A stretch of 36,285 nucleotides of DNA from Chloroflexaceae bacterium (lineage in GTDB: Bacteria > Chloroflexota > Chloroflexia > Chloroflexales > Chloroflexaceae), in the NCBI GenBank assembly GCA_012031225.1, contig JAAUTZ010000035.1, positions 1-36,285 of the forward strand, given 5' to 3'. The notes beneath the pieces were generated by a model. The model worked only from the letters and a program-made list of their open reading frames with translations. It did not search any database and had not been told where the DNA came from. A program made the position numbers and the translations under genes. Below are positions 1 to 36,285 of this stretch, one piece after another (the stretch's first letter is position 1; each line of letters starts with the position of its first letter).

Positions 1-478
1 CCGGCTCCTACGCCGCCTGCGCCCGCCTCTGCACCGCCGCGTCAGCCCGCCCCAGTAGCCAAGCCCAAGCAAGGGCGCGGGATGGGGCGGCTGTGTTCGC
101 ACCCTCATCAATGGGGGGCTGCTGCTGATTGCACTGGCGGCGATTCTGGCGATGGGCTTGATGTTCTTAGGGGGCAACCCCGATGCATCGCTGCCAACGG
201 TGCCCGGCATTGCCCAGCCTAGCCCGGTATCGTTTGTGCTGCGCGAGGTTCCGCTTGATGTGGAAGTTGCCCTGCCCAGCACGGCAAGCGATGCAGAGGT
301 GCGCGCGGCGTTGCAGGCTGCCTATCGGCGCGAGGTTGAAGCCCTCTACCCCGGCGCACAGATCAACGAGAGCATCCCACCTGCGGTCATCGGCGGCGTA
401 ATCGAAGCCGACTCGGTAGATGGACAGACGACCTACACGGCCCGTTTGTCGGGGCGGGTGAGTGTGCCTGAACCCTAG
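1..478 (+). CDS. C-terminal part of a membrane-anchored proline-rich protein (5'-truncated, frameshifted)
   Basis: The gene enters from the left edge. Frame 1 reads a Pro/Ala-rich linker followed by a basic stretch (KPKQGRG). From about position 101, frame 2 continues with a hydrophobic helix (TLINGGLLLIALAAILAMGL), then about 95 residues ending at the TAG at 476-478. The two frames join if one G is removed from the G run at 84-87, giving linker, transmembrane helix and outer domain in one protein. The outer domain (FVLREVPLDVEVALP...GRVSVPEP) is not one I recognise. The order of proline linker, then helix, then domain matches what would be expected downstream of the TPR/proline-rich protein that starts at 35914, so they may be relatives. 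Function unknown. Confidence 0.6.
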
Positions 479-488
479 TCCGGCGGGC

Positions 489-1475
489 CTACTCGTAGCG
501 CAACTGCACCCGCTCCACTTCAGGCAGATCCAGCAGCGTGCGGATCAATGCCTGAAAGCCTAGCCCATCGTCGCGCAGAATGCCCCCCCGTAACGTGACT
601 GTCGCAAGTCCCGTCTGATCAAGGTCAACCCGCACGATCTGGATCGTTGATGGGATCACGGGCAACAGCCCACTGTTTGGGGGTGGGCCTGCCGCGAGCG
701 CAAAGGCGGCGGCTGTCGGGCGGTCTGTGGTGGCAACATTCAGGGTGAAGGGCACGAGCGTGTTATCCGCCCCTAGAAAGTACAGCACAATTGGCTCGAC
801 AGACCCACGCGCACTCGTTGGACTCGGCACCGCGCTGGTGCTAGCAGGATCAGGCGTGCTGAGCGGCGCAAGCCCGCCGCCCACGACCCGGCGCGGGGTG
901 GGGGTTGCGGTGGGCGGGGGCACGGTGGCTGGGGCCGTCAGTGCCCGCCGAGTTGGGGATGGCGACGGGCTGCGGGTAGGCATAGGCGTATCAGTGGGCC
1001 CGGGCGTGATCGGTGCTGGTGCGGTAACGCCCGGACCTGCGAGGCTGGTAGCGATGAGGGTTGGGGTTGGTGCGGCGGCCTGTGACGCAGGCAAGACCAA
1101 GCGCAAGCCGGTGATTGCATAGATGCCCAGAATCAGCGCGGTGATAGCCATGAGCGTGCCATAGATGAGCTTCTCTTTGGGCGGTAGGGCTTGCAGCCAC
1201 GCGATCATACCGCCCGGGCCCGCTACCCCGCTGAGCGGGCGGGCAGCGGGGTCAGATGGGCTAGTGTTGCCTGCTACAGTTGAAGGAACAGATAAACCCA
1301 TGTATAATGGGCAATTGACGTAGTTCGCACACAGGCAGTAGTTCGCCTGCTCGACGGGAATATCCTGCGGCGCACCATTGACGTAGCACCGATGCTCAGC
1401 CGTTGGTGAAGCAAACCGGATAGCCCGGTTCTGCTTTAGCCCCAAGTGGGGGCAATGTTCGGATGGTTGAACCAT
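489..1475 (-). CDS. Membrane-anchored GerMN-domain protein with N-terminal cysteine module
   Basis: A 328-residue protein. Residues 1-60 form a cysteine module (C8, HRC, YCLC, NCPLY) of a kind I associate with Chloroflexota surface proteins. One transmembrane helix follows at about residues 100-130 (LIYGTLMAITALILGIYAITGLRLVL), then a Pro/Thr/Ser-rich linker to about residue 225. The C-terminal 100 residues fit the GerMN fold: VLYFLGADNTLVPFTLNV, AGPPPNSGLLPVIPS and the final VRVDLDQTGLATVTL strand pattern. GerMN domains occur in GerM and LpqB-type envelope proteins; their ligand is generally unclear. The helix implies a cytosolic Cys module and an external GerMN domain. It is divergent from the phosphoesterase at 1605 and has its own promoter at 1521-1549. 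Exact role unknown. Confidence 0.8.
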   Translation of the reverse strand: MVQPSEHCPHLGLKQNRAIRFASPTAEHRCYVNGAPQDIPVEQANYCLCANYVNCPLYMGLSVPSTVAGNTSPSDPAARPLSGVAGPGGMIAWLQALPPKEKLIYGTLMAITALILGIYAITGLRLVLPASQAAAPTPTLIATSLAGPGVTAPAPITPGPTDTPMPTRSPSPSPTRRALTAPATVPPPTATPTPRRVVGGGLAPLSTPDPASTSAVPSPTSARGSVEPIVLYFLGADNTLVPFTLNVATTDRPTAAAFALAAGPPPNSGLLPVIPSTIQIVRVDLDQTGLATVTLRGGILRDDGLGFQALIRTLLDLPEVERVQLRYE

Positions 1476-1520
1476 AAGCGTGGGTTACTCCCAACTGCGC
1501 TGATCGCGCAACTACGCTGT

Positions 1521-1549
1521 ATTATAGAAGGTCAGCGATTCCTGTGCAA
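1521..1549 (-). promoter_or_regulatory. Sigma70-type promoter for the GerMN gene
   Basis: On the minus strand, TTGCAC (1544-1549) is followed by exactly 17 bases and TATAAT (1521-1526). Transcription would start near 1514, about 40 bases before the ATG at 1475. The -10 is perfect and the -35 matches 5 of 6. Confidence 0.75.
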
Positions 1550-1604
1550 CCACGAGCGGCAGTAGCGGGTGCCGGACTGACCAACTGAACGTGAATGGCA
1601 TTCT

Positions 1605-2363
1605 ATGCGTATCTTGTTGCTTTCTGATATTCACGCCAATGTTGTCGCATTGGAGGCGGTCTTAGCAGCCGCCCCCGTGTATGATGCAATCTGGTGTTTG
1701 GGCGATACGATTGGCTATGGTCCCCGTCCAAATGAGTGCGCTGACTATATCCGTGAACACGCCGCACTGACGATCAGTGGCAACCACGATCTGGCATGTT
1801 TGGGTGATCCGCGGGCCGATCTGGATTACTTCAACAATGAAGCCCGCATTGCCAATGAGTGGAACGGCAAGCAACTCAGTGCTACCAACCGCACATGGTT
1901 GCATAGCCTGCTGCCCAAAATCGAAACGATCCACCCCGATCTAGGGAGTGTGATGCTGGCGCATGGTAGCCCGCGCAACCCGATCTGGGAGTATCTGCTC
2001 TACCCCGATGATGCGCTGGATAACTTCCGCAACTCCTTTACCCAACAGATCTGCTTTATCGGTCATTCGCATGTGCCGATCTATTTCCGGCTGATAGACG
2101 ACGATGTGTGCGAAGTCAATCTGCCTACCCGCGACAACTACGCCGGGTTGAAACTGCGCCCCAATGAACGCTACATCATCAATCCCGGGAGTGTTGGGCA
2201 GCCGCGTGATCAGGATCCGCGTGCGGCGTATGCCGTGTTCGATACCGAGCAGCAGCGGGTTGAGTTCTTCCGCACCAAGTACGACATTGTGAGCACCCAA
2301 GAGCAGATGCGGGCGGTTGATCTGCCGCGCCCGCTCATCCGCCGCCTAATGTTTGGCATCTAG
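1605..2363 (+). CDS. Calcineurin-like metallophosphoesterase
   Basis: A 252-residue cytosolic protein with the full set of metallophosphoesterase motifs: SDIHAN (D8, H10) near the N-terminus, GDTIGYGPRP, SGNHDLA, AHGSP and GHSHVP near residue 150. These residues bind two metal ions for phosphoester hydrolysis. Length and motif spacing fit the YfcE/MJ0936-like single-domain branch (PF12850 type). Substrates of this branch are rarely known and nothing here points to one. The ATG at 1605 is the natural start because the conserved MRILLLSDIH begins there. It lies alone between the divergent GerMN gene and dnaE. Confidence 0.88.
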   Translation: MRILLLSDIHANVVALEAVLAAAPVYDAIWCLGDTIGYGPRPNECADYIREHAALTISGNHDLACLGDPRADLDYFNNEARIANEWNGKQLSATNRTWLHSLLPKIETIHPDLGSVMLAHGSPRNPIWEYLLYPDDALDNFRNSFTQQICFIGHSHVPIYFRLIDDDVCEVNLPTRDNYAGLKLRPNERYIINPGSVGQPRDQDPRAAYAVFDTEQQRVEFFRTKYDIVSTQEQMRAVDLPRPLIRRLMFGI

Positions 2364-2486
2364 CTGTAGTATGCCGCACACGCGGCAGCAGTGGTATTGC
2401 CGCAGGCTGATACGCCTGTGACGGCTGGCTTGCTGATCTGAGAGGCGCACCGGTGGCGACTGGGGGCCCGGCTGCGCGTCTCGCGC

Positions 2487-2560
2487 TTATCCACGAGTTG
2501 TCCACAACATACCCCGAAAAATGCTTACAGAATCGGGTGGTTATCCTCTGTTTATCAACG
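2487..2560. promoter_or_regulatory. Two pairs of DnaA-box-like nonamers upstream of dnaE
   Basis: Relative to the consensus TTATCCACA, the plus strand has TTATCCACG (2487-2495) and TTGTCCACA (2498-2506), each matching 8 of 9. Further on are TTATCCTCT (2541-2549) and TTATCAACG (2552-2560), each matching about 7 of 9. Within each pair the starts are 11 bp apart. The second pair lies just upstream of the dnaE -10 element and would overlap its -35 region. DnaA binding here, and control of dnaE by it, are inference. The rest of the 385-bp gap (2364-2748) holds a short hairpin at 2372-2387, the extended -10, and a leader of about 165 bases with nothing else I can identify. Confidence 0.55.
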
Positions 2561-2568
2561 CATGCCCG

Positions 2569-2577
2569 TGCTATAAT
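2569..2577 (+). promoter_or_regulatory. Extended -10 promoter for dnaE
   Basis: TGC directly precedes a perfect TATAAT (2572-2577), an extended -10 element. No good -35 is seen; the space is occupied by DnaA-box-like sites. Transcription would start near 2584, leaving about 165 bases of untranslated leader before dnaE. Confidence 0.6.
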
Positions 2578-2748
2578 ACATGGGATGACAAAAAACGGCG
2601 AAACCTGACGTTTATTCCTACTGAACATAACGCTCTGTAATGCCGCAAATGTCCCTTGTGTCGGTGGTCGCCTGCGAGCATTGTTGTCAGTTGGTGTTGA
2701 TACAACCCTGATGAATGCCTCGCGGGAAGTGATAGTGTAAAGTGTTTT

Positions 2749-5700
2749 GTGCGTATGAATGATTTTGTGCATCTGCATGTTCACTCTGAATATAGCCTGC
2801 TCGATGGCTATGCCTCGACCAAAGCTATCGCCCAACGGGCTGCCGATCTGGGGATGGGCAGCATCGCCCTGACTGACCACGGCGTAATGTACGGGGCGGT
2901 GGAATTCTACGAGGCGGCGCAGAAAGCGGGCATCAAGCCGATCATCGGCGTAGAGGCATACGTTGCGTCCGGCGATCATACCGAACGCGCCGGACGCTAC
3001 TACCACCTGCTGCTGCTGGCGAAAAACGAGATTGGCTACCGCAACCTTGTGCGGCTCACTACACGCGCCCACCTCGATGGCTTCTATCGCAAGCCGCGCA
3101 TTGACCGTGCCCTGCTCGAACAGCACCGCGAGGGCCTGATTGTCACCTCCGCATGTCTGGCGGGCGAAGTTGCCCAAGCGATTGAGCAGGATGACAAGCG
3201 CAAAGCCCGCGAGATTGCCGAATGGTACAAGGGCGTGTTCGGTGAGGATTTCTTCCTCGAATTGCAACTGCACGACAACACCCCCCAGCTCGCAGGCATC
3301 AATGATGAGTTGGTGCGGATCGGCGGCGAGCTTGGGATTGAGCTAGTTGTCACCAACGATACCCACTATATTCAGTCGTCCGACCTAGAGATGCACAACC
3401 ACATCCTTGCGATGGGCTACGGGATCACCCTCGATGAGCTGTGCAACAAGGGGCGCAACTTCGACGGAACCTACCATATCGCATCGGGCGAGGAGATGTG
3501 GCAACGCTTCAAACACTACGGCACGGCTCCGCTCGAAAATACGCAGCGCATTGCCGATCTGTGCAATCTTAACTTGACCTTCGGGCGGGTGCAGCTCCCT
3601 GCCTTCGAGATCCCAGATGGCTTCAACGCCGAAACCTACCTGCGCCACCTCTGCTTTGAGGGGCTGAACCGCCGCTGCAACAACGCGCCCCCATCCGGCT
3701 ATGAAGAGCGGCTCGATTATGAACTGAATGTCATTAACCAGACGGGCTTCCCCGACTATATGCTGATCGTGTGGGACTATGTGAAGTATGCCCGCACTCG
3801 TGGCATCCCCTGCCTGCCGCGTGGCTCGGCGGGGGCCTCGCTGGTGCTGTACTGTCTCGGCATCACGGATGTTGATCCGGTTGCCAACAAGCTGCTGTTT
3901 GAACGCTTCCTCAGCCTTGAGCGGCTGGAAATGCCCGATATTGATACCGACTTTGCCGATAGCCGTCGCCACGAAGTGATCGAATACATGATGGAGAAGT
4001 ACGGGCGGGACAACACCGCCCAGATCATCACCTACGGCACACTCGGCGCGAAAGCCGCCCTGCGCGACATTGGGCGGGTGATGGGCATTGCCTTGAATGA
4101 GGTGGATCAGGTGGCTCGCCTGATCCCTGCGCTGCCGGTCGGTACGACGATTGCCAAAGCCCTTGAGCGCGTGCCGCAGCTCCGCCAAATCTACGATAGC
4201 GACGAGCGCATGCGCGATCTGATCGAGCGGGCCCAGAAAGTCGAAGGGCGCATGCGGAGTTTCGGCACGCACGCCTGCGGGGTGGTGGTGAGCCGCGATC
4301 CGCTCGCTGATCTGGTGCCCCTGCAACGCACCACCCGCGATGAACAATCGGTGATGGCGGCGTATGAGGGCAACACGCTTGCGAAGATTGGCTTGCTCAA
4401 GATGGATATTTTGGGGCTGGCCAACCTCTCGATAGTGGCGCAGGCGTTGGAGTACATCGCCGCCACGATGGGCAAGCGCATGCAATTGGAAGATATACCG
4501 CTCGATGATCCGTATACCTTTGCGGGCTTGAGTGAGGGGCACACGGTTGCGGTGTTCCAACTGGAATCGGCGGGCATGACGCGCTACCTGAAAGAGCTGA
4601 AACCGACCCGCGTGGAAGACCTGTATGCGATGGTTGCGCTGTATCGGCCGGGGCCCCTAGAGCAGATCCCGCACTACATCCGCAACAAGAACAACCTCCA
4701 CCAGATCAGCTATCTGCACCCGATTCTGAAGCCGATCCTTGAAGATACCTACGGCATCATCGTGTATCAAGAGCAGATTATGCAGCTGCTCCAAGCGATT
4801 GCAGGCTATACGCTAGGGCGGGCCTACATCGTGCTGAAAGCCATCGGCAAGAAGAAGCGCGACCTGATGGCGCAGGAGGAGCCGATCTTCAAGGAAGGCT
4901 GTGTCAAGAATGGGCTAACCCGTGAGCAAGCCGATCATCTCTGGGATCTGATCCAGCCCTTTGCGGGCTACTCCTTCAATCGCCCGCACTCGACGCTGTA
5001 CGGCTTGCTCAGTTACCAGACGGCCTACCTGAAGTTCAACTACCCCGCCCAGTACATGGCGGCCGTGCTGTCTGCGGCGGCTGGCTCAACGAGCGATGTT
5101 GCCAAAGGAGTGAGTGAGGCGGGGCGGCTCAGGGTGCCGATCTATCCGCCGGACATCAATGCCAGTGGCATAGACTTCACCTTTGAGAAGTTGCGCGATG
5201 AGGATGGCTACGCGATTCGGTTTGGCTTGGCGGCAATCAAGAATGTGGGGCACGCTCCAGTCGAGGCGATCCTTGCTGCACGCAATGAGGGCGGCAAGTT
5301 CGAGAGCCTCGAAGACCTATGCGCCCGTGTGGAACACGCCGCCCTGAACAAGCGCGTGCTAGAGAGCCTGATCAAGTGTGGCGCACTCGATGATCTGAGC
5401 GGCAATCGCCACCAGAAACTCGCCATCCTTGATGCGGCGATCCAGTCTGGCTTGCAAGCCCAGAAAGCGCGGGAGAGTGGACAGGTCAGCCTGTTTGATC
5501 TGTTTGGGGCGCAGACGAGTGCCACCCCGACGGTGAGTGCGATACCCTTGCCAGTGGTGAAGCTCACGCCCCAGCTCAAGAAAGAAGAGCTAGTTTGGGA
5601 GAAAGACCTGCTGGGCATGTATATCTCCGATCATCCATTGCAGGTGCTTGATCGACTCAATCTTGATCCGAGCCAGTATCTTCCGCTCGACGCACTCCGT

Positions 5701-6606
5701 GAGCATATCGGCAAAGGGGTGAGCGTGATTGGCATGCTCTCGCGTTCGCGCACGGCCACCACCAAGAAGGGCGAACGCATGCTGATTGCGGTGCTAGGGG
5801 ATCACCAAAACGAAATCGAAGTGGTGGCATTTCCTAAAGCCTACGAGAAGCTGAATGATGTGCTTGCCGATGATCGGGTGCTGCGGGTGCAGGGCAAAGT
5901 TGAGGATCGCCGCGACACGCTGCAACTGGTGATCGAGGCGGCGGAGGATTTGGAGCAGCTCGCTGAGGCACTGCCGGAAACGCCTGATGAGACTGAATTG
6001 GCCCAGATTGAACATGAGCAGACGGACGCAATGAACGACGAAGAAGCAACTCCCGCGCCCACCGTGCGGCGCACAGAAGCCGCGGCGGCAGTGCCCGCGC
6101 CGATGCCCGAAACGGCTCCATCCCCGCCTACGTCGCCTGAGTCGGCTCCCACGCCGGAGATTCCAGTGGCAGCCGCAAACACCCGCACAATCCGCACGCC
6201 GAACCGCGTCAGCCTTGCCGCCAAAGAGAGCGGCGCGAGCTACACGACAGGCAACGGGCCCACTGGCCCGAATGGCAATGGCAACGGGCCCACTGGCCCG
6301 AATGGCAACGGCTACAACGGCAATGGCAACGGGCACGCCGCAAGCCCCGCTAGCCCATCGCATTCGGGGCGCGTGCTGCACCTGAACCTGCCCACCTCGC
6401 CCGATGTGCAGCACGACATCCGCCGCATGCAAGATATAGATGACTTGCTGCGGGCGTGCGAAGGGGGCGATCAGGTGTTGCTCTATCTCCCCAATGGCGT
6501 GGGCACGCTGGTGTTCCAGCCGCACTACACGGTGCATGCCAGCCCCGATCTGATGCGCCAACTCGGCACGCTGGTGGGGGATGGCAATGTCTCGCTGGCT
6601 CCGTAG
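2749..6606 (+). CDS. dnaE: DNA polymerase III subunit alpha
   Basis: A 1285-residue replicative polymerase catalytic subunit. The N-terminal PHP domain starts HLHVHSEYSLLDG and includes TDHGVMYG. The polymerase active-site aspartates are in PDIDTDF (residues 396-402) and KMDILGL (D553). RPGPLE, FGTHACGVVVS and RPHSTLYGLLSYQTAYLKF are family signatures. The helix-hairpin-helix and OB-fold region (GKGVSVIGMLSRSRTATTKKGERM) ends near residue 1080. A low-complexity Pro/Ala/Glu then Gly/Asn/Pro stretch (about 1095-1205) then separates a short C-terminal domain. Family members are usually about 1150-1200 residues, and the linker accounts for the excess. Start is GTG at 2749 or ATG at 2755; neither has a clear Shine-Dalgarno. 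Upstream DnaA-like sites suggest replication-linked control. Confidence 0.96.
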   Translation: MRMNDFVHLHVHSEYSLLDGYASTKAIAQRAADLGMGSIALTDHGVMYGAVEFYEAAQKAGIKPIIGVEAYVASGDHTERAGRYYHLLLLAKNEIGYRNLVRLTTRAHLDGFYRKPRIDRALLEQHREGLIVTSACLAGEVAQAIEQDDKRKAREIAEWYKGVFGEDFFLELQLHDNTPQLAGINDELVRIGGELGIELVVTNDTHYIQSSDLEMHNHILAMGYGITLDELCNKGRNFDGTYHIASGEEMWQRFKHYGTAPLENTQRIADLCNLNLTFGRVQLPAFEIPDGFNAETYLRHLCFEGLNRRCNNAPPSGYEERLDYELNVINQTGFPDYMLIVWDYVKYARTRGIPCLPRGSAGASLVLYCLGITDVDPVANKLLFERFLSLERLEMPDIDTDFADSRRHEVIEYMMEKYGRDNTAQIITYGTLGAKAALRDIGRVMGIALNEVDQVARLIPALPVGTTIAKALERVPQLRQIYDSDERMRDLIERAQKVEGRMRSFGTHACGVVVSRDPLADLVPLQRTTRDEQSVMAAYEGNTLAKIGLLKMDILGLANLSIVAQALEYIAATMGKRMQLEDIPLDDPYTFAGLSEGHTVAVFQLESAGMTRYLKELKPTRVEDLYAMVALYRPGPLEQIPHYIRNKNNLHQISYLHPILKPILEDTYGIIVYQEQIMQLLQAIAGYTLGRAYIVLKAIGKKKRDLMAQEEPIFKEGCVKNGLTREQADHLWDLIQPFAGYSFNRPHSTLYGLLSYQTAYLKFNYPAQYMAAVLSAAAGSTSDVAKGVSEAGRLRVPIYPPDINASGIDFTFEKLRDEDGYAIRFGLAAIKNVGHAPVEAILAARNEGGKFESLEDLCARVEHAALNKRVLESLIKCGALDDLSGNRHQKLAILDAAIQSGLQAQKARESGQVSLFDLFGAQTSATPTVSAIPLPVVKLTPQLKKEELVWEKDLLGMYISDHPLQVLDRLNLDPSQYLPLDALREHIGKGVSVIGMLSRSRTATTKKGERMLIAVLGDHQNEIEVVAFPKAYEKLNDVLADDRVLRVQGKVEDRRDTLQLVIEAAEDLEQLAEALPETPDETELAQIEHEQTDAMNDEEATPAPTVRRTEAAAAVPAPMPETAPSPPTSPESAPTPEIPVAAANTRTIRTPNRVSLAAKESGASYTTGNGPTGPNGNGNGPTGPNGNGYNGNGNGHAASPASPSHSGRVLHLNLPTSPDVQHDIRRMQDIDDLLRACEGGDQVLLYLPNGVGTLVFQPHYTVHASPDLMRQLGTLVGDGNVSLAP
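6250..6309 (+). repeat. Two tandem 30-bp units inside dnaE
   Basis: Two adjacent 30-bp copies (6250-6279, 6280-6309) differ only in the last base. They encode GNGPTGPNGN units in the linker before the C-terminal domain of DnaE. A degenerate GN-rich continuation follows to about 6336. Confidence 0.9.
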
Positions 6607-6721
6607 CCTGTGCCGGGTGGGCGGTGGAGCCGCGTGCATGACAGGCAGCGCATGCTCCGCGCCACGCACAGCCTCAAAGCTGTGAACAGATCATAAACAT
6701 TTGGAGCCGCCGTAATCCTTT

Positions 6722-6747
6722 GTGATCCTTGCCACGAAAAGGATCAC
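6722..6747. promoter_or_regulatory. Perfect inverted repeat upstream of sat-cysC
   Basis: GTGATCCTT (6722-6730) and AAGGATCAC (6739-6747) form a perfect 9-bp inverted repeat around 8 bases. It ends 36 bases before the sat ATG. It could be an operator or an RNA hairpin; there is no T tract to make it a classical terminator for dnaE. A partial direct copy (TAATCCTTT) lies just upstream. Confidence 0.5.
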
Positions 6748-6783
6748 CCCATACTGGGTTGCCCCGAAAGGAAATACCGTGTT

Positions 6784-8522
<1,739 letters not shown>

Positions 8523-8613
8523 GGCCAGCGCGGGCGATCCAGTAGGCGTTCCGGCGGGCAATGGTGTACAATGCCCCAAGAGACGGCAAATTGCTAAACA
8601 GGGAGAAGATACT

Positions 8614-9564
8614 ATGCGTGTCCTCATTACTGGTGGTGCTGGCTTTCTTGGTTCGCATCTGTGTGATCGTTTTCTGGCGGAAGGGCATACCGTGATTGCG
8701 ATGGACAATCTGATCACGGGCAACACCGATAACGTTGCCCATCTTGCTGGGCACGAACGCTTCATGTTCATTCATCACGATGTTACCAACTACATCTTTA
8801 TCGAGGGCAAGCTCGATGCCGTGTTGCATTTGGCTTCGCCCGCCTCACCGATTGACTACCTCGAATATCCGATCCAAACCCTCAAAGTCGGCGCACTCGG
8901 AACCCACAAGGCACTCGGCTTAGCCCGCGATAAGGGCGCACGCTTTCTGCTGGCTTCGACCTCCGAAGTGTATGGCGATCCACAGGTTCATCCGCAGTCG
9001 GAGAGCTATTATGGGCATGTCAATCCGATAGGGCCACGGGGCGTGTACGATGAAGCCAAACGCTACGCCGAGTCATTGGTGATGGCGTACCACCGTTCAC
9101 ACGGGCTAGAAACCCGGATCGTGCGGATTTTCAATACGTATGGGCCCCGTATGCGCCTGCGCGATGGGCGGGTGGTGCCCAACTTCATCAGCCAAGCCTT
9201 GCGGGGCGAACCGTTGACGGTATACGGCGACGGCGCGCAGACCCGCTCGTTTCAGTATGTGGATGATCTGATCGAAGGGATCTACCGCCTGTTATTCTCG
9301 AATGAGGCTGAGCCAGTCAACATTGGCAATCCGGGCGAGTTTACGATCCTCGCGTTTGCGGAACTGGTCAATCAAATGACGAACAATGCTGGCGGTATCC
9401 GCTATGTGGACAGCCGCACGCTGGACGATCCGCAGGTGCGCCGCCCCGACATTAGCAAAGCCAAGCGCGTGCTGGATTGGCAGCCGACGATTACGCTAGA
9501 GGATGGGTTGCAGCGCACCATCCCATGGTTCCGAGCGGAGTTGCAGAAGCGCGGCGAGCTGTAG
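8614..9564 (+). CDS. UDP-glucuronate decarboxylase-type NAD-dependent epimerase
   Basis: A 316-residue extended short-chain dehydrogenase. The NAD-binding GGAGFLGSH is at residues 7-15, the catalytic Tyr/Lys pair is YDEAK (Y145, K149), and STSEVYGDP supplies the active-site Ser/Thr. [36 protein letters not shown]-type sequence and [20 protein letters not shown] are characteristic of the UXS branch, which converts UDP-glucuronate to UDP-xylose for surface polysaccharide. Shine-Dalgarno GGGAGAAG precedes the ATG. A TACAAT at about 8566 could be a -10 but has no -35. A UDP-sugar epimerase with another substrate cannot be excluded. Confidence 0.88.
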
Positions 9565-9589
9565 CGGCAGGCCTTGAGCGGGGGATGGT

Positions 9590-9630
9590 GGGGCCCGAAT
9601 GGCAGCCGCTACAGCCGCTATTCGGGCCCC
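9590..9630. terminator. Hairpin between convergent epimerase and dnaB genes
   Basis: GGGGCCCGAAT (9590-9600) and ATTCGGGCCCC (9620-9630) pair perfectly over 11 bp, with a 19-base loop that holds a short direct repeat. It sits between two convergent stop codons, so a bidirectional terminator is the likely role, although neither side has a clear T tract. Confidence 0.6.
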
Positions 9631-9678
9631 GTACCCGGTCCGCCTTGTGGGGGCTACCGGCCCTATAGGGGCTGGGTC

Positions 9679-11040
9679 TCACCCCCGTGCATCGTAGCTC
9701 GAGCGGTGGTGTTCGAGGTTTTGGAAGCTGGTGGTGGCGGCCTCGAAGCGCAATGGCACAACCCCAAGCGGGCCATTGCGATGCTTGGCGATGTGGATTT
9801 CGGCGATGCCCTTCTTATCCGTCTCGCGGTCATACATATCCTCGCGGTAGATAAACATCACGATGTCGGCATCCTGCTCGATGCTCCCCGATTCGCGCAA
9901 ATCGCTGAGCATCGGGACGTGGTTGGTGCGCCCTTCCACCGAACGCGAGAGCTGGCTCAAGGCGAGCACCGGCACATTTAGCTCACGCGCCAGTGCCTTC
10001 AAGCCACGACTGATCTCGCTCACCTCTTGCACGCGGTTGTCGCTGCGTCGCCCTTGCATGAGTTGCAGATAATCCACCACCACCAACTCAATCCGTGACT
10101 GGGCGTGCAGCCGACGCGAACGGCTCCGCATCTCCATGATGCTCAGGGCGGGGGTGTCGTCAATGAAGATCGGCGCAGAGGAGAGCACCCCCATGCCTTC
10201 CATCACGCGCTGCAAGTCGCGGTCAATATTGCCTGTCCGCAGGCGTTGGGTATCAATGCCGGTGTGCATTGCTAGCAGGCGTTGGACAAGCTGCTCGCGG
10301 CTCATCTCAAGGCTAAAGATCGCAACGGTATGCTGCTGGGCTACGCCCGCGTGGTAGGCAAGGCTGAGGGCGAGCGACGTTTTGCCGACGCTGGGGCGGG
10401 CGGCGAGGATCAGCAAGTCAGAACGCTGCAAGCCGCCCGTCAGCTTGTCCAGATCGTAATAGCCGGTTGGCAAGCCGACCATCTCGCTCCGCCGCTCGGA
10501 GAGATCGCTGACCTGCTCGAAGTAAGTATCAATCACCGAGCCGATATGCACGAAATCTTGCATCGTGCGCCGCTGCGAGACGGCAAACAGCTCAGACTCG
10601 GCTTTGTCAAGGGCATCTTCAACTTCTTCATGTTCGGCATAGCCGAGCGCAGTGATCTTGCCGCCCGCCTCAATCAGGCGACGAAAGATCGCTGTGCGCT
10701 CGACGATGCGGGCGTAGTATTCGACGTGGACCGCCGTCGGCACATGGCCGGCTAGCTCACTGAGGGCAAAGATGCCCCCCACCTGCTCCAGCCGATTTTG
10801 GCGGCGCAGCTCGTCAATCACCGTCGTCAGGTCGGGTGGAATGCGCCGGTTGTAGCAGGCGAGCATTGCCTCATAGATGTAGGCGTGCTTTTGCAGATAG
10901 AAATACTCCGCGTGCAGCCACGCGGCAACCGCAATGATCGCATCCCGATCCAAAAGAATCGAGCCAAGCGTAGAGCGTTCAGCATTCAGATCGTAGGGCA
11001 CAGCGCGATCTATGCGTTCAATTCGTTCGAGTTCATCCAT
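9679..11040 (-). CDS. dnaB: Replicative DNA helicase
   Basis: A 453-residue hexameric helicase that unwinds DNA at the fork. The N-terminal DnaB domain starts RAVPYDLNAERSTLGSILLD. The RecA-like motor has Walker A ARPSVGKTS (residues 214-222), Walker B LVVVDYLQLMQG, and the C-terminal LSQLSRSVEGR...LSDLRESGSIEQDADIVMFIYRE. No intein or insertion is seen. It follows rplI on the same strand, a common bacterial arrangement, but 206 bp separate them and the gap carries a DnaA-box-like array and palindromes. That suggests dnaB can be expressed independently of rplI. Confidence 0.97.
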   Translation of the reverse strand: MDELERIERIDRAVPYDLNAERSTLGSILLDRDAIIAVAAWLHAEYFYLQKHAYIYEAMLACYNRRIPPDLTTVIDELRRQNRLEQVGGIFALSELAGHVPTAVHVEYYARIVERTAIFRRLIEAGGKITALGYAEHEEVEDALDKAESELFAVSQRRTMQDFVHIGSVIDTYFEQVSDLSERRSEMVGLPTGYYDLDKLTGGLQRSDLLILAARPSVGKTSLALSLAYHAGVAQQHTVAIFSLEMSREQLVQRLLAMHTGIDTQRLRTGNIDRDLQRVMEGMGVLSSAPIFIDDTPALSIMEMRSRSRRLHAQSRIELVVVDYLQLMQGRRSDNRVQEVSEISRGLKALARELNVPVLALSQLSRSVEGRTNHVPMLSDLRESGSIEQDADIVMFIYREDMYDRETDKKGIAEIHIAKHRNGPLGVVPLRFEAATTSFQNLEHHRSSYDARG

Positions 11041-11066
11041 CAGCCCACCTCACCCAGTTGCAGGAG

Positions 11067-11119
11067 CCATCCACAGGCTATCCGATAGGTTTCCCACAGC
11101 TATCCAGAGGTTGTCCACA
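11067..11119. promoter_or_regulatory. Five phased DnaA-box-like nonamers upstream of dnaB
   Basis: Read against TTATCCACA on the plus strand, the sites are CCATCCACA (11067), CTATCCGAT (11078), TTTCCCACA (11090), CTATCCAGA (11100) and TTGTCCACA (11111). Matches range from about 5 to 8 of 9. Start-to-start steps are 11, 12, 10 and 11 bp, so all lie on one face of the helix and in one orientation. The array ends 27 bp before the dnaB start. This could be a DnaA-controlled promoter or part of a replication-initiation site. Binding is inferred. Confidence 0.6.
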
Positions 11120-11135
11120 CTGCCCTCTGAATCAA

Positions 11136-11169
11136 CAATGTGCCGTCGGCACATGGCCGGGGCACATTG
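11136..11169. promoter_or_regulatory. Nested inverted repeats with GGCACAT half-sites
   Basis: ATGTGCCG and CGGCACAT meet around a single T (11138-11154). A second right-hand arm, GGCACATTG (11161-11169), also pairs perfectly with CAATGTGCC (11136-11144). Three copies of one half-site in 34 bp look like an operator with alternative dimers, or two mutually exclusive RNA hairpins. It lies between rplI and the DnaA-like array. Confidence 0.45.
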
Positions 11170-11184
11170 GCTGTTCTTGATCAA

Positions 11185-11209
11185 CGCACACATTCTGAGA
11201 ATCTGTGCG
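11185..11209. terminator. 25-bp near-perfect palindrome downstream of rplI
   Basis: Two 12-base arms flank a single G, with 11 of 12 positions paired (outer arms CGCACACATTCT and AGAATCTGTGCG). It begins 38 bases after the rplI stop on the minus strand, so it is placed as a terminator, but no T run follows. A protein-binding operator for dnaB is the alternative. Confidence 0.45.
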
Positions 11210-11246
11210 CCCTATTCTTGCTGGTGCAAATCAGTGCATCAGATCG

Positions 11247-11813
11247 CTAGGCTTGCTCGGCATCAGCGGCACTATCATCAGAGACATCGGCGACATCGGC
11301 ATCGGTTAGCTCAGGCGGGGCATCTGCCACAGGCGTAGCTTCTGGATCCACTGCCCCCCCAATAGCTTCAACGACAACATTGAGGATGGCATCTACGCCG
11401 GATGCAACCTGTACCTTAACGGGATAGTTGCCGATGCGCTTGATCGGGTCTTCCAGATCAATCTTGCGCCGATCAATCTCAATCCCAAGTTGGTCGTGCA
11501 GCTTTGTGGCAACATCCGCATTGGTGACTGAGCCATACAGCCGATCCAGTTCACCGACGCGCTCCTCAAACCGCAACGTCACGCCATTGAGGCGGGCGGC
11601 TAATGCTTCTGATGCAGTCCGCGCTGCCGCCTGCTTGCGCTTCCGCGCCGCAACCTGTTCTTCGGCTTGCTTCACCAAGCCCGGCGTAGCCATCACCGCC
11701 ATGCCTTTGGGCAACAGATAGTTGCGCCCGTAGCCGCCGGATACCATCTTAATCTCACCTGCCTGCCCCAACTTGTCAACATCTTGGGTTAGCAGTACAC
11801 GCATTTTCGCCAC
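11247..11813 (-). CDS. rplI: 50S ribosomal protein L9
   Basis: L9 binds 23S rRNA at the base of the L1 stalk. MRVLLTQDVDKLGQAGEIKMVSGGYGRNYLLPKGMAV is the conserved N-terminal domain, followed by the long connecting helix and the C-terminal domain (LYGSVTNADVATKL...IDRRKIDLEDPIKRIGNYPVKVQV). At 188 residues it is about 40 longer than usual because of an acidic Ala/Asp-rich tail (ELTDADVADVSDDSAADAEQA). The partners rpsF, ssb and rpsR, often adjacent, are absent here. A strong promoter lies at 11910-11938. Confidence 0.96.
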   Translation of the reverse strand: MAKMRVLLTQDVDKLGQAGEIKMVSGGYGRNYLLPKGMAVMATPGLVKQAEEQVAARKRKQAAARTASEALAARLNGVTLRFEERVGELDRLYGSVTNADVATKLHDQLGIEIDRRKIDLEDPIKRIGNYPVKVQVASGVDAILNVVVEAIGGAVDPEATPVADAPPELTDADVADVSDDSAADAEQA

Positions 11814-11878
11814 AGTTCTATCCTCAGCTCTTGTTTGGTGGTGCGTGAAGATGCTTAATCGCCAGCATGCCTATGCGT

Positions 11879-11892
11879 TTGTTCAAGAACAA
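11879..11892. promoter_or_regulatory. Short inverted repeat in the rplI leader
   Basis: TTGTTC and GAACAA are separated by two bases (11879-11892), and a further GAACAA occurs at 11905-11910, touching the -10 element. It is a possible operator just downstream of the expected rplI transcription start. Confidence 0.3.
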
Positions 11893-11909
11893 TTCAATGT
11901 ACTAGAACA

Positions 11910-11938
11910 AATGTAGGCTATTTTACTGAGCTTGTCAA
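11910..11938 (-). promoter_or_regulatory. Sigma70-type promoter for rplI
   Basis: On the minus strand a perfect TTGACA (11933-11938) is followed by 17 bases and TACATT (11910-11915). The predicted start near 11903 leaves about 90 bases of leader before the rplI ATG. Confidence 0.75.
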
Positions 11939-12036
11939 GCGGTGCGCTCAAAGTGCTGCACGCATCCACCCTGCCGTTAAAAAAGTGAGCCGCAGGAGCA
12001 GTGCCCGCAGCTTGGATCACCATGCCCAAATCATAC

Positions 12037-12111
12037 TGGTGAGCCGCCTAGGACTCGAACCTAGAACCAACTGATTAAGAGTCAGATGCTCTACCATTGA
12101 GCTAGCGGCCC
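12037..12111 (-). tRNA. tRNA-Lys (anticodon CUU), CCA encoded
   Basis: Read on the minus strand, a full cloverleaf forms. The acceptor is GGGCCGC with GCGGCTC, and the D stem is GCTC/GAGC. The anticodon loop CTCTTAA carries CTT, and the T arm is CTAGG TTCGAGT CCTAG. Discriminator A is followed by encoded CCA (12037-12039). The top anticodon-stem pair is T-T, as in some lysine tRNAs. A promoter lies 49 bases upstream. Confidence 0.95.
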
Positions 12112-12159
12112 GCAACATTATCACACACATAAAAGCCCTGTTCACCAGAGCTAGACGGC

Positions 12160-12188
12160 ATTATAGCACAACTCACGCCACGCTGCAA
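12160..12188 (-). promoter_or_regulatory. Promoter for tRNA-Lys
   Basis: TTGCAG (12183-12188), 17 bases, then TATAAT (12160-12165) on the minus strand, with TGC making it an extended -10. The expected start is near 12153, about 40 bases before the tRNA 5' end. Confidence 0.75.
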
Positions 12189-12202
12189 GCCCCGCGCCGC
12201 GC

Positions 12203-12231
12203 TTGACGCATCTGCCAGAGCAGCATATAAT
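12203..12231 (+). promoter_or_regulatory. Promoter for the TIGR00725-like gene
   Basis: TTGACG (12203-12208), 17 bases, then a perfect TATAAT (12226-12231). It is divergent from the tRNA promoter; the two -35 elements are only 14 bp apart. The leader to the ATG at 12357 is about 120 bases and shows no recognised motif. Confidence 0.75.
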
Positions 12232-12356
12232 GCCCGCGTCTGTTATCCGTATGAACCTGAACCGTACCACCTGACGACGTATGTCATTATGCCGCAACTA
12301 GCCCCCGCACTCACGCTACGTATATCGCCTGTCTTGGATGGTGGAGGTGCAACCGA

Positions 12357-12884
12357 ATGACGAATCTGCCACGCCAGCAGCCTCCTGTGATCGCTGTGTG
12401 CGGAGCCGGAACCTGCGATGCCGCTACTGCTGCGCTTGCGTATGCGGTGGGGCAGGAGCTGGCTCGTGCTGGGGCAGTGCTCGTCTGTGGTGGCTTGGGC
12501 GGGGTGATGGCGGCGGCGTGTCAAGGTGCGGCTGAGGCGGGCGGCATGACGCTGGGCTTCTTGCCCGGCACCAGCCGCAGCGAGGCCAACGCATGGGTGC
12601 AGCTGGCCCTGCCCACCGGCATGGGCCATGCCCGCAACGTCCTGATTGTCCACGCGGCGGATGCGGTCATTGCGATTGCCGGCGCATACGGAACGTTGTC
12701 GGAGATTGCACTGGCCCGGGCTAGCGGGCGCACCGTGATCGGGCTACATACATGGGAGCTAGGCATGGCCCCCGATGGCCGCCCCCACCTGCTGGTAGCC
12801 CACACGCCTAACGAGGCGGTTGCGCTTGCACTGCGCCAGATCACTCAGCCACATGTCAGATCAGCTTCAGAGCAGGCTGAGTAG
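12357..12884 (+). CDS. TIGR00725 / LOG-like nucleotide-binding protein
   Basis: A 175-residue Rossmann-like protein of the SLOG superfamily. VIAVCGAGTC at the N-terminus, VLVCGGLGGVMAAACQGAAEAGG in the centre and GAYGTLSEIALA later correspond to the glycine-rich phosphate-binding loops of LOG-type proteins. Relatives include cytokinin-activating phosphoribohydrolases and DprA-fold sensors, but the TIGR00725 branch has no settled function. A canonical PGGxGTxxE is replaced by AGAYGTLSE, so LOG hydrolase activity should not be assumed. GGAGG lies 8-13 bases before the ATG. Confidence 0.8.
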   Translation: MTNLPRQQPPVIAVCGAGTCDAATAALAYAVGQELARAGAVLVCGGLGGVMAAACQGAAEAGGMTLGFLPGTSRSEANAWVQLALPTGMGHARNVLIVHAADAVIAIAGAYGTLSEIALARASGRTVIGLHTWELGMAPDGRPHLLVAHTPNEAVALALRQITQPHVRSASEQAE

Positions 12885-12932
12885 CTTATCACGGTTGATC
12901 GCGTATTATAGGACTAACGAAGTTCATTCAGA

Positions 12933-12954
12933 ACCTGATCATCGCGCATCAGGT
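12933..12954. promoter_or_regulatory. Inverted repeat upstream of the first GH-like gene
   Basis: ACCTGAT (12933-12939) and ATCAGGT (12948-12954) form a perfect 7-bp inverted repeat around 8 bases, 41 bases before the ATG at 12996. It may end the upstream transcript or act as an operator. Confidence 0.4.
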
Positions 12955-12995
12955 GAGCTTCTGGAAACACACTATGAATTAGGAGGACGAGAGCA

Positions 12996-14786
12996 ATGCT
13001 CAAACGGATCACGCTCGCAGCATTGGCGATGCTGATGATTGTCGGTTTGGTCGCTATTCCGCAGCCAGTCACCGTCGAAGCCCAGATCGCCACGAACCCC
13101 CGCGAAGTGCAGCCCACCTTCCCGCCGACGCAGGCGCGGTTTTTTCCTGAAACGGGACACGCCGCAGTGAACTACTTTCTTGAGGCGTGGAAGAATACGC
13201 CCAATGCGCTGTTCACACTGGGCTACCCGATCTCGCGCCCATTTGTTGAGGAGAGCTTCACCAACCCCGGCACGTACTACCGGGTGCAATACTTCGAGCG
13301 GGCCATCCTCGAAGAACACCCAGCCAACTTCGGGCGCGATGGCAACCGCTTCTATATCCTAGGCCGCCTGCTAGGCCAGCAGCTTGCAACTGGGCGCGAG
13401 AATGAAGCCCCGTTCCAGCCGGTGGCGAATCCCGGTGATGGCACATGGATCCCGGAAACTCAACACACGCTCCGCAATTCGCCCGCGCCCTTCCGCCAAT
13501 TTTGGGAGCAGAATGGCGGCTTGGCAGTCTATGGCTATCCCATCTCGGAGCAGTTTCAGGAAGTGAACGCCGCCGATGGGCAGACCTACTGGGTGCAATA
13601 CTTCGAGCGGCAGCGCATGGAGTGGCACCCCGAAATCGCCGATCCACGCTTCCAGATCCTGCTGGGCTTGCTCGGCAATGAAGCCCGCGCCCAAAACCAC
13701 CGCCGCAACCCCGCCTTCACTGCGGGCAGTGCCCGCGATAGCCTGCCTGCGCCGTTTGTCTATGGCTACAACGTGCACCTCTACGAGGATGGCTCGGCGT
13801 GGCAAGACCGCGAGCGCGTGCTGCAAATCTCGAAGAACTCGGAAATCTATTGGTTGCGCCAGCAGATCGCATGGGAAGATATTCAGGATCGCTCTGGGCA
13901 GATCTTCTGGGGTGAGCTTGACCAGATTGTGGATGATGCCCACAATGCCGGAATGGGTGTGCTGCTCAGTGTGGTGCGTTCGCCTTCGTGGGCTACCCCC
14001 GATGGGCGCAACGGCATGCCCGCCCGTGAATACTTCGGGACGTTTGCCGACTTTATGGGCCAGATGGCCGCCCGCTATCGCAACAAAGTGCAAGCCTACC
14101 AAGTCTGGAATGAACCCAACCTTGCTATTGAGAATGCGGGCACGGTAGCGGATGCCTCGTATTACGTAGACTTGCTGTCAGGTGCGTATGCTGCGATCAA
14201 GGCCGCTGATCCCTATGCTATCGTGGTGAGTGCCTCGCCCTCCGCAACTGAGACCAACCGCCCCGATATTGCGATCAGCGATGTGGTTTTCATGCGCCAG
14301 ATGTTGAGCAACCCCAACTTCCGCGCCGATGTGATCGGGGTTCACCCCGGTGGGCAGCTCAACCCGCCCGACACGATCTGGCCCGACAACCCCGGCCCCG
14401 GCCCCGGCTGGCAGGATAACCGCGAGTTCTACTTCCGCCGCATCGAAGATATTCGCCAAGTCATGATCCAGACCGGCTACGCAGATCGCCAGATCTGGTA
14501 CACCGAATTTGGCTGGGCCACCCAGAACAACACGCCCGGCTATGAGTATGGGCAGTTCAACTCCTTCGATCAGCAAGCCCAATACATTACGCGGGCATTC
14601 CAGATTGGGCGCAACGATTACGCCCCGTGGGTGGGAGCCATGTTCCTGTGGAACCTGAACTTCTCGATCCCATGGGGGCAGAAAGAGGGCAACCCATTCC
14701 ACGAGCAAGCCTCGTTTGGTGTCCTCAATCCCGACTGGAGTCCGCGCCCGGCGTGGTTTGCAATTCAGGCTATGCCTAAAGACTAA
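12996..14786 (+). CDS. Secreted glycoside-hydrolase-like protein (clan GH-A fold) with two N-terminal repeat modules
   Basis: A 596-residue exported protein. A signal peptide (MLKRITLAALAMLMIVGLVAIP...VEA) spans about residues 1-29. Two repeats follow (about 45-125 and 155-230), each with the pattern FPETGHxxxxxFxxxWxxxxxLxxxGYPIS...VQYFERxxxExHP...LLG. A TIM-barrel-like domain runs from about 248. It holds QVWNEPN (E373), the usual acid/base site of clan GH-A, and WYTEFGW (E504), the usual nucleophile site, 131 residues apart. Substrate is unknown; GH39/GH5-like polysaccharide hydrolysis is inference. AGGAGG lies 9 bases before the ATG. It is paralogous to the next gene. Confidence 0.82.
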   Translation: MLKRITLAALAMLMIVGLVAIPQPVTVEAQIATNPREVQPTFPPTQARFFPETGHAAVNYFLEAWKNTPNALFTLGYPISRPFVEESFTNPGTYYRVQYFERAILEEHPANFGRDGNRFYILGRLLGQQLATGRENEAPFQPVANPGDGTWIPETQHTLRNSPAPFRQFWEQNGGLAVYGYPISEQFQEVNAADGQTYWVQYFERQRMEWHPEIADPRFQILLGLLGNEARAQNHRRNPAFTAGSARDSLPAPFVYGYNVHLYEDGSAWQDRERVLQISKNSEIYWLRQQIAWEDIQDRSGQIFWGELDQIVDDAHNAGMGVLLSVVRSPSWATPDGRNGMPAREYFGTFADFMGQMAARYRNKVQAYQVWNEPNLAIENAGTVADASYYVDLLSGAYAAIKAADPYAIVVSASPSATETNRPDIAISDVVFMRQMLSNPNFRADVIGVHPGGQLNPPDTIWPDNPGPGPGWQDNREFYFRRIEDIRQVMIQTGYADRQIWYTEFGWATQNNTPGYEYGQFNSFDQQAQYITRAFQIGRNDYAPWVGAMFLWNLNFSIPWGQKEGNPFHEQASFGVLNPDWSPRPAWFAIQAMPKD

Positions 14787-14840
14787 CGGCATACTGGTGC
14801 GGTACGTGCCGGACTAACTGCCCTACCAACGTATGGTATG

Positions 14841-14876
14841 ATAGATCGGGATGGGCACGGCTCCATTCCGATCTGT
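14841..14876 (+). promoter_or_regulatory. Leader hairpin and weak -10 before the second GH-like gene
   Basis: GATCGGGATGG (14844-14854) pairs with CCATTCCGATC (14863-14873), one G-T pair included, and three more pairs extend the stem to 14841-14876. TATGAT at 14837-14842 could be the -10, so the hairpin would sit at the very start of the transcript. No -35 is convincing. Confidence 0.4.
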
Positions 14877-14918
14877 CGTTTCGGAACCATTGCGTTCCGC
14901 TGGAGAAGAACCAACGCT

Positions 14919-16403
14919 ATGAGCTATCCAACGCGCTTTACGGCTCCGCTCACACTGTTGCTACTGGTGGCAGTGGTGCTGGCGGCGTGTGGCAATCCTA
15001 GCCCTCCGCCCCCACCCGCCGCGCAAGCCCCAACGACGGTGCCGACAACTGTCCCGACGGCTGCCCCGACTCGCGCTCCAGTCGTTGCACCGCAGACGGC
15101 TACGCCTAGCCCCGTGCCGCCGACGAGCCTGCCTGAGCCTACGCCAGAGCCACCTACGCCAGAGCCACCTACGCTGGAGCCACCTACGCTAGAGCCAGCC
15201 CCGCCCACGCCGGAGCCAGTGCCCGCTGCCCCAGCTGTGCCAGATGCGCCCGCCACAGGTGATGGTGGCAACGGCGGCAACGGCATTCCGGGGGCAGGTG
15301 GGGATAGTACGGAATACTCGCCACTCGGCTACCCGATCCTCGCTACCGCCAATCTCGAATTTGGCGCGGCTTCGCACCTATTCTACACCGATGCCGAGCG
15401 GGTGATGATCCTGATGCAGAATGCAGGCTTCGATTGGGTGCGCCAGCAGATCCACTGGCGCGACATTGAGTGGAAAGAGAAAGATTTTGGGTGGGAGCAA
15501 CTCGACCAAGTTGTAGATACGGTAGACCGCGCCGGACTTAAGCTGCTCATTAGCATCGTGCGCTCGCCGTCCTTCTACACCGCCGATGGCTCGGATGGCT
15601 TGCCCGCCGACCCAACCAAGCTCGGTGATTTTGTGGAGGCAATGGCCTTGCGCTACGGCGACAAGATCGCCGCCTACCAGATCTGGAATGAGCAGAACCT
15701 TGCCCACGAAACCGGCGGCACAATCTCCTTTGAGGATGCTGGCCGCTACGTGGAGACATTGATCGAAGCCTACACGCGCATCAAAGCGGTCAACCCGAAT
15801 GCTTATGTCGTGACGGGTGCGCTCTCTCCGACTGGCCACACCGACTGGAGCGTTTCGATCTCGGATGTGGAGTATCTGCGGGCGATGTATGAGTATCGCG
15901 GCGGGATCATTCGCGGCTACTTCGACGCGCAAGCCGCCCACGCCGCAGGCTCAGCCAATCCGCCCGGCACGCTCTACCCCGACAACCCTAGCGATGCGGC
16001 AGGCTGGACGGATGATGCGACCTTCTACTTTCGCAACATCGAGAATGTGCGCCGCGAGATGGAAGCCTACGGGATGGGCGGGCATCAGCTCTGGGTGACC
16101 GAATTTGGCTGGGCCACCCAGAACGAAACGCCCGGCTACGAGTATGGCAATCTGGTATCATATGAGCAGCAGGGCGAGTATATCCGCGAGGCGGTGCTGA
16201 TGTCCCACGAGAAGTACCCGTGGCTCGGCGCACTCTTCGTCTGGAACATGAACTTTGCCGTAACGTGGAACGAAACCAACCCCCCGCAACCCTTCCACGA
16301 GCAGGCTTCGTTTGGGGTTCTCAATCCCGATTGGAGTCCGCGTCCAGCGTATCTGGCATTGCAGGATACGATCCACGCGATCAAGCGGGCCGATGGGCGG
16401 TGA
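14919..16403 (+). CDS. Glycoside-hydrolase-like lipoprotein, paralogue of the preceding gene
   Basis: A 494-residue predicted lipoprotein. The start at 14919 is chosen because it gives a clean lipoprotein signal (TLLLLVAVVLAAC, lipobox LAAC) and follows GGAGAAG; the frame stays open upstream to 14838. A Pro/Thr/Glu-rich linker (about residues 28-125) includes four 5-residue PTPEP-like repeats. The catalytic-type domain aligns throughout with the neighbour: VRQQIHWRDIEW, LLISIVRSPSFYT, QIWNEQN (E258) and WVTEFGWATQNETPGYEYG (E395). Both end PFHEQASFGVLNPDWSPRPA. It lacks the two N-terminal modules of its paralogue. A surface-tethered partner of the secreted enzyme is a reasonable inference. 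Confidence 0.82.
   Translation: MSYPTRFTAPLTLLLLVAVVLAACGNPSPPPPPAAQAPTTVPTTVPTAAPTRAPVVAPQTATPSPVPPTSLPEPTPEPPTPEPPTLEPPTLEPAPPTPEPVPAAPAVPDAPATGDGGNGGNGIPGAGGDSTEYSPLGYPILATANLEFGAASHLFYTDAERVMILMQNAGFDWVRQQIHWRDIEWKEKDFGWEQLDQVVDTVDRAGLKLLISIVRSPSFYTADGSDGLPADPTKLGDFVEAMALRYGDKIAAYQIWNEQNLAHETGGTISFEDAGRYVETLIEAYTRIKAVNPNAYVVTGALSPTGHTDWSVSISDVEYLRAMYEYRGGIIRGYFDAQAAHAAGSANPPGTLYPDNPSDAAGWTDDATFYFRNIENVRREMEAYGMGGHQLWVTEFGWATQNETPGYEYGNLVSYEQQGEYIREAVLMSHEKYPWLGALFVWNMNFAVTWNETNPPQPFHEQASFGVLNPDWSPRPAYLALQDTIHAIKRADGR
15138..15197 (+). repeat. Four tandem 15-bp units in the lipoprotein linker
   Basis: Four copies of CCTACGCCAGAGCCA with one or two substitutions encode PTPEP, PTPEP, PTLEP, PTLEP. 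It is a typical slippage-expanded spacer. Confidence 0.9.
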
Positions 16404-16423
16404 GGATGTCGGGCGAGGGGTTA

Positions 16424-16458
16424 GGTATCAGGTGTTAGGGGTCAGGGGTCAGGGTGTC
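16424..16458. repeat. Heptamer tandem repeat (five units)
   Basis: Five 7-base units in register: GGTATCA, GGTGTTA, GGGGTCA, GGGGTCA, GGGTGTC. It lies in the 69-bp gap before the small membrane peptide gene. A related four-unit array occurs at 30902-30929. Confidence 0.8.
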
Positions 16459-16472
16459 AAAAGGAGACCAGT

Positions 16473-16577
16473 ATGGCTTTGCTCGCAATGTTGGGCTTTT
16501 TCCTCTTGGTGGTAATTATTGCGGTGGTTGCCACCGTAGCGGTGGTCTATACGCAAATCCTCACGAATGAGGAGTAA
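16473..16577 (+). CDS. 34-residue single-span membrane peptide
   Basis: A short gene: ATG at 16473 and TAA at 16575-16577. A strong Shine-Dalgarno, AAAAGGAG (16459-16466), precedes the start by 6 bases. The peptide is almost entirely one hydrophobic helix (MALLAMLGFFLLVVIIAVVA...) followed by YTQILTNEE, so the acidic C-terminus would stay on one side of the membrane. Its last 17 bases overlap the end of the convergent gene at 16561. No family recognised. The Shine-Dalgarno and clean helix argue that it is translated. Confidence 0.6.
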   Translation: MALLAMLGFFLLVVIIAVVATVAVVYTQILTNEE

Positions 16578-17304
16578 CCTGCACGACCTGTACGGCTAGC
16601 CCCAAGCTGGCAAGCACCGCTTCGGCAAGGGCTAGCCCATCTGCCGCACACTGCCACCCGTGCGGTACTAGTGCATGCGCGGCGGGCGTGGGTGTGGCGA
16701 TCTTGGCGAGTAGCTCGCGGTGCGGCGTGGGGAGCAGCAGCGCGGGCAGCAGCCACTGCGCGGCAGTTAGGTCGTGCTGGATCGTCACGGGCGGCAAGCG
16801 CAACAGCGCGGCGTAGGCATACCCATAGAGCAGCGCATCGAGTTCGTCGAGCGGGCGCAACTGCCCCTTTGCCTGCACCTGCGCGTAGCTAGATCTGCCG
16901 CGCCCCTGCCGTCGCCGAATGATCCAGCCGGTAGCGACCTGCAACTGGAGCGGCTGATCGGGTGCGCTGGGGGCAAGCGGCGTGAGCGGCTCCCAATCCC
17001 GCAGGCGCGGCTCAAAGCGGCTGTAGCGATCCGTGCGGCTGATCCGTAGCGGGGCAGTGGGCGTGGCGGGCGGCACATGGGCTACATCGGGCAGTTCGGG
17101 CAAGCCCTCTACATAGTCAGCCAATGTCAGCACTGCAAAGCCCTGTAGCGCAAGCCGGGCAAGCATGCCCTCACGCCGCCAACTTGTCAGGCGGAAGAGC
17201 TTGCCGTCGAGTTCACCTTCGCCCTTGATGATCGGGCGCACACCCGCATTCCGCACGAGAAACACGTTGGGGCGAATCTCTTCCAGATCAATACGGGGTA
17301 CCAC
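16561..17304 (-). CDS. Conserved-looking hypothetical protein downstream of ruvC
   Basis: A 247-residue soluble protein with no signal peptide, membrane helix or family motif I recognise. It begins MVPRIDLEEIRPNVFLVRNAGVRPIIKGEGELDGKLFRLTSWRREGM and contains a basic segment (GWIIRRRQGRGRSSYAQVQ) in the middle. The second half is Leu/Ala-rich and probably helical. It starts 11 bases after the ruvC stop on the same strand, so it is probably co-transcribed with yebC and ruvC. That gives a weak hint of a nucleic-acid-related role; the product is unassigned. Confidence 0.65.
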   Translation of the reverse strand: MVPRIDLEEIRPNVFLVRNAGVRPIIKGEGELDGKLFRLTSWRREGMLARLALQGFAVLTLADYVEGLPELPDVAHVPPATPTAPLRISRTDRYSRFEPRLRDWEPLTPLAPSAPDQPLQLQVATGWIIRRRQGRGRSSYAQVQAKGQLRPLDELDALLYGYAYAALLRLPPVTIQHDLTAAQWLLPALLLPTPHRELLAKIATPTPAAHALVPHGWQCAADGLALAEAVLASLGLAVQVVQVTPHS

Positions 17305-17315
17305 AGGTGATCTCG

Positions 17316-17816
17316 TTAGCCCTCAGCCGCCTGCACCCGCGCCAGCATGGGGGCATTGTAGGCGTGGCACAGCGCAATCGCCAGCGCGTCGGCAACATCA
17401 TCGGGGCGCGGCGCAGTGGCGAGGTTCAGCGTCAGGCGCACCATCTCTTGCATCTGGCGTTTGTCCGCGCCGCCGTAGCCGACCACCGCCTGCTTGACGA
17501 CGAGTGGCTTGTACTCGAAGATTGGGATGCCCGCCTGCGCCAGCGTGAGCAGCACCACCCCCCGCGCCTGCCCCACCGCCAACGCGGTGGTCACATTGCG
17601 CGAGAAGAACAGCTCCTCGACGGCGGCGGCAGCGGGGCGGTGGTGCGCCAGCAGCACACTTAGCTCGCGGTGCAACACCAGCAATCGCTCAGGGGCGGGC
17701 TGCTTCGCTAGGGTGGTGATGGCCCCGTAGCCAACGGCGGTGGGGGTGCCCGCTCCGCTGTCGAGTACCCCCCAGCCCAGAATCGCCGTACCCGGATCAA
17801 TCCCGATGATCCGCAT
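17316..17816 (-). CDS. ruvC: Crossover junction endodeoxyribonuclease RuvC
   Basis: A 166-residue Holliday-junction resolvase. RuvC dimers cut four-way junctions brought by RuvAB. The acidic catalytic set is visible: D7 in GIDPGT, E67/E68 in VEELFF, and D139, D140 and D143 in PRPDDVADALAIAL. GYGGADKRQMQ is the DNA-contacting region. The start ATG overlaps the yebC stop by one base, indicating translational coupling, the classic yebC-ruvC arrangement. ruvA and ruvB are not in the window. Confidence 0.96.
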   Translation of the reverse strand: MRIIGIDPGTAILGWGVLDSGAGTPTAVGYGAITTLAKQPAPERLLVLHRELSVLLAHHRPAAAAVEELFFSRNVTTALAVGQARGVVLLTLAQAGIPIFEYKPLVVKQAVVGYGGADKRQMQEMVRLTLNLATAPRPDDVADALAIALCHAYNAPMLARVQAAEG

Positions 17817-18574
17817 CAGTCGAACTTACTCACAAGCTCGTCGGTAATTTCAAGGTTGCTGTAGACGCGCTGCACATCGTCAAGGTCTTCGAGCTTTTCC
17901 ATCAAGCGCAGCACCTTCAGGGCATCCTGCTCATCGGCGGGAGCGATCAAGGTGGTAGGGCGCATGGTCACTTCGGCATCCTTGATTGGCAGCCCTTGCT
18001 CCTCCAGTGCAATCCGCACCGCATTCAGATTGGCGTAGTCGGTGTAGATTTCGAGCAGTTCTTCGCCCGCCTCCACATCCTCTGCGCCTGCGTCAATCGC
18101 CTGTAGTGTCACCTCATCGGGATCGAGCCGAATGCTGTTCAGGTCAATCGTGATCAGCCCCTGTTGGCGGAACATCCAGCCCACCGAGCCGGGTTCACCG
18201 GGGCTGCCCCCATTTTTGTTCATCGTGGCGCGGACATCGGAACTGGTGCGGTTGCGGTTATCGGTGGCGGCTTCGATCAAGATCGCCACGCCGCCCGGCG
18301 CGTAGCCCTCATAGAACACCGTTTCTTCCATTGTGCCGTCGCTGCCTTTGCCCGTGCCCCGATCTACGGCGCGTTGGATGCTATCGAGCGGCATATTGTT
18401 TGCGCGGGCCTTGTCAATCGCCAGCCGCAAGCGGAAGTTCATTGTGGGATCGCCGCCACCTTCGCGGGCGGCAAGCGTAATATCGCGGGCAAGTTTGGTG
18501 AATACTTGACCCCGCTTCTGATCAGCGGCTCCTTTCGAGCGGCGGATCGTATGCCATTTGGAATGCCCAGACAT
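17816..18574 (-). CDS. YebC/PmpR family regulatory protein
   Basis: A 252-residue cytosolic protein of the TACO1/YebC family. [32 protein letters not shown] at the start, [40 protein letters not shown] and [19 protein letters not shown] are diagnostic. The ATG at 18574 is chosen over an upstream in-frame ATG at 18637 because the conserved MSGHSKW starts there and GGAGAA lies just before it. Family members have been described as DNA-binding regulators and, for the mitochondrial TACO1 branch, as translation activators. First gene of the yebC-ruvC run. Confidence 0.95.
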
Positions 18575-18637
18575 AACCCGTTCTCCTAATCCTGTTGCTC
18601 TTGCTTCGGTGTGTGCCGTAGCGCACAACCTCTCCAT

Positions 18638-18646
18638 ATTATAGCA
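18638..18646 (-). promoter_or_regulatory. Extended -10 promoter for the yebC-ruvC run
   Basis: On the minus strand TGC precedes a perfect TATAAT (18638-18643). No -35 match is visible at 17 bp. The start would be near 18631, about 57 bases before yebC. On the other strand of this 232-bp divergent gap, TTGACT near 18735 is a weak -35 candidate for accA without a good -10. Confidence 0.6.
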
Positions 18647-18806
18647 GATTGCCAGTCGGCGGGGCGATGCCCCACTCGCTGATGCTAGGATATTTTTTAC
18701 TTCAACTATTCACCAAAGTGGCAAAGTATGTTACCATTGACTCAGCGCAGAATACGCACGCAATATGCGACAGTGTTGTTAATCAAATGCATGGGATAGC
18801 AAAATT

Positions 18807-19703
18807 ATGAACTTGACAGGGCATGAAACGTACAGCCGCGAATTGACGGCATGGGATCGAGTGTTGCGGGCACGTCACCCCGAACGCCCGCGCACGCTGG
18901 ATTATGCACGGGCGATTATGGATGATTTCGTGGAATTGCATGGTGATCGGCGATTTGGCGATGACCCCGCATTGATCGCGGGTATTGCCGCCTTTGAAGG
19001 GCAAACAGTAGCCATTGTGGGGCATCAGAAGGGGCGCGACACCCGCGAGAATGTGCGCCGCAACTTTGGCATGCCGCACCCCGAAGGCTACCGCAAGGCG
19101 CAGCGCATCTTTCAGCACGCCGCGAAATTTGGCTTTCCGTTGATCTGCTTCATTGATACGCCGGGAGCCAATCCCAATAAGGACTCGGAGGAGCGCGGGC
19201 AAGCCAATGCGATTGCGGAGAACATTCTGATTATGGCCGATTTGCCCGTGCCGATCATCGCTGTCGTCATTGGTGAAGGCGGCAGTGGCGGCGCACTGGC
19301 GATAGGTGTAGCGGATCGGCTGCTGATGCTGGAGAACTCGATCTACTCGGTGGCTTCCCCCGAAGCGGCAGCATCCATTCTGTGGCGCGATGCGTCGAAG
19401 GCATCTGAAGCGGCGCGGGCGATGCGGATTACCGCGCCTGAGCTGCATCAAATGGGCATTGTGGATGGCATCATTAGCGAGCCAGATGAGGGCGCACACA
19501 CCGACAATATCGCCACGCTGGCCCATGTGCGGGTGGCGTTGCGGGCTGCCCTGAACGAGCTACGGGGGCTGAGCACGGCTGCGCTGTTGCAGCAACGCTA
19601 CGCCAAGTATCGGGCGATTGGCTCCTACCAAGAAGCTGCGGTACACCAGCTCGAGCCAGTGGCAGCGCACCAGAACGGGCACGCTGCCAACACCAATGCT
19701 TAA
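18807..19703 (+). CDS. accA: Acetyl-CoA carboxylase carboxyltransferase subunit alpha
   Basis: A 298-residue subunit that, with AccD, transfers CO2 from carboxybiotin to acetyl-CoA to make malonyl-CoA. ARHPERPRTLDYARAIMDDFVELHGDRRFGDDPALIAGIA is the conserved N-terminal region. RRNFGMPHPEGYRKAQRIFQHA and FIDTPGANPNKDSEERGQ form the crotonase-fold core, and VIGEGGSGGALAIGVADRLLMLENSIYSVASPEAAASILW is the acyl-CoA site. In phototrophic Chloroflexota malonyl-CoA also feeds the 3-hydroxypropionate pathway; relevance here is inferred. accD is absent. It is convergent with accB. Confidence 0.96.
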   Translation: MNLTGHETYSRELTAWDRVLRARHPERPRTLDYARAIMDDFVELHGDRRFGDDPALIAGIAAFEGQTVAIVGHQKGRDTRENVRRNFGMPHPEGYRKAQRIFQHAAKFGFPLICFIDTPGANPNKDSEERGQANAIAENILIMADLPVPIIAVVIGEGGSGGALAIGVADRLLMLENSIYSVASPEAAASILWRDASKASEAARAMRITAPELHQMGIVDGIISEPDEGAHTDNIATLAHVRVALRAALNELRGLSTAALLQQRYAKYRAIGSYQEAAVHQLEPVAAHQNGHAANTNA

Positions 19704-19729
19704 AAAGCAGACCCTTGCGGGGATGAGAT

Positions 19730-20293
19730 TTAGAGCGGCTCGATGATGAGCAACGGCTGCCCGTACTCAATCGGCTGGCCATCCTTGACCAGCACGCGGG
19801 TCACACGTCCGTCTACGTCGCTCTCGATCTCATTCATGATCTTCATGGCTTCGATGATGCAGACCACATCACCGGCATAGACCTCATCGCCCTCTTTGGC
19901 GAACGCTGGGTCCTTGGGTGAAGGTGCGGAGTAGAATGTGCCCACCATCGGGGCTTTCAGGGCGTGGGTCATTTCGTGGTGAGTCAGTTCTTGCCCTTGC
20001 GCGTGGTGTGCGCCAGCCGTGTGGTGAATCACTGTGTCTGCCTCGCTGTGGACGGGCGCAACGACTGCGGGCGGGGGCGGGGTGTAGATCGGGGCGGTTG
20101 CCTGCATCGGCGCAAAGTGCGCCGCAGGCATCATCATGGTAGGCGTACCGCGTTTGATGTGGAGCTTGTTGCCACTCCGCTCAATCGTGATTTCACTCAC
20201 GTCAGAGCCTTCAACAAGCTGTAGGAGATCGCGGATTTCGGCTATACTAAAACTATCCGTCTCTGATGTGGAAGGCACTATTTCGTCGCTCAT
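19730..20293 (-). CDS. accB: Biotin carboxyl carrier protein of acetyl-CoA carboxylase
   Basis: A 187-residue carrier. The biotinyl domain at the C-terminus ([22 protein letters not shown]...) has the biotin-attachment motif [11 protein letters not shown] and ends [10 protein letters not shown]. The N-terminal part ([33 protein letters not shown]) is the usual AccB start, and the middle is a Pro/Ala/His-rich swinging linker. AAGGAG precedes the ATG by 10 bases. Unusually it is divergent from accC, not followed by it, with a 109-bp gap that must carry both promoters. Confidence 0.96.
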
Positions 20294-20402
20294 GGTGGCA
20301 ATTCTCCTTTATTACAAGCTACCTTTCTTGCTATTGTAACATGAGCGCGGGAACTTGCGAACAGCAGCAGATGTTGGACAAAAGCAAAAGGATGATGCAG
20401 AA

Positions 20403-21761
20403 ATGTTGAAAAAAGTGTTAGTTGCGAATCGGGGTGAGATTGCCCTACGGATCGTGCGGGCGTGCCGCGATCTTGGGATCAAGGCGGTGGTGGCCTACAG
20501 TGAAGCTGATCAGGACTCGCTCGCGGTGCGGGTCGCTGATGAAGCGGTGTGCATTGGCCCCGCTACCCCGTCGCGTTCGTATCTCAATCCGGCGAGCTTG
20601 ATCTCCGCCGCAGTCATTACCGGCTGCGATGCGGTGCATCCGGGCTACGGCTTTCTAGCTGAGAATGCCTACTTCTCCGAGATTGTCGCGGAGTGTGGGC
20701 TGAAGTTTGTCGGCCCTCACGCCAACGCGATCCGGATGATGGGCGACAAAGCCTCTGGGCGGGCGACGATGCAAGCTGCTGGGGTACCGATTGTGCCCGG
20801 CTCGGATGGGAACTTAATCAATACGGAACATACGATTGAGATGGCCCGTAAAATCGGTTATCCGGTGATGCTCAAGCCAAGCGGCGGCGGTGGTGGGCGT
20901 GGCATGCGGGTGGCATTCAATGAGAGTGAATTGGTCAAGGGCTACCAGACCGCCCGGGCTGAAGCGGAAGCCGCCTTTGGGCGCGGCGACTTGCTGATGG
21001 AGAAGTATCTGCCGCGCATCCGCCACGTCGAGATACAGGTGCTGGGGGATAACTACGGCAACCTGATCCATCTCGGTGAGCGCGATTGCTCAGCCCAGCG
21101 GCGCCACCAGAAGATTGTCGAGGAGTCCCCGTCGCCCGGCATCACCGCCGAAATCCGCGAGAAGATGGGGCGCGATGCGACCCGCGGGGTGAGTGCGATC
21201 AACTACAACAATGCGGGCACGCTAGAGTTTCTGGTAGATCCCGATGGCAACTACTACTTTATCGAGATGAATACCCGCGTGCAAGTGGAGCATCCTGTGA
21301 CCGAATTGGTGTCGGGTGTAGATATTGTCAAGTGGCAGCTGCTGATCGCTGGGGGCGAACCCCTGAGTATCCGGCAGGAGGATGTGAAGCTGCAAGGGCA
21401 TGCGATAGAGTGCCGCATCAATGCCGAAGATCCTGAACGCGACTTCCTGCCGGTGGCGGGCAAGATTGACTTCTACCTGCCCCCCGGCGGGCCCGGCGTG
21501 CGTGTGGATAGCCATATGTATACGGGTTATGTGCCGCCGCGCTCGTATGACTCGCTACTGGGCAAAATTATTACGTGGGGTCAGGATCGGGATGAAGCGG
21601 TAGCCCGTATGCAGCGAGCCTTGCAAGAGACGATTGTTGCGGGGCTGAAGACAACAATCCCGTTCCAGATCGCAATGTTCAACGATCCGGTCTTTCGCTC
21701 CGGCGACATTTCGACGCGCTATGTGGCGGAGATGATGGAACGCTGGAAAGCCGCTGCCTAA
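20403..21761 (+). CDS. accC: Biotin carboxylase
   Basis: A 452-residue ATP-grasp enzyme that carboxylates the biotin of AccB using ATP and bicarbonate. MLKKVLVANRGEIALRIVRACRDLG is the conserved start, so the ATG at 20403 (after AAAAGGA) is preferred to an in-frame ATG at 20355. The glycine-rich ATP loop KPSGGGGGRGM, the FGRGDLLMEKYLPRIRHVEIQVLGD segment and the active-site stretch EMNTRVQVEHPVTE are present. Length is normal. Divergent from accB. Confidence 0.96.
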   Translation: MLKKVLVANRGEIALRIVRACRDLGIKAVVAYSEADQDSLAVRVADEAVCIGPATPSRSYLNPASLISAAVITGCDAVHPGYGFLAENAYFSEIVAECGLKFVGPHANAIRMMGDKASGRATMQAAGVPIVPGSDGNLINTEHTIEMARKIGYPVMLKPSGGGGGRGMRVAFNESELVKGYQTARAEAEAAFGRGDLLMEKYLPRIRHVEIQVLGDNYGNLIHLGERDCSAQRRHQKIVEESPSPGITAEIREKMGRDATRGVSAINYNNAGTLEFLVDPDGNYYFIEMNTRVQVEHPVTELVSGVDIVKWQLLIAGGEPLSIRQEDVKLQGHAIECRINAEDPERDFLPVAGKIDFYLPPGGPGVRVDSHMYTGYVPPRSYDSLLGKIITWGQDRDEAVARMQRALQETIVAGLKTTIPFQIAMFNDPVFRSGDISTRYVAEMMERWKAAA

Positions 21762-21836
21762 TACCCTCGCCAGCCCATCCGCGTCTGATCCGATAGCATT
21801 GGTGGGCCGTGAAATAGTGCAATGAGGAGGTCTCTG

Positions 21837-22739
21837 TTGGAATTGATTCCGATTGATGCCCATATCACGGGCATAGATCACAATCTGATTGCCCGCCCCG
21901 GTGTGGGCATGGTGTTTGTAGTGCAGGGCGACGATGTGGCAATTATTGAGACGGGTGCGTCGCCCACCGTGCCCGATACGCTCGCCGGGTTGGAGCGGAT
22001 GGGGATTGCCCGCGACGCGGTGCGTCACATCCTCTGCACCCACGTCCATATGGATCACGCGGGCGGGGCGGGCTTCCTTGCCGAAGCTCTGCCGAATGCG
22101 ACAGTCTACATCAACAGTATGACGGGCCCCCACTTGGTTGATCCATCGCGCTTGATTCCAAGCGTGGAGCGGGCCGTAGGCCCAGAGGCGTGGCCCCATC
22201 ACGGGACGGTGCAGCCGCTTGATCCGGCTCGCTTGCTGCCCGCTGAGAACCTGCACCTCGATCTAGGGCAGGGCGTGATCCTTGAAGCAGTGCCCACACC
22301 GGGCCACTCTGCCGATCATATTGCTTATTGGGATCGCAAGAGCGGCGGCATGTTCATTGGCGATGGCACGAGTGTCTCGATGCCCCGCCTGAAGCTGACC
22401 TTCCCCGTTGCACCGCCGCCCGGCTACAACCGCGACGAGCACCTTGCAACGGTGGCGCGTCTGCGTCAGCTCGACATTAGCCGCTTCTACATCACCCACT
22501 TCGGCGTATACGAAGATGTTGCGGGGTTGCTGGATGCTACCGAGACGAAGCTCGCCGAGCTGTACGATCTGGTGTGTGCTGCACTAGACAGTGAGCAGAT
22601 TGACGTGCCTGCGCTGTCGCGCCAATGGTTGCCCTATGATCCGGCTGATCCCGACTCGCTGATTGCCCGTTCGTGGGGCGAGATGAGCGTGAACGGCATG
22701 CTGCGCTACGAGCGCAAGCGGCGCGAAAAAGCCGCCTAG
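21837..22739 (+). CDS. MBL-fold metallo-hydrolase
   Basis: A metallo-beta-lactamase-fold hydrolase of about 300 residues. The zinc motif HVHMDHAGG, the following TPGHSADHIAYW and a later ITHFGVYED histidine supply the usual metal ligands. I place the start at TTG 21837 because GAGGAGG lies 6 bases before it; an in-frame ATG at 21822 would put that Shine-Dalgarno inside the gene. Glyoxalase-II-like, lactonase and persulfide dioxygenase relatives are all possible and the substrate cannot be named. It starts 75 bases after accC and converges on leuB with only 2 bases between stops. Confidence 0.85.
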   Translation: MELIPIDAHITGIDHNLIARPGVGMVFVVQGDDVAIIETGASPTVPDTLAGLERMGIARDAVRHILCTHVHMDHAGGAGFLAEALPNATVYINSMTGPHLVDPSRLIPSVERAVGPEAWPHHGTVQPLDPARLLPAENLHLDLGQGVILEAVPTPGHSADHIAYWDRKSGGMFIGDGTSVSMPRLKLTFPVAPPPGYNRDEHLATVARLRQLDISRFYITHFGVYEDVAGLLDATETKLAELYDLVCAALDSEQIDVPALSRQWLPYDPADPDSLIARSWGEMSVNGMLRYERKRREKAA

Positions 22740-22741
22740 TG

Positions 22742-23839
22742 CTACGCGGCCAGTAGCTGCTGTACCACCGCATCCCCGACGGCTGCCGTGCCATAGACCT
22801 GCTGCCCAGCGGCGGCAACATCGCCCGTGACGATGCCTGCCGCTAGGGTCGCCTGCACAGCCTGCTCGACGGCGGTGGCTTCGGCTTCGAGCTGAAGCGA
22901 ATAGCGCAGCAACAGGGCAACACTGAGCAGGGTTGCTAATGGATTCGCTTTGCCTTGTCCGGCAATATCGGGGGCACTGCCGTGAATCGGCTCATACAGC
23001 CCCATGCGCGTGGTAGCTCCGGCGGCGGCGACTCCTAGTGAGGCACTCGGCAGCATCCCCATCGAGCCAGCCAGCATCGAGGCTTCGTCGGTCAGAATAT
23101 CCCCAAACATATTCTCGGTGACAATCACATCGAAGTCGGCGGGGCGGCGCAGCAGGTGCATCGCACAGGCATCTACCAGCATCGTCTCGAACTGGACATC
23201 GGGGAACTCCTGCTGCATCAGGCGCGTGGTGTGGCTGCGCCAGAGGCGGCTCGTCTCCAGCACATTGGCTTTGTCCACCAGCGTCAGCTTGCCGCGCCGC
23301 GTGCGGGCTGCTTCTGCCGAAACGCGCACAATGCGCTCAATCTCGGCTTGCGTGTACAGGCACAGATCGCTCGCCCACTCGCCGTCGGTGGTGCGTTCGC
23401 GGCGTTTCTCGCCAAAGTAGATGCCCCCCGTCAACTCGCGCACCACCAGCATATCTACGCCTTCCAGCCGTTCGGGGCGCAACGGCGAACTGTGCATCAG
23501 CAGCGGGTGGATCGTGACTGGGCGCAGATTCGCAAACAGCCCCAGTGCCTTGCGAATCCCAAGCAAGCCCTGTTCGGGGCGCACCTCCGCATTCGGGTTA
23601 TCCCACTGCGGCCCGCCCACCGCACCCAGCAGCACTGCATCACTCTGCTGGCAAAGCTGGAGCGTGGCATCTGGCAGGGGTACGCCGGTCTCATCTATCG
23701 CAATGCCGCCGATCAGCCCGTGCTGGAGGGTGAAGCGATGCCCGAAGCGTTCGGCGATGGCGGCGAGCAGCTGCTCGGCTTCCGTCGTCACTTCAGGCCC
23801 GATGCCGTCGCCGGGCAGAATGGCAATCTGAACATCCAT
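22742..23839 (-). CDS. leuB: 3-isopropylmalate dehydrogenase
   Basis: A 365-residue NAD-dependent decarboxylating dehydrogenase of leucine synthesis. [34 protein letters not shown] and [26 protein letters not shown] are LeuB signatures. [20 protein letters not shown] forms the NAD site, with the HGSAPDI typical of IPMDH rather than isocitrate dehydrogenase. AAAGGAG lies 9 bases before the ATG. It follows bcp on the same strand by 36 bases, so co-transcription is likely. Other leu genes are not nearby. Confidence 0.95.
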
Positions 23840-23875
23840 CGTGATCTACTCCTTTGTTCTCGATTCTGGATCGCC

Positions 23876-24349
23876 CTAGCCAAGTGTCGTGAGGGCGTAG
23901 CTGACGCTATCTTTGGGGCTGACCTTGAGCCGCACATCGGCAAGGTTGCCATTCTCATCCACCACAAAATGGCTTCGCACAATGCCCATATAGGTTTTGC
24001 CGTACATCTTTTTCTCGCCCCACACACCATACAATGTGGCGACGGTATGATCTTCATCAGCGAGCAACAGGAAGGGCAGATCGTACTTCGTCTTAAACTT
24101 TTGGTGCGAATTGATCCCATCAGGGCTGATGCCCAACACCACCGCATTGCGCTCGCTGATCTGCGGGTAGGCATCGCGGAAGCCGCACGCTTGGGTGGTG
24201 CAGCCACTCGTATCATCTTTGGGGTAGAAATAGATAATCACCTTTTTACCACGAAAATCAGAAAGGCGCACGGTTTCGCCAGTATCGGCGGGCAAGGCAA
24301 AATCAGGAGCCAATGCGCCCACCTGCAACGGGGTTGCTGGTTCACTCAT
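23876..24349 (-). CDS. bcp: Thioredoxin-dependent peroxiredoxin of the Bcp/PrxQ type
   Basis: A 157-residue cytosolic peroxidase that reduces H2O2 and organic peroxides. GALAPDFALPADTGETVRLSDFRGKKVIIYFYPKDDTSGCTTQACGFRD carries the peroxidatic Cys (C50) and the resolving Cys (C55) five residues later, as in atypical two-Cys Bcp proteins. GISPDG and the later RSHFVVDENG are also typical. Upstream of leuB in the same direction. Confidence 0.93.
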   Translation of the reverse strand: MSEPATPLQVGALAPDFALPADTGETVRLSDFRGKKVIIYFYPKDDTSGCTTQACGFRDAYPQISERNAVVLGISPDGINSHQKFKTKYDLPFLLLADEDHTVATLYGVWGEKKMYGKTYMGIVRSHFVVDENGNLADVRLKVSPKDSVSYALTTLG

Positions 24350-24470
24350 ACAGTTGCGGTTCTCCTATCTGCGACACAAACGGGTATCAGTATATCATTA
24401 GATCATCAGATCATCGTGTAGGTATTGTACCGCATGCCGCCCGCGCCGTGCAGCCTGAATCGCGGGTTCG

Positions 24471-24479
24471 TGGTAGAAT
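24471..24479 (+). promoter_or_regulatory. Extended -10 upstream of the CrtI-type gene
   Basis: TGG followed by TAGAAT (24474-24479), an extended -10 with one mismatch, about 75 bases before the start codon. No clear -35. Confidence 0.4.
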
Positions 24480-24552
24480 CCGAAGGAGAGCAGCAGAGAG
24501 CAAGACTGTGCATGTGAACGACACAACTGAGAGCTAGATTGAGAGAACCTGC

Positions 24553-26073
24553 ATGACGAAACGAATCCTTGTGATTGGCGCGGGCCCCGGCGGCATGGCA
24601 ACTGCTATGCGCCTTGCCCACAAAGGCTACGCCGTCGAACTGTTTGAAGCCGAAGATCGCGTCGGTGGGCGAATGCGCGGCTTTACGCTCGGCGATTACG
24701 CCTTTGACACGGGCCCCACCATCCTGCAAGTGCCGCGTGTCTACGAAGAACTGTTCAACGAAGTCGGGCTGAATTTCACCGATTATATGCGTCTGTTGCG
24801 CCTTGATCCGAATACGCGCCTGCGTTTCTGGGATGATACCGTGCTCGACCTGACCTCGAACATCCCTGCTTTCAAGCAGCAACTCGCCGCGCTGCGCCCC
24901 GATCTGCCGGATGCCTTTGAACGCTGGTACGTCGAACACATCCGCAAAGAGGTGGTTGGCTATGCGCCTTATCTCGGCACGCCGGTGCGCCCCGTATTCG
25001 ACTACCTGCGCCCTTCCGAACTAGCGGCGGCATTGCCTTTCCGCCCATGGGAGACGCTCTACGATCACTACTGGCGGCACTTCCAAGATGAGCGCATGGT
25101 CTACGGGCTGAGCTATCCCGCGAAGTATCTGGGCATGCACCCCGCCGCCTGTTCGAGCGTCTTTAGCCTGATCGCCTTCCTCGAATTTGAGTATGGCATC
25201 TGGCATCCCGAAGGGGGGTTCCGGGCACTGGCGCAGGCACTGGGCAAAGCGGCAGCAGACTTGGGCGTACAGATCCACCTGAACACACCCGTCAAGCAGG
25301 TCTGGCTGGAAGGGCGCACTGTGCGCGGCGTGGAGCTAGCCAGTGGCGAGCGCATTGCCGCCGATGCGGTGGTGGTCAATGCCGACTTTGGCTATGCCCA
25401 GCAGCAGCTGCTCCCGCCGCAGGCGCGGGGGCGCTACACCGATCAGAAGCTCAAGCGCATGAACTTCTCGTGTTCGACGTACATGCTCTATCTCGGTGTG
25501 GATCGCCGCTACGAAGGGTTGCCGCACCACCAGCTCTACCTGTCCGAGCATATTCGCAAGCGCGAACGCCCCTACGTGGATGACTCGGCACTGGATGAAA
25601 CCAACCCATCGTTCTATGTATGCAACCCGACCTTGATTGATCCGAGCAATGCACCCGCTGGGCATAGCACCTTGTTCATCCTTGTGCCGATTCCCAACAC
25701 CTCCTACAATGTGGATTGGGATGCGAAGCAGGCGAGCTACCGCGACCTGATTCTGGATCGCCTACCGTTGCTCGGCTTCGACCATGTGCGCGATCATATT
25801 GTCGCGGAGGAGTGCTATACGGCGGTGACGTGGGAGCAGGAGTATCGCACCTATCTTGGCGCAGTGTTCAATCTAGGGCACGATTGGGCGCAGCTTGGCC
25901 CGCTGCGCCCGCACATTCGCGCTGACCACACCCGCGGGCTGTATTGGATTGGGGGGGCGGTGCATCCGGGCAGCGGGCTAATGACCATCCTCGAAGCTGC
26001 CCGCAGTGCAACCACCTTCATCACCGAAGACCTGCCCATCGCGCAGCCGATGGCGGCAGTGGCTCTGCCTTAG
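24553..26073 (+). CDS. Phytoene desaturase family oxidoreductase (CrtI type)
   Basis: A 506-residue FAD enzyme of carotenoid synthesis. The dinucleotide-binding VIGAGPGGMATAMRLAHKGYAVELFEAEDRVGGRM is at the N-terminus. YAFDTGPTILQVPRVYEELF and GGFRALAQALGKAAADLGVQIHLNTPVKQVW are family features. GLYWIGGAVHPGSGLMTILEAARSA is the C-terminal FAD signature. CrtI enzymes desaturate phytoene toward neurosporene or lycopene; close relatives desaturate or oxidise other carotenoids, so the exact step is not fixed. It stands alone, ending at a hairpin at 26096-26137. It fits a pigmented, possibly phototrophic host. Confidence 0.88.
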   Translation: MTKRILVIGAGPGGMATAMRLAHKGYAVELFEAEDRVGGRMRGFTLGDYAFDTGPTILQVPRVYEELFNEVGLNFTDYMRLLRLDPNTRLRFWDDTVLDLTSNIPAFKQQLAALRPDLPDAFERWYVEHIRKEVVGYAPYLGTPVRPVFDYLRPSELAAALPFRPWETLYDHYWRHFQDERMVYGLSYPAKYLGMHPAACSSVFSLIAFLEFEYGIWHPEGGFRALAQALGKAAADLGVQIHLNTPVKQVWLEGRTVRGVELASGERIAADAVVVNADFGYAQQQLLPPQARGRYTDQKLKRMNFSCSTYMLYLGVDRRYEGLPHHQLYLSEHIRKRERPYVDDSALDETNPSFYVCNPTLIDPSNAPAGHSTLFILVPIPNTSYNVDWDAKQASYRDLILDRLPLLGFDHVRDHIVAEECYTAVTWEQEYRTYLGAVFNLGHDWAQLGPLRPHIRADHTRGLYWIGGAVHPGSGLMTILEAARSATTFITEDLPIAQPMAAVALP

Positions 26074-26095
26074 CCGCCGAAGATGGATACCGGCG

Positions 26096-26137
26096 GGCAA
26101 CCACGCGCCTATGGAGCAATGGATCTGCGTGGTTGCC
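26096..26137 (+). terminator. Hairpin downstream of the CrtI-type gene
   Basis: GGCAACCACGC (26096-26106) pairs perfectly with GCGTGGTTGCC (26127-26137) around 20 bases. It lies 22 bases after the stop and just before the infC promoter. No T tract follows. Confidence 0.6.
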
Positions 26138-26151
26138 ACCGTGCCGCTAGG

Positions 26152-26180
26152 TTGACGAAATCGCCTGCGCCCGCTATACT
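26152..26180 (+). promoter_or_regulatory. Sigma70-type promoter for the infC operon
   Basis: TTGACG (26152-26157), exactly 17 bases, then TATACT (26175-26180). Start predicted near 26187, giving a leader of about 138 bases before infC. Confidence 0.8.
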
Positions 26181-26246
26181 AAGAGACTAACAGCGATTAG
26201 CATCGTTGGGTGATCTTGGTATGTTCAAAACATCGGGCGCGTTCCC

Positions 26247-26276
26247 CACCCGCACCTTGACGGGTGTTTCTTTTTG
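26247..26276 (+). terminator. Attenuator-like intrinsic terminator in the infC leader
   Basis: CACCCG (26247-26252) pairs with CGGGTG (26261-26266) around 8 bases, followed at once by TTTCTTTTT, the only clear T tract after a hairpin in this window. It lies between the promoter and the infC Shine-Dalgarno. Upstream GGGTG near 26205-26209 could pair with the left arm and form a competing antiterminator. In Bacillus the infC-rpmI-rplT leader ends transcription early under L20 control; the same logic is inferred here. Confidence 0.7.
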
Positions 26277-26324
26277 AAACAGCGCACCGATTGCCGATGA
26301 ACCAGATTACAAAGGAGTAAACCA

Positions 26325-27161
26325 ATCAGAGAGCGGTTTCGGATCAATAACCGAATACGTGCGCGAGAAGTGCGTTTAATCGGGGTGGATGGCGCACAGG
26401 TGGGCATTGTTAGTGTCCAAGAGGCGCAGCGGATGGCGGATGAGCATGGCGTGGATTTGGTGGAAGTGGCTCCCAATGCTACCCCGCCGGTGTGCCGCCT
26501 GATGGACTATGGCAAGTTTCGCTATGAGCAGAGCAAGAAAGAGCGTGAAGCCCGCAAGAACCAACGCCAAACCGAGCTGAAGGAAGTGCGCCTGAAGCCC
26601 AAAACCGGCGATCACGACTTGGGTGTGAAAGCCCGCCAAGCGCGTAAGTTCTTGCACGCTGGCGATAAAGTCAAGTTTACGGTGCGGTTTCGCGGGCGTG
26701 AGTTGGCGCATACGGAGGTCGGGCGTGAAATCCTCGATGAGATTGTCGAGCAGTTGCGCGACATTGCCGTTGTCGAGCAGAAGCCCTTGATGGAAAGCCG
26801 CGCCATGACTGTCGTGCTGGCACCGAATGCGAAGGTGCTGAAAGCTGCTCAGCAGGCCCAGAAAGATCTGGCCCGTCGCCAACGCGAGGAGAAGCAACGC
26901 CGCCTCGCCGGAGAAGATGCCCCCACCAGCGCGGACGAGCCTACGCCGCTCAGTGATGATGAGGCAGTAGATGAGGATGACGAACTCGATCTGCTCGATG
27001 ATGAAGATGTCGAGCTGGATGATGAGTTCGAGGACGACGAGGATTTTGAGGACGACGATGACGATGAGGATGATGAAGACGACGACGATGAGGATGATGA
27101 AGACGATGAAGACGATGAAGACGATGACGGCGACGTTGAGGTAGCTAAGAAACGCCGTTAG
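26325..27161 (+). CDS. infC: Translation initiation factor IF-3 with a long acidic tail, ATC start
   Basis: IF-3 binds the 30S subunit and checks start-codon pairing. The conserved N-terminus RINNRIRAREVRLIGVDGAQVGIV begins upstream of the first GTG in frame (26370). The only start that keeps it is ATC at 26325, preceded 7 bases away by AAAGGAG. Rare starts (ATT, ATC) are known for infC and make it self-limiting. VDLVEVAPNATPPVCRLMDYGKFRYE and the C-terminal domain (VKFTVRFRGRELAHTEVGREIL) follow. After residue 197 a tail of about 80 mostly Asp/Glu residues ends VAKKRR; normal IF-3 is about 170-180 residues. First gene of infC-rpmI-rplT. Confidence 0.93.
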   Translation: MRERFRINNRIRAREVRLIGVDGAQVGIVSVQEAQRMADEHGVDLVEVAPNATPPVCRLMDYGKFRYEQSKKEREARKNQRQTELKEVRLKPKTGDHDLGVKARQARKFLHAGDKVKFTVRFRGRELAHTEVGREILDEIVEQLRDIAVVEQKPLMESRAMTVVLAPNAKVLKAAQQAQKDLARRQREEKQRRLAGEDAPTSADEPTPLSDDEAVDEDDELDLLDDEDVELDDEFEDDEDFEDDDDDEDDEDDDDEDDEDDEDDEDDDGDVEVAKKRR

Positions 27162-27188
27162 CGGCACATCGCCCAGAAGGAACCAGTT

Positions 27189-27392
27189 ATGCCAAAGCAG
27201 AAGATGAAAACCCATAAGGGAGCCAAACGCCGCTTCAAAGTAACCGGCACTGGCAAAATTTTGCAGACCAAGCAGGGGCGCGGCGTGAAGCGCAACCGCT
27301 CGAAGCGGGCGCGGAATATGTACAGCAAGATGCTTCCTTTGCACCCCTCAAATGAAGGGCATTTGGCGGTAGCCTTGCCCTACGGTCTCTAA
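27189..27392 (+). CDS. rpmI: 50S ribosomal protein L35
   Basis: A 67-residue basic protein. [31 protein letters not shown] is the L35 signature, and the ending LPYGL resembles the family's usual LPY. It lies 27 bases after infC and 57 before rplT, the standard order. AGAAGGAAC (about 27175-27183) serves as Shine-Dalgarno. Confidence 0.93.
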
Positions 27393-27449
27393 TCCGTAGT
27401 GTGGAGCGTGCCCATTACAGCGTAAGTGTGTTAGGAGGAAACAACAGGA

Positions 27450-27814
27450 ATGGCTCGTGTAAAACGTGGCGTGATGGCGCGGAAAGCGCATCGCAATGTA
27501 CTCAAGTTAGCGAAGGGCTTTCGCAGCAGCCGCAGCCGCCACTTTCGCGTAGCAAACGAAGCAGTGCTGCACTCGCTCTCGTATGCCTACAAAGATCGCC
27601 GGCGACGCAAGCGCGATATGCGCCGCCTCTGGATTATGCGGATCAATGCCGCGCCCGCCTCAACGGGATGAGCTACAGCCGCCTGATCGAGGGGCTGAAG
27701 GTAGCTGGGATTGACATTGATCGCAAGATCCTCGCTGATATGGCGGTGCGTGATCTGAACGGCTTCAATGCCGTTGTCGCGCAGGTCAAGGCGGCGCAGG
27801 CTCCTGCCGCCTAA
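27450..27814 (+). CDS. rplT: 50S ribosomal protein L20 (frameshifted in this sequence)
   Basis: L20 is needed early in 50S assembly. [68 protein letters not shown] is correct L20 in one frame, but it then runs to a stop at 27669-27671. The remainder, [34 protein letters not shown]..., continues in another frame to 27814. Adding one G at about 27648-27650 restores [16 protein letters not shown] and a protein of about 121 residues, normal length. Because L20 is essential in most bacteria, an error in the sequence is much more likely than a true mutation. AGGAGG precedes the ATG. Confidence 0.93.
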
Positions 27815-27852
27815 GCCTTCGCCGAGTGTCCGGTAGCGGGCGCACCGTAGCA

Positions 27853-28668
27853 ATGATTACCAGCCCGGCGAACCCGCACGTCAAGATCATCCGCTCGCTG
27901 GCAACGAACCGCAAGGAACGGGCCCGTGAGCGGCTTTTCGTGTTGGAAGGGGTGCGCCTGATTAGCGATGCCCGCGCCGCGCACGCCACGCTGCCGCTGC
28001 TGCTCTACGATCATGAGCAGCTTGCCAGCACACCCGCCGGAGCTGCGCTGCTCGCCCAGATCGCCGATCTGCCGCAGAGCTACCCCGCCACGGCCCGCGT
28101 GATTGCTGCCGCCACCGCCACAGTTTCGCCGCAGGGGGTGGTGGCACTGGCCCAGATGCCCAACTGGGACGCGGCAACCCTGCCTGCGCCAGCTCATCCG
28201 GCTGCACCGGTGCTGGTGCTAGATACGCTGCAAGACCCCGGCAATGCCGGTACGCTGCTCCGTTCGGCGGTGGCGGCGGGTGTGCAAGCCGTGCTGACTA
28301 CCACAGGCACTGTTGACCTGTATAGCCCGAAGGTGGTGCGGGCCGGCATGTCCGCCCATTTCGCGCTGCCGCTGCTGCCCGACCTGACGTGGGATGCGAT
28401 CCACGTCACGTTGCATGCCCTGCTCGGCTCGCCCCCCCGAATCTATGCCGCCGATATGCACGGCGACTGGCCCTACTACGCCGCCGATTGGCTCCAGCCC
28501 GCCGCGCTGCTGATTGGCAATGAGGCGCACGGCATCAGTGCCGCAGCGCGGGCCGCCGCTACCCAGCTACTCTCCATTCCGATGTGCGCCACCACCGAAT
28601 CGCTGAACGCTGCGATTGCGGGAAGTGTTATACTATTTGAAGCGTTGCGCCAACGCAGTGGAGCATAG
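27853..28668 (+). CDS. SpoU/TrmH-family RNA 2'-O-methyltransferase
   Basis: A SPOUT-class enzyme of about 271 residues. MITSPANPHVKIIRSLATNRKERARERLFVLEGVRLI is the substrate-binding domain typical of 23S rRNA methyltransferases (TsnR/RlmB-like). The knotted domain has VLDTLQDPGNAGTLLRSAVAAGV (motif 1), LLIGNEAHGIS (motif 2) and IPMCATTESLNAAIAGSVILFEALRQR (motif 3). The ATG at 27853 matches the family start; an earlier in-frame ATG at 27826 adds only MSGSGRTVA. It lies 38 bases after rplT and before pheS, a neighbourhood seen in many bacteria. Target nucleotide not determinable. Confidence 0.9.
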   Translation: MITSPANPHVKIIRSLATNRKERARERLFVLEGVRLISDARAAHATLPLLLYDHEQLASTPAGAALLAQIADLPQSYPATARVIAAATATVSPQGVVALAQMPNWDAATLPAPAHPAAPVLVLDTLQDPGNAGTLLRSAVAAGVQAVLTTTGTVDLYSPKVVRAGMSAHFALPLLPDLTWDAIHVTLHALLGSPPRIYAADMHGDWPYYAADWLQPAALLIGNEAHGISAAARAAATQLLSIPMCATTESLNAAIAGSVILFEALRQRSGA

Positions 28669-28786
28669 CTGCGCGGTGATCGGTGCAAGGTGGTGAAGCT
28701 GCGGCGCACCCGGCCCTACCGTGTGGTGCTACGCCTGCTTGCTCGCACCGGACACCGGACATAGCAGGACAAAGGATAGCTACCCG

Positions 28787-29839
28787 ATGGAGATGGAGAT
28801 GCAGACCGAACTGAGCCAACTTGAGCAGCAGGCTCAGCACGAGCTAGGCTCAATCGAGAGCCTTGAAGCCCTTGCCCAATGGAAGAGCAGCTATCTGGGC
28901 AAGAGTGGCGCACTGACCCGCCTCAGCAAGGGCATGGGCAAGCTCGCCGCCGACGAACGCCCAGCAATGGGCAAACGCCTCAACGAAGTCAAAGAGAGCC
29001 TCGAAGCCGCTTTTGCCACCGCCGAAGCACGCCTCAAAGGGGCTGCCCGCGCCGCCCAGCTCGCCAGCGAGCGGGTGGATGTAACCCTGCCGGGGCGGGT
29101 GCCGGATGTCGGCGCACTGCACATCACCACGCAGGTGCTGCGCGATGTGGTGGCAATCTTTGCCGAGCTGGGCTTTCAGGTGTGGGAGAGCCGCGAAGTT
29201 GAGCTGGATGATTACAACTTTGGCTTGCTCAATTTCCCGCCCGATCACCCGGCCCGCGATATGCAAGATACCTTCTACATTGATCTGCCGCCGGATGCGC
29301 CGCGGGTGCTGCTCCGCACGCACACCTCGCCGGGCCAGATCCACGCGATGCGCCGCTATGCGCCGGAGCCGGTGCGTGTGCTGTTGCCGGGCAAGTGCTT
29401 CCGCAACGAGCAAGTCACAGCCCGTAGCGAGTTTATGTTCCACCAATTTGAATTTCTGGCGGTGGGCGAACAGATTACGCTCGGCGATCTGAAGGGGACG
29501 CTCTTGGCATTTGCCGAGCGGATGTTTGGAGTGGGCACGCAGGTGCGCTTGCGAGCGAGCTACTTTCCCTTTACCGAGCCAAGTGCCGAGATGGACATCA
29601 CCTGCTTCTTGTGTGGCGGCAAAGGCTGCCGCATCTGCAAGTATGCCGGCTGGCTAGAGATTGGCGGGTGCGGCATGGTGCATCCGAATGTGTTGCGAAA
29701 TGGTGGCTACGATCCGGAACGCTTCAGTGGCTTTGCGGGCGGCTTTGGGCCCGAGCGCATCGCCATGCTCAAATATGGCATTGAAGATATTCGCTGGTTC
29801 CACAGTGGCGATCTGCGCTTTGTGGATCAGTTCCGCTAG
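28787..29839 (+). CDS. pheS: Phenylalanine-tRNA ligase subunit alpha
   Basis: A 350-residue class II synthetase subunit. It has an N-terminal coiled coil (TELSQLEQQAQ...ALAQWKSSYLGKSGALTRLSKGMGKL), motif 2 (FRNEQVTARSEFMFHQFEFLAVG) and motif 3 (GGFGPERIAMLKYGIEDIRWFHSGDLRFVDQF). A Cys cluster (CFLCGGKGCRICKYAGWLEIGGCGMVHPNVL) is found in many bacterial PheS proteins. The start at 28787 follows AAAGGA by 10 bases; two more in-frame ATGs follow at 28793 and 28799. pheT, usually next, is not here: the following gene is a membrane protein. Confidence 0.95.
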   Translation: MEMEMQTELSQLEQQAQHELGSIESLEALAQWKSSYLGKSGALTRLSKGMGKLAADERPAMGKRLNEVKESLEAAFATAEARLKGAARAAQLASERVDVTLPGRVPDVGALHITTQVLRDVVAIFAELGFQVWESREVELDDYNFGLLNFPPDHPARDMQDTFYIDLPPDAPRVLLRTHTSPGQIHAMRRYAPEPVRVLLPGKCFRNEQVTARSEFMFHQFEFLAVGEQITLGDLKGTLLAFAERMFGVGTQVRLRASYFPFTEPSAEMDITCFLCGGKGCRICKYAGWLEIGGCGMVHPNVLRNGGYDPERFSGFAGGFGPERIAMLKYGIEDIRWFHSGDLRFVDQFR

Positions 29840-29848
29840 CCTACGCCA

Positions 29849-31687
29849 GTGGGCTTGCAAACGCTAACGCGGCGCTCTATTCCGGCGTGGCTCTGGTGCG
29901 TCGGGGTGGGCATCGTGTTTATCGGGCTGGCGTGGCAATACCAGCGTGCCGTGCCGCTCGGTGAGGGCCCCGATGAGCCGGGCCACATGCGCTACGTGCT
30001 GTTCCTCGCGGGCGAACGCCGCCTGCCAATCCAACGCCAGCCCTATGCTACTAGCGACGTGCCCGGCGAAGGGCATCAACCGCCGCTGGCGTATCTGCTT
30101 GCCGCCCCGACTGCCGCATGGCTTGCCCCCGCTCAGCGCACGCTCGCGCTGACGAGCAACCCACGCTTTACGTGGAGCGGCGGTGATCAGGCGGCGGCGT
30201 TTATGCGCGGCAGCAATCAATACCCGCCGCGTCAGGATGAAATGCGGGCGTGGCAGTTGGCGCGGCTGTTGGGCATCCCGCTCGGCGTGCTGACGCTGGT
30301 GGGGGTGTGGGGCAGTGCGCGGCTGCTCAGCCCCCACGATCACTGGTTTGCGCTCCTTGCAACTATGCTTGTGGCAACCTTGCCCCAATTCCTGTTTATG
30401 TCGGCCCTTGTCACCAACGATACCCTGCTCACCACGCTCAGTGCCGTGCTGCTCTGGGTCTGCCTTGCCCTGCTGAACGGTGGGCCACAATCGCCGCGCA
30501 GCACGCACCTGATCATCGTGGCTGGGGTGCTGTGTGCGTTGGCCCTCCTCACCAAGCAGAGTGCGCTGCTGCTGCTGCCACTGGTGGCGGCAGTCGTCTG
30601 GATCGTAGGCGGGCTGCGCGGCGTGGGGTGGTGGGCCGCCATTACGGCAGGCGGGGCGGGCTGGTGGTATCTCCGCAACGTGTGGCTCTACGGCGATTTG
30701 TTTGGCTTGCAGAGCTTCCGCGAAAGCTACACCACCGCGCCCATGCAGTGGACTGAACCAGCGGCGTGGGGGGCAGCCATCGGGCAACTCTTCCGCTCGA
30801 CGTGGGCCCTGTTCGGCTGGGTCAATCTGCCCGCGCCTGCGTGGGTGTATGCCTTGTATATTGGGGTAGTGCTACTCGCCGCGATAATGGGTGGCTGCGC
30901 AGGTATCAGGGGGCAGGGGGCAGGGCGCGAGATGTATGGTTCTGGGACGAGGCGGTGGTACTTGTGGCTGCCGGTGCTCGCATTGCCGCTGCTCGCGCTG
31001 CTGTGGCTGTTCAGCTTTGCGGCGGTGGCGGGAGTGGTGGCATGGCAGGGGCGGTTGCTCTTTCCGGCCCTAGCGGCGGGCGCACTGCTCCTAGCGGGCG
31101 GGCTACGGGCCCTGCCGGTCCGTGTGCTCGTACCGCTGCTCGCGGTGCTGATCGGGGTGGCGGCGTGGCTGCCGCATAGCATCATTGGGCCGGCCTACCA
31201 GTGGTACACCCTGCCGCCCGCACAGGCGCAACAGCAGCGCGGGCAGCCGACCTACGCCCGCTTTGCGGCGGCGTGGGAGCAAGGCGTAGAGCTGCACGGC
31301 TGGGAGCTTGACCCGGCTGTGCCGCGTGCGGGCGATGACCTGCACCTGCGTTTGACGTGGCACGCGCTCGAACCTGTGCCCCGCGACTGGACGGTCTTTA
31401 TCCATCTGGTGGAGCGTGGCGATGGCGATACGATTGTGGCGCAGAGCAACAGCCGCCCGCAACAGGGGCAGTTCCCAACGACGCTGTGGACGGCGGGCGA
31501 TTGGCTCCGTGATACGCATACCATAGCCCTACCTGCTACGCTTGCACCCGCGACCTACACCGTGCGCGTGGGGCTGTATCGCCCGCGCCAGAGCGACCCC
31601 CGTCGCGGCACACGGCAGGCTGTGTGGGCGGCAGATGGGCAGCCGCTCGGAACTTACACCGATGTGGGCACGGTGCAGGTGCGCTAG
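29849..31687 (+). CDS. Polytopic membrane glycosyltransferase-like protein (DUF2142/GT39-like)
   Basis: A 612-residue integral membrane protein starting at GTG, 9 bases after pheS. The first helix (about 13-30) is followed by the loop motif EGPDEPGHMRYVLFLAGERRLP, the acidic/His signature of lipid-linked-sugar transferases in the DUF2142/PMT-like group. Roughly ten helices extend to about residue 440. The C-terminal 140 residues form a soluble beta-rich domain (GVELHGWELDP...AGDDLHLRLTWHALEPVPRDWTVFIHLV...TYTVRVGLYRP). A heptamer repeat sits in the loop before the helix WLPVLALPLLALLWLFSFAAV. Transfer of sugars to surface glycans or proteins is inference. Confidence 0.75.
   Translation: MGLQTLTRRSIPAWLWCVGVGIVFIGLAWQYQRAVPLGEGPDEPGHMRYVLFLAGERRLPIQRQPYATSDVPGEGHQPPLAYLLAAPTAAWLAPAQRTLALTSNPRFTWSGGDQAAAFMRGSNQYPPRQDEMRAWQLARLLGIPLGVLTLVGVWGSARLLSPHDHWFALLATMLVATLPQFLFMSALVTNDTLLTTLSAVLLWVCLALLNGGPQSPRSTHLIIVAGVLCALALLTKQSALLLLPLVAAVVWIVGGLRGVGWWAAITAGGAGWWYLRNVWLYGDLFGLQSFRESYTTAPMQWTEPAAWGAAIGQLFRSTWALFGWVNLPAPAWVYALYIGVVLLAAIMGGCAGIRGQGAGREMYGSGTRRWYLWLPVLALPLLALLWLFSFAAVAGVVAWQGRLLFPALAAGALLLAGGLRALPVRVLVPLLAVLIGVAAWLPHSIIGPAYQWYTLPPAQAQQQRGQPTYARFAAAWEQGVELHGWELDPAVPRAGDDLHLRLTWHALEPVPRDWTVFIHLVERGDGDTIVAQSNSRPQQGQFPTTLWTAGDWLRDTHTIALPATLAPATYTVRVGLYRPRQSDPRRGTRQAVWAADGQPLGTYTDVGTVQVR
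30902..30929. repeat. Heptamer repeat inside the membrane glycosyltransferase gene
   Basis: Four 7-base units in register, GGTATCA, GGGGGCA, GGGGGCA, GGGCGCG, related to the array at 16424-16458. They encode GIRGQGAGRE in a loop between two membrane helices and do not break the frame. Confidence 0.7.
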
Positions 31688-32127
31688 TGGGGGTCTTTGT
31701 TGGTGGGGCTAGCTTGGGCCTTGAGAATGTCGCGGATCTCGCCCAGCAGAGCCTCCGTGCTGGGCGGCGCATCCGCTGGCATAGGAGCCAGTGCATACGC
31801 GGCACGGGCGTGATTAAATGAGCGCACAATAAAAAACATCACCACGCTGAGGATGAGGAACGACAGCAGCGCATTGATAAACAAGCCATAGTTGATCGTC
31901 GCGGCTCCGGCGGCTTGGGCCGCGGCCAGTGAGGGGTAGCTCTGCCCGTCCAGCGCAAGGAACAGGTTGCTGAAATCCACCCCGCCGAGGATCAAGCCAA
32001 TCGGGGGCATGATAATATCGTTGACCAGCGAAGTCACGATGCCATTAAACGCCGCGCCCATAATAAACGCTACTGCCAGATCAATCACATTGCCGCGCAG
32101 AATAAACGTGCGAAACTCATTGTACAT
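31684..32127 (-). CDS. mscL: Large-conductance mechanosensitive channel
   Basis: A 147-residue channel that opens under membrane tension to release solutes on osmotic downshock. MYNEFRTFILRGNVIDLAVAFIMGAAFNGIVTSLVNDIIMPPIGLILGGVDFSNLF covers the N-terminal helix and pore-lining TM1. YGLFINALLSFLILSVVMFFIVRSFN is TM2, and a short cytosolic helix (STEALLGEIRDILKAQ) ends it. AGGAGG precedes the ATG. It is last in a five-gene minus run and overlaps the end of the convergent glycosyltransferase-like gene by 4 bases. Confidence 0.96.
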   Translation of the reverse strand: MYNEFRTFILRGNVIDLAVAFIMGAAFNGIVTSLVNDIIMPPIGLILGGVDFSNLFLALDGQSYPSLAAAQAAGAATINYGLFINALLSFLILSVVMFFIVRSFNHARAAYALAPMPADAPPSTEALLGEIRDILKAQASPTNKDPH

Positions 32128-32154
32128 TGTGCTGTGCCTCCTGAATCGGCTGAT

Positions 32155-33192
32155 TTAGCCCAAGCCCGCGTATAGCTCGCGGAAGCTATGCCCTAGCGGT
32201 TCATACCCAAATAGCCGCACCACCTTCTCGCGCCCGTGCCAGCCATACGCGGTGCGGCGCGGTGCATCCTCGCCCAGCTCCTGCACGGCGGCGGCATAGC
32301 CGTCTACGTCATCGCGGGCAACGAGCAAGCCGTTCTGCGCGTGATCTACGACCTCTGGCAGGGCACTGGCATTGGTGGTGACAACTGGCCGACCACACGC
32401 CAATGCTTCGGCGGGGGCAATCCCAAACCCTTCGAGGCGCGAGGGGAACAACAGCAGATCGCAGCTCTGATAGGCGGCTACCAGCCCCGCCCGATCTGGC
32501 GAGCCGATGGGGATCATGCGCGGGTGCGGCGGTGTGCTAGCCGCCCCCTGAAAGCCACTGGTGTAGTACAGCACATAGTCATTGGGCAGGCGATCCATAA
32601 TCGCCGGAAGCAGATCAAACCCTTTGCGGCGCGTGCGATTGCCAACGAATAGCAGGCGGATGCGGGCGTGGGGCGCGGCGGCAACTGGCACGCCATCGTC
32701 GCGGCGGTGCAGGTCGGGTGTCGGGGTGAATACATCGGTGTCAATCCCATCGTAGATCAGCACTGTGTCGGTGCGCCCGTAGGTTTGCACAACTTGTTGC
32801 TGGGTGAAGCGACTGACACAGACCACCCGATCTGCCCTGAGGATAGACCACTTGTCATAACGCGATTCGATAAGGGCGTAGAAGAGGCGTTGCTGCCACG
32901 AGCTATACGGCTGCAATGCCGGATCGCTGGTCAGGTGATGCACCGTCGTCACGACGGGCAAGCCGCTTGCCCGTAGCGCAAAGGCGATCCGCGAACGCCC
33001 CTGCACCAGATCGAAGCCGTGCCACCAGTGCGCGGGCAGCCCCCGCGCGATCAGCATGGGCGCGAAGTTGTAGATTTCGGGCAGGCGCAGCAGGGCTGGC
33101 TGTAGCCCCTGCTGCTGCACCGCACGGGTGATGTTCTGGATTCCGAAATCCACCCCACCGCGCCCCGTTGGAGATACATACAAAGGGCGCAT
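32155..33192 (-). CDS. Glycosyltransferase family 4-like protein
   Basis: A 345-residue GT-B enzyme. The donor-binding half contains RIRLLFVGNRTRRKGFDLLPAIM and FPSRLEGFGIAPAEALACGRPVVTTNASALPEVV, whose paired Glu residues (E-x7-E pattern) bind the sugar nucleotide. The N-terminal half has GGVDFGIQNITRAV and ITTVHH-like VVTTVHHLTSDP. Such retaining enzymes build surface glycans; donor and acceptor are unknown. The start lies 3 bases after the stop of the methyltransferase upstream, so both are probably one operon. Confidence 0.88.
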   Translation of the reverse strand: MRPLYVSPTGRGGVDFGIQNITRAVQQQGLQPALLRLPEIYNFAPMLIARGLPAHWWHGFDLVQGRSRIAFALRASGLPVVTTVHHLTSDPALQPYSSWQQRLFYALIESRYDKWSILRADRVVCVSRFTQQQVVQTYGRTDTVLIYDGIDTDVFTPTPDLHRRDDGVPVAAAPHARIRLLFVGNRTRRKGFDLLPAIMDRLPNDYVLYYTSGFQGAASTPPHPRMIPIGSPDRAGLVAAYQSCDLLLFPSRLEGFGIAPAEALACGRPVVTTNASALPEVVDHAQNGLLVARDDVDGYAAAVQELGEDAPRRTAYGWHGREKVVRLFGYEPLGHSFRELYAGLG

Positions 33193-33195
33193 AGA

Positions 33196-34290
33196 TCAGG
33201 GTTGCTCCTTCTCTACCAGCAGAAAGTAGCTCCCGTTCCGCATCCAGCCAAACAGCCACAGATCGAGTTCCATCATGAGGGTAACGGCGTGCAAGCCGTA
33301 ATACACCGCCCCGCGCCGTTGCAAGTAGCCGCGAAAGCGTTGGCGGGCACGGATCTCACGCTGGGTTCCGTTGGTCTGTTCTGGGCTAGGTGCAGAGGGC
33401 GCGGCAGGGGCGGGGTGGCTTGGCGGGGCGGTGGCTGCCGCCGTGCGCCCGACTACCGCCTCACCGAGCTTCATCAGCACATGCTCCACAAAGGTGGTGA
33501 ATAGGCTATTCCAGAAGACGGCCCGCACCGGCTTGAGGCCCGCCTGTTGCATGGCATCCAGCACATCTTCCCACGTCTCCAGTGCCTTCAGGTGATCTGA
33601 CTTGCGGCGGGCTTCGCGCTCAAAATCGTAGACACCGAGCCGCACAAAGAGCTGGCCTAGCTTGCGGCTCAGGTCAATCGCAGGCTGAAGCGGCGAGCGT
33701 TCGCGGGTATTCGAGAAGACTACAAAGCGTCCGCCCGGCTTCAGCACGCGGGCCGTCTCGCGGAGGTAGGCATCAATCACATCACGCGGGAAATGCTCCA
33801 GCACATCTATCGAGAAGCCTTTGTCGAAGCTGTTATCGGCAAAGGGCAAGACCCGCGCATCGGATTGCACCAGTGCGACGTGGGCGATAGCAGCATCGGC
33901 AAACAGCGTTGCCGGATCACTGCCGACCATCAAGCCGACCTGCTCGGCATTCCACGCGGCAAATTTGGCACTGCCACAGCCACTATCCAGCACAACATCA
34001 TGCGGCGTGAATTGCAATAGGCGCAGCAGCTCACGGTTGCGAACCCCGGCTGCGAGTAGGGGCGGGGCAAGCTCGCGGTAATCTAGCTCATTGGCGAGTT
34101 GCGCTTCTTCCGCCACATACTTCGAGACATAGCCAAATTCCGCCCCACGCGGCATCATATCGAGGTAGCCGGTGTGCATGGGGTAGGTGCTGCCACACGC
34201 GCCACAGCACACCGCCCCAGCAATCACATACAGATCGCGGGCTTGGCAGGTGGGGCATTGCAGCAAGGGGAAGAGCGCACGCGGGATCAT
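33196..34290 (-). CDS. Class I SAM-dependent methyltransferase with N-terminal zinc ribbon
   Basis: A 364-residue protein. Residues 1-47 form a Trm112-like zinc ribbon (LLQCPTCQ...AVCCGACGSTYPMHTGYLDMMP). The Rossmann methyltransferase domain has motif I VVLDSGCGSAKFAAW, acidic motif II-like GSDPATLF, and FSIDVLEHFPRDVIDAYLRETARVLKPGGRFVVFSN. The C-terminal part has a Pro/Ala-rich segment, then a hydrophobic stretch (GLHAVTLMMELDLWLFGWM), possibly membrane-associated. Placement beside a GT4 enzyme suggests glycan or lipid modification. Its ATG overlaps the upstream stop as ATGA. Confidence 0.85.
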   Translation of the reverse strand: MIPRALFPLLQCPTCQARDLYVIAGAVCCGACGSTYPMHTGYLDMMPRGAEFGYVSKYVAEEAQLANELDYRELAPPLLAAGVRNRELLRLLQFTPHDVVLDSGCGSAKFAAWNAEQVGLMVGSDPATLFADAAIAHVALVQSDARVLPFADNSFDKGFSIDVLEHFPRDVIDAYLRETARVLKPGGRFVVFSNTRERSPLQPAIDLSRKLGQLFVRLGVYDFEREARRKSDHLKALETWEDVLDAMQQAGLKPVRAVFWNSLFTTFVEHVLMKLGEAVVGRTAAATAPPSHPAPAAPSAPSPEQTNGTQREIRARQRFRGYLQRRGAVYYGLHAVTLMMELDLWLFGWMRNGSYFLLVEKEQP

Positions 34291-34807
34291 GCTGCCACCT
34301 CGTGGGGCCAGTTGCGCCCTATCTCTTGGGCAAACAGGGCATCATACCCGAGCAGGAAGCTGCCTTGCACCAACACGCCTAAGCCCGTGCCGAGCCGTGC
34401 GGGGCGATCTTGCGCGGTTGCGAGGAGCCACACCGCCGCCGCCACATAGCCAACATCCAGCGCAGTGTTAATCATGAGGATGCGGTGCAGGGTGCGGATC
34501 TCGCGGGCTACTTGCCCACTGGTCAGTTCGCCCGCATAATGCTGCGCCTCTTTGCGGCTAGCTTGCCGCATGCCAAACACGGCTAGCCCAGCATCAATGC
34601 CGCCCCACGTCAGGCACTGCAATCCAAATTGGCGCACGATGGGCTGCGGCATGGCGGCGGCAATCGCGCCTACCAGCACACTGCCTAGCCCCCACTGCTT
34701 GAGGGGCTGAAGCGCACGCTGCTGGTAGGCAAAAAATTGTTCGGGTCTGGTTGTAGTTCTGGTGATTGGTTGCTCTGGTTGCTCACAGCTTCTCCGTCTC
34801 TCTTCAT
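34287..34807 (-). CDS. Small membrane protein, probably frameshifted near its N-terminus
   Basis: The body (FAYQQRALQPLKQWGLGSVLVGAIAAAMPQPIVRQFGLQCLTWGGIDAGLAVFGMRQA...) has about four hydrophobic helices and no family I can name. In its own frame the only upstream ATG is at 34877, deep inside the preceding gene. A better reading starts at ATG 34807, just after that gene's stop: MKRDGEAVSNQSNQSPELQPDPNNF, then a one-base shift at the A6 run (34731-34736, T6 on the coding strand) into FAYQQ. If the run is one base short this is one protein of about 173 residues. Otherwise translation starts at 34877 with a 58-base overlap. Confidence 0.55.
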
Positions 34808-34819
34808 GATGGTATACGC

Positions 34820-35215
34820 TTACAACCCTTCCTGTTGCAGCAACTCGTTCTGGGTTTGGATCTGCTCTTCGCCCCAATGGAGCGCATCCTGCAAAAACGG
34901 AAACGTTGGGCTAGCATAGATGCGGACTTCGCCGCGCTCCACATACGCTGTCCATGTTGTATCTTCGGTGTCGCTCGATACAATCGCTCGCCAGCCATCC
35001 TGCTGGCGTTCGTAGAACTCACGCACATTATGCCGCCACAGCGAGAGGAGTTCTTCGGTGGTAGCACTGCGGCGGGTGCGAGGGAGAAAATTGCGCCATT
35101 GCTCTTTCAGCATTTCGATCTGCATCAACAATGCCTGCGTTTGCTCCAGATCAAGCGGGATGCCCTGCTCAACTTGGTGCTTGACGATTTCCAGCAGATC
35201 AGGTTCTTGCTTCAT
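34820..35215 (-). CDS. Hypothetical small soluble protein
   Basis: A 131-residue protein, MKQEPDLLEIVKHQVEQGIPLDLEQTQALLMQIEMLKEQWRNFLPRT..., mostly helical and charged, followed by a beta-like part (GWRAIVSSDTEDTTWTAYVERGEVRIYASPTFPF). The start at 35215 is chosen because GAGGAGG lies 6 bases before it; the frame remains open upstream to 35347. First gene of the minus run ending at mscL. No family recognised. Confidence 0.65.
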   Translation of the reverse strand: MKQEPDLLEIVKHQVEQGIPLDLEQTQALLMQIEMLKEQWRNFLPRTRRSATTEELLSLWRHNVREFYERQQDGWRAIVSSDTEDTTWTAYVERGEVRIYASPTFPFLQDALHWGEEQIQTQNELLQQEGL

Positions 35216-35268
35216 TGTGAACCTCCTCACGAGACTTTGATTTGAATCAGCAACAGCCCATTGTTCTT

Positions 35269-35718
35269 CTATCGTTGTTCCCGTACCATCACTAGCATGG
35301 CCAATCCCACTACGCCGTGCAGCGTCCATGCAAAGGTGCGCCACCAATTGCCTTCCACCAGTGCCCGAATGGTGCTAGCGGCGTAGCCTTGAGCCAGTAG
35401 CCCGTGCTGCGGTGTTTGCAGGGCAAAGGTCAGCCCCCACACCACTAGCACCAGCCCAGCCCCCAGCCACGCAAACCAGTGCGGCACACCGGCGGGAGGC
35501 AGCACCGCCAACACCATCGCAGTCAGCAGCTCCAAGAGCATCGGGAGAATGACGACAAAAGAAATCCGCCGGAGATGGGCGGCATGGTAGGTGAGAAACG
35601 CATCTGGTGGGATAAGTTCAAACAAAGGGTAATGGACAACTTGGATCAGCCAGATCAGCCCAACCAGATACCACGTTGTAGCGACGCAGATTAGCAGCAA
35701 CCCATGCGACAGATTCAT
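35269..35718 (-). CDS. Small polytopic membrane protein
   Basis: A 149-residue integral membrane protein with about four helices: LLLICVATTWYLVGLIWLI, ISFVVILPMLLELLTAMVLAVL, WFAWLGAGLVLVVWGLTFAL and FAWTLHGVVGLAMLVMV. Conserved-looking His/Arg residues (VHYPLF, YHAAHLRRI) lie in the first loop. The start MNLSHGLL at 35718 is preferred because sequence upstream in the same frame reads like untranslated DNA. Family not assigned. It stops 53 bp before the 34820-35215 gene begins. Confidence 0.65.
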   Translation of the reverse strand: MNLSHGLLLICVATTWYLVGLIWLIQVVHYPLFELIPPDAFLTYHAAHLRRISFVVILPMLLELLTAMVLAVLPPAGVPHWFAWLGAGLVLVVWGLTFALQTPQHGLLAQGYAASTIRALVEGNWWRTFAWTLHGVVGLAMLVMVREQR

Positions 35719-35855
35719 CGTTCTACCTATGGATGGCGATGGACGTATGCCCGGCTCCGATGTATGACTCTCTGTATAGTAGGATACCATACAATTGACA
35801 TCTGCTAGATACGCTGAGGGTGGGGCGATCAGCCGCCGGATCGTTGCCCAGATAG

Positions 35856-35864
35856 TGCTACAAT
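35856..35864 (+). promoter_or_regulatory. Extended -10 for the terminal TPR gene
   Basis: TGC followed by TACAAT (35859-35864), about 50 bases before the ATG at 35914. No -35 match. The divergent gap 35719-35913 otherwise shows no firm signal for the minus-strand gene. Confidence 0.5.
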
Positions 35865-35913
35865 ATGGACAAGCACCGCAGGCTAGCGCGAGGCTAGGAG
35901 ATATGAGGAAGAC

Positions 35914-36285
35914 ATGGATCAACATGTAAACGATTTGCTCACGCAGGGCATCGGCGCACTCCGTGCAGGCGACCCCGTGAATGCCCGGCGGCTCTTGATG
36001 GAGGTGACCTACCTTGCCCCCACGCAGCAGGATGCGTGGCTGTGGCTGAGCGACACCACCACCGATCCGCATGAGCAACGGGCCTATATCGAGCGGGCGA
36101 TAGCGATTGACCCGCAGAGCCGAGCGGGGCAGATTGCTGCCAAGAAGCTCGCTCGGTTGGATAGCCAGTTCGCTACCCCGCCGCTGAGTAGCTACGGGCA
36201 ACCCGCGCCCGATCCAGCGGTGTATGCGCCGCCGCAGAACAGCGTGCCGCCGCTGAGTAGCTACGGGCAGCCCGCGCCCGATCCA
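35914..36285 (+). CDS. N-terminal part of a TPR-like, proline-rich protein (3'-truncated)
   Basis: The gene begins MDQHVNDLLTQGIGALRAGDPVNARRLLMEVTYLAPTQQDAWLWLSDTTTDPHEQRAYIERAIAIDPQSRAGQIAAKKLARL, a helical TPR-type region of the sort often placed before a proline linker and membrane helix in Chloroflexota proteins. From residue 89 a linker repeats PPLSSYGQPAPDP twice, at 23-residue spacing, and the window ends at the last base of the second copy. AGGAAG precedes the ATG. A partner for protein-protein contacts is the most that can be inferred. Compare the fragment at 1-478. Confidence 0.75.
   Translation, partial: MDQHVNDLLTQGIGALRAGDPVNARRLLMEVTYLAPTQQDAWLWLSDTTTDPHEQRAYIERAIAIDPQSRAGQIAAKKLARLDSQFATPPLSSYGQPAPDPAVYAPPQNSVPPLSSYGQPAPDP
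36178..36285 (+). repeat. 39-bp repeat with 69-bp period at the right edge
   Basis: Copies at 36178-36216 and 36247-36285 differ by one base and encode PPLSSYGQPAPDP. The window stops exactly at the end of the second copy, as expected if assembly broke at a longer repeat. Confidence 0.9.

Follow-up and report, generated by a model that had tools for sequence, protein, structure and literature searches.

A helically phased array of DnaA-box-like sites before dnaB in Chloroflexales, a probable DnaA-binding regulatory element

Why should a row of sites resembling the binding box of the initiator DnaA stand, about one helical turn apart, directly before the replicative helicase gene? The window analysed here is the whole 36,285 nt stretch of DNA from a Chloroflexaceae bacterium, contig C63 in a draft genome of 4.21 Mb, in which the order of transcription is rplI, a hairpin, and dnaB. 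Five DnaA-box-like 9-mers, all on the forward strand, lie in the stretch from the terminator hairpin of rplI to the start of dnaB. An earlier note had described these five same-orientation 9-mers with steps of 11, 12, 10 and 11, and all of them are found where it had placed them; measured from the strongest site, 11111, their offsets are 0, +11, +21, +33 and +44. From sequence comparisons we consider it likely that dnaB is regulated through a DnaA-binding array at 11067-11119, which would couple helicase and polymerase supply to DnaA. The features of this locus are as follows, with mismatches counted against the reference box TTATCCACA.

9679..11040, reverse strand: dnaB, replicative helicase, 453 aa (Pfam DnaB and DnaB_C)
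11067..11075, forward strand: DnaA-box-like site 5, CCATCCACA, 2 mismatches, offset +44 (register peak at +43/44 elsewhere)
11078..11086, forward strand: DnaA-box-like site 4, CTATCCGAT, 4 mismatches, offset +33, the weakest site, whose support is the register (peak at +32/33)
11090..11098, forward strand: DnaA-box-like site 3, TTTCCCACA, 2 mismatches, offset +21 (register peak at +22 elsewhere)
11100..11108, forward strand: DnaA-box-like site 2, CTATCCAGA, 2 mismatches, offset +11, with a 2-bp gap to site 1
11111..11119, forward strand: DnaA box site 1, the array anchor, TTGTCCACA, 1 mismatch
11137..11168, reverse strand: hairpin AATGTGCC...GGCACATT with a T-rich stretch after it, probable rplI transcript terminator
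11247..11813, reverse strand: rplI, ribosomal protein L9 (Pfam Ribosomal_L9 N and C)

Individually the boxes of the window are weak, with between 1 and 4 mismatches and none perfect. At a threshold of two mismatches or fewer, the run 11090-11100-11111 is the only three-site run in the window, and 40 dinucleotide shuffles never produced anything longer than two-site runs. At the four mismatches needed to admit 11078, five-site runs also turn up at other places in the window, and 9 of the 40 shuffles have them, so the window alone cannot establish five sites, and relatives were brought into the comparison. A search of the same genome with an asymmetric pattern of another spacing yielded a chance match and nothing more, and that pattern was dropped.

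Upstream regions were compared at 49 dnaB loci and 29 dnaE loci. A box with at most one mismatch occurs within 200 bp of dnaB at 34 of the 49 loci (shuffles: mean 2.1, maximum 5), and across 27 dnaB loci box density is 6.17/kb in the first 150 bp before the gene, 0.03/kb at 250-1500 bp, and 0.08/kb in the dnaB coding sequence. Same-strand spacings between boxes of two or fewer mismatches pile up at 11, 21/22, 32/33 and 43/44, and for dnaE also at 54; the expectation is about 0.02 per spacing. Because the loci are related, and these counts hence not independent, the key test of register used one locus per genus and excluded the window's own genus. In the resulting 17 other genera, with the hairpin-nearest box as anchor, the profile of box similarity has peaks at +11 (z 11.5) and +22 (z 8.0), and further at +32/33 (z 5.6/3.9) and +43/44 (z 4.7/3.0); since the loci were selected by the presence of a box close to the hairpin, the anchor itself is no evidence here and the downstream sites are. 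Over all 36 loci of the full set, box similarity past +43/44 is at background. These peaks match the offsets in the window, so that even its poorest site, 11078, falls where the relatives keep one. The anchor in relatives is often a perfect TTATCCACA and site 2 is often TTATCCAGA, and in nearly all genomes the anchor box starts 17-20 nt past the GGCACAT arm of the hairpin. In the sister genome (G001) site 3 (11090) is altered to TTTCCCATC; identity to that genome is 92% over the array, 91% over dnaB and 74% over the adjacent gap 11170-11246.

The phased array before dnaB is thus kept across the order, as the earlier note had suggested should be checked, with the array missing or below threshold at loci L015, L020, L023, L024, L147, L149 and L155. 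Among 78 DnaB relatives from outside the order no array was seen; a box with one mismatch or fewer lies within 300 bp in 13 of them and an exact box in 2. With so little found outside, the array seems confined to the Chloroflexales.

A similar arrangement precedes dnaE, which lies in the same window.

2487..2506, forward strand: double DnaA box TTATCCACG-N2-TTGTCCACA upstream of dnaE (boxes 2487 and 2498)
2541..2560, forward strand: second box pair TTATCCTCT-N2-TTATCAACG upstream of dnaE (boxes 2541 and 2552), ending 11 nt before the -10 element
2572..2577, forward strand: putative dnaE -10 element TATAAT, its sequence kept in relatives
2749..6606, forward strand: dnaE, DNA polymerase III alpha subunit (Pfam DNA_pol3_alpha and others)

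At 22 of the 29 dnaE loci a box with at most one mismatch lies within 350 bp of the gene (shuffles: mean 1.8, maximum 7), and the Chloroflexus-like genomes (L176, L181, L186, L193) have no boxes at dnaE. Across relatives, the distance from box end to -10 element clusters at 11, 22/23, 33/34, ~55 and ~66 nt, which indicates that the dnaE boxes are in phase with the promoter.

How specific this arrangement is to replication genes was assessed by pattern searches, on which all genome-wide counts below are based. We defined a strict double box as TTATCCASA-N2-TTATCCACA, with a 2-bp gap and at most two mismatches, and took the reversed pattern as control. The window's own genome (4.2 Mb) holds just three strict double boxes, each at a replication gene (dnaA, dnaE and dnaB), and no match to the control; the genome-wide comparison that the earlier note had proposed thus favours its reading. 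Besides the dnaE pair listed above these are:

C84:23436: double box before dnaA, 972 bp before the dnaA ATPase domain and ~400 bp before the longest dnaA frame
C63:11100: double box before dnaB, comprising sites 11100 and 11111

Because the dnaA pair lies at least ~400 bp ahead of its gene, it may serve another purpose. The search of 61 genomes of the order gave 120 strict pairs and 3 control matches; draft genomes may miss copies. In 17 genomes a strict pair stands ahead of dnaB, in every case on the opposite strand from the gene and 31-121 bp away as counted from the match start; dnaE has 13 in 11 genomes, always on the same strand, at 204-511 bp; and dnaA has them in 6 of the 61 genomes. 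The remaining 84 of the 120 lie away from dnaA, dnaB and dnaE, and those examined are mixed; clusters near parS are among them, as are pairs within genes or repeats. One such pair, in genome G033 (L267), sits in a CRISPR-like repeat region. The presence, spacing, conservation and gene specificity of the sites are direct observations.

Some further features of the dnaB neighborhood were recorded. The hairpin fold has z = -1.7 in the window versus -5.6 in the relative L006. A search of the rplI-dnaB gap for a sigma-70-like promoter found none; by eye, -35-like words at the end of the hairpin and -10-like words inside a box are poor matches and are not claimed as a promoter. An exact 19-bp repeat, GCCGTCGGCACATGGCCGG, is common to the dnaB coding sequence (10733-10751) and the rplI-dnaB hairpin (11142-11160), where shuffles lead one to expect 0.07 matches at three or fewer mismatches, and the sister genome has near, inexact copies in both places. 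In many relatives (L003, L031 and others) dnaB is split by large in-frame insertions at about residues 220 and 391-394, probably inteins, and the dnaB of the window is without them. A DnaA/DnaC-like ATPase gene, a candidate helicase loader, follows ~1 kb downstream of dnaB in several f2- and f4-family genomes (for example G042:C1:1432579-1433004).

Several other explanations of the array have to be weighed against regulation of dnaB. To chance similarity in a repetitive stretch we give hardly any credence: the five-site runs that shuffles yield at four mismatches would allow it, but the register is kept in 17 other genera and local enrichment is ~200-fold, in agreement with the view of the earlier note that these are not scattered chance matches. 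A chromosomal replication origin (oriC) between rplI and dnaB, with the array as one of its parts, is suggested by the clustered, phased, same-strand boxes, which are typical of origins, and the earlier note had raised an initiation region as one possible meaning. This part of the note is not supported by complete relatives. In G029, a single contig (5,258,541 bp, inferred to be C. aurantiacus, with dnaA at coordinate 1), dnaB lies at 1.32 Mb, whereas the sign of GC and TA skew, as sampled, changes at ~1.955-1.975 Mb, a site that also holds parS (1,969,325), parAB and a strong cluster of boxes, several of them exact. In G042, whose skew is too noisy for use, and in G053 the two are more than 1 Mb apart: dnaB at 1.43 Mb against parS sites at 36-137 kb in the former, 4.44 against 5.53 Mb in the latter. 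With dnaB at least 0.65 Mb from parS in these three complete or near-complete relatives, an origin at dnaB is very unlikely, and the window's own genome has a stronger origin candidate on contig C69, near parA. At the scale of 2 kb the surroundings of the array are not AT-rich (~57% GC).

Two further alternatives accept the sites as a real element and deny them a role for DnaA in controlling dnaB. A datA-like titration site has a high capacity for holding DnaA, and its loss leads to extra initiations. A phased multi-site array could likewise hold several DnaA molecules, and sequence cannot separate titration from regulation, so the array might be such a reservoir adjoining dnaB by chance; we think this unlikely, because in many genera the array keeps a fixed position and orientation with respect to both the terminator and the start of dnaB, and a similar array stands on the dnaE promoter in phase with the -10 element, placements that a reservoir would not need, and because the sites in the window are few and weak. 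The conserved block might instead be an mRNA leader, a terminator or antiterminator signal between rplI and dnaB, or the target of some other protein that reads the TTATCCACA-like word, as the hairpin and T-rich tail directly adjoining it at near-fixed distance could suggest. Such an element appears quite improbable, given that the same word recurs with 11-bp phasing before the TATAAT promoter of dnaE, where no such hairpin was seen, that this word, the DnaA box, occurs in perfect form in many relatives, and that phasing by helical turns points to a protein on duplex DNA and not to RNA folding.

Concerning origins in this group, several box clusters were observed away from dnaB. The G029 cluster spans 1,966,926-1,967,059 (within G029:C1:1966770-1967059, L297 11771-12060), downstream of a bifunctional-nuclease (BFN_dom) gene and by parS/parAB, and the origin of this C. 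aurantiacus-like genome is probably at ~1.955-1.975 Mb and not at dnaA (coordinate 1). The published C. aurantiacus genome places oriC at twelve o'clock (PMC3150298), a placement that the skew and parS data call into question. In the window's own genome a dense DnaA-box cluster on both strands lies at C69:24038-24242 (L200 2039-2243), just downstream of the same BFN_dom gene and with a parA-like gene ~5 kb away; it is likely the oriC of this genome. A Herpetosiphon-like genome has nine boxes after this BFN_dom gene too (L282 1767-1998), and in the Herpetosiphonaceae-like G044 a DnaA-box cluster (L273 2184-2279) adjoins two perfect parS (G044:C133:9183-9725) by a metal-dependent hydrolase gene, with a similar arrangement found again in its relatives.

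Returning to a DnaA-binding array that regulates dnaB, the genome encodes a DnaA suited to it, with an N-terminal domain, an ATPase, and a box-reading C-terminal helix-turn-helix domain (Bac_DnaA_C, E 3.5e-26) carrying the signature GGRDHTTVIH. DnaA binding at the array, its cooperativity and the direction of control are what we infer from the sites. DnaA would dock first on the hairpin-proximal box 11111 and its partner 11100, one helical turn off, and its cooperative binding would then proceed one turn at a time across the weaker sites 11090, 11078 and 11067 toward the dnaB start codon. Since the space from the rplI terminator to dnaB is short and is taken up by the array, DnaA bound there would control the transcription of dnaB; judging by position, repression, or a block to transcription coming from rplI, is slightly likelier than activation. 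With no sigma-70-like promoter found in the gap, the target of control may be a poor promoter or transcription reading through from rplI. The similar array at the dnaE promoter and the box pair before dnaA would place the dnaB array in a small DnaA regulon, in which the level or nucleotide state of DnaA would set the supply of helicase and replicative polymerase. The proposal of the earlier note that DnaA sets helicase supply fits both the gene specificity of the strict pairs and the conservation of the array across the order.

In E. coli oriC, low-affinity DnaA sites follow a strong anchor box at close helical spacing. The array resembles oriC in having a strong anchor and then weak sites at such spacing, and differs from it in standing before a gene, far from the likely origin; the spacing rule for the oriC sites is described in PMC11317965. 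According to the same source, the DnaA of E. coli binds chiefly to paired boxes separated by 2-3 bp, and an extra base between them weakens binding. The double boxes described there consist of the same word on the same strand with a 2-bp gap, at promoters of replication-related genes (PMC11317965), and the sequence features of that type are all present here: 9-mers near TTATCCACA, a same-strand pair with a 2-bp gap, and a standard DnaA. The E. coli sites are described as pairs, whereas the Chloroflexales array has up to five sites in register (PMC11317965).

Two other bacteria offer closer parallels at dnaB itself. The DnaA regulon of Caulobacter crescentus includes dnaB, which responds to DnaA supply (Hottes et al. 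2005, summarised in PMC8203912), and predicted DnaA boxes lie upstream of the gene as they do in the window; however, Caulobacter belongs to a different phylum, the cited summary contains no multi-turn phased array, and the partner gene is dnaQ where here it is dnaE. In M. tuberculosis, purified DnaA bound DNA upstream of dnaB, and a DnaA mutant with weaker binding under-expresses dnaB (PMC7738170); binding before dnaB was measured there and is here predicted from sequence. Control of dnaB by DnaA has therefore already been reported or proposed, and what would be new is a longer, lineage-specific phased array together with a partner array at dnaE.

Beyond a few model bacteria, little is known of how cells match the supply of the replisome to initiation. 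In the Chloroflexales, DnaA probably helps to set the supply of the copying machinery, as the arrays suggest. A broader reading, which we offer tentatively, is that DnaA of this order may form multi-turn filaments at helicase and polymerase promoters, acting as one switch for a dnaA/dnaB/dnaE regulon that would be as deep as the order, with the dnaB array fixed to the rplI terminator. The arrays before dnaB and dnaE across this order of filamentous phototrophs and its kin provide natural variation in site number and strength, and offer precise box mutations with which cooperative DnaA filaments at promoters could be tested.
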